Positions 1 through 64,000 of a stretch of DNA of 64,000 nt are shown in pieces. The stretch comes from Gammaproteobacteria bacterium (GTDB lineage Bacteria; Pseudomonadota; Gammaproteobacteria; JAUZRS01). Below the pieces are notes generated by a model that worked only from the letters and a program-made list of their open reading frames with translations, made no database searches and had not been told where the DNA came from. Both the position numbers and the translations under genes were made by a program. Location of the stretch: positions 264,534-328,533 of the forward strand of contig JAUZSP010000002.1 of the NCBI GenBank assembly GCA_030949385.1. Direction: 5' to 3'. Position 1 is the first letter of the stretch; each line of letters starts with the position of its first letter.

Positions 1-505
1 GATGGCAACCTTTACCGGTGTTGATCTGAATGGCGCGCACGCCAGTGGCGCGGATGCGTTCGGCATCGTTACTGGTCTGTTGGTCGCCTTCGATCACCGC
101 CAAGGGCAGCTCCTCTTTTAGATCGTGCAAGGTGCGGGTTAAGAGGCTGGTTTTACCTGAACCTGGGCTGGAGACCAGATTGAGACTGAGAATGCCCTGT
201 TGATTGAACTGTTGGCGATTTTTTTGGGCGTATTGGTCGTTTTTACCCAAGATGTCCTGTTCGATCTGCACCATGCGTTTTTGCGTTAACCCAGGGGCGT
301 GGGCGTGAGCTGGGCCATGACCGTAGTGGTGATCATCACCTTTCTCATGGAGGTGCGAGCCGTCATCGCTGGCGTGAGTATGTTCATGCTCATGCTCATG
401 CTCATGTTGAGCATGGGAATGTGTGTGTTGATCTTCGTGTGAATGGGTGTGGCTGTGACCCTCAATTTGGGTTTCGCCCTCACTGCAACCGCATACGGTA
501 CACAT
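1..505 (-). CDS. hypB: HypB, hydrogenase nickel-incorporation GTPase (partial, 3' end outside window)
   Basis: GTP-hydrolysing metallochaperone that with HypA delivers nickel to the hydrogenase large subunit in the cytoplasm. About 168 N-terminal residues are visible. They begin [10 protein letters not shown], the CxxCGC motif typical of HypB, followed by a long histidine-rich stretch (many H-E, H-S and H-T pairs, roughly residues 17-60) that probably stores or binds nickel. A P-loop SSPGSGKTS and the later GKGCH motif, part of the metal and nucleotide region, are present. The start lies 1 nt upstream of the hypA stop codon, so it is the last visible gene of the hupD-to-hypB operon. The C-terminal half runs past position 1. 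Confidence 0.95.
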
Positions 506-847
506 TTATTCTACCTCCAGTTCTTTGATTCTCATTTCGTCACCGGATGAGACCTGTAGTTGATAACTCCCACAGGTGGGACAGGCATCGTGACGTTCGT
601 TTATATTAACGCTTTCTGCACAGGCCATGCACCAGGCGATGGCGGGCAGAGAGATGATTTCTAGTCGGCTGCCTTCGGCGAGTGTGCCACGACAGACCAC
701 GTCGTAACTGAACTCCAAGGCACGGATTTCGATGCCGGAGAGTACGCCCACTTCCAGCCAGACGGTTTTAACTTTGCTGTAATTCGCTTCTTTGGCTTGA
801 TCTTCAAGGATCTGTACGATGCCTTCACAGAGGGACATTTCGTGCAT
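506..847 (-). CDS. hypA: HypA, hydrogenase nickel metallochaperone
   Basis: Small nickel/zinc protein (113 aa) that works with HypB in nickel insertion. The ATG at 847 was chosen because it gives the invariant MHEMSL N-terminus, whose His2 is the nickel ligand in the family; an upstream in-frame ATG would add five residues. The zinc site is visible as two CxxC pairs (CMAC and CPTC). Its ATG overlaps the hupK TGA as ATGA, which indicates translational coupling, and hypB follows without a gap. Length and motifs are normal for HypA/HybF. Confidence 0.95.
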   Translation of the reverse strand: MHEMSLCEGIVQILEDQAKEANYSKVKTVWLEVGVLSGIEIRALEFSYDVVCRGTLAEGSRLEIISLPAIAWCMACAESVNINERHDACPTCGSYQLQVSSGDEMRIKELEVE

Positions 848-1986
848 CAGTGTTTGCCCCATTGCAGTTCAAATCCGACGCAGGGGTCAATGGTGTGGAT
901 TAATAATCGAGCTTGCAGTTCGGTCTCTGCTTGGGTGGTGTGTTGCAAGCTGGAGAGGGCGTGTGCGGCGACGCCGTGAGGGTGAAAGTTCCACTCTGTG
1001 GGGGCGAGAATGCGGTAGCGTCGAATGCGGTTTTTGTTCAAGGTCACATGATGGCAGAGGCGACCTCGTGCGGCTTCCAGTTGGGAGAGGCCGTTGCTGC
1101 TGCTGTCGTGTTGTTGTGGGGGCTGTTGCAGAGAGAGACTGAGCTGTGCAATTTCCAACAGGCGAGCCAGCAGCCGCCAGCTGACGCCTTTGCCCCACTG
1201 CGCGGCGGCGGCGTGCATCAGAGGGTGCTGTTGCTGTCGAGCAGCGGGGCCGGTTTCAGAGGCCTGTTGCTGCCAAAGGGGGGCGGCGATAAAGGTATCT
1301 GCCGCTTCGTTGCTGAGTAAGGTGTTGAGGGTTTGATTGGGCAGGGTAGGCAGTACATTCGGTTGCAGTGCGCCCAAAGAGTGCCATTGTCGCTGTTGGA
1401 GGTGGTGCAGTAGGTGGCTGGCGGGGGCTTGGCCGTGCGAGAACCACTCTTGTAGCTGGTTTAAATCTGCGCTGATCCACGCGTCAAGATTGCAGTGAAA
1501 TAGCTCGTTTGCAATGCTTTCATGCAGTTGTTTCAGTTCGTTGGCCAGATCATTGTTGTGTTGGACTGGGGTTTGACGTGCCACCTCGGTGAGCAAGGTT
1601 TGCTTTGGATCAAGGTGATGTTTAATGCGGTTGATGAGTCGGTTTAAGCGCGCCAAAAGAGAGGTTTGTGGCGCTGTTTTGCTTAAATGAGGGGCATCTA
1701 GCAACAGTCTCCATAGGTGTTCACGCAGAGTTTCTAGATTTTTGAGTTGTTCTCGTTGCAGCTCCACGGCGCTGGAGGCGGCGGTGTGTTGGGCTGATTC
1801 AATGGCACGAATGGCAGCTAAACTTTGGGCTTGGCCGCAGATGTTGAACAGCAGGGGCATTAATTTTAGGGTGTCGGCGATGGAGCGCCCTTCAAACAGG
1901 CGGCAGGCGTGCAGTGGGCGACTGGAGTCAATGTGAGCGGCGTTAGGAGTTAGCCGGATGGTCAGTTGGCCTTCGGGAGAGGGCAT
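847..1986 (-). CDS. hupK: HupK, hydrogenase large-subunit-like maturation protein
   Basis: A 379-aa protein resembling a degenerate NiFe large subunit, as known for HupK. Near the N-terminus the sequence FNICGQAQ stands where HupL has RICGVC, and the C-terminus IDPCVGFELQWGKH stands where HupL has DPCxxC. In the family HupK is thought to act as a scaffold during Fe(CN)2CO assembly. The start at 1986 (MPSPEGQLTIRL) was preferred over an upstream ATG lying inside hupJ. It sits 1 nt after the hupJ stop and overlaps hypA by 4 nt, so it is co-translated within the accessory operon. The middle, rich in Gln and Leu, is poorly conserved. Confidence 0.85.
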   Translation of the reverse strand: MPSPEGQLTIRLTPNAAHIDSSRPLHACRLFEGRSIADTLKLMPLLFNICGQAQSLAAIRAIESAQHTAASSAVELQREQLKNLETLREHLWRLLLDAPHLSKTAPQTSLLARLNRLINRIKHHLDPKQTLLTEVARQTPVQHNNDLANELKQLHESIANELFHCNLDAWISADLNQLQEWFSHGQAPASHLLHHLQQRQWHSLGALQPNVLPTLPNQTLNTLLSNEAADTFIAAPLWQQQASETGPAARQQQHPLMHAAAAQWGKGVSWRLLARLLEIAQLSLSLQQPPQQHDSSSNGLSQLEAARGRLCHHVTLNKNRIRRYRILAPTEWNFHPHGVAAHALSSLQHTTQAETELQARLLIHTIDPCVGFELQWGKH

Positions 1987-1987
1987 C

Positions 1988-2617
1988 TTATTCTGCCTTA
2001 GGTGGCTCGTTGGAAGCGGATCGAAATTGGCCGCGTAAAAAATCACGACGGCTCTGTTCGGTCTCTTCTAGGGCGACTTTTTCTACTACGGGTGTGTTGT
2101 CTGCCTCGTGAATGGGAGCAGAGAGTTCTGAGTCGGTTTCAGGCGGAGTTTCAGCGGGCTGATACCACTGTTGCTCAATTTCAGTGGCGTGAGTGGAAGA
2201 GCTGTTGTCGCGGCATTCTTCGTCTTGTAGGGCTTCCAGTGCGGCTACGGCCACGGCTCGGGCGGTCTCTTGGCTGTCGAGTTCCAGTACCGGTGAGAGC
2301 AGAGAGCAGCTTTGATAACGGCCAATCTCCTCGGCTTCGTTGAGCAGAAATTGATAGCGTCCTGAGGCAAACACCTGATTTTGTGTGCTGCCGATGACCA
2401 ATTCTTGCCACTGATCGCCTTCACAGGGTAGAAGAACTAAGTTCATAAACCACGGGGTGATTAAGATGCCCAAATAGCCGCTGGTGCGGCGGTGAAAACC
2501 GACGGCTTCGACTTGTAAGGCAGGATTTAGAATGGGTACGCCCTGCATCCGAGTCTGCTCGATGTGACAGAAATGGTGTACCAGCTCATCGCTGAGGGCG
2601 CTTAACAGGGTATCCAT
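1988..2617 (-). CDS. hupJ: HupJ (HybE family), hydrogenase assembly chaperone
   Basis: 209-aa member of the HupJ/HybE family, cytoplasmic chaperones for maturation of uptake hydrogenases. The conserved core is at residues about 1-120 (VGFHRRTSGYLGILITPWFMNLVLLP, followed by a segment ending in SGRYQFL). The C-terminal 90 residues are acidic and low complexity and vary in the family. The start ATG at 2617 overlaps the rubredoxin stop (TAATG). The gene order hupI-hupJ-hupK matches hup clusters of Rhodobacter, Rhizobium and sulfur oxidisers. Confidence 0.85.
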   Translation of the reverse strand: MDTLLSALSDELVHHFCHIEQTRMQGVPILNPALQVEAVGFHRRTSGYLGILITPWFMNLVLLPCEGDQWQELVIGSTQNQVFASGRYQFLLNEAEEIGRYQSCSLLSPVLELDSQETARAVAVAALEALQDEECRDNSSSTHATEIEQQWYQPAETPPETDSELSAPIHEADNTPVVEKVALEETEQSRRDFLRGQFRSASNEPPKAE

Positions 2618-2835
2618 TAGTCGCTTAGAATAACCATAAACTGTTCTTTTTCGCCGTCGCATTCAGGACAGCGCCAGTGTTCGGGCAGTTGTGAAAAGGG
2701 CGTGTTAGGTGGAATTTGCCAATAGTCGTCGCCCTTTTTTGGGTCGTAGACGCGCCAGCAAATTTTGCACTCCAATACTGCATCGTCGTCGATACGCTGA
2801 TTGTCGCCGCCGTAAGAGCCTTCAAAAATACTCAT
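2617..2835 (-). CDS. hupI: HupI, rubredoxin of the hydrogenase operon
   Basis: 72-aa rubredoxin with the iron-binding pairs CKIC near residue 23 and CPEC near residue 57, plus the Tyr/Trp packing residues around DDYWQIPP. HupI-type rubredoxins are needed for maturation of the small subunit's Fe-S clusters under oxic conditions in the better-studied systems, which agrees with the oxygen-tolerant HupS found here. The ATG overlaps the hupH stop as ATGA and the gene runs directly into hupJ. Confidence 0.93.
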   Translation of the reverse strand: MSIFEGSYGGDNQRIDDDAVLECKICWRVYDPKKGDDYWQIPPNTPFSQLPEHWRCPECDGEKEQFMVILSD

Positions 2836-3698
2836 CGATAGAGTGCCAAAATTTCATCAAGGCGTTCGATGCTGTCGTGCAGATCTTCAGGAGCTGCCAG
2901 CGCCACTTCAGGAATGGAGGTGACCTCAATGGTGTTAAGGATCAGTTTGTCTTCGGAATTGTAATATTTGATCCACCAGACGTTGTTTTTGGCGGTACTG
3001 CCAATGCGGCAGTTGCCGTAACCACGAGAGAGAATGGTCACCGGACCGACTCCGAGGCGAGAGCCGATCAGATGCAGGTCGGCGTCGGTCAGCGGCAGTA
3101 GGGTGAGATTGATAACGTGCAGTTCACTCTCGGGTGTCCACTCTTTGAGCTGATCTTTCAGTTCCACCAGCAGTGCGGGTGAATTTTGCAGCTCGCCGCT
3201 GCTGAGGTCAAAGCGGGTATCCAGTTCGCTGTTGGCGGTTTGAAAGGTGAGGCTGCGCACCATGTCGGGTACATCGCCAATTTCAATGCTGTCGTGCAGT
3301 GGGCGGTCGTGTTGATCACAGTGCTGCACCCGCCAGATGCCTGCCATCACAGACTCTTGAGCTTTAATGGGGGCGTCTCCCGTCGACATGACACTGACTT
3401 CGCCGTCGCCCAAAGCCTGATTGACAAAACGCAGGTTGATGTCGTTTAAATGGCTCAGATTCACACTTAAGGCGGCTTGGCCTGGTTGGTAGCGTCTTAA
3501 TGCGATGAGAGCATCTTCCAGAGCTTGAATACCGGCTTTAACGTCCAGTTCTTCCAGCACTTCTATTTCTGGCATGATTGGTTGAACGTAGGTGGACATA
3601 CCAGAGGGCATGGAGGTGATGGCCAGTTCAGCTTCGGCATCGGTGGTTTGACTGCCAGGACCGATGGTGGCGACGGGAATTTCAGGGAATTTATGCAT
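2832..3698 (-). CDS. hupH: HupH (HyaF family), hydrogenase expression/maturation protein
   Basis: 288-aa HupH/HyaF-family protein. In related systems it supports small-subunit maturation with HupG and HupI. The chosen start gives MHKFPEIPV 10 nt after the hupG stop; a longer form beginning inside hupG is possible but lacks support. Recognisable family segments include the middle part around EVSVMSTGDAPIKAQESVMAG and the C-terminal VTILSRGYGNCRIGSTA. The gene overlaps hupI by 4 nt. Confidence 0.88.
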   Translation of the reverse strand: MHKFPEIPVATIGPGSQTTDAEAELAITSMPSGMSTYVQPIMPEIEVLEELDVKAGIQALEDALIALRRYQPGQAALSVNLSHLNDINLRFVNQALGDGEVSVMSTGDAPIKAQESVMAGIWRVQHCDQHDRPLHDSIEIGDVPDMVRSLTFQTANSELDTRFDLSSGELQNSPALLVELKDQLKEWTPESELHVINLTLLPLTDADLHLIGSRLGVGPVTILSRGYGNCRIGSTAKNNVWWIKYYNSEDKLILNTIEVTSIPEVALAAPEDLHDSIERLDEILALYR

Positions 3699-3708
3699 GG
3701 TTGGGTTC

Positions 3709-4128
3709 TCAGCTAAGAGGTTGATTGACGACAGGGATGCCGACTCCTGGATTGTGGATGGCATCGCGTGCCAGTATTTCTGGAATACGTTCCATGTAAT
3801 CCGACCAATCTTGAATTTTATTGATCTTGCCGAGAAATTTGCCTTGGCGCAGGAAGACCAAGCTGGGCCAGATCAGGATGTCGTAACGGCTTTTCATGGT
3901 CTTTTCAAGGCTGCGATCCACCACGGCCGGGACGAATTGACCGGCAAAAACGTTGACCAATTCGGGCAGCACCACGGCTACGTCGTTGGCTTCGGGAAAA
4001 CGTTTGGGGTCTTCACTGCAAAACAGCACCACGGTCCCTTCTTGTTTTAAAAACTCGGCGAGGTTTTTTTCGGTCAGTAAGGGATAACCTAGTTCTTTAT
4101 AGAGAATTTGAATCAGAGGGGATGGCAT
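3709..4128 (-). CDS. hupG: HupG (HyaE family), thioredoxin-fold hydrogenase chaperone
   Basis: 139-aa HupG/HyaE-family protein with a thioredoxin-like fold but without a CxxC redox centre. The segment TVVLFCSEDPKRFPEANDVAVVLPEL and the later PSLVFLRQGKFLG follow the family pattern. The known role is binding the Tat signal of the hydrogenase small subunit and proofreading its export. It lies between hupF and hupH with 2 nt and about 10 nt gaps. Confidence 0.88.
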   Translation of the reverse strand: MPSPLIQILYKELGYPLLTEKNLAEFLKQEGTVVLFCSEDPKRFPEANDVAVVLPELVNVFAGQFVPAVVDRSLEKTMKSRYDILIWPSLVFLRQGKFLGKINKIQDWSDYMERIPEILARDAIHNPGVGIPVVNQPLS

Positions 4129-4130
4129 GC

Positions 4131-4442
4131 TTAAAAGTCCTTGGGTGGGGGTTTTAGGTGATCGGGCAGTTGCGGTTCGCGGTCGATCAGATCAGCAAAG
4201 AGGTGGTCGACGTTGGATTCGCCCGACATGATGTGGCTGATGGCGGCCACGGCATCGCGCATTTTTAGCGCGTTGCTTTCGGTGAGAATTTCTCGTGCGC
4301 TACCAAGAAAAACCAATAACCAGTCGCCGATTTTGGGGCGTTCAATTAAACGGATGTCCACGGACAGAGGCGCACCGTTATCGTCGCAATCGGCGTAAAA
4401 CTCGTGCAGCTCTTGGACTTGCATAGGCAGGCCGATGCACAT
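4131..4442 (-). CDS. hupF: HupF (HypC/HybG family), large-subunit chaperone
   Basis: 103-aa HypC-family chaperone that begins MCIGLP. The N-terminal Cys2, exposed after methionine removal, is the residue HypC-type proteins use to carry the Fe(CN)2CO unit and to hold the HupL precursor. The acidic and proline-rich C-terminal tail (about residues 85-103) is longer than in HypC proper, as in HupF. It starts immediately after the hupD stop codon. Confidence 0.9.
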   Translation of the reverse strand: MCIGLPMQVQELHEFYADCDDNGAPLSVDIRLIERPKIGDWLLVFLGSAREILTESNALKMRDAVAAISHIMSGESNVDHLFADLIDREPQLPDHLKPPPKDF

Positions 4443-5151
4443 TTATTCTTTGCCCCAATGGTCTTGGCGGTGATCGACATGCACCCCCACGGGACGTTGC
4501 CCTAAATCCACGGGGTTGGGGCTGAAGGTGGCGTGTTGGTCATTGAGGACGCGCTCGTCACCTTCGCGGCAGGCTTGATGTGAGCTGGGCCGGCCTGCTT
4601 CGTAATCGTTCAGGTTGATTTGGCTGGGGTTGAGGTGTTCGCTCTCGGGCAAGGGGGTACTGCGTGGCTGAGCAATCACATCTTTGTCGCTTAACCAACG
4701 GAGTGCTGCCTCGATGGCGGGGGTAATTTGCGCGCGTACGGAGGGGCGTAGGCTGCCACCGTAATCTTCCAGTGCCTCTGGTTGCACTCCTACCAAAAGC
4801 AGATGGTCGGGGTAATTGCCGAGCAGTTCGGCCATCGCCAACACTTCTTGGAACCCCGTTTGATGGAGGCTCATTTTTTTTTGCCCCCATGAATTTGGGT
4901 ACGTCATCGCCTTCGATTAATTTCAGTGTGCCAGGTTCAAGGCCGTAATCAATGGCATCAAACACCAGTAGAATCTGCGCTTCTTGAACGTGCTGCACTA
5001 AATAAATGCCCTGAGTGCCGCCGTCGATCAGGGTGACGTCCTCTGAAAATTGGTAACGTCGATTGAGCTCTTCTACGGCACGTACACCGAAACCTTCGTC
5101 AGCCCAGAGAATATTGCCGACGCCCATAATGGTAACTTTTGCTCTGCTCAT
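4443..5151 (-). pseudogene. hupD: HupD, hydrogenase maturation endopeptidase, one-base frameshift in an A9 run
   Basis: Protease that removes the C-terminal tail of HupL once nickel is in place. The first frame (MSRAKVTIMGVGNILWADEGFGV, then LLVFDAIDYG) carries the catalytic nickel-sensing Glu and Asp of the family and runs to DDVPKFMGAKK. The conserved continuation KMSLHQTGFQEVLAMAELLG lies in the next frame. The join is a run of nine A on the coding strand (4873-4882); with eight A the reading frame is open for about 235 codons to the TAA at 4443. Because hupL keeps a cleavable tail, the gene is probably functional: either a sequence error or slippage. The C-terminal extension after about residue 170 is unusually long and hydrophilic. 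Confidence 0.85.
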
Positions 5152-5163
5152 TTTGTAAATCCC

Positions 5164-5186
5164 ACTTTAGTATTTTCCACTAAAGT
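5164..5186. promoter_or_regulatory. 8-bp inverted repeat upstream of hupD
   Basis: ACTTTAGT (5164-5171) and its exact complement ACTAAAGT (5179-5186) are separated by 7 nt and end 13 nt before the hupD start codon. It could be an operator or a 5' leader hairpin of the accessory operon. No known factor site is recognised. Confidence 0.4.
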
Positions 5187-5387
5187 CGATATAGCAATTA
5201 GCAGGCCAATTTTATTTATTCCCTTAACCAATTGAAAATAAAAGATAAAATGTGTGTTTTTTACTTTGTCTTCAAGCGGAGGGGTAAGTTTGTTTGCGGT
5301 CATGGTGCTCTATAGGAAGGTTTATTTGCACTGTGCGTTTGTGAAACAGAGGAGAGTGGTTTTTGTGCTGACTGTGGGGCGGTAGTG

Positions 5388-5430
5388 CTGATAGGTAAGT
5401 TATCGTTTGTCTGTTCTGATAGGAAAGTTA
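5388..5430 (+). repeat. 15-bp direct repeats, candidate activator sites
   Basis: CTGATAGGTAAGTTA at 5388-5402 and CTGATAGGAAAGTTA at 5416-5430 differ at one base and are spaced 28 bp start to start. A weaker copy (CTATAGGAAGGTTTA) lies at 5310-5324. They lie about 70-115 bp upstream of the sigma-54 promoter, the usual place for an NtrC-family activator such as HoxA/HupR. The binding protein itself is inferred. Confidence 0.5.
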
Positions 5431-5499
5431 GATTGCATTTATTTCAGGCAGTAGATAAGAATTGTGTTGTAACAAGTTGATTTTATTGTATTTTTTTAG

Positions 5500-5516
5500 T
5501 TGGCAAGGGTATTGCT
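5500..5516 (+). promoter_or_regulatory. Sigma-54 (-24/-12) promoter of hupSLEC
   Basis: TTGGCAAGGGTATTGCT has the invariant GG (5502-5503) and GC (5514-5515) separated by exactly 10 nt, with the TGGCA and TTGC contexts of RpoN promoters. Transcription would begin near 5527, leaving a leader of about 65 nt before the hupS ATG. Uptake hydrogenase operons of Rhizobium, Ralstonia and Rhodobacter are classically activated by HoxA/HupR-type regulators. Confidence 0.75.
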
Positions 5517-5593
5517 TTGTCTTTGTTTGCGGTAAATTTATTCAGCCTCGTGGTTGCATTCAATTCGAGGTAATTACTGGGAGAGATGAGAGT

Positions 5594-6664
5594 ATGACTG
5601 AAACATTTTATGATGTAATGCGCCGACAGGGCATTACGCGCCGGAGCTTTTTAAAATTTTGCAGTTTGACTGCGGCAGCACTGGGACTGGGGCCACAGTT
5701 TGCCGGTAAAATCGCTCACGCGATGGAGACCAAGCCTCGTATTCCCATTATCTGGTTGCATGGTTTGGAGTGCACCTGTTGTTCTGAGTCGTTTATTCGT
5801 TCGGCACATCCATTGGCCAAAGACGTGATTTTGTCTATGGTGTCGCTTGATTACGACGATACCATTATGGCGGCAGCAGGCCATCAGGCTGAAGCGATTA
5901 TTGCGGAGACCATCGAAAAATACGATGGCAATTACATTTTGGCGGTTGAAGGCAATCCACCTTTGAATCAAGAAGGCATGTCTTGCATCATCGCAGGTAA
6001 ACCGTTTGTCGAACAACTCAAGCACGTTGCCAAGCATTGTAAAGCGATCATCTCTTGGGGTTCCTGTGCTTCTCACGGGTGTGTGCAAGCCGCTAAACCC
6101 AACCCAACCCATGCTGTGCCGGTGCATAAGGTTATTCACGATAAACCCATTATTAAAGTTCCCGGTTGTCCTCCCATTGCGGAGGTGATGACGGCGGTGG
6201 TGGCGTACATGGTGACCTTTGAGCGCATTCCTGAATTGGATCGTCAAGGGCGACCGAAGATGTTCTATAGCCAGCGGATTCATGATAAATGCTATCGTCG
6301 TTCGCACTTTGATGCCGGTCAGTTTGTTGAAAGCTGGGATGATGAAGGTGCGCGCAAAGGCTACTGTTTGTACAAAATGGGCTGCAAAGGCCCGACCACC
6401 TACAACGCCTGTTCCACCATTCGTTGGAATGAAGGTACTTCATTCCCGATTCAAGCCGGTCACGGGTGTATCGGTTGTTCAGAGGACGGTTTCTGGGATA
6501 AAGGTTCTTGGTATGCGCGTCTGACTGACATCAAGCAATTTGGTATTGAAAGCAACGCCGATGTGGTCGGTGGTACTGCGGCGGCTGTCGTTGGTGCTGC
6601 GACCGTGGCTCATATGGCCGTCAGTGCGGTGAAACGTGCCCAACAGAAAGGAGACCAAAAATGA
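5594..6664 (+). CDS. hupS: HupS, small subunit of oxygen-tolerant membrane [NiFe] hydrogenase (group 1d)
   Basis: 356-aa Fe-S subunit carrying electrons from the active site to the membrane cytochrome b. The start at 5594 follows a GGGAGAG ribosome site and gives a Tat signal with RRSFLKF (residues 16-22), cleaved probably after Ala43. Counting from there, Cys17, 19, 20, 115, 120 and 149 are all present (precursor C60, C62, C63, C158, C163, C192). These are the six cysteines of the [4Fe-3S] proximal cluster of oxygen-tolerant enzymes. The C-terminal segment near residues 320-345 is the membrane anchor. The TGA overlaps the hupL ATG. Confidence 0.97.
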
Positions 6665-8475
6665 GCGTCATTCAAACGCCGAACGGCTATACCCTAGATA
6701 AATCTGGCCGCCGCGTGGTGGTGGATCCTGTGACCCGCATTGAGGGTCACATGCGTTGTGAAGTCAACGTCGATGAAAATAATGTGATTCGTAATGCGGT
6801 CTCTACTGGCACGATGTGGCGTGGTCTGGAAGTGATTCTAAAAGGCCGTGACCCTCGTGATGCGTGGGCGTTTGTGGAGCGAATTTGTGGTGTTTGTACG
6901 GGTTGTCATGCTTTGGCATCGGTGCGTGCCGTTGAGGATGCGCTGGATATTGAAATTCCGAAAAATGCGTTTTTGATCCGTGAAATTATGGCCAAAACGC
7001 TGCAAGTGCATGATCATGTGGTGCATTTTTACCACCTGCATGCCTTGGATTGGATTAACCCAATTAAGGCTTTAAAAGCTGATCCGAAAGAGACTTCGCG
7101 TATTCAGCAGAGCATCTCACCGAGTCATCCGCTCTCCAGCCCAGGTTATTTCCGTGACATTCAAACGCGCATTCGTAAGTTCGTTGAGTCGGGCCAGCTG
7201 GGGCCGTTTAAAAACGGTTATTGGGATAACCCTGCCTATAAGCTGCCACCTGAAGTGGATTTGATGGCGGTGGCGCATTATCTCGAAGCGTTGGATATGC
7301 AAAAAGAGTTTGTCAAAGTGCATACCGTGTTCGGTGGTAAGAACCCACATCCCAACTATTTGGTGGGTGGGGTGCCGTGTGCAATCAACATGGATGGCGA
7401 TCTTTCTGCTGGTGCGCCGCTGAACATGGAGCGTTTGAACTTTGTTAAAGCGCGCATCGATGAGATGAAAGCCTTTAACGACAACGTTTATGTGCCTGAT
7501 GTGCTGGCCATTGCCAGTTATTACAAAGATTGGTTGTACGGCGGTGGTTTGGGTGCCAAATCCATTATGGATTACGGCGCGTATCCAACAGTGAACTACG
7601 ACAAATCCACTGACCAACTGCCTGGCGGTGTGATTTTGAATGACAACTGGGATGAGGTTTTTCCTGTTGATCCACGTGATCCAGAGCAGGTACAAGAGTT
7701 TGTTGATCATGCTTGGTACAGCTACCCTGATGAGAGCAAAGGTTTGCATCCTTGGGATGGGATCACTGAGCCAAATTACGTTCTTGGTAAGAACTTTAAA
7801 GGCACAACGACCAACATCGAAGAGTTGGATGAAAACGCCAAATACTCGTGGATTAAAGCGCCTCGTTGGCGGGGTAACGCAGTGGAAGTGGGGCCTTTGT
7901 CGCGCTATGTGTTGGCTTATGTACAGAACAACGAATACGTTAAAGAGCAAATTCACAGCAGTGTGGCGGCCTTTAACCAATTGGCTGGGACGGATCTGGG
8001 TGCAAAACCCATTTTGCAATCCACCATTGGCCGTACTTTGGCGCGGGCATTGGAGTCACAATATGTTAGTGACATGATGGTAGACGACTGGAATGCCTTG
8101 ATTGCCAACATCAAGGCCGGTGACAGCAGCACCGCCAATATGGAAAAATGGGATCCTGCTACATGGCCAAAAGAGGCAAAAGGGGTGGGTACGGCTGCTG
8201 CTCCGAGGGGTGCTTTGGGTCATTGGATTCGCATCAAAGACGGTCGAATTGAAAATTATCAGTGTGTGGTACCCACCACTTGGAACGGTTCCCCTCGTGA
8301 CCCAGCAGGCAATATTGGTGCCTTTGAGGCCAGTTTGCTGAATACGCCGATGGAACGTCCTGATGAGCCGGTGGAAATTTTGCGCACGCTGCACAGTTTC
8401 GATCCCTGTTTGGCTTGTTCCACCCATGTGATGTCCGAAGACGGCGAAGAGCTGACTACGGTTAAAATTCGCTGA
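6661..8475 (+). CDS. hupL: HupL, large catalytic subunit of [NiFe] hydrogenase
   Basis: 604-aa periplasmic subunit that oxidises H2 at the Ni-Fe centre. Ligand pairs are RICGVC (C76, C79) and DPCLACSTH (C583, C586). A 15-residue tail beginning VMSEDGEE follows His589, the usual HupD cleavage point, so maturation by a HupD-type protease is required. It has no signal of its own and should be exported by hitch-hiking on the Tat signal of HupS. It overlaps hupS by 4 nt, and hupE follows after a GAGGAG ribosome site. Confidence 0.97.
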
Positions 8476-8490
8476 GGCGAGGAGAAAAAC

Positions 8491-9078
8491 ATGAAAAAAA
8501 TCATGCAAGTTATTATTGCTTTGTCTCTATTGCCACTCTCCGGTTTGGCCTTGGCGCATACGGGCAGTCATGAATCGATGGGTCTGTTGAGTGGTTTGTT
8601 GCATCCAGTGTTGGGTATGGATCATTTGGTGGCCATGTTGGCCATCGGTCTTTGGTTGGGTATGAGCACGCGCCAGAACAGTTGGTTGCCGATGGCGGCA
8701 TTTTCTCTCTGTATGTTGGCGGGGGTGTTTCTGGCCGTGGGTGGTGGCTTGAGCCTTGGCAGTATTGACATCGGAGTTGCGCTGTCGTTATTGGTTGTCG
8801 GGTTGTTATTGGCCAGTAAAATGGCGCTACCGGTGGCCTTCAGTGCGATTTTGATCTCTCTGTTTGCTCTGTTTCATGGTGGAGCGCATGGGGTTGAAAT
8901 GCCTTTTTCAGCGTCGCCTTTGTTGTATGGGCTTGGCTTCTTGCTCTCTACTGCGGCGTTGCAGGGCGTGGGTTTGGTGTTAGGGCGCATGGTGCAACAA
9001 GCACGTACAGAGTGGTTGTTGCGCAGTGCAGGTCTGGCTGCCAGTGGTTTTGGAGCTTGGTTATTGTTGAGCGCCTGA
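8491..9078 (+). CDS. hupE: HupE/UreJ family nickel permease
   Basis: 195-aa membrane protein with an N-terminal signal-like segment (MKKIMQVIIALSLLPLSG to LAHTG) and about six further hydrophobic helices. The HupE/UreJ signature HPVLGMDH (residues 38-45, with HLVAM following) is the metal-binding motif. Family members import nickel for hydrogenase. Its place between hupL and the cytochrome gene, rather than after it, is a variation of the usual hupSLC order. Confidence 0.92.
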   Translation: MKKIMQVIIALSLLPLSGLALAHTGSHESMGLLSGLLHPVLGMDHLVAMLAIGLWLGMSTRQNSWLPMAAFSLCMLAGVFLAVGGGLSLGSIDIGVALSLLVVGLLLASKMALPVAFSAILISLFALFHGGAHGVEMPFSASPLLYGLGFLLSTAALQGVGLVLGRMVQQARTEWLLRSAGLAASGFGAWLLLSA

Positions 9079-9107
9079 GCGCTTTAAGCTAACTGGAGAG
9101 TTTTGCA

Positions 9108-9836
9108 ATGACAACAAAAGTAACAAGCAATCATGCTGAGGCAGCGGTGTATGTGTATGAAGCACCGCTGCGTATCTGGCATTGGATCAATGCCTTGGCA
9201 ATTACGGTTTTGGCGCTGACGGGTTATTTCATCGCCAGCCCTTTGCCAAGTGTGCCGGGTGAGGCGCACGATAACTTCTTAATGGGTTACATTCGGTTTA
9301 CCCATTTTGCAGCGGGTTATATTCTTGCCGTTGGATTTTTGTTCCGCGTCTACTGGGCGTTTGTCGGTAACTCACATGCTCGCCAACTGTTTTTTCCGCC
9401 GATTTTCAGTGGGACATTTTGGGAGGGAGTCTGGCATGAGGTGAAATGGTATTCTTTTATGGCCAAGGAGCCACGTAAGTACATTGGTCACAACCCTTTG
9501 GCGATGTTAGCCATGCATGTGCTGCTGTTATGGAGCCTGATTTTTATGCTCTTTACCGGTTTTGCTCTGTACGGTGAAGGTACGGGCATGGGGTCTTGGC
9601 AGTTTGAGATGTTTAGCTCTTGGATGATTCCGCTGTTTGGTCAAAGCCAAGACCTACACACTTGGCATCATTTGGTGATGTGGGTCATTATCTGCTTTGT
9701 GATTGTGCACATTTATGTGGCAATTCGTGAAGACATTATGTCTCGCCAATCCATTGTCAGTACTATGATTGGTGGCTGGCGCATGTTTCGTGATGATGGC
9801 AAAGCGGCGGATGAGGATCACGATAAGAAAAGTTGA
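9108..9836 (+). CDS. hupC: HupC (HyaC/HoxZ), b-type cytochrome subunit of hydrogenase
   Basis: 242-aa di-heme cytochrome b that anchors HupSL and passes electrons to the quinone pool. Four transmembrane helices are visible, with the family histidines in RIWHWINALA near the N-terminus, in RFTHFAAGYIL, and in LHTWHHLVMWVIICFVIVHIYVA near residue 185-205. A ribosome site GGAG precedes the ATG. It closes the hupSLEC operon and is followed by a strong terminator. Confidence 0.96.
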   Translation: MTTKVTSNHAEAAVYVYEAPLRIWHWINALAITVLALTGYFIASPLPSVPGEAHDNFLMGYIRFTHFAAGYILAVGFLFRVYWAFVGNSHARQLFFPPIFSGTFWEGVWHEVKWYSFMAKEPRKYIGHNPLAMLAMHVLLLWSLIFMLFTGFALYGEGTGMGSWQFEMFSSWMIPLFGQSQDLHTWHHLVMWVIICFVIVHIYVAIREDIMSRQSIVSTMIGGWRMFRDDGKAADEDHDKKS

Positions 9837-9910
9837 TCTTACTTTTCATTTGAATTGGCGCATTAAAAGCGCCTTAAATTCCCTCTCTCGTTCTATTATG
9901 TACGAGCTTT

Positions 9911-9936
9911 AGCGCGGTTTTCCGCGCTATTTTTTT
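9911..9936 (+). terminator. Rho-independent terminator after hupC
   Basis: AGCGCGG (9911-9917) pairs with CCGCGCT (9922-9928) around a four-base loop and is followed by a run of T. It lies about 75 nt after the hupC stop and ends the hupSLEC transcript. Confidence 0.85.
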
Positions 9937-9962
9937 GCCTAAAATAGAGGGTGCTGTCGTGA

Positions 9963-10274
9963 TTAGGCGAGGTCTAATTCTTTTTTGTAGTTGGGGTGTG
10001 ACCCCAACATCAGCGCCTTAACACTCTCTCGGCAGGCTAAAATATGCTGCTCCGAAAGCGGCACGTTTTTCATCGCTTGCAGCAGAATATCGTCATCCAC
10101 ATCCAACAACGCCACGATGCTGATCAGCTCCTGTTGGTGAGGGTCATCAGTGGAGTTAAGCAGCTCGATGGTGCTGATGCCGTGCTGGTAGCGTTTCTCG
10201 ATCCACGGCCAGAGCTCTTCGGCTGAAATTTGGCAAAAGCAGTGCTGTGGATGGCTTGTTTTATTGTTTTTCAT
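9963..10274 (-). CDS. Small protein of unknown function
   Basis: 103-aa soluble, acidic protein that I do not recognise. The start at 10274 (MKNNKTSHPQHCFC) is fixed by a GGAGGA ribosome site 8 nt upstream; a further in-frame ATG would skip it. The N-terminal HCFC and the central DVDDDILLQAM are the only marked features, with no membrane segment or signal peptide. It stands alone between the hydrogenase terminator and mpl, in the direction of mpl. An all-alpha fold is likely; the function is unknown. Confidence 0.75.
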   Translation of the reverse strand: MKNNKTSHPQHCFCQISAEELWPWIEKRYQHGISTIELLNSTDDPHQQELISIVALLDVDDDILLQAMKNVPLSEQHILACRESVKALMLGSHPNYKKELDLA

Positions 10275-10365
10275 TGTGGGTTCCTCCCATGACAACGTAC
10301 TTATCTCGTATTCCTTAGAGTAAGTGTAGCGGCTGAAATTCGCTCACAACGGTTTGGATTGTGAC

Positions 10366-11736
10366 TTAATCCGCATATTTTTTTTGCAGCGCATCCAACA
10401 GTTTGAGGTGCAGACCGGCAAATGCGCCGTTGCTCATGATCACCACCTGATCTCCCGCTTGCAAGGTGTGGCACAGCTCGGCGATGAGCGGTTCGATCTC
10501 TTCATTCAGATGAGCGCGTTTCCCTAAGGGTTTAATAACGTCTTGCATAGACCACTCCAACCCTTTGGACTGGTAGAGGTGAATAACGTCGGCAACTCGC
10601 AGCGAGTGAGCCAAGGTCTCTTTGTGAATGCCCAGCCGCATGGTGTTGGAACGCGGCTCCAGAATGGCGACCAAACGGGCGCTGGGGTGAGCAGCACGCA
10701 GACCGGCTAAGGTGGTTTCGATGGCGGTGGGGTGGTGGGCAAAATCATCGTAGAGAGTGATGTTGTTGACCGTGCCGATCTTCTCCAGTCGCCGTTTGAT
10801 GCCTTTGAATTGAGACAGAGCCTCCACCGCTTGGGCAACGGGAATGCCTGCGTGACGAGCAGCGGCGATGGCCGCCAGTGCGTTGGTGCGGTTGTGCTTG
10901 CCAAGCAGATCCCAGTTGAGTCGGTGGGTTTTGTTGTCGGGATCACTCAGCTCAAAATCAGTGCCGTTGTCAAAACAGCGTTTGACCGACCAGTCAGCTG
11001 AATCTCGGCTGGAGAAATGCTCCTGTGGTGTCCAGCAGCCACGGGCTAACACGTCTGTTAAATTGGCTTCGTCTTGATTCACCAGCAGCAGACCTTGGCT
11101 GGGTACAATTCGCACCAGATGGTGAAATTGGCGTTTGATCGCTTCCAGATCATCGAAGATGTCGGCATGATCGAACTCCAAGTTGTTCAGCACCACGGTG
11201 CGTGGGCGGTAGTGGACAAACTTGGAGCGCTTGTCAAAAAAGGCGGTGTCGTATTCGTCCGCTTCCACAACAAAAAAGGGTGACTCACCGAGGCGTGCTG
11301 ATTCGCCAAAGTTGGCTGGAATGCCCCCGATCAAGTAGCCAGGATTCATTCCCGCGTACTCTAAAATCCAAGCGATCATGCTGCTGGTGGTGGTTTTGCC
11401 GTGGGTACCGGCGACGGCCAACACCCAGCGATTGTGCAGCAGATGTTCTGAGAGCCACTGCGGGCCGGAGCAGTAATTGAAATTGCGATTGAGCATCTGT
11501 TCCACAGCAGGATTGCCCCGTGACATCGCATTGCCCACCACGATCAGATCGGGTTCGGGGTCGAGGTGTTCGGCAGCGTAGCCCTCCATCAGGGTGATTC
11601 CTGCTGCTTCCAGTTGGGTGCTCATGGGCGGGTAGACGTTGGCATCGGAGCCGGTGACACGATGCCCCATTTCACGCGCCAGCAGGGCGATGCCGCCCAT
11701 AAAGGTACCGCAGATTCCGAGGATGTGAAGGTGCAT
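10366..11736 (-). CDS. mpl: Mpl, UDP-MurNAc:L-Ala-gamma-D-Glu-mDAP ligase
   Basis: 456-aa cytoplasmic Mur ligase that reattaches recycled tripeptide to UDP-N-acetylmuramate, saving murein fragments. The ATP loop VAGTHGKTTTSSM, the FDHADIFDDL segment and the YDDFAHHPTAI motif near residue 330 are typical of Mpl and MurC, while the N-terminus MHLHILGICGTFMGG is specific to Mpl. The length is normal. It is probably monocistronic. Confidence 0.96.
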   Translation of the reverse strand: MHLHILGICGTFMGGIALLAREMGHRVTGSDANVYPPMSTQLEAAGITLMEGYAAEHLDPEPDLIVVGNAMSRGNPAVEQMLNRNFNYCSGPQWLSEHLLHNRWVLAVAGTHGKTTTSSMIAWILEYAGMNPGYLIGGIPANFGESARLGESPFFVVEADEYDTAFFDKRSKFVHYRPRTVVLNNLEFDHADIFDDLEAIKRQFHHLVRIVPSQGLLLVNQDEANLTDVLARGCWTPQEHFSSRDSADWSVKRCFDNGTDFELSDPDNKTHRLNWDLLGKHNRTNALAAIAAARHAGIPVAQAVEALSQFKGIKRRLEKIGTVNNITLYDDFAHHPTAIETTLAGLRAAHPSARLVAILEPRSNTMRLGIHKETLAHSLRVADVIHLYQSKGLEWSMQDVIKPLGKRAHLNEEIEPLIAELCHTLQAGDQVVIMSNGAFAGLHLKLLDALQKKYAD

Positions 11737-11816
11737 GAGGGGGCGATCCTAGGGTGGTAAGAGAGGAGGGAGTATGGCACACCTAGAGAGTAATTTGATC
11801 TGGGTTCGTCTGGTTG

Positions 11817-12797
11817 TTAACCACCCGTAAACGACATAAAACGCACCACTTGCTCGGGGTTTTCGTTGAACTCGTGTTTTTCTGGTTTGAGATCAATGGC
11901 CGCTCGAATGGCGTTTTCCAGCTCGTGATCACTGATGCCTGCACGCAGCAGTGGGCGCAGTGGGAAGTTGTGTTCTTGGCCAAGGCACATGTAGAGCGTG
12001 CCGTCGGCTGAGAGGCGCACGCGGTTGCAGGTGTCGCAGAAGTGCTGCGAGATGGGGGTGATAAAACCGATGTTGGCCTTGCTACCGGCGATGTTGTAAT
12101 AACGCGCCGGACCGCCACCGGGCATAAAACCGGGGATCAGGTCGTAACGCTGTTGCAGGCGGTGTTTGATCTCTTGCAGATCTTGGTAGTGATCCGTGGC
12201 TTCCAGGCCGCTGCTGCCCATGGGCATGGTTTCGATAAAACGCAGGGTGAAGTCGTGTTTGAGGCAAAACTCGACCATGTCTTCGACTTCGTCGTCGTTG
12301 ATGCCTTTCATCACCACCATGTTGATTTTGATCGGCGAAAAGCCCGCCTCTTTGGCGGCCATCAAACCCTTGATGACCTTATCCAGTTTGCCTTTGGTGA
12401 TGGTTTTAAAACGTTCGGCTTGCAGGGTGTCGAGGCTGACGTTAAGGCGGCGCACACCGGCTGCGTAGAGCGGTTGGGCAAATCGGCTCAGGCTGACGGC
12501 GTTGGTGCTCATGGAGAGGTCGTCTAAACCAGGCAGCACGGCGAGCTTTTTCACCAGTTGATCGACGTTACGTCGTACAAGAGGTTCTCCGCCAGTGATG
12601 CGGATGCGACTGACACCGAGGCGGGTGAATGCGCCGATAACCCGTTCAACTTCATCGAAGCTGAGCCACTCTTCAGGTTCTTGAAATTCGTGGTGGTCTT
12701 CGGGCATGCAGTAAAAGCAGCGCAGGTCGCAGCGATCGGTCACCGAGAGGCGAACGTATTCGATGGGGCGTTTGAATTGGTCGATAAGTTGAGTCAT
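11817..12797 (-). CDS. moaA: MoaA, GTP 3',8-cyclase (molybdopterin synthesis)
   Basis: 326-aa radical SAM enzyme for the first step of molybdenum-cofactor synthesis. The SAM cluster cysteines are C23, C27 and C30 (CDLRCFYC). The C-terminal cluster lies in FCDTCNRVRLSADGTLYMC, and the protein ends in the catalytic Gly-Gly tail (SFTGG). It is divergent from soeA, whose product needs this cofactor, so the neighbourhood makes functional sense. Confidence 0.97.
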   Translation of the reverse strand: MTQLIDQFKRPIEYVRLSVTDRCDLRCFYCMPEDHHEFQEPEEWLSFDEVERVIGAFTRLGVSRIRITGGEPLVRRNVDQLVKKLAVLPGLDDLSMSTNAVSLSRFAQPLYAAGVRRLNVSLDTLQAERFKTITKGKLDKVIKGLMAAKEAGFSPIKINMVVMKGINDDEVEDMVEFCLKHDFTLRFIETMPMGSSGLEATDHYQDLQEIKHRLQQRYDLIPGFMPGGGPARYYNIAGSKANIGFITPISQHFCDTCNRVRLSADGTLYMCLGQEHNFPLRPLLRAGISDHELENAIRAAIDLKPEKHEFNENPEQVVRFMSFTGG

Positions 12798-12936
12798 GGT
12801 TTTGATTATAGGCTTAAACCTGAAAAATAAACGCTGCGAAGGCGCTCTTTTTAAGGTGCTTTATTCCTGTATAAGTTTATTTTAATGCTTATTAGTTTTT
12901 TCTATATCAGAATAAGGTAAAATTCTTTGATTATTA

Positions 12937-12973
12937 TATTCTAAAACGCCAAGATATGGTCACTTTTAGAATA
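12937..12973. promoter_or_regulatory. 10-bp inverted repeat upstream of soeA
   Basis: TATTCTAAAA (12937-12946) and TTTTAGAATA (12964-12973) are exact complements separated by 17 nt, ending 27 nt before the soeA ATG in an AT-rich region shared with divergent moaA. This looks like an operator for a dimeric regulator, or a leader stem. The regulator is unknown. Confidence 0.45.
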
Positions 12974-13000
12974 AACGTGTGTTGAGATGGGATCAGTTTA

Positions 13001-15892
13001 ATGGATACAACGGTAAATATTGAGCAGCAAGGCGGGGACGAGGTAAAAAAAACCACCTGTTACATGTGTGCCTGTCGCTGTGGAATTAAAGTAACTTTGC
13101 GCGATGGCAAGATACGTTACATTGAAGGTAACCCCGACCATCCCTTGAATAAAGGCGTGCTCTGTGCCAAGGGCGCTTCGGGGATTATGAAGCAGAACTC
13201 CCCTGGACGTTTGACCAAACCGCTGTTGCGCCGTGCTAATTCTGTGCGTGGTGAAGCGAAGTTTGATGAGATCAGTTGGGATCAAGCGTTCAAAATCATG
13301 GAAGAACGTTTAAGTAAAATTCGCGCAGAAGACCCGAAAAAATTTGCTCTCTTTACTGGCCGTGATCAGATGCAGGCGTTGACCGGCCTGTTTGCGAAAC
13401 AGTTTGGTACCCCCAACTACGCCGCTCACGGCGGGTTTTGCTCGGTCAATATGGCCGCTGGCATGATCTACACCATCGGTGGTTCCTTTTGGGAGTTTGG
13501 AGGGCCGGATTTGGATCGCGCCAAGCTCTTTATCATGATCGGTACCGCTGAGGATCATCATTCCAATCCGATGAAAATGGCGCTGTCTAAGTTCAAACGC
13601 AGCGGTGGTCGTTTTATCTCCATTAACCCCATTCGTACCGGTTATTCGGCCATCGCCGATGAGTGGGTGCCGATCAAACCAGGAACTGACGGTGCTTTGA
13701 TCATGGCGCTGAACCATGAGCTGATCAAAAATGGGTTGTATGACCGTGAGTTTTTGATTGACTACACCAATGCGCCTGAATTGGTGAACTTGAATGAAGA
13801 GAGTTCCGAAAGCGGTATGTTTGTGCGTCGCGAAGTGTCGGAAGAAGAGGGCTGTTTTGAGCCACAAAATAAATTGTGGTGGTCAGGTAAGGAAGACAAG
13901 GCGGTCTTTACCCGTACGCCAGACAGTGAGCCGCGCTTGCTGGGCGCATTCCAATTGGAAGACGGCACTGGAGTTAAACCCTCTTTTCAACTGTTGAAAG
14001 ACCGGTTGGAAGAGTACACACCCGAGTGGGCTGCGGGCATCACGGGTATTTCAGCTGAGACCATTCGCCGTTTGGCGTATGAAATGGGGGTGACGGCACG
14101 CGATCAGAAGATCGAGTTGCCGATCCAGTGGACTGATACCTGGGGCAAAGAGCATGATACGGTAACCGGTAATCCGGTGGCGTTTCACGCCATGCGTGGC
14201 TTGGCTGCCCACTCAAATGGTTTTCAGTCGATTCGGGCGTTGAGTATTTTAATGACCCTCCTGGGTACGATTGATCGTCCTGGGGGCTTTCGCCATAAAG
14301 CCCCGTTCCCCCGTCCGATTCCTCCTTGTGCTAAACCACCCAAAGGGCCGGAGGCGGTGCAGCCGAATACACCCTTGGATGGGATGCCCTTGGGCTGGCC
14401 TGCCGATCCTGATGATCTGTTTGTGGACGACAAGGGGGAGCCGGTGCGTCTGGATAAAGCGTTTTCTTGGGAGTACCCGCTCTCGGTACACGGTTTGATG
14501 CACAATGCGATTACCAATGCGTGGCGTGGCGATCCCTATAAAATCGACACCATGCTGCTCTTTATGGCCAATATGGCCTGGAACTCCTCTATGAACCCAG
14601 AGGATGCCCGCATGATGTTGGCGGATAAAGATGAGAACGGTGAATATAAAATCCCCTTCTTGATTGTGGCGGATGCCTATTTCTCCGAGACGGTGGCTTT
14701 TGCCGATCTGGTGTTGCCCGATACCACTTATCTGGAGCGTCACGATGCGATGTCGATGTTGGATCGTCCCATTTCTGAATTTGATGGGCCAGCAGATTCG
14801 GTGCGCATCCCTGTGGTGCCACCGAAAGGTGACTGTAAGCCGTTCCAAGATGTGTTGGTGGAAATGGGAACTCGTCTCGGTTTGCCTGCGTTTGTGAACG
14901 ACAAAGGTGAGCGTAAATACCGTGATTACCCTGATTTTATTATCAACTTTGAGACCGAGCCTGGTTCGGGTATTGGTTTCCTTTCTGGCTGGCGCGGCAA
15001 GGGTGGCGAGAAGTTTATGCGGGGTGAGCCAAATCCTCGTCAGTGGGAGATGTACGAGAAGAACAACTGCGTCTATCACCATAAGCTGCCAAAATCTTTC
15101 CAGTACATGCGTAACTGGAACAAAGGCTATCTTAACTGGGCGCACGCCCACGGTCTGACCAAATACGAAGAGCCGATCAACATCCATATTTACTCTGAGG
15201 TGTTGCAGAAATTTCGTCTTGCCGCTCAGGGTAAAAACCCAGGTGGGCGAGTGCCGCCGGAACGTTTGCGTAAACGGGTAGAGACCTATTTTGATCCCTT
15301 GCCCTTTTACCATGAGCCACTGGAATCGCAATTAGTGGATACACAAAATTATCCATTGAATGCCCTGACCCAACGCCCGATGGCGATGTACCACTCGTGG
15401 GATTCGCAGAATGCGTGGTTGCGTCAGATTCATACGCACAATTACATGTACGTCAATCCGCGTACCGCGCAAGCGCAGCAGATTGGTGATGGTGACTGGA
15501 TGTGGGCGGAATCGGCACACGGCAAGGTGCGCTGCATGTGTCGTTATTCGGAGGCCGTCGAACCTGGTACGGTTTGGACTTGGAATGCGATTGGTAAAGC
15601 CGCCGGTTCTTGGGGTTTGTCGCCCAAAGCCAATGAGTCACAAAAAGGCTTTTTGCTTAATCACGTGATTTCTGAAGAGTTGCCAGCGTGCGAAGCAGGA
15701 CCGCATCTTTCCAACTCTGATCCGATCACGGGTCAAGCGGCATGGTACGACGTGCGGGTGAAGATTTATAAGGCGGGAGCAGATGAACCAAAACAGAGTT
15801 ATCCGCAGTTTAAGCCGGTGAAAGCCGTGCCGGGTATGCCCACTAAGATCTCCAATGTGGTGGCGCGTGTGTTTGGTTTTGGTAAGCGCTAG
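13001..15892 (+). CDS. soeA: SoeA-type molybdopterin oxidoreductase, sulfite dehydrogenase large subunit
   Basis: 963-aa catalytic subunit of the DMSO-reductase superfamily. A [4Fe-4S] site is formed by C20, C23, C27 and C55, and the likely molybdenum ligand is Cys147 in GGFCSVN. There is no Tat signal, so the enzyme is cytoplasmic, as in SoeABC of purple sulfur bacteria, which oxidises sulfite to sulfate; PsrA/PhsA polysulfide or thiosulfate reductases are exported. SoeB and SoeC follow directly. An assignment as another cytoplasmic PsrA-like enzyme cannot be excluded without a tree. Confidence 0.85.
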   Translation: MDTTVNIEQQGGDEVKKTTCYMCACRCGIKVTLRDGKIRYIEGNPDHPLNKGVLCAKGASGIMKQNSPGRLTKPLLRRANSVRGEAKFDEISWDQAFKIMEERLSKIRAEDPKKFALFTGRDQMQALTGLFAKQFGTPNYAAHGGFCSVNMAAGMIYTIGGSFWEFGGPDLDRAKLFIMIGTAEDHHSNPMKMALSKFKRSGGRFISINPIRTGYSAIADEWVPIKPGTDGALIMALNHELIKNGLYDREFLIDYTNAPELVNLNEESSESGMFVRREVSEEEGCFEPQNKLWWSGKEDKAVFTRTPDSEPRLLGAFQLEDGTGVKPSFQLLKDRLEEYTPEWAAGITGISAETIRRLAYEMGVTARDQKIELPIQWTDTWGKEHDTVTGNPVAFHAMRGLAAHSNGFQSIRALSILMTLLGTIDRPGGFRHKAPFPRPIPPCAKPPKGPEAVQPNTPLDGMPLGWPADPDDLFVDDKGEPVRLDKAFSWEYPLSVHGLMHNAITNAWRGDPYKIDTMLLFMANMAWNSSMNPEDARMMLADKDENGEYKIPFLIVADAYFSETVAFADLVLPDTTYLERHDAMSMLDRPISEFDGPADSVRIPVVPPKGDCKPFQDVLVEMGTRLGLPAFVNDKGERKYRDYPDFIINFETEPGSGIGFLSGWRGKGGEKFMRGEPNPRQWEMYEKNNCVYHHKLPKSFQYMRNWNKGYLNWAHAHGLTKYEEPINIHIYSEVLQKFRLAAQGKNPGGRVPPERLRKRVETYFDPLPFYHEPLESQLVDTQNYPLNALTQRPMAMYHSWDSQNAWLRQIHTHNYMYVNPRTAQAQQIGDGDWMWAESAHGKVRCMCRYSEAVEPGTVWTWNAIGKAAGSWGLSPKANESQKGFLLNHVISEELPACEAGPHLSNSDPITGQAAWYDVRVKIYKAGADEPKQSYPQFKPVKAVPGMPTKISNVVARVFGFGKR

Positions 15893-15909
15893 CAAAGGAA
15901 GAGAATAAA

Positions 15910-16641
15910 ATGACTCAATTGGCCTTGGTAATTGATTTAAACGTTTGTGTGGGCTGCCACGCGTGTGTGACCAGTTGTAAAGAGTGGAATACGGCGGGTG
16001 CCGCCGGTCCGATGACGGATCAAAGTGCCTACGATAAAGACCCTACGGGGACCTTTTTTAACCGTGTGCAGACCTACGAAGCGGGTACTTTTCCAGAGAC
16101 GGAGACGATCCATTTCCCGAAAAGCTGTCTGCATTGCGAAGATCCACCTTGTGTGCCGGTCTGCCCTACGGGAGCGAGTTACAAGCGCAAAGAAGACGGC
16201 ATTGTGCTGGTGGATTACGACAAGTGCATTGGCTGTAAATACTGCTCTTGGGCGTGTCCTTATGGGGCGCGTGAATTTGATGAAGAGCAGAAGGTGATGA
16301 AAAAATGCACTTTGTGTGTGGATCGAATTTACGATTTGAGTAAACCGGAAGAAGAGCGTCTGCCTGCCTGTGTGATGTCGTGTCCTACCAGTGCGCGTCT
16401 GTTTGGTGATGTGCATGATCCTGAATCCGATGTCTCCATTGCGATTCGGGAACGTGCCGGTTATCAGTTGATGCCTGAGTGGAGTACCCATCCAGCCAAT
16501 CATTATCTGCCGCGTCGTAAGACGACGATGAACATCCATCAGGATGAGTTGATTCGAGCAGATAACCCACTGAAAAAAGAGGGTTTGTTGTCTGACCTTC
16601 CCAGTGACAAACAGACTTTGGATGAGACCACCAGCTGGTAG
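15910..16641 (+). CDS. soeB: SoeB-type four-cluster ferredoxin subunit
   Basis: 243-aa electron-transfer subunit of the DmsB/PsrB type. Four [4Fe-4S] binding groups can be read: CVGCHACVTSC near residue 12, CLHCEDPPCVPVCP near 76, CIGCKYCSWACP near 107, and CTLC with CVMSCP further on. It passes electrons from SoeA to the membrane anchor SoeC. The last 40 residues (from HQDELIRADNPLKKEG) form a tail beyond the cluster domain. It starts 17 nt after soeA. Confidence 0.88.
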   Translation: MTQLALVIDLNVCVGCHACVTSCKEWNTAGAAGPMTDQSAYDKDPTGTFFNRVQTYEAGTFPETETIHFPKSCLHCEDPPCVPVCPTGASYKRKEDGIVLVDYDKCIGCKYCSWACPYGAREFDEEQKVMKKCTLCVDRIYDLSKPEEERLPACVMSCPTSARLFGDVHDPESDVSIAIRERAGYQLMPEWSTHPANHYLPRRKTTMNIHQDELIRADNPLKKEGLLSDLPSDKQTLDETTSW

Positions 16642-16679
16642 TCTCGCCTTTTGTTTTAACGATATTTAGGTGTTTTATT

Positions 16680-17660
16680 ATGCATCCGGCATTTTCTGTG
16701 ATTTTTTTAACCACCCTGATCGGTGCTGGTCAGGGGTTGTTTTTGGCTCTGTTTACAGGGCAAGTGTATTCGCTGCTTGATTTTATTCCCGCTCAAGACG
16801 ACCAAACCTTTTACGGTTTGGGCAGTTTTGTGGCGCTGTTTTTGATGGGCGGCGGCTTGATCGCCTCTTTCTTTCATCTGGGACACCCTGAACGGGCGTG
16901 GCGTTCGATGGCCATGTGGCGCACCTCTTGGCTGTCTCGTGAGGTGATTGTATTGCCCATCTTTATGTTTTTCTTGGCGCTGTACGGTTTGATTCACTAC
17001 ATGCAGTGGACTCAGCCTTTGTTTCATCTCAGTGCGTCTATTCCCGTTGATGCCAGTCTGTTGGTGGGCTTTGTGGCAACCTTTGTGTCTCTTATTTTGT
17101 TTGTCTGCACGGGGATGATTTACGCCTGTTTGAAGTTTTTGCAAGAGTGGCATTCGCCTCTTACGGTGTTGAACTTCACTCTGTTGGGCAGCGCTTCGGG
17201 TTTTACGTTGGCGACGGTGTTTGCCGCTTATGCCGCTCCCGATTTGTTGGCGTTTTATCTTAACTGGGCGTTGATTTTGACCGTTTTGGCCGCAGTAGGA
17301 CGTGGTGCTTCTCTGTTGCGTAACGCCAAATTAAGAGGCCGTTCGACCACGCAAACCGCAATTGGGGTGCGTCACACCAAAGTGGTGCAAAAATCACAAG
17401 GTTCTATGGGTGGCTCTTTTAATACCCGTGAATTTTTTCATGGTAAATCAGAGTTGGTGGTGAGAAACATGCGTACGCTGTTTTTGCTCTTGGTTTTCCC
17501 TTTGCCGGTTGCGTTTTTGTTGATCGGTCAAGCGAATGACTCTTCTGTGGTTTTGGTGGCGGCGTTTGTATTGCAATATGTGGGATTGATTGCGGAACGT
17601 TGGTTCTTTTTTGCCGAAGCAAAACACCCACAGAACCTCTATTACCAGCAAATTTCCTAA
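16680..17660 (+). CDS. soeC: SoeC-type DmsC-like membrane anchor
   Basis: 326-aa integral membrane protein with about eight hydrophobic helices, beginning MHPAFSVIFLTTLIGAGQG, the DmsC-family start. It would link SoeAB to the quinone pool. Typical segments are FHLGHPERAWRSMAMWRTSWLSREV near residues 60-85 and the C-terminal AERWFFFAEAKHPQNLYYQ. A terminator follows, closing the soeABC operon. Confidence 0.88.
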   Translation: MHPAFSVIFLTTLIGAGQGLFLALFTGQVYSLLDFIPAQDDQTFYGLGSFVALFLMGGGLIASFFHLGHPERAWRSMAMWRTSWLSREVIVLPIFMFFLALYGLIHYMQWTQPLFHLSASIPVDASLLVGFVATFVSLILFVCTGMIYACLKFLQEWHSPLTVLNFTLLGSASGFTLATVFAAYAAPDLLAFYLNWALILTVLAAVGRGASLLRNAKLRGRSTTQTAIGVRHTKVVQKSQGSMGGSFNTREFFHGKSELVVRNMRTLFLLLVFPLPVAFLLIGQANDSSVVLVAAFVLQYVGLIAERWFFFAEAKHPQNLYYQQIS

Positions 17661-17687
17661 TCGTTTGCTGTTTACATCCTTATCAGG

Positions 17688-17713
17688 TGGCCTGTTCTCA
17701 GGCCATTTTTTTT
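17688..17713 (+). terminator. Rho-independent terminator after soeC
   Basis: TGGCCTG (17688-17694) pairs with CAGGCCA (17699-17705) around a four-base loop, followed by eight T. It lies 27 nt after the soeC stop. Confidence 0.88.
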
Positions 17714-17789
17714 GTCTTAATTTTGCTGTTTTGTTGTCGTTAGGTTATTGACTTAGCTTGATTTTTCTGCCTATTTTATGGGAATTATT

Positions 17790-19187
17790 ATGCGGCAATG
17801 TGCGGCTTTTTATTTTATTGTGTCTCTTGTGGGGTGTGCGGACAACGATATTGTTGATCCTAATTCATTTTTGTTGGGTGGAGATAATTCCACTGTTGCT
17901 GAAAAAAAGGATTCGATTCAGGGTTTATCTATGCCTAGAAGCTTGGATTTTATTCAGCCAAAAAAAGGGCTACTGCAACGTTTGCCGAAACGCTTAGCCG
18001 GTTTAAGCGGTGGCAATTCTGATTATGCTCTTGATGAAATGGAGACCACAGTCAATGAGGTGTCGATGCAGCCTTTACATCGTATTAATTTTTTACTCTG
18101 TTTATTAGCGCAATCGAATTTTTCAGAGAAGGTTAATCAGGGTGATTATCGCGTTTTTCTTAATCCAAAAAACTGTCAAGGGATGTCAGTTGAGGAGGAG
18201 GAACAATTGTGGATTTTGAATTCCACCCGGTTGAACAATCAGAGTTCTCAACAGGTGCAAATTTGGATTCCAAATATGGGGTCAAAAACATGGGGTGCAA
18301 TAGAGAAAAAGTCGGCGACGATGTTAATTGAACTGGAAATTTTATCTGCGGTCAATTTGGATCGTCCTTACGGTCAGTTTCGAATGAATTTTTCCACCCT
18401 GTTGTCTGATCAGTACGATTATTTGGGCAATGAAATAAACACCCTGCGCGGTTCGTTATGGAGTTTAGAAAACAGTTTTGGTCAAACAGAGGTGGGGTTT
18501 ATTAATCTGGGTGACTCTTTTGAACAGGCTCTTCATTTTGTTTTCAATGATCAGGAAAAGAGTGGCCGTGGTCTCAGTTATCAACGTGAAATGTCTGGCT
18601 TAGAGTCTGCTGAATTGCGTTTTGTCGTTGTCTTTAATGACGATTATTTTTATCGTGTCGAAGATCAAAACAACAATGCTGCGTTGGAAGCAGAAAATAG
18701 TCTCTGTCTGGCGCGTTATGAATATGATTTACAGGTGCAGCATTATCGTCTCTACCATGCGGAAGAGACTCTTTTTTTGGGTAAGTCGGTTATGGCCGGT
18801 GAGCGTCTTTCACCGACTGAGTTGTCGGGCAGGTCTTTGGTCTTTTTGTATCAACATCGTCGAGCCAATGATTTGAATGGCCGTTTGCAGGGAGTGGGTG
18901 AAGAGTTTGTTTTGCAATACGATGCTGAGGGTGAACTCAAGGGGTTGTCAAATGCCGCCATCGCTTTGAAAGCGGGAACGGTGTTGAGCAATCAAACGAG
19001 CAGTTTCATTTTAAAACCAGCACGTCAGCAGCAAGTGATGGCTTTGGTAGATGAACGTTGGTGTGCTGATCTGGATACGAAAGCCCGTTTTTATACAGCA
19101 GATTTGTTACTGCCACTGGCGAGTAATATGGAACCACTCAGTTTTGGGCTGGCAGATCAGCCGCTGCTTGAGAGTGAGTTGTTGTAG
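17790..19187 (+). CDS. Lipoprotein of unknown function
   Basis: About 465 aa. The N-terminus MRQCAAFYFIVSLVGCADN has a lipobox (LVGC), predicting a lipid-anchored envelope protein. The ATG at 17790 is favoured over 17778 because GGGA stands 8 nt before it. No family is recognised. The body is beta-rich in appearance and acidic, with a segment LVFLYQHRRANDLNGRLQ near residue 345 and few cysteines. It is a single gene between the soe terminator and a Fur box, and it is somewhat richer in AT than its neighbours. Confidence 0.75.
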   Translation: MRQCAAFYFIVSLVGCADNDIVDPNSFLLGGDNSTVAEKKDSIQGLSMPRSLDFIQPKKGLLQRLPKRLAGLSGGNSDYALDEMETTVNEVSMQPLHRINFLLCLLAQSNFSEKVNQGDYRVFLNPKNCQGMSVEEEEQLWILNSTRLNNQSSQQVQIWIPNMGSKTWGAIEKKSATMLIELEILSAVNLDRPYGQFRMNFSTLLSDQYDYLGNEINTLRGSLWSLENSFGQTEVGFINLGDSFEQALHFVFNDQEKSGRGLSYQREMSGLESAELRFVVVFNDDYFYRVEDQNNNAALEAENSLCLARYEYDLQVQHYRLYHAEETLFLGKSVMAGERLSPTELSGRSLVFLYQHRRANDLNGRLQGVGEEFVLQYDAEGELKGLSNAAIALKAGTVLSNQTSSFILKPARQQQVMALVDERWCADLDTKARFYTADLLLPLASNMEPLSFGLADQPLLESELL

Positions 19188-19329
19188 CTTGATCTGTTTT
19201 TTTATTCCTACTGTTTTCTTCAAGAAGTGTTTGGATCTGCCGAATGTTTTGGCACTGAAAAGGATTTAAGTGGCGGTGAACGAGCTGCTTTTTGACAATG
19301 TGTTGTTTTGGATGGGCGCTTTTTATGTA

Positions 19330-19360
19330 AATGCAATTGAAAATCATTGTCATTTGCATT
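19330..19360. promoter_or_regulatory. Fur box upstream of the porin/FMN/PepSY operon
   Basis: The core TGAAAATCATTGTCA (19338-19352) matches the Fur 7-1-7 consensus TGATAATNATTATCA at 12 of the 14 defined positions. It is flanked by the inverted arms AATGCAA and TTGCATT, making a 31-bp near-perfect palindrome centred at 19345. It ends 27 nt before the porin start, where Fur would block transcription when iron is plentiful. Confidence 0.85.
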
Positions 19361-19387
19361 AGAGTCTTGTCGAGTTTTTATTACTGG

Positions 19388-20485
19388 ATGCTTGGAATGA
19401 GAAATCGAGTTTTACTGTTGTTGCTGTTGGTGTTTCCTCAGTGGCTGTCAGCGGCGGTGGACGAAGCGCGAATTGAGCAGTTGGAAGCGCAGATAGAGGC
19501 TTTGGCGGACATGCTGGAGCAGGGCGGTAGCGGTGTGGCTACTCAAGCCACTCAATTTGGTTCTTACGGTGAACTGCACTATCAAGCGAATGAGAAGGGA
19601 AATAATAAAATCGACTTCCACCGTTGGGTGCTCTTTATGAGCCATGAGTTCAGCGAGAAGATCCGTTTCTTTTCTGAGCTGGAAGTGGAGCATGCGATGG
19701 TGGGTGAGGGTCAGGCTGGGGCGTTGGAGCTGGAACAGTCTTACATCAGTTTGACACCGAGATCAGGAACGGAAGTAAAACTAGGCTTGTTCTTGTTGCC
19801 CATTGGTATTATTAACGAAACTCATGAGCCGCCGCGATTTTACGGTGTTGAGCGCAACCCGATTGAGAAAATCATTGTTCCTGCTACCTGGTGGGAGAGC
19901 GGTGCCATGTTGTCGCAGCAGTTTGCCAGTGGGATTTCTTATGATGTTGCTTTGCACAGCGGCTTGAACGTCAGTGACAGCGTTGACCTGCGTAAAGGGC
20001 GGCAGCGTTCGGCTAACGCCAATGGCAATGCGTGGGCGGTCACCGGTCGGCTGAATTACAGCGGCCTTGCTGGTCTGCTGTTCTCTTTGGCGCTGCAACA
20101 TCAGTCGGATCTAAATCAGTCTGCCAGTGATTCGCTGGGTGCCGCGCAGCTTTATGAAAGCCATTTGGTTTGGCAGTCTGGGGCTTTGAGTTTGAAGGCG
20201 TTGTACGCCGTTTGGAATATTGAAGGCAGGCAAGCTCGGTTGTTAAAGAAAGACCGTCAGCAGGGCGGTTATCTGGAAGCCGCGTATCGCCTTAACCCTC
20301 AATGGGGTGTGTTCGTGCGTCAAAATAGCTGGCAGACGGTGCGGGATATTGACCAAGAGCAGCTGGATTTTGGGGTGAACTGGTGGCTGCATGAGGATGT
20401 GGTGGTGAAGCTGGATTACCAGCAGAGCAATCAGTCAGCAGGCGATTTGCAGGCACTTAATCTTGGTGTGGGTTACCAATTTTAG
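19388..20485 (+). CDS. OprP/OprO-like outer-membrane porin, Fur controlled
   Basis: About 365 aa with a signal peptide (MLGMRNRVLLLLLLVFPQWLSAAV), a short N-terminal coiled-coil (ARIEQLEAQIEALADML) and a 16-strand porin-like domain. The segment around VKLGLFLLPIGIINETHEPPRFYGVERN and the final GVGYQF follow the phosphate-selective porin family, which includes proteins not specific for phosphate. The start could be 19388 or 19397. Cotranscription with the FMN-binding and PepSY genes and the Fur box suggest a role in iron or siderophore handling; that role is inferred. Confidence 0.8.
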   Translation: MLGMRNRVLLLLLLVFPQWLSAAVDEARIEQLEAQIEALADMLEQGGSGVATQATQFGSYGELHYQANEKGNNKIDFHRWVLFMSHEFSEKIRFFSELEVEHAMVGEGQAGALELEQSYISLTPRSGTEVKLGLFLLPIGIINETHEPPRFYGVERNPIEKIIVPATWWESGAMLSQQFASGISYDVALHSGLNVSDSVDLRKGRQRSANANGNAWAVTGRLNYSGLAGLLFSLALQHQSDLNQSASDSLGAAQLYESHLVWQSGALSLKALYAVWNIEGRQARLLKKDRQQGGYLEAAYRLNPQWGVFVRQNSWQTVRDIDQEQLDFGVNWWLHEDVVVKLDYQQSNQSAGDLQALNLGVGYQF

Positions 20486-20496
20486 TGGGAAGTGTA

Positions 20497-21009
20497 ATGA
20501 AAAAAGTCAGAGTTTTATTGCTTGGTTTGCTGTTGTTTTCTGCGCAAAGCATGGCTGAAGTCTATCTTTCGCCACAGGATTTTTTGCAACAGACGTTTGC
20601 GCCAAAAAACGTCCCAAAATCCCAAGTAGTGTGGCTGAGTGGTGCATTGGCTACCGAGGTGCGAGACATCTTGGGGCATCGTTATAAAAAAGCTCGGGTA
20701 CGTTATTGGAAGGATGATCAACGTTCCGCGTGGATTCTGGACGAAGTCGGTAAAGAAAAACCGATCACCACAGGGGTGGTGGTTAAAGATCAACGCATTG
20801 AACGTCTGCAGGTGTTGGTGTTTCGTGAAAGCCGGGGTTGGGAAGTGCGCCACAGTTTTTTTACCGATCAATTTAAAGGCCGTGTTTTGAGTGCGGAAAA
20901 GCGCTTGGATCAGGCTGTGGATAATATTTCTGGGGCAACGTTGTCGGTTCGAGCGGTGAGTAAATTGGCGCGCTTGGCACTGTTGCTGGATAAAAAGGTG
21001 GATCCATGA
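20497..21009 (+). CDS. Exported FMN-binding domain protein
   Basis: 170 aa with signal peptide MKKVRVLLLGLLLFSAQSMA. The FMN-binding domain ends in SGATLS (residues 145-150), the ApbE flavinylation motif, where the last residue would carry a covalent FMN; here it is Ser rather than the more usual Thr. Such proteins pass electrons outside the cytoplasmic membrane, often with PepSY partners. The ATG at 20497 follows GGGAAG, and the stop overlaps the PepSY start as ATGA. Confidence 0.85.
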   Translation: MKKVRVLLLGLLLFSAQSMAEVYLSPQDFLQQTFAPKNVPKSQVVWLSGALATEVRDILGHRYKKARVRYWKDDQRSAWILDEVGKEKPITTGVVVKDQRIERLQVLVFRESRGWEVRHSFFTDQFKGRVLSAEKRLDQAVDNISGATLSVRAVSKLARLALLLDKKVDP

Positions 21010-21839
21010 GAGATCGGCGAACATCACGGAGGACTCAAGGTGTTGGGCAGGTGGCAGTGATTAAAGTACACCGTTATTTTGGTTTGAGTGCGGCCTTTTT
21101 AATATTGTTTATGGTGGTGAGTGGTTGGTTGCTGGTTCACAGCAACGACTTTGATCTGGATAAAAATTACGTTGAAAATGAGCTGGTCTTAGATTGGTAC
21201 GGCATTCATAACAAACCCATTTACGGTTATGTTGTGGCAGGACATTGGTTCTCTTCTCTGGGCAATGGGGTCTATCTTGATCAAAATAAAGTCGCTGATT
21301 CTTGTCGTTTGCACGGCGTGGCGCGCAGCAATGGTGAGTGGGTGTTGGCCTGTGAAGAGGGTCTGCTGTTGTTGACCGTTCAGGGTGAATTGATTGAGCA
21401 GCTGGTGCCTGGAGCCGGTTTACCCGATGTACCGATGGGAATTCAAGCTTTAAGCGATGGCACGTTGTTATTGAAAGGTCGTTTTCGTGTGTGGCAGGTG
21501 GACAGCGAGTGGTTGAATTGGCAATCGGCTCCACAAGAGGTTGTTTGGCCAGAGGCAAAATTGTTGCCTGAAGCGTTGCAGCTGCAATTGCAGAGTGTGG
21601 AGCGTTATCAATCGATTCAATGGGAGCGTTTTTTGCTGGATTTGCACAGCGGTCGCCTGTTGGGCGGTTATTTGATTGATGTGGTGGCGTTGTTGTTGCT
21701 GTTAATGGCAATCAGTGGCTGGGCGATGTGGCTTAAACGCCGTCGTGTACAGCGCCAGCAGCGTTTGCGTTTGCAACGTCAGCGTTTGGCTACCCAGACT
21801 CGGAACCAAGAGGTAGAGGTGGCTGGAGGCGTTGTTTAA
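21006..21839 (+). CDS. PepSY-type membrane protein, putative ferric reductase partner
   Basis: 277 aa with one helix near the N-terminus (VHRYFGLSAAFLILFMVVSGWLLV) and one near the C-terminus (LIDVVALLLLLMAISGWAMW), around a periplasmic domain of about 190 residues. The two helices with VHRYFG and LDLHSG histidines are the PepSY-associated TM pattern, where paired histidines can bind heme. With the FMN-binding protein it could reduce ferric iron outside the membrane. The Arg/Gln-rich C-terminal tail overlaps the convergent purK end by 50 nt. Confidence 0.78.
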   Translation: MRDRRTSRRTQGVGQVAVIKVHRYFGLSAAFLILFMVVSGWLLVHSNDFDLDKNYVENELVLDWYGIHNKPIYGYVVAGHWFSSLGNGVYLDQNKVADSCRLHGVARSNGEWVLACEEGLLLLTVQGELIEQLVPGAGLPDVPMGIQALSDGTLLLKGRFRVWQVDSEWLNWQSAPQEVVWPEAKLLPEALQLQLQSVERYQSIQWERFLLDLHSGRLLGGYLIDVVALLLLLMAISGWAMWLKRRRVQRQQRLRLQRQRLATQTRNQEVEVAGGVV

Positions 21840-22944
21840 GTTGTTCTGCTAAGGCTTTGGCCTTTGTTAGCTCTTCATCTATGACGGTGAAGTGACCCAT
21901 TTTTCGCCCAGGGCGCGCCTCTTGTTTGCCGTACAGATGCAGCTTGATGTTGTTGTGTTGCAGCAGCAGCTGCCACTCTGGTTGACTCTCTCCCCACGCT
22001 TCACCCAATAGATTGACCATCACCACCGGACTTAATAGGCGAGTGTCAGCGGCGGGCAGTCCGCACATCATGCGCACTTGCTGCTCAAATTGGGAACTGA
22101 CACAGGCATCAAGGGTGTAGTGGCCGCTGTTGTGTGGGCGAGGTGCAATTTCATTCACCATGATTTCATCGTCGTGGGTGACAAAAAACTCCACTGCCAT
22201 AATGCCGCAATATTCCAGCTCGGCTGAGATCTGCTTTGCCATCGCGTAAGCGCGTGTTTTTAGGTTGTCATCAATACGAGCGGGTACCAGAGTGACATCG
22301 AGAATTCCATGGTCGTGGATGTTTTCCGCAACAGGGTAGGGGGTTACCGTGCCCTCAATACTGCGGGCTAACACCACCGACAGTTCGATGGCCAGCTTAA
22401 TTTTTTTCTCTAATACACAGGCAACTTTACCCATTGAGAGGAAGGCATTTTGCACCTCTTCAAGGCTGTTGCAGATCGCTTGCCCTTTGCCGTCGTAACC
22501 AAACGCAGCGCGTTTTAAGACCACGGGGCCTTCTAGGTCATGAAAAGCAGGGGCAATGTCTTCAACTTTTAAGATACTGTGAAAGGGTGCTGTCGGCAGT
22601 CCGGCATCGCGCAGAAAGGTTTTTTCTCGAATTCGATCTTGGGTCAGCTCTACGGCGTAAGCTGCGGGGCGCACAGGACAGAGCGGCTCCAGCGTGCGCA
22701 GAGTGGCCGAAGGCACATTTTCAAATTCGGTGGTGATGGCATCGCAGGACTTGGCCAGTTGTTGCAGTGCCCATTCGTCGCTGTAGGCGGCGTGCAGATG
22801 TTCATCGGCAATTTGCCCAGCGGGGCTGTTGGGGTCGGGGTCGAGCACGATGACGTGATAACCCATGGTGCGCGCGGCAACGACAAACATGCGTCCCAGT
22901 TGGCCACCGCCAAGCATACCGAGTGTTGCACCTGGAAGAATCAT
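21790..22944 (-). CDS. purK: PurK, N5-carboxyaminoimidazole ribonucleotide synthase
   Basis: 384-aa ATP-grasp enzyme carboxylating AIR in purine synthesis. The N-terminus [20 protein letters not shown] and the ATP-grasp segments [15 protein letters not shown] and [17 protein letters not shown] are diagnostic. It overlaps purE by 4 nt (ATGA). The last 16 codons overlap the end of the opposite-strand PepSY gene. Length is normal. Confidence 0.97.
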
Positions 22945-23435
22945 GATTTTGGGGGCAGCTCCATCGCAAAAACGGCCTGTTTTTGCTGTTCACGGAAGTC
23001 GTCGAGGGCGGCTTCCAATTGAGGATCGTTATTGGCCAGCAGACTGACGGCGTAGAGAGCGGCGTTGGCCGCCCCCGCTTCACCGATGGCAAAGGTGGCC
23101 ACAGGGATGCCTTTGGGCATTTGCACAATGGAGAGCAGCGAGTCTTGACCTTTGAGGTAACGAGAATTAACCGGAACACCTAAAATGGGCAGGGTGGTTT
23201 TGGCCGCCAACATGCCCGGCAGATGCGCCGCGCCACCGGCTCCGGCAATAATGCACTTGAGGCCGCGTTGGCGAGCGCTCTGAGCATAATCGAAGAGAAG
23301 ATCAGGGGTGCGGTGAGCGGAGACTACTTTGGCTTCATAAGGAATACCAAACGCTTCCAGCTGTTCCACGGCGTGCTGCATAACGGGCCAGTCGCTGTTA
23401 CTGCCCATAACAACGCCAACGATGGGGTTTGACAT
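22941..23435 (-). CDS. purE: PurE, N5-CAIR mutase (class I)
   Basis: 164-aa mutase that converts N5-CAIR to CAIR. Motifs [13 protein letters not shown] and SAHRTPD at the N-terminus, [13 protein letters not shown], and [22 protein letters not shown] are those of class I PurE, consistent with the adjacent purK. The ATG at 23435 was chosen over an adjacent GTG at 23438. Confidence 0.97.
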
Positions 23436-23572
23436 CACTTTACCTGCTAATCGGAAAACCGCGTATTCTCGCTAACTTAAGGAAATTACGCCAGTAATAA
23501 ATGGGGATTGGGGCTGTTTTTTTAGCCGGTCGGTTTGACCTTGTGGGACACAAGGCCGGTTGATTGCTGTAT

Positions 23573-24622
23573 TCAGCCGTTTTTCAGCGGGGTGAGGTGC
23601 GCCATCAGTTGTTGCCAATGGTGAGCTTTGGGTTGGGAGGGGTCGGCATAAATTAGCGCAATGTGCTGTTCACTGTTGCCGTACAACTCTAAAGCAATCG
23701 TTTCACCTTTGGGGTGAGGGGTTCGTACCACCCAGGCGGAATGAGCCTTATTTAGGTTGAGATTCATTTTAAAGTGGTTGTTGCGCAGCAGGTGGCCTTC
23801 ATCGGTCTCTTGAATCACTTCAATGTGGCCGCAGTGAATCTGTAGCGCACCAGGGTTACGCACCCCAAGGCAGAGGTGCAAATCGGCATCATTGACCACA
23901 TGCAGGAGGCTGCCAATTTCGGCAATGTCCACTGGGTAGGCAAAGTCGGCTCCGGCCAATTGAAAGGCTTGTAGGCGTTGCAGTCCCAGCTGCTGAAGGG
24001 TTTGATCCAGCTCCAGAGGGGTTTGCAGCTTGAGCCAATCTTGACAGAGTGTGTGTCGATCTTGTTCGTCGGTAGCACGCGCTTGTTCAATGGGGCTGGC
24101 AACGTTGGTTAAGGGGGCGTTGTGATCGGCGAAGGTGATCTTAATGGCTTCGTAAGCGGCAAAATTACTCTCTGAGGTAAGATTGATCTGGTGGGTTTCA
24201 TTGCCATTTTTATCGTAAAAACGAAAGCCGTGGCTGATGCCTTGCGGCGTGCTTTCACTGATGGCAAAGCCGCTTTGCCAATCACCAAAACAGAATTGCA
24301 GACTGAGATTGTTGTGGTGTAGGGTTGCGCGCTGCTGCTCAAAACGGATTGCCTGAAAGTCGGTTTTTTGCTCGATGGTCGCGTGCGGATTGCGTGTGAT
24401 CACACTTACCGTAGCTAGGGTGTAGAGTTGATTCAGTAGCGCTTGCCAATCGTTTTGCAGTGGCAAAGCGATTGGACCTCGTGACGTATTGAGTTGTTCA
24501 ACACGTCGAGAGGGAATTCGGGTGTGCTCCAACCAGCGCAATGCCGGTGATGTTTTGATTTTATTTGAAAAGGGTCTGGTGCTGCTGGAGAGCTTGGCTC
24601 CCTCGTCGTTGTAGTAGTTCAT
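23573..24622 (-). CDS. hemS: HemS/HmuS-family hemin-degrading factor
   Basis: 349-aa cytoplasmic heme-handling protein of the HemS/ChuS/PhuS family, which is made of two similar halves. The first half shows VSVITRNPHATIEQ and SHGFRFYDKNGNETHQINL. The second half shows NPGALQIHCGHIEVIQ and SAWVVRTPHPKGETIALELYG, all at family-typical positions. It begins after GGAGGATAAGAGG. No heme receptor or ABC transporter genes and no clear Fur box are visible beside it, which is unusual for this family. The exact reaction (heme trafficking or breakdown) varies in the family. Confidence 0.85.
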   Translation of the reverse strand: MNYYNDEGAKLSSSTRPFSNKIKTSPALRWLEHTRIPSRRVEQLNTSRGPIALPLQNDWQALLNQLYTLATVSVITRNPHATIEQKTDFQAIRFEQQRATLHHNNLSLQFCFGDWQSGFAISESTPQGISHGFRFYDKNGNETHQINLTSESNFAAYEAIKITFADHNAPLTNVASPIEQARATDEQDRHTLCQDWLKLQTPLELDQTLQQLGLQRLQAFQLAGADFAYPVDIAEIGSLLHVVNDADLHLCLGVRNPGALQIHCGHIEVIQETDEGHLLRNNHFKMNLNLNKAHSAWVVRTPHPKGETIALELYGNSEQHIALIYADPSQPKAHHWQQLMAHLTPLKNG

Positions 24623-24817
24623 CCTCTTATCCTCCTGATGTAACTTCGTATACTGCCCACGTTCCTATTGTCGTTATTATAGATTAAGGCTTTATGAGCA
24701 TACTAACGATCATTACAAATATAATTCTGATCAAAAAATAACCAACCTCTTTCGTTGTGCAGTCAGCTTCGGTAAAGTGTCGCCACTTTTGATGACATAA
24801 AGATGAAAGAGATCACA

Positions 24818-25702
24818 ATGTTAAACAGCGTATTTGAGACGCAAATTGCCAGTTTGCCACTTCTCCATCGCGGCAAAGTCCGCGATATTTATGAGATCGA
24901 CGCTCAACGAATGTTGATCATCACCACAGACAGAATCTCGGCGTTTGATGTCATTATGCCGACGCCCGTTGCTGGCAAAGGCGTGTTATTGACGCAGATC
25001 TCAAATTTTTGGTTTCAACGCAGTGCTGATTTGATTCCGAATCAGCTCTTAGAGCTGGATCTGGAATCGTTGCTGCCTGATCCTGCTGAGCGTGCTCAGG
25101 CGGAGGGGCGGGCTATTATTGTCAAACGCTTACGGGCTTTGCCGATTGAAGCGATTGTGCGCGGCTACCTAATCGGTTCCGGTTGGAAAGATTATCAGTG
25201 TAACGGTGCCGTTTGTGGCTTGAAACTGCCTGAGGGGTTGCAATTATCTGACCAACTTCCTGAATCTATTTATACCCCGTCCACCAAAGCGGCGGTGGGC
25301 GCGCATGATCAGAACGTTGATTTTGAGCATACGGTGGCTTTATTGGGTGCAAAACGAGCCGAGGAAGTACGTGAGGTGAGCTTAAAGCTTTATCGTATGG
25401 CGGCAACGTACGCCGCTGAGCGGGGCATTATTATTGCAGACACCAAATTTGAATTTGGCTTGGACGAAGAGGATAACTTGGTGCTGATTGATGAGGTTTT
25501 GACCCCCGATTCATCGCGTTTTTGGCCAGCAGATCAGTACCAAGTGGGGATCAGTCCACCAAGTTTTGACAAACAATTTTTGCGCGATTATTTAGAAACT
25601 CTGGATTGGAACAAAGAAGCGCCCGGCCCTGCACTGCCCGCAGAGGTGGTGGTGCAGACCACAGAGAAATACGCCGAAGTGGTACGACGGTTGATGGCTT
25701 AG
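24818..25702 (+). CDS. purC: PurC, SAICAR synthase
   Basis: About 294 aa (299 if the in-frame ATG at 24803 is used). The enzyme joins aspartate to CAIR in purine synthesis. Motifs include LLHRGKVRDIYEID, TTDRISAFDVIMP, PIEAIVRGYLIGSGWKDYQ, and the nucleotide-binding DEVLTPDSSRFW. AAGAGA before the second ATG favours 24818. It starts divergently from hemS, and bioD follows 3 nt after its stop. Confidence 0.96.
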   Translation: MLNSVFETQIASLPLLHRGKVRDIYEIDAQRMLIITTDRISAFDVIMPTPVAGKGVLLTQISNFWFQRSADLIPNQLLELDLESLLPDPAERAQAEGRAIIVKRLRALPIEAIVRGYLIGSGWKDYQCNGAVCGLKLPEGLQLSDQLPESIYTPSTKAAVGAHDQNVDFEHTVALLGAKRAEEVREVSLKLYRMAATYAAERGIIIADTKFEFGLDEEDNLVLIDEVLTPDSSRFWPADQYQVGISPPSFDKQFLRDYLETLDWNKEAPGPALPAEVVVQTTEKYAEVVRRLMA

Positions 25703-25705
25703 GCG

Positions 25706-26422
25706 ATGAAAGGTCTGTTTATTACCGGCACAGATACGGGGGTCGGGAAAACCTATCTGGGGGTGCAGATTGCGCAGACGCTGTTTCAACTGGGAGAGCC
25801 GATTCGGCCACGAAAACCGTTGGAGTCCGGTTGTCTTGCTACTGTTGATGGTTTGTTGCCTGCCGATGGTCACGCGTATTGGCAGGCCATTGAGAGGTGT
25901 GAGTCGCTGGCTGTGATCACTCCACATCGCTTTGAAGAGAAGGTCTCTCCGGCGCGTGCGGCGCGTTTAAACCGGCTTTCTTTGAGCTTGGGCGAGTTGA
26001 AAAAGGCGTGTTTACAGGATGTTATGGCAGATGATTTCTTATTGCTGGAAGGCGCGGGTGGGTTTTATTCACCTCTGTTAGACGGTGTGTTGAATGCGGA
26101 TTTAGCGCAAGCGATGGCGTTGCCCGTATTGCTGGTGGCGGAGGATCGTTTGGGCTGCATCAATCAGGTGTTGTTGTCATTGGAGGCGATTGAACGCCGT
26201 GGTTTGGTTTTGGCTGGGGTGGTGTTGAATCGTTTTCAGGGAGCCGCTGGGTCTCATCCTGATCTGGATAACGAGCAGGATTTGCGCAGGCTGGGGGTGG
26301 ACGTTCACCCGCTGGCTGAAAACGAAGGCATTAGTTTGGAGTTGCTCAGTGGCCTGTTGAGGTTAAATCAGGCTGCTGATGATGCTGCTGATAAATTTGA
26401 TCGTAACGAGGGTCAGAAGTAG
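25706..26422 (+). CDS. bioD: BioD, dethiobiotin synthetase
   Basis: 238-aa ATP-dependent carboxylase forming the ureido ring of dethiobiotin. The P-loop GTDTGVGKTYLG, the RKPLESGC motif and LLLEGAGGFYSPL are typical. It starts 3 nt after purC and is likely cotranscribed, an unusual pairing because no other bio gene is near. The last 20 residues (from AADDAADKFDRNEG) extend past the usual end and overlap a small opposite-strand gene. Confidence 0.94.
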   Translation: MKGLFITGTDTGVGKTYLGVQIAQTLFQLGEPIRPRKPLESGCLATVDGLLPADGHAYWQAIERCESLAVITPHRFEEKVSPARAARLNRLSLSLGELKKACLQDVMADDFLLLEGAGGFYSPLLDGVLNADLAQAMALPVLLVAEDRLGCINQVLLSLEAIERRGLVLAGVVLNRFQGAAGSHPDLDNEQDLRRLGVDVHPLAENEGISLELLSGLLRLNQAADDAADKFDRNEGQK

Positions 26423-26470
26423 GAAGGTGCCACGGCTGGCCCAGATCAGAGTGGTGTTGTGATGCTTCAT
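26363..26470 (-). CDS. Probable 35-aa single-pass membrane protein
   Basis: Reading the minus strand from the ATG at 26470 gives a 35-codon frame: N-terminal MKHHNTTLIWASRG, then a hydrophobic helix (TFLLLTLVTIKFISSIISSLI) to a TAA at 26363. An AAGGA ribosome site lies 6 nt upstream of the ATG. The last 60 nt overlap the 3' end of bioD on the other strand. The composition is that of a small inner-membrane protein. No homologue is claimed. It is divergent from the DAACS symporter gene, with a palindrome between the two. Confidence 0.5.
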   Translation of the reverse strand: MKHHNTTLIWASRGTFLLLTLVTIKFISSIISSLI

Positions 26471-26495
26471 TATTATTTTCCTTAAGCGTATGTCA

Positions 26496-26511
26496 ATTAT
26501 TGATCAATAAT
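26496..26511. promoter_or_regulatory. 16-bp perfect palindrome, candidate operator
   Basis: ATTATTGATCAATAAT (26496-26511) is self-complementary and lies 26 nt upstream of the small minus-strand gene and 120 nt upstream of the symporter. It is not an FNR/CRP box, since the half-site spacing is wrong. A perfect -35 TTGACA occurs downstream near 26553, before the symporter. Confidence 0.35.
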
Positions 26512-26631
26512 AAAGCTAGTAATGCACGTTTTGCGCCAATTTTCTTTAGGTTGACAGGCTGAGACGGCTTGGCCAGACTGACGCGCTTTAAACGCCTTGT
26601 TTATCCCTCTTATTTTTGTGAGAACATCCCG

Positions 26632-27921
26632 ATGTCAAAATCCTCAAACAGCAGTTTAACCAAACAGATCATGATCGCCATGATCGTCGGTGCCTTTTTG
26701 GGCATCGTTTTGAATCAGGTGGCTCCGCCTGGTGAGGAGAGCCTGATTAACAGTTGGTTGGTGGGTGGACTACTGACGGTAATGGGGGCGATTTTTGTCT
26801 CAGCGTTGAAAATGATGGTGGTGCCGTTGGTGTTTGTTTCTTTGGTGGGCGGGGTGACCAATTTGGGTGATCTTTCAGCTTTGGGACGCATCGGCGGCAA
26901 AGCGCTGCTGTTTTATCTTTTGACCACCGCGATTGCCGTTACCATCGCCTTGACCTTGGCGGTCTCCAGTGGTGTGGGGGAAGGCTTTGAGAAGAGCAGC
27001 GAGGCGAGTTTTGCTGCTAAAGAAGCGCCTTCATTGAGTCAGGTGATCATCGACATGGTACCGAGCAACCCCTTTGCGGCTCTGGCTGAAGGTAATATGT
27101 TGCAGATCATCGTTTTTGCCATGTTGTTTGGCATTGCGATTACCCTTTCTGGTGAGCGCGGCAAACACGTTTTGAACCTGTTTAAAGACCTTGATGTGGT
27201 GATTATGAAGATGGTGGACATCGTCATGAAGTTAGCTCCCATCGGGGTCTTCTGCTTGATTGCCAAAACCTTTGCTACTCAGGGGATGGACATTATTTTG
27301 CCACTGGCGCAGTACTTCTTGATGGTGGTGCTGGCGCTGCTGCTGCACGCCGTGGGTACCTTTGGTTTTATGTTGAAAGTGGTGGCGGGTCTGAATCCGC
27401 TGCGCTTTTTTACCAAAATGCGCGCTACTCAGTTGTTTGCTTTTAGTACTGCCAGCAGCAGTGCGACCATTCCCGTGACCTTGAAAACCGTTGAACATCA
27501 GTTGGGTGTGAAAAACTCGGTGGCGTCGTTCACGGTGCCGCTGGGCGCAACCATCAATATGGACGGCACGGCGATTATGCAAGGGGTGGCGACGGTCTTT
27601 ATCGCCAATGTCTACGGCGTGGATCTGGGCATGTCGGAGTATTTGATGGTGGTGGTGACGGCAACGTTGGCTTCCATTGGTACCGCTGGAGTGCCGGGTG
27701 TGGGGTTGATTATGTTGGCGATGGTGTTGGGTCAGGTGGGGCTGCCCATTGAGGGCATTGCTTTGATCATCGGGGTGGATCGTTTGCTGGACATGATGCG
27801 TACGGCGGTCAATGTCACTGGGGATGCTACGGCTGCTTGTCTGATTGCCAAGAGCGAGGGAGCGTTGGATCAGGCGCGTTTTGATGATCCAGCGCCCGCG
27901 CAGAAAACCGAAGGGGTTTAG
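26632..27921 (+). CDS. Dicarboxylate/amino acid:cation symporter (DAACS family)
   Basis: 429-aa inner-membrane symporter related to GltP and DctA. About eight transmembrane segments and two re-entrant loops are expected. The signature AFSTASSSATIPVTLKT (first hairpin, serine-rich), the NMDGTAIMQGVATVF motif and the final DRLLDMMRTAVNVTGD substrate site are all present. The ATG at 26632 (MSKSSNSS) is preferred; an upstream frame extension lacks support. The substrate (glutamate, aspartate or C4-dicarboxylate) cannot be decided. Confidence 0.92.
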   Translation: MSKSSNSSLTKQIMIAMIVGAFLGIVLNQVAPPGEESLINSWLVGGLLTVMGAIFVSALKMMVVPLVFVSLVGGVTNLGDLSALGRIGGKALLFYLLTTAIAVTIALTLAVSSGVGEGFEKSSEASFAAKEAPSLSQVIIDMVPSNPFAALAEGNMLQIIVFAMLFGIAITLSGERGKHVLNLFKDLDVVIMKMVDIVMKLAPIGVFCLIAKTFATQGMDIILPLAQYFLMVVLALLLHAVGTFGFMLKVVAGLNPLRFFTKMRATQLFAFSTASSSATIPVTLKTVEHQLGVKNSVASFTVPLGATINMDGTAIMQGVATVFIANVYGVDLGMSEYLMVVVTATLASIGTAGVPGVGLIMLAMVLGQVGLPIEGIALIIGVDRLLDMMRTAVNVTGDATAACLIAKSEGALDQARFDDPAPAQKTEGV

Positions 27922-28025
27922 GGTGGTTTTTTGTGTTTAATTAGGTTTAGGGTGGTGTGTTGAAGGTGAATTTATGATCCAATACATGCTCCTGTTTTTG
28001 GCTTAATTTCAAAGGTGATGCACGC

Positions 28026-28949
28026 ATGTCGATGTCGGACCGCGATGGTTGGATTTGGTTGGATGGTGAATTGGTGCCGTGGCGTGAGGCGAAAGTCCAC
28101 GTTTTAACTCATACTCTGCATTATGGCATGGGTGTTTTTGAGGGCGTCAGGGCGTATCAAACCGATGGTGGTGCGGCGATTTTCCGTCTTGAAGAGCACA
28201 CCAAGCGCCTCTTCAATTCGGCGAAAATTTTGCAAATGCCGATGCCTTTTGATACACAAACCATCAGCGAAGCGCAGAAAATGGTGGTGCGGGAAAACAA
28301 TCTCTCCTCTGCGTATTTACGCCCGATGTGTTTTTATGGTTCCGAAGGCATGGGGTTGCGTGCAGACAACCTTAATGTCCACTGCATGATTGCGGCATGG
28401 GAGTGGGGTTCATATCTCGGTGCGGATAATATGGAGCGCGGCATTCGCATCAAGACCTCTTCTTATACCCGTCACCACGTCAACATCACCATGTGCAAAG
28501 CCAAAGCGAATGGCAATTACATGAATTCGATGATGGCGCTGCGAGAGGCGATGAACGACGGCTACGACGAAGCGATGCTACTGGATAATGAAGGTTATGT
28601 GGCGGAAGGCAGCGGTGAAAATATTTTTATTATCCGTGATGGCACCATTTACACGCCTGATTTGACCTCGGCTCTGGATGGTATTACTCGCAATACCATC
28701 ATGCATCTGGCTAAAGAAATTAATGTGCCGATCATTGAAAAACGCATCACCCGTGACGAGGTTTACATTGCCGATGAAGCGTTTTTTACCGGTACTGCTG
28801 CGGAAGTGACGCCGATTCGGGAAGTGGACAATCGTACGATTGGTAACGGTGGTCGTGGTCCGATTACAGAAAAATTGCAGACGATGTATTTTGATCAGGT
28901 TCACGGTCGTCGTGAGCAGTATCCCGAGTGGTTGAGCTTGGTTAAATAA
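28026..28949 (+). CDS. ilvE: IlvE, branched-chain amino acid aminotransferase
   Basis: 307-aa PLP enzyme exchanging amino groups among Leu, Ile, Val and Glu. The N-terminal part HTLHYGMGVFEGVRAYQT, the PLP lysine in MCKAKANGNYMNSM, and EGSGENIFIIRDG are characteristic. GTGATG stands before two possible starts (28026 or 28032). A small zinc-finger gene follows within 40 nt. Confidence 0.96.
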   Translation: MSMSDRDGWIWLDGELVPWREAKVHVLTHTLHYGMGVFEGVRAYQTDGGAAIFRLEEHTKRLFNSAKILQMPMPFDTQTISEAQKMVVRENNLSSAYLRPMCFYGSEGMGLRADNLNVHCMIAAWEWGSYLGADNMERGIRIKTSSYTRHHVNITMCKAKANGNYMNSMMALREAMNDGYDEAMLLDNEGYVAEGSGENIFIIRDGTIYTPDLTSALDGITRNTIMHLAKEINVPIIEKRITRDEVYIADEAFFTGTAAEVTPIREVDNRTIGNGGRGPITEKLQTMYFDQVHGRREQYPEWLSLVK

Positions 28950-28988
28950 GCTTTTCTGAACCCGTACCTTATTCGTTAGGAATATATG

Positions 28989-29198
28989 ATGCCTAAAGCC
29001 AACAGCAGCGCCCAAACCGATCTGAAAACCCCCAATGCAGAGAACCGTTACGAAGTGACGCAGGTGGACTTGCCACTGCGTTGCCCGTTGCCTGGTAGCA
29101 GTTTGTGGGACTCACACCCACGGGTGTTTGTGCCGTTGAACGATGAGGGTGAGGGTAAATGCCCCTATTGTGGGGCTGAGTATCATTTGCAAGATTGA
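28989..29198 (+). CDS. Zinc-finger (CHCC) domain protein
   Basis: 69 aa (or 70 from ATG at 28986). A Cys-His-Cys-Cys zinc site can be read: LRCPLPG, DSHPRV and KCPYCGAEY. This is the zf-CHCC family, related to a mitochondrial complex I accessory subunit; the bacterial function is unknown. It commonly sits next to ilvE in gammaproteobacteria, as here. A terminator follows. Confidence 0.88.
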   Translation: MPKANSSAQTDLKTPNAENRYEVTQVDLPLRCPLPGSSLWDSHPRVFVPLNDEGEGKCPYCGAEYHLQD

Positions 29199-29237
29199 TT
29201 TAGCGCCGCGATTTCGATTCTGCTGTGAGTGAAAAGA

Positions 29238-29259
29238 CCCGTCGTTGACGGGCTTTTTT
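29238..29259 (+). terminator. Rho-independent terminator after the ilvE operon
   Basis: CCCGTC (29238-29243) pairs with GACGGG (29247-29252) around GTT, followed by C and six T. It lies 40 nt after the zinc-finger gene and just before the convergent gene end at 29264. Confidence 0.85.
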
Positions 29260-29263
29260 ATGT

Positions 29264-30430
29264 CTAATAACCGTAGCTGCTTGCACTGCCCATGCCTGGG
29301 CTGGGAAGCGCCGCCATAGACATGCCTTTGGTCTCTGGAAAGAGAAAGTCGGCAATGCGTTCAGAGACTTTGCCGTCGGTTTTTCCCAGCAGTTCGCGGC
29401 TGTAGCCGTTGCGTCTACGAGTGTATTCGTCAGGCATGGCGAGTTGCTGCTCTACCATTTTTTTCAGCGCGTTGTAATCATCTGCGTGTGGACACATATT
29501 GGCGTATTGGAAAATTTTGTGATCCAAGGTTTTTTGCAACCGATAGTTCAGTGGGCCTCGATAGCTCCAGTGCAGATCAAAAAAATCCAGCCAGATACTG
29601 GGTTGGTCTTGGGCGGCGAATTCGAACAAGGTCGATGAGGCATCCGCAATCAACAGATCTGTGGCTGCCATGTAGGGCAGAACGGAAGATTCCGATGGCG
29701 GTATGACATAGACGTTTTCAAACTCGGCCCACTCAGCAATTCTATTGCGATCGCTGCGGTATTTTTCTTCGCTGCAGGTGAGCGGGTGCGGCTTGATAAT
29801 GAGGTTGTAATCGGCGTAGTCATCAGGCCACTCTTCCGGCATTTGGCTGATGGAATTGGGTTCAAATGTAGGGGCATAAAGAAGCGTTTTACGGTCGTGT
29901 TTTAGCCCTAATTCTTCGAGATTGACGTAGGGCAGATCGGTGTCAGGTGAGAATAAAGGGTCTAACTTGGGGTAACCGACGGTCAATGTGCGTTTATCTG
30001 GATAACGTTTACGCAGTTCACGAGCGTAATAGGGACCTTCTACAAAACGAATGCTCATTTCCATCAGTTGGGGTTTATAGATGTCATTTTTTACCCCAAT
30101 AGCATGGTAAATCTGTGCTGTTTTGCAGGTGCGACGTGGTTTTGGCAGTTTGTTTAGGTATTCGCACTCATCACCAAACAGAATCCAAGTGGGACGATTG
30201 ATGTGATGATAGGAAATCGCTTGTTGGTGTGAGTAGACGATTTGAGCTTGTACGCTCTCCTTGCGAATCAGCCGACGAATGTGCTTGATGTTGTGTTGAT
30301 CTGCGTGAAAGAGGATTTCACAGGTGATGTTGCGGCGCTCCAATTCACGGTAAACCGGCAGGAATTGGTCGAGGTAATAGGGCTGCTGTGCATCGAAGCA
30401 GACAGACCGTAAATCATTTTTTGTGCTCAT
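29264..30430 (-). CDS. CDP-glycerol glycerophosphotransferase-like protein
   Basis: 388 aa beginning MSTKNDLRSVCFDAQQPYYL. It resembles the TagB/TagF family in the C-terminal half: VGYPKLDPLF, LLYAPTFEPNS, LIIKPHPL, and LPYMAATDLLIADASSTLFEF. These enzymes transfer phosphoglycerol or similar groups to surface glycans; beside LPS genes, a role in modifying LPS core or O-antigen is likely but inferred. The repeated Gly/Ser C-terminal tail (PSPGMGSASSYGY) is odd. An upstream in-frame start at 30493 is less likely. Confidence 0.8.
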   Translation of the reverse strand: MSTKNDLRSVCFDAQQPYYLDQFLPVYRELERRNITCEILFHADQHNIKHIRRLIRKESVQAQIVYSHQQAISYHHINRPTWILFGDECEYLNKLPKPRRTCKTAQIYHAIGVKNDIYKPQLMEMSIRFVEGPYYARELRKRYPDKRTLTVGYPKLDPLFSPDTDLPYVNLEELGLKHDRKTLLYAPTFEPNSISQMPEEWPDDYADYNLIIKPHPLTCSEEKYRSDRNRIAEWAEFENVYVIPPSESSVLPYMAATDLLIADASSTLFEFAAQDQPSIWLDFFDLHWSYRGPLNYRLQKTLDHKIFQYANMCPHADDYNALKKMVEQQLAMPDEYTRRRNGYSRELLGKTDGKVSERIADFLFPETKGMSMAALPSPGMGSASSYGY

Positions 30431-30693
30431 AGGCGATGATAATAGTTGAGTTGTGGGTCGCTTTTCAATTAGCGAAATCGATTTTGTTATCAACAGCGTA
30501 GCGGTTATTATCCATTTGTTAAGAAATTTTCGATATCTTGGCTCATTTAGGCGCTTGAAGCTGTTTTTTTATAAATACCGCTTCGATACACATTATCCTC
30601 TTGGACTGATTTTTTTATGATACGACACTTACCGAGGATCAAAAAGGGAATTATGATTGTTATTGAGGCTCTTGATCGTGTGAGAATCCATTT

Positions 30694-32127
30694 ATGATGC
30701 CGCTTTCTGATGCACTCTTTTCCAGTCATCGCGTGTTGGTGGTGGGTGATGTGATGTTGGATCGTTATTGGTCGGGCAGTACGGATCGAATCTCTCCTGA
30801 GGCACCGGTTCCGGTGGTGAAGATCAGTGAATGCAAGAATCGTCCCGGTGGTGCAGCGAATGTGGCTCTGAATGTGGTTGCTCTGGGTTGTCAAGTGAGT
30901 CTATTGGGTTTGATTGGTGATGATGAGCAGGGTGAGGCTTTAAAATTATCTCTGTTGTCGTCGGGTCTGCACGATGAGCTGTTGATTGAAGCCGGTGCCA
31001 TGACCATCAGCAAGTTACGGGTGATGAGCCGTCATCAGCAGTTGATTCGCCTAGATCAAGAGGACGGTTTTAAGACGGTGGATCATCAGCGTCTGCTGCG
31101 CCGCTTTCAGGCCCTGTTGCCTCAGGCGAATCTGGTTGTTCTTTCCGATTACGCCAAAGGTACTCTTGATTCCATTTCGAGCCAATTGATTGCTGCGTGT
31201 CAAGCAGCAGACGTGCCGGTTTTGGTAGACCCCAAGGGGGGGGATTTCAGTTGTTATGCTGGTGCGACGTTGATCACCCCCAATTTGTCAGAGTTTGAGG
31301 CCATCGTGGGTTCTTGTAAGAATGAATTGGAACTGATGGCGCGGGCGGACACCCTGATGCAGGAGCTCTCGTTGGAGGCGCTGTTGGTGACACGCAGTGA
31401 AGCGGGTATGAGTCTTTTTCATCGTGGTTTAGCACCCCAGCATCTGCCAGCCGAGGTGCATGAAGTGTACGATGTAACGGGAGCTGGAGATACGGTAATT
31501 GCAGTCTTGGCAGCCAGTTTGGCGTGCGGTTTTTCTATGGCGGATGGGGCTACCTTGGCCAATCGAGCGGCGGGTTTGGTAGTGGCGAAATTGGGTGCTT
31601 CCAGTGTCAGTTTAGCTGAGATGCGTGCCGCCTTTGCGCTGGAGTCTGCTGGGATTTCCCGTGGTGTGGTGGGGCAGGAGGCGCTGCTGTTGCGGGTGGC
31701 GGAGGCTAAACATCTGGGTGAATCGGTGGTGATGACCAATGGCTGTTTTGATATTTTGCACGCAGGGCATGTGCAGTACCTGCAACAGGCCAAAGCGTTG
31801 GGAGATCGTCTGATCGTGGCGGTTAATGATGACGCTTCGGTGGCGGCTCTAAAAGGCGCTGAACGGCCTCTGAATCCACTGGCCGAACGGATGGCGTTGT
31901 TGGCCGCGCTGACGTGTGTCGATTGGGTGGTGGCCTTTTCAGGTGAAACGCCTGAGGAACTGATTTGCGCGGTGTTGCCGCACATTTTGGTCAAGGGCGG
32001 TGACTATCGTCCTGAGCAGATTGCCGGTTACGACTGTGTGATGCAGAGCGGCGGTGATGTGCGGGTGTTGGCGTTTAAAAATGGCTGTTCAACCAGTTCC
32101 TTAGTAGAAAAAATTCGCCGTTCTTAA
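30694..32127 (+). CDS. hldE: HldE, bifunctional heptose-7-P kinase / heptose-1-P adenylyltransferase
   Basis: 477-aa fusion making ADP-heptose for the LPS inner core. Residues 1-320 form a ribokinase-type kinase (RPGGAANVALNV, VTGAGDTVIAVLAASLACG). Residues 340-477 form a nucleotidyltransferase with TNGCFDILHAGHVQYL and the HxGH motif. An intact G8 run at about 31236 shows long homopolymers are not always broken here. The stop overlaps the convergent heptosyltransferase stop by 3 nt. Confidence 0.96.
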   Translation: MMPLSDALFSSHRVLVVGDVMLDRYWSGSTDRISPEAPVPVVKISECKNRPGGAANVALNVVALGCQVSLLGLIGDDEQGEALKLSLLSSGLHDELLIEAGAMTISKLRVMSRHQQLIRLDQEDGFKTVDHQRLLRRFQALLPQANLVVLSDYAKGTLDSISSQLIAACQAADVPVLVDPKGGDFSCYAGATLITPNLSEFEAIVGSCKNELELMARADTLMQELSLEALLVTRSEAGMSLFHRGLAPQHLPAEVHEVYDVTGAGDTVIAVLAASLACGFSMADGATLANRAAGLVVAKLGASSVSLAEMRAAFALESAGISRGVVGQEALLLRVAEAKHLGESVVMTNGCFDILHAGHVQYLQQAKALGDRLIVAVNDDASVAALKGAERPLNPLAERMALLAALTCVDWVVAFSGETPEELICAVLPHILVKGGDYRPEQIAGYDCVMQSGGDVRVLAFKNGCSTSSLVEKIRRS

Positions 32128-33191
32128 GTTTGGGCTTGCCAAGCCAGCAGCGCATCGAGTTTTTCTGTGACCTCTTTGACTTGGATTAAGAGCATGGCTT
32201 CGGGGTGACGCACCCGTTGTCCCCAGCGCACCTCTGACTCTGTTTTGTTGAGGTACTTTTTCAGAGCATCGGGGTAGCGATTAACGCACCAGGGCAAGGC
32301 GTTGTAAGGGCCGGTGCGCTTGGGGTTGGAGCTGGCATACAGCCCAATTACGGGAGTACCCAAGGCGTTGGCCATGTGGGCGGGACCGGTGTCGGGCGAG
32401 ATCACCACGCTGGCGCGGGCTAAAACCGCCAGCAGTTGTTTGATGCGGGTTTTACCGACCAGATTGATGATCGGTACGCTGCTGTTGTTTTGAATCGCCG
32501 CTGCCATCTTGATCTCGATGGGGTGCGGACTGCCGCTTAAGACCACTGCCATGCCGTGCTGGTGGGCGTGTTGCGCGACCTCTACGTAGCGGTCGGCTGA
32601 CCAGTTGCGAAAATTGCGTGAGCGGTTGCTGCTACAGGCGTTGATGACCAGAATGGGTTGATTTTCTGGCAGCCGTTGCTGAGCAAATTCGATGGCTTCT
32701 GTAGGCAACGGTAGGTGCCATTGTGGTGGTTGTGGTGGAATGCCCAGCGTCGTTAAAAAGCCGAAAAAGCCTTCTAAGACGTGTTGTTGTGGTTGGGCGG
32801 CAATTTTTCGATTGCTAAACAGCCACTGAAAATCCCGCGCTCTGCTGCGATCAAAACCGAGCTTGAGAGGCGCTTTGATCCAGCGTGAGATCAGACTGGC
32901 GCGCAGAGCTACTTGCATCATCAGCAGCAGATCAAAGTTGCGTTCTGTCAGTTGACGTTTGAGCTGTTTCCGACCGGCTTTGCCGGATTTTTTGTTGTAA
33001 ATAATCAGCTCAATATTGGTCAGACCGTCGATCATCTCCGCTTCCAGTGAGCCAATAATCCAACTGATTTTTGTGTTAGGCCACTGCTGTTGCAGTTGCA
33101 GTATCACGGGTAGAACGTGGCTAACATCACCAAGAGCCGAGAGGCGTAATAGGCAGATGGAGCGGGGAGGAGTAGCAAAAATGAGAGGCAT
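32124..33191 (-). CDS. Glycosyltransferase family 9 heptosyltransferase
   Basis: About 355 aa. GT-B fold transferase that adds ADP-heptose units to the LPS inner core. Typical segments are LLRLSALGDVSHVLPV at the N-terminus, INACSSNRSRNFRNW in the centre, and the donor site VISPDTGPAHMANALGTPVIGLYASS. It belongs to the WaaF/WaaC/OpsX group; which heptose it adds is not clear. The ATG at 33191 is directly back to back with the kdkA ATG at 33192 (CATATG). Confidence 0.88.
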   Translation of the reverse strand: MPLIFATPPRSICLLRLSALGDVSHVLPVILQLQQQWPNTKISWIIGSLEAEMIDGLTNIELIIYNKKSGKAGRKQLKRQLTERNFDLLLMMQVALRASLISRWIKAPLKLGFDRSRARDFQWLFSNRKIAAQPQQHVLEGFFGFLTTLGIPPQPPQWHLPLPTEAIEFAQQRLPENQPILVINACSSNRSRNFRNWSADRYVEVAQHAHQHGMAVVLSGSPHPIEIKMAAAIQNNSSVPIINLVGKTRIKQLLAVLARASVVISPDTGPAHMANALGTPVIGLYASSNPKRTGPYNALPWCVNRYPDALKKYLNKTESEVRWGQRVRHPEAMLLIQVKEVTEKLDALLAWQAQT

Positions 33192-33905
33192 ATGCAGATA
33201 AAAGAGCAAAAAATCAAAGAGTTGAACATCCTATACGATGCCGATGAATTTGTTAAGCCAGAGCCGAGGTTGTTTGAGCGAGATTATTTACAGGCGGCAG
33301 GTTTGTTGCGTCGTCAGCGTTTGGTGGGACGCGGTGAGGTGTTGTTTTTTATCTGGCAATCAAAGAGGTATGTGTTGCGTCACTATCAACGAGGCGGGTT
33401 GATGGCCGCGTTGTTGGGTGATCGTTATTTTTTTGGCGGCGTGCAGCGCAGTCGAGCGTGGCGGGAGTGGTTGTTGTTGCAGGAGCTGCATCAGTTGGGG
33501 CTGCCGGTACCGCAGCCCTTGGCGGCTCGTCTGGTTCGCAATGGGCTTTTTTACCGTGCGGATCTGATCACAGCTCAGATTGAGGACGCACAGACCTTGG
33601 GGGAGTGGCTGTTGCAGGGGGTATCAGCGTCGTTGTGGCGTGAGGTGGGGGTGGTGGTTCGGCGTTTTCATGATTTTGGGGTGTTTCATGCGGATCTGAA
33701 TCTGAATAATATTTTGCTGGATGAACAGGGGGCTGTTTATCTGTTGGATTTTGATAAGGGCGATCGGCGCAGGGTTAAACGCGATTGGCAGCAGGCCAAT
33801 TTAGCGCGTCTGTTGCGCTCGTTGCAGAAGCAGAAAAGAGCGCAGCCAGAGACGCGGTTTAGCACCGCTGATTGGCAGGTGTTGCTGGCCGGTTACGGGG
33901 CTTAG
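33192..33905 (+). CDS. kdkA: KdkA, Kdo kinase
   Basis: 237-aa LPS-core kinase that phosphorylates 3-deoxy-D-manno-octulosonic acid. A lipopolysaccharide-kinase fold is shown by HYQRGGLMAALLGDRYFF near residue 60, the catalytic loop FHADLNLNNILLD near residue 165 and the metal-binding LLDFDKG. Lengths agree with the Haemophilus KdkA family. No spacer exists to the divergent heptosyltransferase start. The stop overlaps the end of waaA by 4 nt. Confidence 0.92.
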   Translation: MQIKEQKIKELNILYDADEFVKPEPRLFERDYLQAAGLLRRQRLVGRGEVLFFIWQSKRYVLRHYQRGGLMAALLGDRYFFGGVQRSRAWREWLLLQELHQLGLPVPQPLAARLVRNGLFYRADLITAQIEDAQTLGEWLLQGVSASLWREVGVVVRRFHDFGVFHADLNLNNILLDEQGAVYLLDFDKGDRRRVKRDWQQANLARLLRSLQKQKRAQPETRFSTADWQVLLAGYGA

Positions 33906-35137
33906 AGCGAGCAGGTGGATTTGAGCGCCTTGAGGTAGCGCGCTACCACGGTGCTCTCTTGTTGCATCAGAGCTTGGGCATTGTGAGCCAAGTGTGCGCG
34001 TTTTTTGGGCTGATTTAACAGCATTTGGACGGTTTCGGATAGTTCGTTTTCGTTGCTGATTTGCAGCAGTGCGTTGTGGTTTAAAAACAGATCAACCTCC
34101 GCTTGAAAATTAAACATATGTGCGCCGCAAATAATGGGCTTGCCGAGCCGAGCCGGTTCCAGCAAATTTTGGCCACCGTGGGCAATCAGGCTGCCGCCGA
34201 TAAAGACCAGTTCGGCGTGTGTCATGAAGAAGTTTAGCTCGCCCAAGGTGTCGGCTAAGTAGAGGTCGGTGTGCTGCTGAACGGTTTCACTTTGGCTGCG
34301 TGAGGCGATCTGGAGTTTGAGTGGTGCTAAGGTGTGCAAAATCTGTTGGCGGCGTTCGGGGTGACGTGGGGCGATGACCAGCAGGTGTTGAGGGTGGTGG
34401 TGTTTGATCTGTTGCCAGAGTTTGGCCAGACGCAACTCTTCATCGTCGTGGGTTGAAATGGCGAGCAGGTAGGGGCGTTGCAGTGGCGTTTCTGTTGTGT
34501 GTTCGAGGGCTTGTGGGGCAAATTTAAGGTTGCCAATGATCTGAATTTGTTCTGGATGTGCGCCTAATTTTTGAAAGTTTTCCCCATCTTGGCTGGATTT
34601 GGCCAATACGCTGATGTTTTTCAGTGCTTGTTGGTAGGCCCAGCGAAAAATACGGGGGCTGTTGAGGGTGCGCTGTGACAGGCGGGCATTGATGATGGTT
34701 AGGGGGATTTGTTGTTGTTGGCAACGGTGGTAGAGATTGGGCCAAATTTCTGTCTCCATTATCAGTGCGCAGCGTGGGTGTATGACGTTGAGAAAATGGC
34801 GCATCAGCAGTGGGTAGTCCAGTGGCAGGTAGCTGAGAGTGACACGCTCGCCTAATTGGTTGGCGGCAGTTTGCTGGCCGGTGGGGGTGTTGGTGGTGAG
34901 TAAAAAGGCGGCGTTGGGGTGCTGTTTTAGGAGGGCTTCCAACAGTGGTAGGGCGGCATTAACCTCGCCTACAGAAGCGCAGTGCAGCCAGATGGGCTGG
35001 TTCATTTGGGGTTGTTGACAGCCAAAGCGTTGCCAAAAGTAGCGCCGATCGCCGTCCCTAAAACTGCGCCGTAGGGTGTAGAGCGCGACAAGAGGGAAAA
35101 ATAGGATCAGCAGCAGACGGTAAGGCAGGTGCTTCAT
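33902..35137 (-). CDS. waaA: WaaA (KdtA), Kdo transferase
   Basis: 411-aa membrane-associated transferase attaching Kdo to lipid A precursor. One N-terminal hydrophobic helix, then WLHCASVGEVNAALPLLEAL, ALIMETEIWPNLYHRC and LAISTHDDEELRLAKLW, and the C-terminal FIGGSLIAHGGQNLLEPA. All match the family. Its ATG overlaps the stop of the htrB reading frame (ATGA), so the two genes form an operon. Confidence 0.96.
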   Translation of the reverse strand: MKHLPYRLLLILFFPLVALYTLRRSFRDGDRRYFWQRFGCQQPQMNQPIWLHCASVGEVNAALPLLEALLKQHPNAAFLLTTNTPTGQQTAANQLGERVTLSYLPLDYPLLMRHFLNVIHPRCALIMETEIWPNLYHRCQQQQIPLTIINARLSQRTLNSPRIFRWAYQQALKNISVLAKSSQDGENFQKLGAHPEQIQIIGNLKFAPQALEHTTETPLQRPYLLAISTHDDEELRLAKLWQQIKHHHPQHLLVIAPRHPERRQQILHTLAPLKLQIASRSQSETVQQHTDLYLADTLGELNFFMTHAELVFIGGSLIAHGGQNLLEPARLGKPIICGAHMFNFQAEVDLFLNHNALLQISNENELSETVQMLLNQPKKRAHLAHNAQALMQQESTVVARYLKALKSTCSL

Positions 35138-36057
35138 GCGTAAGGGTCTTTTTGTCCGGCTTGTTCGCTTTTAAAGCGTTTGTGAACCCAGAGATATTGT
35201 TCAGGTACTTGTTTTATTTGAGTTTCAAACAGGTGGTTGATGCGTTGTGTGTCGGCTTCGAGATCTTTGCTTGGAAAGTCTGTCAATGGCGCTTGAAATT
35301 CAAACTCATAACCTGTGCCGTTGGGCAGACGGCGAGGCAAAATGGGTACGATGGCGGCACCGCTGAGGCGTGCGAGGCGCGCTGTGGCCGGAGTGGTGAT
35401 GACGGGGTGGCCAAAGTAGTTGACGATAATACCGCCGCGACTCTGTTTGCTCGATTGATCGGGGGCGTACCAGAGTTTTTCACCCTGTTTGAGTTTACGG
35501 ATCATCTGACGCACATCTCGGTGGGTGATCATGGTTTGAAAATAGCGTTTGCGCCGATTTTGCATTACGGCATTGAAGAGCGGGTTTTTCGGTTCAGCAA
35601 AAGTGACATGGCTGGCGACGTTCAGCGCACCCTAGACGGATGGCAATTTCAACGGTGGTGAAATGGGCGATGAGGATGATGACACCTCGGCCATTTTTTC
35701 AGCGGCGTGTATGTGTTCCAAGCCTTTTATTTTACAGCGTTTTTGTAGCCATTCGGGTGAGCGCCACCAAGCCATGCCCATTTCAAATAGGCTGATGCCA
35801 AGAGAATGAAAGTGCTCTTTTAGTAGTTGCTGGTGTTTTTCAGCACCCAAATTGGGAAAGCAGATTCTTATATTGGTGCTGGCAATGGCGCGCCGTTTGG
35901 GAATTAAATGATAAAGTAGAGTGCCTAAACCGTTGCCCAGCTGGATCTGCCAGCGGAAAGGAAGGTGGCAGAGCAGCCACAATAGGCCGAGACTGAACCA
36001 AACGGGCCAGTAACGAGGGGTTAAAAAGGCACGGTAACTCATAACGAGTGACTTCAT
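35134..36057 (-). pseudogene. htrB: HtrB/LpxL-type lipid A acyltransferase, two compensating frameshifts
   Basis: Lauroyl-type acyltransferase, membrane bound, adding a secondary acyl chain to lipid A. The N-terminal 120 residues, including a hydrophobic helix and IPKRRAIASTNIRICFPNL, are normal, and the C-terminal part from GALNVASHVTF resumes in the same frame. Between 35696 and 35632 the protein is out of frame and meets a TAG. Adding one A to an A6 run near 35694 restores GRGVIILIAHFTTVEIAIRLG, which contains the catalytic HxxxxE site, and removing one base near 35633 returns to frame. Two separate changes within about 65 nt are needed. Error or true inactivation cannot be distinguished. 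Confidence 0.8.
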
Positions 36058-36424
36058 CTCTCTGGAAAAAAGCCGATTATAGCCCTTGCTGGAAAATTTG
36101 AGGGTTGTTGCTTTGGTTGTTATGCGGCTGTTTTGAGTTTAATTGACTGTTTTTCAATGTTTTTGTTATTTTTTGAGAATATATTTCTCTTTGTTGTTGA
36201 GTGTGTTTTTCTGATCAGAAGAAGAAATTATTGCTGTTTTGCTTTAGAAAGAGATTGCAACATTTCCCGTTAATGTATACTTTACTTTAACTTATCACTA
36301 TAACTTAATGTCAGACCTTAGGAATTTTTGGTTTGAGAGCAGTCGAGAATGTGGAGTGATTCCGTTTATGGCTCAGGCAACGCTGAATAAAATGGCGGCT
36401 AAAACGTACGCAATGGGTGATTTT
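36058..36424. other. AT-rich intergenic region before the SPOR-TolC gene
   Basis: 367 nt separating divergent htrB and the secretion cluster, unusually AT-rich (many T runs) compared with the flanking genes. It contains a possible promoter near 36255-36281. The reading frame from 36308 to 36424 could be an N-terminal extension of the next gene, but its composition and the lipobox position argue against it. No RNA gene is recognised. Confidence 0.5.
36255..36281 (+). promoter_or_regulatory. Possible sigma-70 promoter of the giant-protein cluster
   Basis: TTGCAA (36255-36260) and TATACT (36276-36281) with a 15-nt spacer, shorter than ideal. The -10 hexamer is close to consensus. It is 144 nt before the chosen start. 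Confidence 0.3.
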
Positions 36425-38257
36425 ATGAGATACAAACGTGCAGGCTTGCTCGGTTCTTTGTTGCTGTTAGTGAGCTGTAGCTCGGTGCCCACTGTTGAGG
36501 AGATGGAGCTTGAACGAGCGAAAAATGTGGTTGAAGATCTGGAGAAGATTCGCCCCGCTGATCTCTTGGTCTTTGAGCAGCCGCTGACGTTAGATGAGGT
36601 GTTGGAGATTGGTCTGAGCAACAACCTTGAGTTGCGCATGGCTGACTTTGAACAGCAGATTTCTGATGACGTGGCGGTGGCTGCGAAGTTGTCGATGCTG
36701 CCTAATTTGGATGCTAATGCCTCTTCAGTGGATCGTACCAATCTGCCTGCTTCAGATGCCTTCAATGTGGATACCGGTTTGGTGGAACGCCAGAGTACGG
36801 TTGCAGAATTAAGACATACGGAAAAAGCCAACTTAACTCTGACCTGGAATGTGTTGGATTTTATGATGTCCTACACCCGTTCTAAACAGGCGGAAATGGA
36901 GCGTCAGGCAACGCGTTTGCGGCGGCAACGGCAAGCGCAAAATTTAGCTCTGGATCTGACCGATAACTATTGGAAAGCGGCCATCGCGGAGGATGCTCTG
37001 GATCATGTGCGTCGTGTTGAAGCGGAGTTGGATCAACAAAAAAAGCAGCTGCAACGTGAAAGCAGTAACTCCAACGCAGATAAATTTGCGATTAAAGAGG
37101 CAGAGCTAAGGCTGCTGGAGTTGGAACTCTCTATTCGTCAATTACAGGCCAACCTTTCTAAGGCACGTCTTGATTTGGCCAATCTCATGGGGCTGAATCA
37201 GAGCGTTAAGTTTTCTCTGGCGCGGGTAGATATTCAACCTATTATTGCTGATTTGCCTCGTCCTGAAGAGTTGGATATTTTCCAACTGGAAGAGTACGCC
37301 TTGAAACATCGTCCTGAACTGTATGAACAAGATCTTAAAGTTCATGTGCAGCGAGAGGAGGCTTATAACGCCTTGCTAAGAATGTTTCCTGGTTTTTCTC
37401 TGTTTGCTGGTCGTCATTACGATGGCAATACGCTTTTGAGGGCGAACTATTGGGGCTCCGTTGGTGCCAATTTGAGCATGGATCTGTTTGCTTTGCCCTC
37501 ACGTTACATGCAGATGCAGGGTGAAGAGAAGGCGGTGGAATTACTGAAAGTACAGCGTTTGATGATGACCGCTGGAGTGATTACTCAAACTCATGTGGCT
37601 CTGCTTGATTACGCCATTAAGGTGGATCGTTTTCTGTTGCTGGAAGAGACCTACACCCTCTCTTCGGAGTTGCTTGAGATGATGAGAAATAAAGATCGCA
37701 TTCAAAATGGCTCACGAACAAGCAGTAGTCTTCCCGTTACGCAAAAAATATTGGAAGAGATGGCGGCTAAATTACGGCGCGACGAAGCCGTGGTGGAGTT
37801 GTTGGCGGCACATAAGCGTCTGTTTGTCAGTTTAGGTGTGGACCCGAGTAAGTGGAACTTGGGTTTTGAAGCGTTGGGCATTACTCGTTTGGCACTGGAT
37901 CCGAGTCGTGATAATTCGATGGACTTAGAGGTAATGGAAAATCAGGCGGTTGCCAATGTGCTCTCTTTTGATCAGGAGCCGTCTTCTGGCGTGAGTTCCA
38001 TGATGAACAAATACCTTTGGTCTGTGCAGGTCGGGGCGTTCAAACGCACCATTGGACCGGCGCGTATCTTGACTCAGGTAGAGAGCTTGGTGGATCGTTT
38101 GGATCCGCGTGATGCGGTTATGAGCAATACACAACAGAACGGTGTAACACTCAGGCGGGTGCGTTTTGTCGGACTTTCAGAGCCTCAATCACGCAGTATT
38201 TGTGATGAGTGGCGCAGTCACGACTTAGAGTGCTGGAGCGTGAGACCCGGTTATTAA
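36425..38257 (+). CDS. TolC-like outer-membrane lipoprotein with C-terminal SPOR domain
   Basis: About 610 aa. The ATG at 36425 follows GGGTGA and gives MRYKRAGLLGSLLLLVSCSSVP with a lipobox (LVSC), so the protein is probably lipidated. Residues 50-500 are an outer-membrane efflux (TolC) domain with long coiled-coil helices, for example around RQATRLRRQRQAQNLALDL and the AYNALLRMFPGFSLFAGRHYDGN segment. Residues 530-610 (WSVQVGAFKRTIGPARIL to RRVRFVGLSEPQSRSICDEW) look like a SPOR domain, which binds denuded peptidoglycan. This fusion is unusual. The giant protein gene starts 27 nt downstream. Confidence 0.8.
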   Translation: MRYKRAGLLGSLLLLVSCSSVPTVEEMELERAKNVVEDLEKIRPADLLVFEQPLTLDEVLEIGLSNNLELRMADFEQQISDDVAVAAKLSMLPNLDANASSVDRTNLPASDAFNVDTGLVERQSTVAELRHTEKANLTLTWNVLDFMMSYTRSKQAEMERQATRLRRQRQAQNLALDLTDNYWKAAIAEDALDHVRRVEAELDQQKKQLQRESSNSNADKFAIKEAELRLLELELSIRQLQANLSKARLDLANLMGLNQSVKFSLARVDIQPIIADLPRPEELDIFQLEEYALKHRPELYEQDLKVHVQREEAYNALLRMFPGFSLFAGRHYDGNTLLRANYWGSVGANLSMDLFALPSRYMQMQGEEKAVELLKVQRLMMTAGVITQTHVALLDYAIKVDRFLLLEETYTLSSELLEMMRNKDRIQNGSRTSSSLPVTQKILEEMAAKLRRDEAVVELLAAHKRLFVSLGVDPSKWNLGFEALGITRLALDPSRDNSMDLEVMENQAVANVLSFDQEPSSGVSSMMNKYLWSVQVGAFKRTIGPARILTQVESLVDRLDPRDAVMSNTQQNGVTLRRVRFVGLSEPQSRSICDEWRSHDLECWSVRPGY

Positions 38258-38283
38258 TAGGATGTAAAAGAAAGGTGTGTGCG

Positions 38284-41200
38284 ATGAAGTTATTGAAGCT
38301 GGAAAACCGGATTGTTCTTGATGCTGCTGCGGTGATTGAAGCGGCACAGCATGACGCTTCCTTACCAACTGCAACACCTGCTGAGAGTCAACCGTTTGAT
38401 GCTGTTCCTTTTGATCAGCCGCCCCCTGTGGCGGCTGATGTGTTGGCGGCGTTGAGTTTGGAGCCGACAGGATCTGAAGGGCTGAACATCGCTCTGGTAG
38501 CGAATAATCTGGCCAATTATGCTGATTTAACGGACTCTCTGACGGCGCAGGGCGTAACGGTCATTACCTTTGATACCTTGAATGACTCTCCTGAAGCGGT
38601 ACTGCAACGAGTGGAAGCGTTGGCGGTGCAGCAAAATAGCGGTATTGCTTCTCTCTCTGTGATTTCGCATGGCGGTGGTGGTCGTTTTGCCTTGGGCAAT
38701 GAGATGATCACGGCGGAACGTATCTCCCAAGAAGGTTCGGCGTGGTCTGCGCTGAGCGATAATTTCTCTTCAAACTCAGCGGTCTACTTGTTTGGTTGTA
38801 ATGTGGTGGACGGCTCGGGGCGGGGGCAAGCGCTGTTGGATGGCTTGTCTTCTTTGACGGGCAGTACTGTTTTTGCCTCCAATGATCTTACTGGTGTGGG
38901 CGGTGATTGGGTTTTAGAGTCGGCATCTGCTGGTGCTGATCTCCAGTTGGCCACGCCCGATTCACGCATGTTGGTGGCGCTGGCGGGCTTTGAGGGTTCT
39001 TTGGCTAATACCCCACCTGTGGTGGTGGTGCCTGGTACGCAGAGTGTCAATGAGGATCTGGTCTTGGCCGTAAATGGTGTCAGTATCAGTGATCCCGACG
39101 TGCCTTTGGCTTTGGAGAGCACACGGGTGGTGGAGGTGACTTTGAATCTCACCGATCTCAACGGCGTAACGGTTTCGAGTGGTTTATTAACCTTAGGGCA
39201 AAATGTAGGCTTGACCTTTACGCCTTCTGCGGTGGGGGTGGTCTCTGATGGCATCGCTGATAGTCAGATGAGTTTTTTGGGCAGTATCACCGATGTGAAC
39301 GCCGCTTTGGCCAGTCTGAGCTTTCAGGGGGCAACCAATTTTAATGGCGGTTTGCAGGTACAGGTGAGCGTTAATGATCGAGGCAATATTGATACAGCAA
39401 TTGATATTGCGGTAGATCCAAACCAAATTGGGGTGCCCATTATTACCACGGCTGCTTTTGGTATCACGGTGGTGGCAGTGAACGATGCGCCTGTAAACAC
39501 GGTGCCGGTGGGGGTGCAGAACGCCATTGAAGATACGCCGTTGGTTTTTGCCGGTAGCGTTATTCAAGTCAGTGATGTGGATGCCAACGGCGCACCGCTT
39601 CAGGTCACGTTGGCGGCCACCAATGGCACGGTGAGCTTGGCCAATTTGGCGGGTTTGACCTTGGTTAATGGTACCGGTATTGCGGACAGCAGCGTTACAG
39701 TTACGGGTTCTGCGGCGGCAATCAATAACGCCCTCAATGGGGTCAGTTTTAATGCAGCGCCTAATTTTGTCGGTGCGGCGACCTTGACCTTGACCACCAG
39801 TGATCAAAATGCCGGTGCGCAAGGGTTGGGCGGCGCAGGCATCGCTAACAGCGTGATCGACATCAATGTGGCTGGGGTGAACGATGCGCCGGTGAATAAC
39901 TTGCCGGTTGTGGCCTTAAATGTGGTGGAAGATACCCCGTTGGTGATGACGGTGGCGAGTGGCACAGCGATTCAGGTCGGTGATGTGGAGTTGGGCGCAG
40001 CAGGTATTATGCAGGTCAGCCTGTTGGTGGACAGCGGTACTTTGAGTTTGGCGCAAGTCAACGGCTTAACCTTTACGGCAGGATCGGCGGTGCTGGGTGC
40101 AGCCAACCCCAGTATGATCTTCAGTGGCTCTGTTACTGATGTGAATGCAGCTCTGGATGGTTTGACTTACGCACCCGCAGCCAACTTTAATGGTGTGGTG
40201 AATCTGCAAATTTCCAGTAACGATTTAAATGCAGCAGGGGCGCAAGGCAGTGGCGGTGCGTTGACGACGGTGAACAACCTGGCTTTGAATGTGAGTGCCG
40301 TTAATGATGCACCGGTTTACACCTTGCCTGCAGCGGTACAGAACGTGGCTGAAGAGGGTTCAGTGCTCTTCTCTGTGGCGAATAATAATGCACTGGTGGT
40401 GAGCGATGCCGATGCGGGTATTAACCCGCTGCTGGTGACCTTGAGTGCTGCGGATGGAACCTTGACCTTGGCCACCACAGCGGGTCTGACCTTAATTACG
40501 GGCAATGGCACAGCAGACAGCAGCGTTACCTTTAGCGGCAGTGCAACGGCGATTAATACGGCTCTGGATGGCTTGCTTTTTAATGCAGCGACCAATTTTA
40601 CTGGCAACAGCCAAATTGTGCTGACGGTGAACGATCAAAATAACGGCAACCAAGGCAGTGGTGGAGCGTTGTCGGGGAACGGTGTGGTGAATTTGGCGGT
40701 TTCAGCCATTAATGATGCACCGGTTAATACGTTGCCCTTAGGACAAACAACCAATGAAGATCAGCCATTGGTGTTCAGCAACGCCACAGGTAACGCGGTA
40801 CAGGTTTCTGATGTGGACATCGCTGCTGCGCCGATGCAGGTCACGTTGAACGCCAGCAGCGGTACGCTTAGTTTGGCGCAATTGAACGGTTTGACCTTTC
40901 AAGGCGGTACAGGAATAGACAATGCCAGCATGACCTTTACCGGCACGGTGGTGGACATCAATTTGGCGCTGGATGGCTTGCAGTTTTCCCCCACCACCAA
41001 TTTCAGTGGCGCGGCCTCTTTACAGATGGTCAGCAACGATTTGAATGCCGGTGCGCAAGGGTTGGGTGGTGCTTTGTCAGCCAGCAGTACGGTGGCGATT
41101 ACGGTCAATGCAATTAATGACGCACCTCTTTTAAGCTTACCGGCAGCACAGACGATGTTGGAAGACGGTGTATTACCCCTGGGTGGGGTGCAGGTTAGCG

Positions 41201-43971
41201 ATGTTGATGTGGGCGCGGGGGTAATGACGGTCTCATTGACGCTGGGAGATCTGCAAACGGCGGCCAACGGTAGTCTGACTTTGGCCAGCAGTACCGGTTT
41301 GGTGTTTGCCGCTGGTTCATCAGCTACGGGCAGTACGATCACCTTTGATGGCTCGTTGACAGATATTAACGCCGCGTTGGCGACCTTAACCTACAGTGCT
41401 AATCCGAATTTTAACGGTACGGAGCGTCTCAATGTCGTGGTCAGTGACGGCGGTAATTCGGGCGTTGGGGGTGTTCTGAGTGACGCTGGAGGACTGGATA
41501 TTATCGTCACTGCTGTTAATGATGCACCGGTTTTGACTGTGCCTGGAGCGCAGGCCGTGAACGAAGATACGGATCTGCCCATCAGTGGTATCAGCATCAG
41601 CGATGTGGATGCGGGTAACGGTCGGGTTTCTGTAACCTTGAGTGCAGGCAGTGGCGTGTTGTCTTTGACCCCCAATGCAGGCCTTATTTTTACAGCGGGC
41701 AGTGGTAATCAAGACAGCAGTATGACTTTTAATGGCACCTTGGCGGATGTGAACGCGGCCTTGGCCAGCGTGGTTTTTTATCGGCCTAACCTTAATTTTA
41801 ACGGTACAGACACCATTTCTATTACGGTGGATGATCAAGGTAACAGCGGAAGTGTCAGTGCTGCGGGAACGACGGATAGTGCTTCTATTGCGGTTACTGT
41901 TAATGCGGTCAATGATGCGCCTGTGTTGACATTACCTGCGGCGCAAACGGTGGCCGAAGAGGGGGTGTTGGCGCTCAACAACATCAGTGTGGCCGATGTG
42001 GATGCGGGAACGGGTTTGTTGACGGTCAGTTTGACTTTGGGGGATGCACAGAACCCCGCTAACGGAACGCTTAATTTAGCCGGTAGCGCCAATTTAAATT
42101 TCGCCATCGGCTCTTCTGCCAACGGCAGCAGTATGACCTTTAGCGGCACAATCGCTGATATTAACAACGCTTTGGGTACGTTGACCTACACAGGGAATCT
42201 AAACTTTAATGGCAGTGAACGCTTGAATATCACGGTCAATGATGGCGGCAGTGTTGGTAGTGGTGGTTCTCTGTCGGACAGCGGTATGGTGGCGATTGAA
42301 GTCACCCCCGTCAACGATGCGCCGCTCTGGAATGTACCTGGTAATTTAGCCGTTAATGAAGACATCAGTCTGGCCGTCAATGGGATCAGCATCAGTGATG
42401 TGGATGCCGGTGTGACCCCACTCAGTGTGACGTTGAGTGCCAACAATGGCAGCTTGAGTTTGGGGCAGGTGACGGGGCTGAGTTTTGCGCCAAACTCCAC
42501 CCCAAGCAATCTCGCCTTCAGTGGCAGTTTGACCGACATTAATGCGGCTTTGGCAACCCTGACTTATCAGGGTAATGCAAACTTTTTTGGCAGCGATCAG
42601 ATTCAACTTTCTGTTGATGATCAAGGCGGTGGTGGCGGGGCGGCTCTGAGCGACAGCGGTCTGATTGATGTGGTGGTGTCACCGATCAACGACGGGCCGA
42701 ATATCGCTTTGAGTGTTTCCTCGTTGAGTTATCAAGAGGGTGATCTGCCTCTGCTTTTGGATGCTAATTTAACCGTAGTTGATCCTGACAGTACAAACTT
42801 ACAGAGCGCTACGGTGACTTTGGCTAATGTGCAGCAGGGGGATCTATTGGCCTTTACCAGCAGCGCCAATGTCAGTGGTAACTACGATGCGGCCAGTGGT
42901 GTCTTGACTTTGAGTGCTGATCCCGTGCTGGGGGCGACGGTGGCGGACTTTCAGAGCGCATTACAGTCTGTGACCTATGTGAATACTTTAAATACAGTGC
43001 CAGCAGGGTTGCGTCCGGTGATTTTTGCCGCCACGGATGGGGCTGATAGTGGGCTCTCTCCGACACTGACGCTGTCGGTTAACAGCGGTTTTACCGCCGT
43101 GCCAACCACGCCTGGAACGGTCACACCTGCTGACCCTCGCCCGCCCTTAAACGGCATTCAAACTCCAACGGGTGGTTTGACTCCTATTCCCAGCAGTAAC
43201 ATTGACCTCTTAGGTGGGGTTAATTTGCCAGCAGGTCAAACTAATGTGCCTCAGGGAGCTCAACTTTTATCACCCGACTCTAACCAAGCCCCCGTCAGTA
43301 ACAGCAGCGGTTTTCAGAGTTTATCCTTGCAAAATGTGCGAGCTGGAAGGGATGCGTTTCCTGATGAGTGCAGTCTGGATGAAATTTTTAAGCGTATTGA
43401 TATGGGGTGTCGTTTTGCTAATGTCGAGAAGGGTTTTGAGGATACGCAATACCTCTCTGTGGCCAGTGGTATCAAGGCCGGTTGGCAATACCCCATGGCG
43501 GATGAAAAACAGGGCTTATTGGATCAGTTGGCCGAAGGAGAGGGAGAGGCGTTGGGCTTAAATCAGCAGCCGGGTGATTTTTCTGCGGCTTATTTGGGTG
43601 ACAGACCGCCTATTTCTGAGGAGGCAGATGAGCTCTCTCCAGCCTTGCCTCAAGAGTCGAATGATGCGGGGTCGGGTGATGACGCACTCGACAGTGCGGT
43701 AGAGCTGTTTGCCGTGGAACCGGCAGCGGGAGCCAGCGTTAATATTCAACCTCTGGCTCCTCTGTCTGAGGTGGGTGATGTGTCCCAGACAGAGGAGCCG
43801 CTTGAAGTCGATGACTCGCGGGAAGAAGGTGAGTTGATTCTGGATGAGGATGAGTTGTTATTGGAAGATGAACCCTTGCCTGCTGATGCGGAGCTTGCTC
43901 CTGATCTGGATGCCAATGTGCAGATTCTGGGACGAGCGGTTAATGTGCTGGACAAAGGTTCGCTTGGTTAA
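38284..43971 (+). CDS. Giant secreted protein with DUF4347 and cadherin-like repeats
   Basis: 1895 aa. The start at 38284 gives MKLLKLENRIVLDAAAVIEA, a variant of the LExRxLLDAA N-terminal motif seen on many giant proteins of Gram-negatives. Residues about 65-230 are DUF4347, with SHG (His129) and FGC (Cys172) forming a caspase-like His/Cys pair. Residues 240-1600 are ten repeats of about 110-150 aa, most beginning NDAP. The last 295 residues are Pro-, Asp- and Glu-rich with a Cys pair (DECSLDEIFKRIDMGC). No RTX nonapeptides and no classical Sec signal are visible. It is probably a surface adhesin or matrix protein carried by the adjacent export genes. Confidence 0.8.
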   Translation: MKLLKLENRIVLDAAAVIEAAQHDASLPTATPAESQPFDAVPFDQPPPVAADVLAALSLEPTGSEGLNIALVANNLANYADLTDSLTAQGVTVITFDTLNDSPEAVLQRVEALAVQQNSGIASLSVISHGGGGRFALGNEMITAERISQEGSAWSALSDNFSSNSAVYLFGCNVVDGSGRGQALLDGLSSLTGSTVFASNDLTGVGGDWVLESASAGADLQLATPDSRMLVALAGFEGSLANTPPVVVVPGTQSVNEDLVLAVNGVSISDPDVPLALESTRVVEVTLNLTDLNGVTVSSGLLTLGQNVGLTFTPSAVGVVSDGIADSQMSFLGSITDVNAALASLSFQGATNFNGGLQVQVSVNDRGNIDTAIDIAVDPNQIGVPIITTAAFGITVVAVNDAPVNTVPVGVQNAIEDTPLVFAGSVIQVSDVDANGAPLQVTLAATNGTVSLANLAGLTLVNGTGIADSSVTVTGSAAAINNALNGVSFNAAPNFVGAATLTLTTSDQNAGAQGLGGAGIANSVIDINVAGVNDAPVNNLPVVALNVVEDTPLVMTVASGTAIQVGDVELGAAGIMQVSLLVDSGTLSLAQVNGLTFTAGSAVLGAANPSMIFSGSVTDVNAALDGLTYAPAANFNGVVNLQISSNDLNAAGAQGSGGALTTVNNLALNVSAVNDAPVYTLPAAVQNVAEEGSVLFSVANNNALVVSDADAGINPLLVTLSAADGTLTLATTAGLTLITGNGTADSSVTFSGSATAINTALDGLLFNAATNFTGNSQIVLTVNDQNNGNQGSGGALSGNGVVNLAVSAINDAPVNTLPLGQTTNEDQPLVFSNATGNAVQVSDVDIAAAPMQVTLNASSGTLSLAQLNGLTFQGGTGIDNASMTFTGTVVDINLALDGLQFSPTTNFSGAASLQMVSNDLNAGAQGLGGALSASSTVAITVNAINDAPLLSLPAAQTMLEDGVLPLGGVQVSDVDVGAGVMTVSLTLGDLQTAANGSLTLASSTGLVFAAGSSATGSTITFDGSLTDINAALATLTYSANPNFNGTERLNVVVSDGGNSGVGGVLSDAGGLDIIVTAVNDAPVLTVPGAQAVNEDTDLPISGISISDVDAGNGRVSVTLSAGSGVLSLTPNAGLIFTAGSGNQDSSMTFNGTLADVNAALASVVFYRPNLNFNGTDTISITVDDQGNSGSVSAAGTTDSASIAVTVNAVNDAPVLTLPAAQTVAEEGVLALNNISVADVDAGTGLLTVSLTLGDAQNPANGTLNLAGSANLNFAIGSSANGSSMTFSGTIADINNALGTLTYTGNLNFNGSERLNITVNDGGSVGSGGSLSDSGMVAIEVTPVNDAPLWNVPGNLAVNEDISLAVNGISISDVDAGVTPLSVTLSANNGSLSLGQVTGLSFAPNSTPSNLAFSGSLTDINAALATLTYQGNANFFGSDQIQLSVDDQGGGGGAALSDSGLIDVVVSPINDGPNIALSVSSLSYQEGDLPLLLDANLTVVDPDSTNLQSATVTLANVQQGDLLAFTSSANVSGNYDAASGVLTLSADPVLGATVADFQSALQSVTYVNTLNTVPAGLRPVIFAATDGADSGLSPTLTLSVNSGFTAVPTTPGTVTPADPRPPLNGIQTPTGGLTPIPSSNIDLLGGVNLPAGQTNVPQGAQLLSPDSNQAPVSNSSGFQSLSLQNVRAGRDAFPDECSLDEIFKRIDMGCRFANVEKGFEDTQYLSVASGIKAGWQYPMADEKQGLLDQLAEGEGEALGLNQQPGDFSAAYLGDRPPISEEADELSPALPQESNDAGSGDDALDSAVELFAVEPAAGASVNIQPLAPLSEVGDVSQTEEPLEVDDSREEGELILDEDELLLEDEPLPADAELAPDLDANVQILGRAVNVLDKGSLG
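39006..43080 (+). repeat. Cadherin-like tandem repeat block in the giant protein
   Basis: Ten in-frame repeats. The first begins near 39006, the following eight each open with a VNDAP-type motif, and the last, beginning NDGPN near 42690, is diverged. Each unit carries NEDxxL, a xISDVD or xVSDVD calcium-like motif, FxGSxxDINxAL, and NFNG. Units are not identical at DNA level, so this is an old array. Confidence 0.85.
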
Positions 43972-44020
43972 TGCTGCCTTTTGAGCTTGTTACGCTGTTT
44001 TGCTGAATCCGTCTGCCAAG

Positions 44021-46137
44021 ATGGTCAGCGCCAACCCTTCTTTGCAAGAGCAGCTTAAAACCCCGTGGCTGGGGTTGCGCTCTGATCTGAAGATCTACCC
44101 AGCGCCCCTAAATCAAGGTGCGCGCAGCTGGGTGGTAGAAGATCCCTGTTTCGGGGCAGCATTATCAAATGGGGGTGGAGGAAGGCGAATTTTTTCTGCA
44201 CCTCAGCCGTGAAGAGACGTTGGAAGCGGCGCTGTTGGCGCTGATCAAAAACACCCCCTTTCGGCCTTTGTTGCCGGATTTAGTTGCGTTTATCGAACGT
44301 TTACAGCAGGAGGGGTTGGCGCGTTTGCCTGTTGAGGATCACGTTCTGCGTGGAACAGAAAAAGGCTCGGTGGCGGGCTCTTTTTCTCAACGTTTGTTGC
44401 ACGGCTACGTCTATTTTCGCATTCCTGTTCTGCGCCCTGATCGTTTTTTAGAGCGAACCTACCCTGGGATAAAGTGGCTCTGGTCAACGCCGTTGCGGGC
44501 GTTTTACCTGTTGGCGGGGCTGTTGGGTTTGTTGCTGAGTTTTCAGCAGTACGAACACTACGCGGACAGCAGCAGTTTTTTATTTACTCCTAACGGCCTG
44601 CTGGGTTTTGCTTTTTCCTTGATTGCGCTCAAAATCGGTCACGAATTTTGTCACGCTTATGCAACCAAATCTTTGGGTTTACATGTGCGCAGCATGGGGG
44701 TGGCGTTTATTCTTCTGTGGCCGGTGCTCTACACCGACACCAGTGACGCTTGGAAGCTCTCTTCGCTGCGCCAGCGTTTGAAAATCAGTTCAGCGGGGGT
44801 GCTGTTTGAGTTGGTGGTGGCGGGTGTGGCGCTTGTTGCTATGGGCCATTTTGCCCGACGGTCTGTGGCGCAGTTTGATGTTTTTTCTCTCCAGTAGCTC
44901 CTTGGCCTCGTCACTGTTGATTAACCTCAACCCATTTATGCGTTTTGATGGTTATTATTTGCTGATGGATTGGTGGGGGGTAGATAATTTGCAGCCCCGT
45001 GCCTTTGCTCTGTTGCGTCACCGAGTACGCTGTTGGTTGGTGGATTGGCAAGGTGCGATTCCCGAACAGCACCCTCAGCAGCGTCGCTTGGTGATGTACG
45101 CGGCGTTAACTTTGGTTTATCGCTTGGTGTTGGCGCTGACCATCGCTCTGCTCGTTTATCACATGACGTTTCCGGCTTTGGGTCTGCTGTTGCTGGTGGT
45201 TGAATTATGGATTTTTATTCTGCGTCCGTTGTGGAGTGAAGTGCGGGATTTGTATCAACAGCGAGCGTTGTGGGGTGAACCTTATTATTTGTGGCGCAGT
45301 GGGATTCTATTGGGTGTTTTGCTCTTGATGTTTGCTCTACCTTTGCCGAGCATGGAGCGTTTGCCTGCGCTGGTGTTGTACGAAAATAGCCAGCGTCTGC
45401 ACGCTCCGGCAGCAGGTAAATTAGTGGTCTGGCGGGTGCGTTTGGGACAGCGGGTGCAAAGGGGTGATTTACTGGCTCAACTGCAAGACGAACGTTTGCA
45501 AAAACAGCGAGTGACAAACCAGTTTGATCTTAAGATGGTTGAACTGCGTCTTTCTCAGAGCAGCAACGGGGGGGAGCAGGGGGGCTATCGACGCTGGTTA
45601 TTGGCTGAAAAAGCCCGTCTGTTGGCGGCATTGGATACATTGCGCAGTGCAGAGCAGTTGTTGCAGGTTCGGGCGGGGCGTGAGGGCTGGGTGGTGGCCT
45701 TGAATGAGAGGTTGCGTGCAGGGGTTTTTGTGTCTAAAAAGAGTCACTTATTGACTGTGGCATCGGATCAGGAGGTGACTGTGACGGCGTACATGACTGA
45801 AGCTTTGCGGTCACAGATGCCGCCTTTGGCGATTTTACGCAGTGGGTTGTTATTGCCCTCTCAGGGTTGGTTTTCTCTGCGAGCAACGGCTTTGAGTCCG
45901 TTGCCGGTACGTCGTTTGCCAAATCAATCGCTGTATGATTTTGCTGGTGGTCCACTGGTGGCCTTGCGCCAAGGAGGTGAAGTGGAGCCGAAAGAGGCGC
46001 AGTTTGCTTTGCAATTGAAGCTTGAATCGAGGTCTCTTAATTTGTCTCATGGAGAGAGAGCATGGGTTTGGACGCTGCACCGAGGTGATGCACTATTGAG
46101 TCGTTTTGCTGCGTGGTTTGTGCAGCAGTTGAAATAA
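44021..46137 (+). pseudogene. M50 site-2 protease fused to HlyD-type adaptor, two frameshifts
   Basis: The reading is broken by an extra base near 44144 (CCC run) and another near 44841; correcting both gives a continuous protein of about 700 aa. N-terminal soluble part from LKTPWLGLRSDLKIYPAP, then membrane helices carrying the M50 zinc motif HEFCH (in KIGHEFCHAYATKSLG, about 44640-44654) and the second motif NPFMRFDGYYLL (about 44929-44964). Residues after about 470 form a periplasmic adaptor with lipoyl-like and coiled-coil parts (RLHAPAAGKLVVWRVRLGQ, then REGWVVALNERL). Both active-site motifs are intact, arguing against long-standing decay. The start is uncertain: 44021, or coupled at 43971 (TAATG). 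No ABC domain is present. Confidence 0.75.
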
Positions 46138-46153
46138 ATAAAAGGAGTGTTGG

Positions 46154-46870
46154 GTGTCTAAAGTAGGTTTGTTATTGGGTCTGATGTTATCTCTGTTGGC
46201 CTTAGAAGGGCGAGCAGCGGCTTTTCCGGTGGTGTTTGAAGCCTCACAACGGGCGGTGTTGTCGGCGGATCGTTCCGGTACCTTGGAGAGGGTGGTGGTG
46301 AGCGAAGGTTCGGTGGTGAAAAAGGGCGCGTTGTTGGCGCGTTTGGGCAGTGCCGAACTGGTCTTATTGCGTAAACGACAAGAGGCCAGCCTGAGATTTT
46401 TGAATGGGCAGCTCAATAACGCCGTGCGTTTGCGTAAAAATGGCTTGGCGGGGCTGGATGAAGAAAATCGCGCGCGCATGGAGCGTGATCTCTCTCGTGC
46501 AGATCTAAAAATTCTTAAACGCCAGATTAGCGAGTCGTCGATTCGTGCGCCTTTTGCGGCCACCGTGGTGGCCAAATTGGCCAAAGCGCACGAGTGGGTG
46601 CAGGAAGGCCAGCCGGTGGTGGAGCTGGTTAATACCCACCGTTTGCGTGCCGTGGCGAATGTTGATGTGGCGGCAGCGGTGTTATTGAAGAGGGGTGATC
46701 AGCATCGTTTTCAGCTGCCGGATCTGCGCACCTCGGTATTGGGTAAGGTGACCGCACTGGTGCCCGATGTGGACGTACGCAGCAATACGATGAAGGTGAT
46801 GTGGAAGATTGAGACACAGCCGCAAGGCTTGTTGGCGGGCATGAAAGGGACGGTTGAGTTTGGAAATTAA
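46154..46870 (+). CDS. HlyD/RND-type periplasmic adaptor
   Basis: 238 aa with signal peptide VSKVGLLLGLMLSLLALEGRAAA. The start is GTG at 46154, preceded by AAGGAG at 7 nt. The barrel-sandwich halves (LSADRSGTLERVVVSEGSVVKKG and SSIRAPFAATVVAK) flank a short coiled-coil. It would bridge an inner-membrane partner to the TolC-like protein. It is 16 nt after the M50-HlyD gene and overlaps the next gene by 17 nt. Confidence 0.85.
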   Translation: MSKVGLLLGLMLSLLALEGRAAAFPVVFEASQRAVLSADRSGTLERVVVSEGSVVKKGALLARLGSAELVLLRKRQEASLRFLNGQLNNAVRLRKNGLAGLDEENRARMERDLSRADLKILKRQISESSIRAPFAATVVAKLAKAHEWVQEGQPVVELVNTHRLRAVANVDVAAAVLLKRGDQHRFQLPDLRTSVLGKVTALVPDVDVRSNTMKVMWKIETQPQGLLAGMKGTVEFGN

Positions 46871-48248
46871 GCTGCCCAACAGCAGCGAACAGCTGCTGGT
46901 GCGTTTTATTCGCCTTTGTGGTGATGCGTTGGCAGCTCCGCAGCGACAAGAGGCGGCGGCCTTGATTGTGAACCGTATTGCTGAGATCAGTCGTACTGAC
47001 CGCGCTGTGCTGGTGGTGTTAGGTGCTCGTGATCCCCTGTTGGCGGTCAGTGGTGGGGCTGAATTGGCACAGGATCATGCCTTTGCTGATGCGATGTGTT
47101 CATTACGCGAGTTGTATTCTGAGTCAAACTTTGGGGTGTTGGTGCAGTCGTTGTCCAACGGGGAGCAACATCCGGCGTTGTTTCAATTGCAACAGGAGAT
47201 GGGCGGCAGTGCTTTGTTGTGGTTGCCGTTGCAGATCAGTGCTGATGGGTCGGATCGAGCGGAATACGCGCTCTGTTTGCAGCGTTGGTCGGGGATCAGT
47301 TGGCACCAAAATGATCTGCAACTGTTGCAACACGCCGCTTCGTTTTTAGGCCAAGCGTTGCAGCGGCAACGGAAAAAGCGGCTCAATTCTCAGCGACGTT
47401 GGTGGTGGGGGGCGGCGGCTCTGTTGCTGGCCACGCTGTTTGTACCGGTGACGGCCAGCATCACCGCGCCGCTAAAGATTATTGCTGATCGTCCCGCTTA
47501 TTTGTTTTCCAGCATGGACGGCATTGTGCGTGAGCTGTATGTGCGTCCTGGCCAGTGGGTGGAAGCAGGTGAGTTGCTGTTCAGTTTTGATGCGCGGGTG
47601 TTGGAGAAACGGCTGCAAGAGGCTCAGCAGAAAGTGGCGGTGGTGCGTGCGGAGTTAATGAGCCAACAGGCGGCGGCCTACGGCGATTCCAAGGCCCGTG
47701 CTGAGGTGCCGGTGAAACAATTGCAAGTGGAGCAAGCCGAAGCGGACGTGCGTTTTTATCAGATGCAGCGCCAACGCGCCGATGTTAAAGCGGAGCAGGC
47801 GGGGGTGGTGGTTTTGGATGATCCTGAGGCCTTGATCGGAGCGTCCTTGCGTACCGGCGAATTGATCTTGAGTTTGGCCGATCCACAGCGGGTTAAAGCG
47901 CGTTTGATGGTGGCGGCGGGTGATGTGGGTTTGGTTAACCAAGGGGCAAAAATGGATGTGCGTTTGGATCACGATCCGTTTCGAGTTTTACAGGCTAAGG
48001 TAGCGCAGGTGGGGTTTGAGGTGCGTCTGTCAGAGGATCAGGTGCCGTCGGTGATTGTGGATGGGGTGTGGGAAAACACACCATCAGGTGTGCGCCCTGG
48101 TCAACGAGGAGTAGCGAAGGTGTTTTCTGATAGCACTTTATTGGGTATGCAGTTGCTGCGTAAACCGTGGTTGGCATTGCGTGGTTTTTTTTGGGCTTTA
48201 AGCCAATCTTTGCAGCAGCAACAGAGCAGAAAAAAGAAACATCGCTAA
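46854..48248 (+). CDS. GAF domain fused to a membrane HlyD adaptor
   Basis: 464 aa from a TTG at 46854 inside the preceding gene, with AAGGGA just upstream; no ATG fits. Residues 1-175 look like a GAF-type cytoplasmic domain (AAALIVNRIAEISRTDRAVLVV, ALLWLPLQISADG). One transmembrane helix follows (WWWGAAALLLATLFVPVTA, about residue 185-205), then a periplasmic adaptor (PAYLFSSMDGIVRELYVRPGQ, coiled-coil to residue about 330, AEQAGVVVLDDPEALIGAS). A cytoplasmic sensor joined to a secretion adaptor is unusual. The 3' end overlaps the opposite gene by 51 nt. Confidence 0.8.
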   Translation: MSLEIKLPNSSEQLLVRFIRLCGDALAAPQRQEAAALIVNRIAEISRTDRAVLVVLGARDPLLAVSGGAELAQDHAFADAMCSLRELYSESNFGVLVQSLSNGEQHPALFQLQQEMGGSALLWLPLQISADGSDRAEYALCLQRWSGISWHQNDLQLLQHAASFLGQALQRQRKKRLNSQRRWWWGAAALLLATLFVPVTASITAPLKIIADRPAYLFSSMDGIVRELYVRPGQWVEAGELLFSFDARVLEKRLQEAQQKVAVVRAELMSQQAAAYGDSKARAEVPVKQLQVEQAEADVRFYQMQRQRADVKAEQAGVVVLDDPEALIGASLRTGELILSLADPQRVKARLMVAAGDVGLVNQGAKMDVRLDHDPFRVLQAKVAQVGFEVRLSEDQVPSVIVDGVWENTPSGVRPGQRGVAKVFSDSTLLGMQLLRKPWLALRGFFWALSQSLQQQQSRKKKHR

Positions 48249-49086
48249 ATGCAGCCAAGCCCAAAGTCGATAACGCCACGCCAGTTGTTGTGGGTTTTTG
48301 TTAGAGAGAATAAACGGGCGTTCTTTGGGGGCTTTTATAAGGTGAGTATCTGCTTGTAGACGCATTTCGGCGTGTTGTTTTCTGACTTCTTGCTGTGCTG
48401 CTTTGCGTACCGCTTGCCACTCGTGAAGATCAATTTTATTGTCGCCGTTTTTATCAAAACGATCCAATAATTGTTGTGGGTTTTTTTTTCCATTCTTTGA
48501 GCAGAGCAAGGGTGTCGGCATTTTTGTCCAGCAGCAGCCCTGAGCTACTGAGAGTGAGTAGGTCACCCAAAACATAAAGTGATTCTCCTGGATGAAAAAA
48601 TTGAATTTTATAGAGCGTTTCTCCCACTTGCCAACGGCGAGATTGCGCCCCGTAAATTTCCACCCCTTCTGGATCAATCACACAACTGCCATTGTCGTCT
48701 TGCAGTAAAAAAGTATCCTCACTCTGGCCGGAACTGATTAAACGCCAGCGTTCTGTTTCCCGACGATAGACCGAATAACGCTGCCAGACACAGGGTGGGC
48801 CGCTGGCAAAACCAATCGCCTTGGCACCGGGAGGCAGAGAACACCTCCCGATAAATTCCACATAACCTTGCGCCGCGCTGTTAATTTGTGAGGTGGGCGT
48901 GTCAATTATGTAACGATAACGGCGAAAATTGTGCAGCCATGTTGCGAATGCGGTTAGCGCCAAAGTGGCAAAAATAAAGAGTTGATGTTGTAATTGCAGT
49001 CTGAATAAAAAAGGCAGCAGTGCGGTACTGTAAAGCGCAAGCAGCAGAGGGTTTAAGTGTCGAATCTGTAACCATTTAAACAGCAT
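48198..49086 (-). pseudogene. GIDE-like membrane protein with EF-hand, frameshift in an A9 run
   Basis: 295-aa protein when one A of the nine at 48481-48489 (coding strand A9) is removed. Two N-terminal helices (LNPLLLALYSTALLPFLFRL, LFIFATLALTAFATWLHNF) and a GIDE-like domain (GYVEFIGRCSLPPGAKAIG to ESLYVLGDLL) come first. After the join there is an EF-hand (DKNGDNKIDLHEW, all calcium ligands present) and a last helix. GIDE-like proteins often travel with LemA, as here. Overlaps the end of the GAF-HlyD gene by 51 nt. Confidence 0.7.
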
Positions 49087-49097
49087 AAGGGTTACTT

Positions 49098-49673
49098 TTA
49101 ACCTTTAAAAAGCTGTTGTACGTTGATGTCTTTAATTTCGTGTTTGCGAAAACTGAGCAGACGATGAGGTTCAAAATGAAACAGGTGTGCAATCAGTAGA
49201 TCAGGAAATTGCTCAATACGGATGTTATTGATGTTGACCACTTCGTTGTAAAATTCACGTCGATCACTGATGGTGTTTTCTAAATTGCTGATGCGCCCTT
49301 GCAGGTGTTGAAAATGTTCATCAGCTTTCAGTTCAGGATAATTTTCTACCACCGCAAACAACTGGCCTAAACCGGCACGCAGTTGGTCTTCGGCCAGATC
49401 TAGAGCTGGCATATCGGTTCGGGATTGGGCTTTGGCGACCCGACTGCGCGCTTCAGTCACTTGTCGTAAAGTTTCTTGCTCGTGCTGCATGTATTGTTTG
49501 CAGGTGGCGATCAGTTTGGGCAGTTCATCGTGGCGCTGTTTTAATAAGACATCAATGTTTCCCCAGGCTTTTTTTACATTGTGTTTGAGGGAGATTAAAC
49601 GGTTGTAAATTAAGATGGCGTAAATAACGGCAGTGGCACTGAAGAGTAGAAAAATAAGCCGAGGTGTGTCCAT
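49098..49673 (-). CDS. lemA: LemA family protein
   Basis: 191 aa. One N-terminal membrane helix (LIFLLFSATAVIYAILIYNRL) followed by the long-helical LemA fold with AWGNIDVLLKQRHDELPKLIATCKQYM and VENYPELKADEHFQHLQGRI, both strong family signatures. Biochemical role unknown in bacteria; it often pairs with GIDE/YpmB-like membrane proteins. Starts 45 nt after the HD-GYP-like gene and is likely in the same operon as lapG. Confidence 0.92.
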   Translation of the reverse strand: MDTPRLIFLLFSATAVIYAILIYNRLISLKHNVKKAWGNIDVLLKQRHDELPKLIATCKQYMQHEQETLRQVTEARSRVAKAQSRTDMPALDLAEDQLRAGLGQLFAVVENYPELKADEHFQHLQGRISNLENTISDRREFYNEVVNINNIRIEQFPDLLIAHLFHFEPHRLLSFRKHEIKDINVQQLFKG

Positions 49674-49718
49674 GATGTTTAACCTGTTTGGGTTGGGTTA
49701 TTGTTTGATGCGCTTTAA

Positions 49719-51788
49719 TTATTCCTGTAACCAATCTTCGGGCGCATGGTTCTCTGCAAAATTAAGCAGCGCCGCTACCACTTTTCGGTCGTATTGAGCA
49801 CTGTCGGCCAGCAGGTGATTGATGGCGGTTTGTTTGTCCAGAGCTTCACGCCATGGGCGCGGTTGCACCATCGCAATCAATGAATTGGCTACCGCTAAAA
49901 TACGGCCTTCAATTTGGATCTGTTTGTTTGTGAGTGCGTCAGGATAACCGGAGCCGTCGAGACGTTCAAAGCTTTGCTGAATGGTTTTTAGAACAGGGCC
50001 GGTAAAATTAATCTCTTGTAACAGAGTTTGGGTGTGTTGCAGGTGTTGTTGTACTTGTTGACGTTCGTCGAGGGTCAGCGGCTCCTTTTTATTTAACACC
50101 TCTTGCGGCAGATAGAATTTACCGACATTGATTAAGCTGGCGGCCAGATGCACCGTCTGCTGTTGTTGTTGATTCAAATTAAGCTGCTGCGCCAGTTGGT
50201 CGGCTACTTCGGTGACTCGTTCAGCGTGTTTGACTGAGTAGGGGTCGTGGGTTTCCAGTACTTTGGTCAGGGTATTGATCAACTGGGAGAGCATCTGTTG
50301 CTGCTGATTTTCCGCCGCCATGATTTGGGTCAGGTCATGGGCGACACAGAGGGTAACGGCTTCGCTGTTGTCGGTGGGGGTCAGGTGGCGAAAGGTGCTG
50401 TGATAGATGCCTGTTTTACCGGCAATCTCCAGATTATGGCGCAGTGAGTAGGGTTTTTGTTGTGTTTGGGCTTGCTTGCTGGCCTGTTCTAAGCGTTTGC
50501 TGGTGTAGGGACCAAATGTGTCGTGTAGGGTTTTGCCATGCAGTTGCTCTGCTTGGCTATCGAGTTTTTGCGCGAGGGCTTTATTGACAAAAATCAGTCG
50601 TTGTTGTGAGTCAATCAAAGCAATGCAGTCACTGACGTTGTCGGTGATGCTGTGCAGCAATTGTTGCTGATCTTGCAGTTTGGAGCTTTGTTGATTGAGT
50701 TGTAAATTGAGTTGTTGGTAACGACGACTGGTGCCGTGTCGCCACGCGGCCAGCAGGCCTAAACCGACGCTGATAAACAGTAAAATCAGCAGTCCGCTGA
50801 GAAAGCGTTGCCGACTGAGGGACTCTTGCAGTGCTTCGGCGCGATTAATTTTGCTGATTAAAATCCATGGCGTATGCAAAATGGGGCGGCTGGTTAGCAG
50901 CACTTCTTGCCCTGCGTAATCCAAATTTTGGATGAATTTTCCGGTCTGCTTGGCTGCTTGGGCGGCAGCGATGTTTTGGTTGCGGTTGATGCGCCGTTGT
51001 AAAGCGGCGCTGTTGCGGTGTTGATTCAGATAGGTGAGGTGATTGACCTCTTTTATCAACAGCAAATTTTCTTGGCTGGAGTTGCTTAAGCCTTGTTGTT
51101 GCAGGTTTTTTTGCAAGGCTGCGGCAATGGGTTGAACGCCCAGTAGATAGGCGATGGGCTGGGCATGAGCGCCTTGCAGGGCTTGTACGGGGACAATAAA
51201 AGCGAGGCTCAGCTGTTCCTTGTGATTTAAATACGGTTGGCTTAAGTGCCGTTTGCCACTCTGTTGTGCAAGGCGAATTAATTCTGCAACAGTGCGGGTC
51301 TGGGCTGGAAAGGCGCGACTTTGTACTTCAATTTTGCCGCTGGCGTTCAGCAGCGCGATGCCCGCCGATCCCCATGTGGGCAAATTGGCGTTGCTGCGGG
51401 GCAGTGTGCTGTGGTTGGCAAATTCGCTGCTGTTGGCACTCGCTTCCAGCAGGTCACGCAGATAGCTCTGTTCGGCGTATTCAGAACTGTCTGGGGTCGA
51501 GTCTTGTGTGGTTTTTAGGTTTAACTGGGTCATGTAAAGTTGCAAGGAGCTGTTCCACGCTAAGGCTTCCAAGGTGTTGTATTGATCTTGCAGCCAGCTT
51601 TGCACGGCACTTTGACGACTGTTGGCGATGAGGTTGAGTTTTTCTTGCCAGATGCGCAAATCTCGCTGCCGTTCTTTTTCCAGCAACAGATGGCTTAGAG
51701 AAAGGCTTAAGCCAATAAAAAAGAGCAAGAGGCTGCTCATCAATAGCCAGCGGTGTTTTAAGCGGGGTGGGGTCTGTGCTGAAGTCAT
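49719..51788 (-). CDS. Membrane sensor with PAS and degenerate HD-GYP domain
   Basis: 689 aa from MTSAQTPPRL. Helices at about residues 12-36 and 327-347 enclose a periplasmic domain of about 290 residues with a Cache-like look (end: ILHTPWILISKINRAEALQ). Then come a PAS domain (SITDNVSDCIALIDSQQRLIFVN) and an HD-GYP-like module. The usual HDIGK reads INVGK and HHExxDGSGYP reads QSFERLDGSGYP, so key metal ligands are missing and phosphodiesterase activity is unlikely. Overlap with lapG is 4 nt (ATGA), hinting that it works as a signal receptor for LapG. Confidence 0.8.
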   Translation of the reverse strand: MTSAQTPPRLKHRWLLMSSLLLFFIGLSLSLSHLLLEKERQRDLRIWQEKLNLIANSRQSAVQSWLQDQYNTLEALAWNSSLQLYMTQLNLKTTQDSTPDSSEYAEQSYLRDLLEASANSSEFANHSTLPRSNANLPTWGSAGIALLNASGKIEVQSRAFPAQTRTVAELIRLAQQSGKRHLSQPYLNHKEQLSLAFIVPVQALQGAHAQPIAYLLGVQPIAAALQKNLQQQGLSNSSQENLLLIKEVNHLTYLNQHRNSAALQRRINRNQNIAAAQAAKQTGKFIQNLDYAGQEVLLTSRPILHTPWILISKINRAEALQESLSRQRFLSGLLILLFISVGLGLLAAWRHGTSRRYQQLNLQLNQQSSKLQDQQQLLHSITDNVSDCIALIDSQQRLIFVNKALAQKLDSQAEQLHGKTLHDTFGPYTSKRLEQASKQAQTQQKPYSLRHNLEIAGKTGIYHSTFRHLTPTDNSEAVTLCVAHDLTQIMAAENQQQQMLSQLINTLTKVLETHDPYSVKHAERVTEVADQLAQQLNLNQQQQQTVHLAASLINVGKFYLPQEVLNKKEPLTLDERQQVQQHLQHTQTLLQEINFTGPVLKTIQQSFERLDGSGYPDALTNKQIQIEGRILAVANSLIAMVQPRPWREALDKQTAINHLLADSAQYDRKVVAALLNFAENHAPEDWLQE

Positions 51789-52468
51789 GGGGCTGATCCT
51801 GCTGCGGTTCGGTGTTGTGAAGAGGGGGGCAGATAACGCCACCAGTTGTTCTCATTTATGGCGTAGATCGGTTCCAGATGGGCGATGTCGGTATCGTGTA
51901 CGACCTGTTTAATACGGTTGTCGAGGATGTATATGGTGTTGTTTAAATAGACCGCCAAAACCGCATGGTAAATATTAATATTGCTGTCTTTGGCAATTAC
52001 CAGCCGCAGTTGATCGGTACGAAAACCCAATTTTCTCAGAGCGTAATATTTACTGATGCCGTAATCCTCGCAATCACCGCCGTTGTGCAAAAAAAATTCA
52101 GCGGGTGTGGCCCAGTAATCGGAGCGGCGGTAATTTCGATCGTCGCTGATGTAGGTTAATTTGTTGGTGAAGCGGTGGATGCGTTTTATTTTTTGCACGC
52201 CGCTGGCGGTTTGTAAACGGCGGATTAAAGTGTTCAACTCCAGATCATAGCAGCTTCGATAGAAGGACTTTTTGCATTTTTTGGCCGGTTTATTAAGAGC
52301 TTCTTGGTGGCGCTCCAGCATGGTGAACCATTTTGGAAACAGAGCTTGATCTGGGTTATGGATCTTCTCCCGATAGCCAAACAGACCGTCGCGCCAATGT
52401 TCGTTACCTTGGGCGGAACCGAGTAGGGTAAACAGCAGCAGAGCCATCAGAGGCCAGTTCAATCGCAT
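51785..52468 (-). CDS. lapG: LapG-type periplasmic cysteine protease
   Basis: 227 aa with a signal peptide (MRLNWPLMALLLFTLLGSAQGNE), of the transglutaminase-like (BTLCP) family. The triad Cys133 (in NGGDCEDYGISKYYALRKLGF), His168 (NIYHAVLAV) and Asp183 (YILDN) is intact. LapG in Pseudomonas cleaves a giant adhesin at the outer membrane and is held off by the c-di-GMP receptor LapD. Here the partner gene downstream is the degenerate HD-GYP protein instead. The start at 52468 is supported by the signal peptide; an upstream frame extension is not. Confidence 0.88.
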   Translation of the reverse strand: MRLNWPLMALLLFTLLGSAQGNEHWRDGLFGYREKIHNPDQALFPKWFTMLERHQEALNKPAKKCKKSFYRSCYDLELNTLIRRLQTASGVQKIKRIHRFTNKLTYISDDRNYRRSDYWATPAEFFLHNGGDCEDYGISKYYALRKLGFRTDQLRLVIAKDSNINIYHAVLAVYLNNTIYILDNRIKQVVHDTDIAHLEPIYAINENNWWRYLPPSSQHRTAAGSAP

Positions 52469-52565
52469 TATCTCTCCTGAATGGGCGATGGAGTGTGGAG
52501 TTGAGTCGTTTGGGTTCCATAAGACAAAAATTAGGCCAAGGCTTCGTGGCTGTGTTTGTGCTATT

Positions 52566-52593
52566 CTCTTCGTATGACATGTCATACGAAGAG
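52566..52593. promoter_or_regulatory. 28-bp perfect palindrome, toxin-antitoxin operator
   Basis: The left arm CTCTTCGTATGACA (52566-52579) is exactly complementary to the right arm TGTCATACGAAGAG (52580-52593). It ends 8 nt before the antitoxin ATG and overlaps a possible -10 element TATTCT (52562-52567). The antitoxin has a ribbon-helix-helix start, so autoregulation is expected. Confidence 0.75.
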
Positions 52594-52601
52594 GTGTTGG
52601 G

Positions 52602-52874
52602 ATGAGAATCAATGCAAGGCTGGATGACAGCTACGAAGAAAAATTTCACCGAATGCAGTCATTGCAGAATAAAAATAGAACAGAGGTGCTGAAAGAGGCT
52701 TTGGATCTCTATTTTTCCGTTGAACTGAAGCAGGCAGAAGAGAGTGCTTGGCAGAGAAACCAGAAAATTTTAAAGAAATTGGCTGGAATAGCTTCAGGAG
52801 CTGAGGATCTATCTGAAAATTATAAAACCTACCTCGATCAAGGATTAAAACAAAAACATGATCTTGGCAGATAG
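52602..52874 (+). CDS. Ribbon-helix-helix antitoxin (VapB-like)
   Basis: 90 aa. The N-terminal 45 residues (RINARLDDSYEEKFHRMQSLQNKNRTEVLKEALDLYF) form a ribbon-helix-helix DNA-binding domain; the charged tail would bind and block the toxin. It follows the palindrome, with GAGG as ribosome site, and its end overlaps the toxin gene by 17 nt. It is in the forward direction, unlike lapG next to it, and looks like an independently acquired unit. Confidence 0.8.
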   Translation: MRINARLDDSYEEKFHRMQSLQNKNRTEVLKEALDLYFSVELKQAEESAWQRNQKILKKLAGIASGAEDLSENYKTYLDQGLKQKHDLGR

Positions 52875-53277
52875 TGGGTTTTGGCTGGCGCTGATTAATC
52901 AGCGCGATAAATATCATCAAAATGCGGTGAGTTTTATGTCGTCTTGTAACGAGGATTTGATTACAACTTGGCCTGTGATTACCGAAACCTGCCATCTGTT
53001 GGGACGAGAGTTAGGCGTGCAGAGCCAAATTCAGTTTTTGCAGTTACTTCAATCGAATCTGGTGCAGGTAAGCACGATTTCTAATCCACAACTTGGCCGA
53101 GTTGAAGTGGCGATGTTGAAGTACGCTGATTTGCCAATGGATTTAGCTGATGCTTCTTTATTGTTGCTGGCCGAAGAATTGGGGCATGGCCGTATTCTTT
53201 CTACAGATCAACGTGATTTTAGAACCTATCGTTGGAAAAACCATCGGCCTTTTGACAACCTTTTATTGCCTGACTGA
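52858..53277 (+). CDS. PIN-domain RNase toxin (VapC-like)
   Basis: 139 aa. The PIN-domain acidic residues can be placed at Asp5 (MILADSGFW), Glu43 (ITETCH), Asp95/Asp98 (MDLADAS) and Asp117 (STDQRDF), which would hold Mg2+ for RNA cleavage. It belongs with the overlapping antitoxin gene. VapC-type toxins usually cut initiator tRNA or rRNA; its target is unknown. Confidence 0.82.
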   Translation: MILADSGFWLALINQRDKYHQNAVSFMSSCNEDLITTWPVITETCHLLGRELGVQSQIQFLQLLQSNLVQVSTISNPQLGRVEVAMLKYADLPMDLADASLLLLAEELGHGRILSTDQRDFRTYRWKNHRPFDNLLLPD

Positions 53278-53293
53278 ACAGGCTGAAATGTTC

Positions 53294-54607
53294 TTACTTG
53301 CTTAGCCAGTGATTAATTTGTTTTAAATCTTCTGCTTTTAACCGCCCAACGGCTTGCTTCAACCTCAGTGTGTTGAGCACGTAATCGTAACGTGCCGTTT
53401 GATAATCCCGTTGTGCGCGATGGACTTCTCGTTGTGCCAACAGCACTTCTATGGCGCTGCGCGTTCCGACATCAAAACCCGCTTGGGTTGCTTCAAAACC
53501 ACTCTGAGTTGAACGTAGAGCTTGTTTGAGAGCCTTCACCTGTGCGATGGCAGCGAGAACACCAAAATAGGCATCACGGCTCTGTTGCTGCGTGCTGCGT
53601 CGAGTCTTCGTTAATTGCTGGCGGCTAGCGTTGTAGAGTGCTTCGGCTTGTCTCAGCTGAGATTGCACCGCGCCTCCGGCGTAGAGGGGCAGATTAAATT
53701 GCAGTGTCAGCGAGCTGGTTTCATTGATGCCGCGCAAAAATCCGCCGCCGTTCTCTTGGCGGCGGTAACTGGCGAGCAGATCGAGACTGGGATAATGCCC
53801 CGAGCGTGCTACTTCGATGTTTTTTTGTACCGCCTGAGTGGCCAGCCGTTGGGCTTGATAAAACAGATTGTGTTGTTCTGCTTCGCTGACCCAGCTTTCC
53901 ACCTCGGTGGGTTCTGGCGGTGTCAGGGGCATTGTCTCTTGCAGTGAGTGTAACGGGGCAACACGAGTTTGAGTCATGACATAAAGTGCTTCACGGCGAG
54001 TACTCAGTTGCTGCTGGGCAACAATTTTCTGGGCAATGGCCAGATCGTAACGAGCCTGAGCCTCTTTTACGTCGGTGATGGCGATCAGCCCGACCTCAAA
54101 ACGTTGCTGTGCCTGTGCCAATTGCTGAGCGATGGCTTTTTGCTCGGCGTTGGCATAGTTGAGCTGATTTTGGGCAGAGAGGGTGGCAAAGTAGGCTTCG
54201 GCCAGTCGTAAGATCAAATTTTGCTGTGCGGCGGCAAACTCCACCTCTGCCTGCGAGACCGTCGCTTTGGCTTGATCCAGCAGCGCACCGGCTCGGTATT
54301 GATAGAGGGGTTGAGCGATGGAGAGGGTTAGACTGTTGTTGTCGTAATCCGAGATTCGATCTCCCAGCTTGCCGTGTACCAGCGCCGCATCGGCACTCAG
54401 GTTGACGGTGGGCAGCAGCACCGCACGGCTTTGGGGCAACAGCTCTCGGCTGGCTTCCAGTTGGTAACGGGCGGCTTGAAAATCGCTGTCCTGCGCCAGA
54501 GCCTGCTGGTAGCTGTCGAGCAAGGTGTTGGCCTGCAGCAATGAGCTAAAGAGCGCAAGAAGAAGGATAGGGGAACAGATACCGCGAGGGAGAAATTTTA
54601 TCATCAT
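53294..54607 (-). CDS. tolC: TolC-family outer-membrane efflux protein
   Basis: 437 aa with signal peptide (ICSPILLLALFSSLLQA). The two repeats of the TolC barrel-tunnel are visible, from LLDSYQQALAQDSDFQAARYQLEASREL and LRQAEALYNASRQQLTKTRR. This is a classic TolC paired with the upstream pcm gene, as in many gammaproteobacteria. It is a second channel in the window besides the SPOR-fused one at 36425. Starts ATG ATG at 54607/54604. Confidence 0.92.
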   Translation of the reverse strand: MMIKFLPRGICSPILLLALFSSLLQANTLLDSYQQALAQDSDFQAARYQLEASRELLPQSRAVLLPTVNLSADAALVHGKLGDRISDYDNNSLTLSIAQPLYQYRAGALLDQAKATVSQAEVEFAAAQQNLILRLAEAYFATLSAQNQLNYANAEQKAIAQQLAQAQQRFEVGLIAITDVKEAQARYDLAIAQKIVAQQQLSTRREALYVMTQTRVAPLHSLQETMPLTPPEPTEVESWVSEAEQHNLFYQAQRLATQAVQKNIEVARSGHYPSLDLLASYRRQENGGGFLRGINETSSLTLQFNLPLYAGGAVQSQLRQAEALYNASRQQLTKTRRSTQQQSRDAYFGVLAAIAQVKALKQALRSTQSGFEATQAGFDVGTRSAIEVLLAQREVHRAQRDYQTARYDYVLNTLRLKQAVGRLKAEDLKQINHWLSK

Positions 54608-54636
54608 GGCTGATTTTAACGTCTGTGGAGCCGTTC

Positions 54637-54663
54637 GTCATTCCCGCGTTGCACGAGAATGAC
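54637..54663. repeat. Short inverted repeat between tolC and pcm
   Basis: GTCATTC (54637-54643) and GAATGAC (54657-54663) are exact complements around a 13-nt loop, with CCCGCG after the left arm. This resembles common dispersed intergenic elements. It has no T run, so a terminator role is doubtful. Confidence 0.4.
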
Positions 54664-54674
54664 AAGGTTTGTCA

Positions 54675-55334
54675 CTAAAAATTAAAAACAGCGGCTTTTT
54701 CCGTATGTTTCAGCGCAGGGATGTGGGTCTCAAATAGGCTTTGAGTGTGGTACTCACCATCTTTATCCCGCTGAATTAACAGCGCTTCCATAATCGGGTT
54801 TTTGTTTTCACCGATAATGACAAACAGACGACCGCCTTTGGCCAGTTGTTGTTTGTATTGCTCGGGGTGTTCGCTGACGGAGCCGGTTAAGACGATCACA
54901 TCGTAGCTCGGTTTGTTGTTCCAACCGTGAGCGGCATCGCCGGTTTCTAGAGTGACGTTATCAATGCCGTGCTGTTTCAGATTGGCTTGCGCGCTTTGAG
55001 TCAGGTCGGCTTCGACATCAATGCTGTAGACGTGTCCGGCCAATTTGGCCATGCAGGCGGTGAGATAACCGCTGCCAGTGCCTACTTCTAGGACGATGTC
55101 GGAGGCTTTGAGCTGGATGTGCTGCAAAATACGGCCTTCAACCACAGGTTTCATCATTATTTGGCCGTGGGACAGTGGGATCTCTGTGTCGCTGTAGGCT
55201 AAGTTACAAAACTCGGCGGGGACGAACTCATCCCGTGGTGTGCTGGAGAGAACATTGAGCACCTCGGGGTTGAGCACATCCCAAGGGCGTACTTGTTGTT
55301 CAATCATGTTGAAACGAGCTTGTTCGAGGTTCAT
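54675..55334 (-). CDS. pcm: Protein-L-isoaspartate O-methyltransferase family protein
   Basis: 219 aa from MNLEQARFNMIEQQVRPW. SAM-binding motif VLEVGTGSGYLTACMAKL and YSIDVEADL are typical. This branch, found upstream of tolC in many species, lacks parts of classic Pcm, so isoaspartate repair is uncertain. The ATG at 55334 was preferred over an upstream one because it matches the family N-terminus. Confidence 0.85.
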   Translation of the reverse strand: MNLEQARFNMIEQQVRPWDVLNPEVLNVLSSTPRDEFVPAEFCNLAYSDTEIPLSHGQIMMKPVVEGRILQHIQLKASDIVLEVGTGSGYLTACMAKLAGHVYSIDVEADLTQSAQANLKQHGIDNVTLETGDAAHGWNNKPSYDVIVLTGSVSEHPEQYKQQLAKGGRLFVIIGENKNPIMEALLIQRDKDGEYHTQSLFETHIPALKHTEKAAVFNF

Positions 55335-55497
55335 TCCGTCTGGGTCTCCGTGATCGGGTGAGCGTTGAGGCAAAGCCTAAGGGCTTTTTTTTAAGAAGGG
55401 CAAGCTTTGCATGACCCTGTTTTTGATTTTTAACTTGCGGCGTATTTCTCGGTATGATGTCTCACAGTGGTTGTTGAATTTGCAAGAGCTTAAATTT

Positions 55498-56404
55498 ATG
55501 TATGTTATTCAGAATATCCCAGAAAATGCCTCGTTTCAGTTGGAGCAGTTAGGTACGAAAGCCAAGGAGTGGTATTTTAATGCTGAAGAGGGAATGGTTT
55601 TGTTTAAAGAGGGTCGTCAAAATACAGGGGAAAATTGGGCGGAGAAGGTGTGTTGTGAAATCTGTCGATTAATAGATCTGCCTCATGCTGAATATGAGCT
55701 TGCTGTGTGGGGAGATCGGCAGGGGGGTTATTTCACCATCATTTGTACCTAATGATGGACGACTCATTCATGGGAACGAGTTGTTGGCCAAGATTCATGC
55801 GGACTATAAGGAACATCTCACTTATCGTTCGAGTCAACACACGGTTAGCCGAGTAGCGGCGGCGCTAAATAATATTAAGGGTTTACCTATTGGTTGGAAT
55901 GCTCCAGCGGAAGTAAAGGATGCATTAGGTGGGTTTGTGGGCTATTTGATGTTGGATGCTTTGGTGAGTAATCAGGATAGGCATCATGAAAATTGGGGAC
56001 TCATTGAGTCACCAAAGCACGGTCTCCGTCTTGCGCCTACATTTGATCATGCTTCCAGTTTGGGACGAAATGAAAGGGACAATATACGAAGGGAGCGTTT
56101 GGAGTCAAAAGATCGTGGTCGTGGCGTTGAACACTATTGTGGTCGTGCTCGCTCCGGTTTATACAAATTTTTAAAGGATAAAAAAGCCTTGAGCACACTT
56201 GTTGCTTTTGAAGAGGCGGCTAAAAAACGACCGGCAGCAGGGCAATATTGGTTGATAAAACTGAAAAGTATCCGGTTTTATGATTTTGAAAGGATTTTTT
56301 CGGAATTGCCTGAAGAGGTTGCTTCACCTTTTGCTAGACGGTTTGCGTTAAAGATGTTGGATGTTAATCAAAAACGTTTGTTGAATTTATTGGAAGTTGT
56401 ATGA
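55498..56404 (+). pseudogene. HipA-like kinase, frameshift in a G6 run
   Basis: About 301 aa if one G is removed from GGGGGG at 55722-55727. The N-terminal part begins MYVIQNIPENASFQLEQLGTK. After the join the kinase-like core has GNELLAKIHADY, the catalytic loop NQDRHHENWG and metal-binding PTFDHASSLG, typical for HipA/CtkA kinases. With six G the first frame ends at a TAA at 55752. It overlaps the HIRAN gene by 4 nt and is AT-rich versus its neighbours. The target and any antitoxin are unknown. Confidence 0.7.
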
Positions 56405-57129
56405 AATCACTTTTTGTTGCGTGGCAAGACTCTGTGTCACGGCAATGGGCACCGGTCGGTCGTTTGAGTCACGATGAGGGTAAATATCGGTTTGTGTACA
56501 CTCAAGGTGCTAAAAGCTCCCTTTTTATCCCTTTTGGTCGTATGACGGATCTTAATGCAGAATATGTTTCAGATGAGTTATTTCCTCTGTTTGCCAATCG
56601 TATTTTGGCCAAATCACGTCCTGAATATGACCGATACATGAATTGGTTGGGTCTGGAGCGCTCTTCGCACGATGCATTTGATGAGTTGGTGAGAACTGGT
56701 GGTTTACGAGCGACAGACTCCCTAGAACTGTTTCCATATCCACAACCGACCTTTGATGATTGTTACCAAGCTCATTTTTTTTGTCGTGGTTTGCGTTATT
56801 TCGATTCTGAGAGTCAGACGCGAGCAGCAAAACTTGGGGTGGATGAGGCGCTTTTTCTGATGTCAGATCTGCAAAATGAGCATGATAGTATGGCATTGGT
56901 GCTGCGTACCGGTGATCCAATGACGTTGGTTGGTTATGTGCCACGTTATTTTTCTACTGAGTTTACTGAGCTACTTCGTATTGTTGGGGCAGATCAGGTT
57001 AAGGTCAGTGTTAAAAAAGTGAATCCTCAAGCACCACTTCAATACCGTCTATTATGTCGGATCACTGCACCTTGGCCTAAGACATTCCGGCCTTGTGAGG
57101 GTGGAGTTTTTCAGTCGTTGGCTCGTTAA
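56401..57129 (+). CDS. HipA-N-like / HIRAN domain protein
   Basis: 242 aa. The first half (KSLFVAWQDSVSRQWAPVGRLSHDEG, then SSLFIPFGRMTDLNA) resembles the HipA N-terminal beta domain. The second half looks like HIRAN (QAHFFCRGLRYFDSES, LMSDLQNEHDSMALVLRTGD, LVGYVPRYFS). HIRAN domains bind 3' single-stranded DNA ends in eukaryotic remodelers. Coupled by ATGA to the kinase-like gene, it could be its DNA-damage sensing partner. This pairing suggests a stress or defence function, not proven here. Confidence 0.75.
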   Translation: MKSLFVAWQDSVSRQWAPVGRLSHDEGKYRFVYTQGAKSSLFIPFGRMTDLNAEYVSDELFPLFANRILAKSRPEYDRYMNWLGLERSSHDAFDELVRTGGLRATDSLELFPYPQPTFDDCYQAHFFCRGLRYFDSESQTRAAKLGVDEALFLMSDLQNEHDSMALVLRTGDPMTLVGYVPRYFSTEFTELLRIVGADQVKVSVKKVNPQAPLQYRLLCRITAPWPKTFRPCEGGVFQSLAR

Positions 57130-57155
57130 ATCGGTAGTTTCAGAGTAGGAAGATT

Positions 57156-60100
57156 TTAACCCGAAAACAGATCCAATAACTCATCAGCGGTAAGCGTTTT
57201 GCTCTCTTCACCTTCGGCTTTGCCATAAATGCCATCGGCCAGTTGCTGTTTTTTCTTTTGCAGCTCAAGCACTTTTTCTTCTACGCTCTCTTCGCAGATC
57301 AGTTTGTAGACAAACACCGGTTTGTCTTGGCCAATGCGGTACGCGCGGTCGGTGGCTTGGTTCTCCACTGCGGGATTCCACCACGGGTCGTAGTGAATTA
57401 CGGTGTCGGCAGCGGTAAGGTTGAGGCCGGTGCCACCGGCTTTAATACTGATCAAAAACACCGGTACGTCGCCGTTTTGAAACGCCTCAATGGCCTCTTG
57501 GCGTTTGCGCGTTTGGCCGGTTAATTTTGTGTAGTCGATGTTGATTTTTTGCAGTCGAGCTTCGATTAAGGCCAACATGCTGGTGAACTGGGAGAAAATC
57601 AGAATGCGGCGGCCTTCTGCCAGCATCTCGGGCAGCATGTCCATCAACAGCTCCAATTTGGCCGAGTGTTTGACCTTGCGGGCGCTGGCCAGTTTGACCA
57701 GTTGTGGGTCGCAGCAGACTTGGCGCAGTTTCAGCAGCGCGTCTAACATTTCGATGCGGGAACGGCGCAGACCTTTGGCGGCCAGCAATTGGCGGACTTT
57801 TTTGACCATCGCCACACGAATGGTTTCATACAGGCGACGCTGATCCGGCTCCATCTCCACCATGCGCAGAATTTCGCTTTTGGGCGGCAGCTCTGGTGCA
57901 ACTTCTTGTTTGGTGCGGCGCAGCAAGAAGGGGTTGATGCGTTCCACCAATTCGGTGCGTCGGTCGCCGTCGCCTTTTTTCTCGATGGGGGCGCGGAACA
58001 GTTTGCCGAACTGCTTGCTGTTGCCCATAAAACCAGGCATCAGAAAGTCGAACAGCGCCCACAGCTCGCCGAGATGGTTCTCCATCGGTGTGCCGGTTAG
58101 GCAGAGGCGGTGTTTGACCTTGAGCAGACGAGCGGCTTTGGCCGCTTGTGCTTTGGGGTTTTTGATCGTCTGGGCTTCGTCTAAGACCAGATAATGGTAG
58201 TCGCTGGCGGCCATCAACAGCTCGGTGTCTCGCGCCAGCAAGGGGTAGTTGGTGATGATCACGTCGTAATGATGAAACTCTTCCAGCAGCGGTTTGCGTT
58301 TGGCACCGTGATAAATTAAAACCTTGAGCTTGGGGGCGAAACGCTGCGCTTCAAAACGCCAGTTGCCGAGCAGACTGGTGGGGGCGACGATCAGGCTTGG
58401 TTTTTTCATCCGCCGCGCCTCTTTTTCACTCAGCAGCAGCGCCAAGGTTTGCACGGTTTTGCCCAGCCCCATGTCATCGGCCAAAATTCCGCCAAAGCCG
58501 TAGTCGCGTAGAAAGCCAAGCCAGTTCAAGCCCATTTGTTGATAGGGACGCAGTTCTGCTTGCAGGCTTTTTGGCACGGTTAGGGTTTTGATGCCGTCGA
58601 AGTTTTGCAGTTTTTCGCCCAGTTGGCGCAGTTTTTTGCCACCGCGCCAGTTGAGTGTACTGCTGCCGAGCAGCCGTTCCAGTTTGTGTAGACGGGAGGC
58701 GTTTTGCGTTGGCAGACGCAGAGTGGCTCCTTTGTGATCAAACAGTTCGATCAGAGTTTGAGCGATGGGGCGGATCAGTTTGGCGGCGACCTCTACCCAC
58801 TCGTTGGGGCGGTGTTCAATAAAAATAGGCGCGTTACTGTTGGGGTCTTTGACCTCTTCCAGCCACTGGCTGATGAGGGGCAGCAGATCCATTTTTCGCT
58901 TGCCAATTTTGATGCTCATGCCGATATTAAACCAGTCGTGGCCGTCGGCTTTGACATGCGCGTCAATTTGTTCGATCTGTTCAAAGCGCATCTGGAAGCT
59001 GTCTTCAGTCTCGATTATCCAGCCTTCTGCTTCCAACTCGGGAATGGCGCGGATAAATTTTTGCCATAAAAAAGCAGAGTCTTGCCGACTGTCTGCGGGA
59101 ATCACCAGTTCCAATACTTCATCTTGATCGCCAATGTTGGCAGCAAAACCAAATTGGGCGAGCCGTTGCAAAATCTGCTCTTCACCTTGAAGGTCGCGTT
59201 GAATTTGATACACGTTGTCGTTACGCATCAGGGTTGAGTGGGGTTCGGATCTTAATTCATCACCACCCAGTAAAATTTCGCCGTAATCGAATTCCAAACG
59301 GGCGGAGTGTGCGTTGGAGAACTCCTCTGAGAGACGGCTGAGGGTCAGTTGGGCGCGCACAGGTTGGTCGATCAGGATCTGTTGCAGTTCGACGGGTGGC
59401 GGCACGATTTCGTTAATGTGCAGCTGATTGAACATCATGCTGGCCTGTTTTTGCTCGGCGGGTGTCAAGGTGGGCAGGTTCAGCAGTTGTAAAAATAGGG
59501 TGTCGTTGAGGGGCTGATCAATCTCGCCGCAGAGGCCGCTCTGTGGGTCGATGTAAAACGGCGGCAGAGTGGGGGCGATCAGGCCATGCGGATGGTTTTC
59601 CAGCCGAATGTGCAGGCTTTTACTCTCGTCGGGGTGTTCGATCCAATCAAAGTGGGCGCTGACATCCTCGCCGAAGCGCAAGGGGTGTTGTTTTGCTGAG
59701 CCGGTGATGTCGCCGTAATAGCAGCGTTGTGTCTCCAGCAACTGACGCAAGGCAATGGCACCGTCTTCTCCGGCTACGGGGTTGTTGCCATAGGAATAGC
59801 GATGGTCATTGATCAGTCGGGTGGCAATTTGTCGATCTATGGGGGTGATATGGCCTTTGTAACTGTCGTAGATCTCATCCAGTGAGATGGCTTGTCTGAC
59901 ACCGTAACCGCCCTTGAGTAAACGGCGGGTTTTATAGGCGTTGAGATTCAGCCGGTTATTGGTGCTGTTTTGTTGCTGACTTAGACTGTAAACAAGGCCC
60001 GTTTGTGCAGTTTCGATGGGAGAGGGTAAGGGGCGAGACTCAATCAGTGCGGAAGCCATTTTCTGCTGCCACATCTCTAGATTAAAAGAGTTTGTCTGGG

Positions 60101-60446
60101 CGGTGGCCGTGGCGATGGAGGGCATGAAGGTGCTGGCCGTGGCCGATTCTGTCCGTTCTAGGGCTTCTAACAGCAGTGCAACCACATGTTTGCAATTCTC
60201 GCTCAGGGGGCAGCTGCAACTGCCGTAAAAACGCCATTTGTCTCCAACTTTATTAAATGTGACCTCTTGTTGGTAGGTCTTGCCTCGCCCCGTTACTTTG
60301 CCGTGCAAAACTTGATTGCTGTCTTGATCGAGGTGAATCACTTTGCCTTGGTTGTAATAATCGAGACCGCGTTGAAAATAGGCGTGACTGACATTGGCTT
60401 GGAGTTGCTTTTCATCAATGGGGATAAACATGGTGGCTGATTTCAT
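57156..60446 (-). CDS. SWIM zinc-finger and SNF2 helicase protein
   Basis: About 1096 aa. The first 150 residues carry a SWIM-type zinc finger (CSCPLSENCKHVVALL). A long middle region has no recognised motif. The SNF2 ATPase fills the C-terminal half: GGILADDMGLGKTVQTLALLL (Walker A), LVLDEAQTIKNPKAQ (DEAx), RLCLTGTPMENHLGELW, then IDYTKLTGQTRKRQEAIEAF and GTGLNLTAADTVIHYDPWWNPAVENQATDRAYRIGQ (motifs IV-VI). It is an ATP-driven DNA translocase of uncertain role. Two Met starts are possible (60446 or 60431). Confidence 0.9.
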   Translation of the reverse strand: MKSATMFIPIDEKQLQANVSHAYFQRGLDYYNQGKVIHLDQDSNQVLHGKVTGRGKTYQQEVTFNKVGDKWRFYGSCSCPLSENCKHVVALLLEALERTESATASTFMPSIATATAQTNSFNLEMWQQKMASALIESRPLPSPIETAQTGLVYSLSQQQNSTNNRLNLNAYKTRRLLKGGYGVRQAISLDEIYDSYKGHITPIDRQIATRLINDHRYSYGNNPVAGEDGAIALRQLLETQRCYYGDITGSAKQHPLRFGEDVSAHFDWIEHPDESKSLHIRLENHPHGLIAPTLPPFYIDPQSGLCGEIDQPLNDTLFLQLLNLPTLTPAEQKQASMMFNQLHINEIVPPPVELQQILIDQPVRAQLTLSRLSEEFSNAHSARLEFDYGEILLGGDELRSEPHSTLMRNDNVYQIQRDLQGEEQILQRLAQFGFAANIGDQDEVLELVIPADSRQDSAFLWQKFIRAIPELEAEGWIIETEDSFQMRFEQIEQIDAHVKADGHDWFNIGMSIKIGKRKMDLLPLISQWLEEVKDPNSNAPIFIEHRPNEWVEVAAKLIRPIAQTLIELFDHKGATLRLPTQNASRLHKLERLLGSSTLNWRGGKKLRQLGEKLQNFDGIKTLTVPKSLQAELRPYQQMGLNWLGFLRDYGFGGILADDMGLGKTVQTLALLLSEKEARRMKKPSLIVAPTSLLGNWRFEAQRFAPKLKVLIYHGAKRKPLLEEFHHYDVIITNYPLLARDTELLMAASDYHYLVLDEAQTIKNPKAQAAKAARLLKVKHRLCLTGTPMENHLGELWALFDFLMPGFMGNSKQFGKLFRAPIEKKGDGDRRTELVERINPFLLRRTKQEVAPELPPKSEILRMVEMEPDQRRLYETIRVAMVKKVRQLLAAKGLRRSRIEMLDALLKLRQVCCDPQLVKLASARKVKHSAKLELLMDMLPEMLAEGRRILIFSQFTSMLALIEARLQKINIDYTKLTGQTRKRQEAIEAFQNGDVPVFLISIKAGGTGLNLTAADTVIHYDPWWNPAVENQATDRAYRIGQDKPVFVYKLICEESVEEKVLELQKKKQQLADGIYGKAEGEESKTLTADELLDLFSG

Positions 60447-60538
60447 CTGAGCTGTTTTTATGAGGTCACGATAATAACGAATTTTTGGTATTAACGCAGC
60501 CCACGTTTGTGGTGCTATCCAACAACCCAGCGTTTCAC

Positions 60539-60544
60539 TATACT
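60539..60544 (+). promoter_or_regulatory. Possible -10 element for thiC
   Basis: TATACT at 60539-60544 begins 14 nt before the riboswitch aptamer. No good -35 hexamer stands at the right distance, so the call is tentative. Confidence 0.35.
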
Positions 60545-60552
60545 TTGCTGTC

Positions 60553-60626
60553 GAGCCGGGGGTGCGGTTGTCCGCTGAGAGAGTCCCTTGGAACCTGATT
60601 CGGTTTGTACCGACGGAGGGAGGCTT
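60553..60626 (+). ncRNA. TPP riboswitch (THI element)
   Basis: The conserved THI-box parts occur in order: GGGGGTGCGG, CTGAGAGAGTCCC, TTGGAACCTGATTCGG, GTACCGACGGAGGGAGG. Outer stem AGCC/GGCT pairs 60554-60557 with 60622-60625. Thiamine pyrophosphate binding would lower thiC expression. Confidence 0.95.
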
Positions 60627-60636
60627 ATGCATTTCT

Positions 60637-60679
60637 GCTGCCGCCCTCTGTTTTTTGACTTGCCCCAGCGGCAGAGGAG
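60637..60679 (+). promoter_or_regulatory. Expression-platform hairpin next to the thiC ribosome site
   Basis: GCTGCCGC (60637-60644) can pair with GCGGCAG (60668-60674). The Shine-Dalgarno AGGAG (60675-60679) abuts the stem, and a T6 tract (60651-60656) lies in the loop. This suggests control of translation initiation rather than termination. Confidence 0.5.
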
Positions 60680-60685
60680 CGTTAA

Positions 60686-62578
<1,893 letters not shown>

Positions 62579-62606
62579 GGCTTCTGGTGTAAATCGAATG
62601 TAATTA

Positions 62607-62634
62607 ACTCCTCGCTTTGTCGGGGAGTTTTTTT
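62607..62634 (+). terminator. Rho-independent terminator after thiC
   Basis: ACTCCTCG (62607-62614) pairs with CGGGGAGT (62621-62628; one G-T pair) around a six-base loop, followed by a T run. It lies 28 nt after the thiC stop. Confidence 0.85.
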
Positions 62635-62658
62635 GCTTGTTTTGTATGAATTATGGAG

Positions 62659-62678
62659 GGCAACAAAATTTTGTTGCC
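62659..62678. promoter_or_regulatory. 20-bp perfect palindrome before the nuclease gene
   Basis: GGCAACAAAATTTTGTTGCC (62659-62678) is fully self-complementary, 35 nt before the nuclease ATG. A TATTTTAT element lies between them. It could be an operator for a controlling protein. Confidence 0.5.
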
Positions 62679-62713
62679 TTGTTATGATGTGTAGTATTTT
62701 ATAAGGGAAAAAT

Positions 62714-64000
62714 ATGAGTGATGATATTCACGCTTGTCAGTCTTTATTGGATCAGGTAATACAGGTAATTCAATGTCATGAAGAACATGCCAACAAGCAA
62801 GGTGAGAATTTCAATATTTTCTCTATTTTGAAGGTGGGGCGTGATGAGGTTAGAACACACTCTCGGTTTATCTATGAGCTGCTTAACCCTAGAGGAAGGC
62901 ATGGTCAAGGTAATGTGTTTTTAACTGAGTTTGCAAGAATTGTTCTTGATTGTAAGGACTATGAAACGGCACGAAACCCGAAGAGAGAAGATCGCACTGA
63001 AAACTCAGTGAAAGATAGGAGAATAGACTTCACTCTTGAGACGGATAGCGCAGTGATTGGTATTGAGCTTAAGATTGATGCGAAAGACCAAAATCGTCAG
63101 TTGTATGATTATTACCAGACATTGGAGAGTAGAGCGGGAAGAAGTCAAAAGCCAAAGTTGTTTTATTTGACGCTTGATGGAAAAGAGGCTAGTGAAAACA
63201 GCTATGTTAAGGGCGAGAAAAAAGTTGATTATGAGCAAATTTGCTTTTCCGAAAATATTTTAAATTGGATCTCAAAGTGTATCCAAATTTCAGCTGAAAA
63301 AAGTGTGCTTAGAGAGGCGTTGATTCAGTATAAAATCTTAGTTGAAAAACTCGTTGGGATAAATGGAGGGCTGGATGTGAAAGTGCTGAAAAAGATTTCT
63401 AAAGGTAGTGAAGCTTTGAAAGCTGCTATTGAGATAGGTAAAGTTTTGAATGAAGCTAAGGTTGCTGTTCAAAAAAAGTTTTGGTCTTCTCTTCTAAAGA
63501 AGCTTAATGGAAAAAATAGTGTTAAATTTGATCACTATTTTATAGAGTCACATTCACCTAAGTGTAGGAAAAGTTTTGATGATAGTGTTGAAGGTTACTA
63601 TAAATATAGAAACAAAGTGTTTGGAGTATTTTGTGACTTGGGAGAAGTTGATGGTGCAAGTGGTTCATTGCATATGAGATTGCATGTGGAGATTTGGGAT
63701 AAAGTATACTATGGGCTGTGTTTGTCTGAAAGTAGTGATGGAAAGAGGGTTGAAGGGAGTGTAAATGAAACATTTGTTTGTCGATCAAAAGGAAAAAATT
63801 TTAGTGACATTTTTCCAAAAGAAATTTCTTACGATGCCGACAAAAAAGGTTGTTTATGGTTGACTAGCGATGGTGGTGTTAGAGGGGTTGAAGGTAATGA
63901 TCGTGTTGATTTTAAAGATTTTGGTGAAAACGATGAAGAGATGCTTGTTGATAGTAAGGTGATGGGGGAGGTGATTGATAAAGCTGTTGAAGACATAAAT
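62714..64000 (+). CDS. PD-(D/E)XK nuclease family protein (partial)
   Basis: At least 429 residues, open to the window edge. The start MSDDIHACQSLLDQV follows AAGGGAAA. Near residue 85-135 the pattern HSRFIYELLNPRGRHGQG, then RIDFTLETDSAVIGIELKIDAKDQNRQL gives the D-(x)n-E-x-K nuclease core, as in the PDDEXK_4 family. The later FEN-like insertion is not recognised. The gene is AT-rich and Lys-rich compared with thiC, a sign of horizontal transfer. Such nucleases are frequent in defence islands, but the partner genes lie outside the window. Confidence 0.8.
   Translation, partial: MSDDIHACQSLLDQVIQVIQCHEEHANKQGENFNIFSILKVGRDEVRTHSRFIYELLNPRGRHGQGNVFLTEFARIVLDCKDYETARNPKREDRTENSVKDRRIDFTLETDSAVIGIELKIDAKDQNRQLYDYYQTLESRAGRSQKPKLFYLTLDGKEASENSYVKGEKKVDYEQICFSENILNWISKCIQISAEKSVLREALIQYKILVEKLVGINGGLDVKVLKKISKGSEALKAAIEIGKVLNEAKVAVQKKFWSSLLKKLNGKNSVKFDHYFIESHSPKCRKSFDDSVEGYYKYRNKVFGVFCDLGEVDGASGSLHMRLHVEIWDKVYYGLCLSESSDGKRVEGSVNETFVCRSKGKNFSDIFPKEISYDADKKGCLWLTSDGGVRGVEGNDRVDFKDFGENDEEMLVDSKVMGEVIDKAVEDIN

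Follow-up and report, generated by a model that had tools for sequence, protein, structure and literature searches.

A catalytically dead HD-GYP receptor of the DvhD type probably controls LapG in a marine gammaproteobacterium

The surface-protein-cutting protease LapG of a marine gammaproteobacterium is very probably controlled by a dead HD-GYP domain turned c-di-GMP sensor, in the manner of the DvhD/DvhG system. The evidence comes from a stretch of 64,000 nucleotides (the window), in which lapG adjoins the gene of a membrane protein (Table 1). The HD-GYP domain of this protein has lost metal ligands, has kept nucleotide-contact residues and shares its ancestry with that of DvhD; the pair is conserved in relatives, and LapD was not found in the source genome. 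To our knowledge, a switch of LapG by a dead HD-GYP domain has so far been demonstrated experimentally only in Desulfovibrio.

By analogy with Desulfovibrio vulgaris, from which c-di-GMP binding, the restraint of LapG and the direction of control are carried over to the window pair, the membrane protein would be a c-di-GMP receptor built from a catalytically dead HD-GYP domain. Binding of c-di-GMP would take place at the cytoplasmic HD-GYP dimer, and the PAS domain and transmembrane helices would then relay the change to the dCache domain on the periplasmic side, by which LapG would be restrained. Upon a drop in c-di-GMP, LapG would be freed and would release a cell-surface protein by cutting it at a site of the [T/A/P]AAG type. 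The source genome encodes 26 GGDEF domains, which points to an active c-di-GMP network.

The lapG product matches Pfam Peptidase_C93 (E = 5e-15), and its sequence matches in the PDB are two LapG-like proteases and no others. The C133-H168-D183 triad is invariant in an alignment of 15 homologs, as is the calcium site D132/E134. The ATG codon is preceded by an AGGAGAG ribosome site, and the N terminus is an apparent signal peptide. A genome search returned this single C93 gene.

As stated in the earlier note, lapG is overlapped by a gene encoding a membrane protein with a periplasmic domain, a PAS domain and an HD-GYP domain, which Pfam, the AlphaFold2 model and the overlap itself bear out. The receptor ATG and the lapG stop codon overlap as ATGA, suggesting translational coupling. 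The ATG at 51788 is probably the start of the receptor gene, a GTG at 51842 being less likely. In the model (mean pLDDT 77.7), the periplasmic domain spans residues about 55-340 and is membrane-anchored. The PAS match in Pfam spans residues 401-506, and PAS and HD_5 are the only cytoplasmic Pfam domains; the search of the protein revealed neither a HAMP-GGDEF-EAL module nor a LapD_MoxY_N domain. The most conserved periplasmic stretch of the receptor family, residues 92-105, which includes NSSLQLYM, takes in the break that follows the first long helix in the model, together with the beginning of the next one. Its position would correspond to the alpha-1' helix, proposed as the LapG contact by Font et al. 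(PMC13090378). Downstream of the receptor gene are LemA-like and GIDE-like genes (48454-49673) that are absent at the same place in the sister genome.

Table 1. Features of the LapG locus and of the neighbouring operon in the window
Feature	Position	Strand	Evidence or remark
Convergent operon: TolC-like, DUF4347/cadherin giant, M50-HlyD, HlyD, HlyD	36308..48248	+	Considered as substrate/exporter
DUF4347/cadherin giant protein	38284-43971	+	
dvhD-type receptor gene: TM, dCache-like periplasmic domain, TM, PAS, degenerate HD-GYP	49719..51788	-	Pfam, model, Foldseek, ATGA overlap
Periplasmic dCache-like domain, residues about 55-338	50829..51680	-	Foldseek 9rc2 and profile match
PAS domain, residues about 395-506	50325..50660	-	PAS_4 E 1e-8, PAS_9 E 2e-7, 9rc0 structural match
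Degenerate HD-GYP domain, residues 524-688	49779..50273	-	HD_5 E 4e-40; clade with DvhD 100/99
Lost HD motif, I571-N572	50127..50132	-	Alignment: [AI]N in 14/14 family members, SQ in DvhD
Lost double histidine, S624-F625; next residue E626 kept	49968..49973	-	Alignment
Lost metal-ligand Asp, N653	49884..49886	-	Alignment: N in 14/14 and DvhD
lapG/dvhG-type periplasmic transglutaminase-like cysteine protease, 227 aa	51785..52468	-	Pfam C93, PDB LapG matches, triad and calcium site

The metal site of the receptor HD-GYP domain is largely dismantled. The alignment confirms that HD has become IN, which the earlier note had read from the string INVGK. The loss of HHE, also claimed there, holds for the two histidines, which are replaced by SF, but the glutamate is retained and is the only residue of the HHE motif to remain; a further ligand, an aspartate, is replaced by asparagine. 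The HD, HH and D ligands are replaced in all 14 LapG-linked receptors and in DvhD. They are retained in the other HD-GYP protein of the source genome (L134).

DvhD and DvhG of D. vulgaris were described by Font et al. (Nat Commun April 2026; PMC13090378). According to that paper, DvhD consists of a dCache periplasmic domain, a PAS domain and an HD-GYP domain with SQ in place of HD and MN in place of HH; it binds but does not hydrolyse c-di-GMP and has the LapG-like protease DvhG under its control, and the LapG cleavage consensus is [T/A/P]AAG. The DvhD chains 9rc0 and 9rbz are the top PDB matches of the window receptor and its nearest solved relatives by sequence. A profile of 14 window-type receptors matches 9rc0 with an E-value of 1.5e-81, and its periplasmic half gives a weak match to the DvhD dCache chain 9rc2 (E = 0.008). 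When the AlphaFold2 model was submitted to Foldseek, the PAS/HD-GYP part of DvhD occupied PDB ranks 1-5 and its dCache domain rank 9, 9rc2 being the first isolated periplasmic domain among the matches (E = 4e-9, TMt 0.73). A maximum-likelihood tree was built from the HD-GYP domain only, with the 14 LapG-linked proteins and DvhD set against 24 other HD-GYPs, including L134, almost all of which have complete metal ligands. The 14 proteins and DvhD form one clade with a support of 100/99, towards which the shared ligand loss could have drawn the rows slightly, although the branch is long and the ligand columns are few.

The residues that contact c-di-GMP in DvhD were mapped onto the receptor, and all eleven published DvhD letters agreed with the numbering of the alignment. 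The receptor has the same residue as DvhD at the canonical contacts Y523, L577, Y621, M646 and R650 (its Y535, L589, Y633, M658 and R662), and K582, Y652 and E668 have conservative replacements (R594, W664 and D680). At the bridging site, P567 is kept as P579, K520 is replaced by H and R569 by E. As K520 and R569 are not conserved, the second c-di-GMP site and the three-nucleotide dimer may differ from those of DvhD.

It could be argued that the receptor is mainly a periplasmic sensor, in which the dCache domain, of a kind that usually binds ligands, would bind a small molecule, the dead HD-GYP domain would only dimerise, and LapG would be gated externally and not by c-di-GMP. The missing catalytic ligands and the altered bridging site are compatible with such an arrangement. 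It is nevertheless improbable, given that the canonical c-di-GMP contacts are largely retained across 14 divergent family members and that the homolog DvhD binds c-di-GMP with sub-micromolar affinity (PMC13090378). That the receptor is an active c-di-GMP phosphodiesterase merely adjoining lapG is scarcely credible: although the HD-GYP fold is present and this enzyme class is common, the ligand replacements extend to every family member, DvhD, which has lost the same ligands, shows no activity (PMC13090378), and adjacency to lapG is conserved in relatives. The catalytic phosphodiesterases PmGH (4mcw) and that of V. cholerae (5z7c) have the HD-GYP fold and the GYP loop in common with the window receptor, which, unlike them, has lost HD, HH and D and is predicted to be a binder and not an enzyme.

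The preferred reading is that of a DvhD-type c-di-GMP receptor. Judged by sequence and predicted structure, the window pair belongs to the DvhD/DvhG kind, here in a gammaproteobacterium. Like DvhD/DvhG (BfsD/BfsG, DVU1020/DVU1019; D. vulgaris Hildenborough), it comprises a dCache-PAS-degenerate HD-GYP receptor adjoining a LapG-type protease, with the same metal ligands lost, the canonical c-di-GMP contacts kept and a common HD-GYP clade. Unlike the Dvh system, the pair stands outside any T1SS adhesin operon, its receptor differs at the bridging site, its host belongs to the Gammaproteobacteria, and no retention-module adhesin over the cut-off was found in the source genome. The window LapG has an ordinary signal peptide, reportedly as most DvhG orthologs do, in contrast to the long membrane anchor of DvhG. 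The earlier note had supposed that the membrane protein may be an analogous c-di-GMP- or signal-gated controller of LapG instead of LapD, and homology to DvhD (PMC13090378) strongly supports the c-di-GMP-gated form of this idea. The idea of such a controller is not new in kind, as publication of the Dvh system preceded it, and Gammaproteobacteria may already be counted in the class-level distribution of PMC13090378. As with LapD/LapG of Pseudomonas fluorescens, a periplasmic LapG would be restrained by an inner-membrane c-di-GMP receptor, here a predicted one. Unlike LapD, this receptor has neither LapD_MoxY_N nor GGDEF-EAL, and the window LapG lies outside the LapD-linked LapG group.

The distribution of the two receptor types was examined in a sample of 370 gammaproteobacterial genomes, among which LapG was found in 69 and LapD-type domains (LapD_MoxY_N search) in 72. 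The earlier note had weighed its proposal against a canonical lapD elsewhere in the genome and against an HD-GYP gene not conserved next to lapG. The LapD_MoxY_N search that was positive in those 72 genomes found none in the source genome. A window-type receptor lies directly beside LapG in 14 of the 40 LapG neighbourhoods read in other genomes (the sister G001 included; one of the 14, L064, is cut by a contig end). This adjacency is far beyond chance, as it is conserved in relatives. With the source genome, 15 genomes contain the receptor-LapG pair. LapD is absent from 12 of these 15 and from 7 of the 54 other LapG genomes (Fisher p 2e-6), the genomes counted being related members of about 8 families and thus not fully independent. 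In a LapG tree, a branch with 99/98 support splits all 22 LapD-linked LapGs from all 15 receptor-linked ones, the tree being unrooted and built without a DvhG sequence, with four long-branched LapGs of neither type on the receptor side.

Outside the lineage of the window, the gene divergent from LapG usually encodes a TPR-plus-β-barrel outer-membrane protein resembling Slam (DUF560, type XI secretion). Such a neighbour is present in 11 of the 14 receptor-type loci versus none of the 26 other LapG loci (p 1.6e-7). It resembles Slam in its short TPR region and predicted barrel of 14 strands (AlphaFold2, pLDDT 85). Unlike bona fide Slam, it remains below the curated Pfam cut-offs (TPR_Slam 29.3 of 35.2 bits, SlipAM 16.1 of 22), and its PDB matches are generic barrels only. 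A secreted protein is also encoded near the pair in relatives, with a mature N terminus of the form DSVYxWGxW(4-5 residues)PAAG, or the variants PLAG and PASG; PAAG contains the LapG consensus. This protein likewise occurs in 11/14 receptor-type loci versus 0/26 others, and a DNA pattern for the motif was found in 10 of the 15 receptor-type genomes versus 28 of 355 others (p 8e-8). Both genes stand beside the pair in L052, L055, L057, L061, L065, L071, L073, L075 and other loci; in G234, the motif protein is on a separate contig end, together with the missing end of the porin gene. One motif-bearing candidate cargo protein has a TbpB-like barrel (E 4e-6), as in type XI secretion. Proteins with PEP-CTERM-like tails are encoded beside PAAG-motif proteins at L055:3806-4567, L065:10011-10715 and L071:3938-4597.

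The porin and cargo genes are not found beside the pair in the window, in the sister genome or in G288, and the cargo pattern has no match in the source genome (G000) or its sister (G001). The T11SS-like proteins of the source genome are all distant ones (E 4e-25 and 4e-15); their genes adjoin LysM/FecR-type genes, and the cargo motif is missing. No paper that connects LapG to type XI secretion came up in a literature search, and neither of two T11SS surveys mentions LapG or HD-GYP. Neighbourhood and motif suggest a link between the LapG pair and Slam/T11SS-like export. It is tentatively proposed, as a plausible idea that stops a little short of probable, that in Gammaproteobacteria the receptor and LapG, unlike T1SS adhesin systems, control the release of Slam/T11SS-like-exported cargo carrying a DSVYxWGxW retention motif and then PAAG after the signal peptide, and that this partner was lost or exchanged in the window lineage.

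The earlier note had pointed to a giant protein 8 kb away as the substrate. The pair would then control the product of the convergent operon, with LapG cutting near its C terminus and releasing it, but this is unlikely. The N terminus of the giant reads LENRIVLDAAA, a cysteine pair close to the C terminus (CSL..GCRF) is conserved, and the operon is without an ABC transporter. The operon is common to the window, the sister genome, where only the downstream part is on the contig, and G288; in the source genome and its sister it adjoins the pair, and in G288 it lies on another contig than the pair. G288 has the nearest LapG/receptor pair outside the genus, and its M50-HlyD protein is 51% identical, far above any other genome, M50-HlyD matches occurring in 65 of the 370 class genomes. 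The PAAG site also lies within a locally conserved stretch, ELFAVEPAA. Against this, the position is not conserved: the sister species reads PAAS there, and G288 has a gap, with a TAAG elsewhere. When C-terminal segments of 250 residues are shuffled, a site arises in 5% of cases for the window and 22% for G288, and when the full-length sequences are shuffled, in more than half. The giant has no LapA retention module, and the M50-HlyD exporter gene (44003-46137), a single intact frame of 709 aa in the sister G001, is broken into three frames here, owing either to pseudogene formation or to assembly indels.

No T1SS adhesin was found beside the window pair, and no conserved LapG site among the giant proteins read in the source genome. 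The LapA retention module (retention_LapA) gave only matches below the cut-off in that genome, the best being a protein adjoining its second T11SS-like gene. Contig 9 of the source genome encodes, at about 116-142 kb (L229:17296 to L224:4278), three BapA-like T1SS giants in tandem, whose frames are broken; TPR, TolC, ABC transporter and HlyD genes come after them. They were rejected as LapG substrates, as none of the three has a LapG site after its N-terminal domain; the PAAG strings that they carry close to the C terminus seem to belong to a folded repeat domain.

LapD was defined in the Gammaproteobacteria, and within this class a DvhD-type receptor would stand in for it. LapG genes of this class then cannot be presumed to be under the control of LapD. 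With two receptor types and separate LapG branches, the class would provide natural material for mapping the recognition between protease and controller. The Slam/T11SS-like neighbour and the PAAG cargo of the relatives go beyond the Dvh precedent and are the newest part of this work; PAAG-bearing proteins beside such a porin would offer a test case for a c-di-GMP-controlled LapG that releases non-T1SS cargo.
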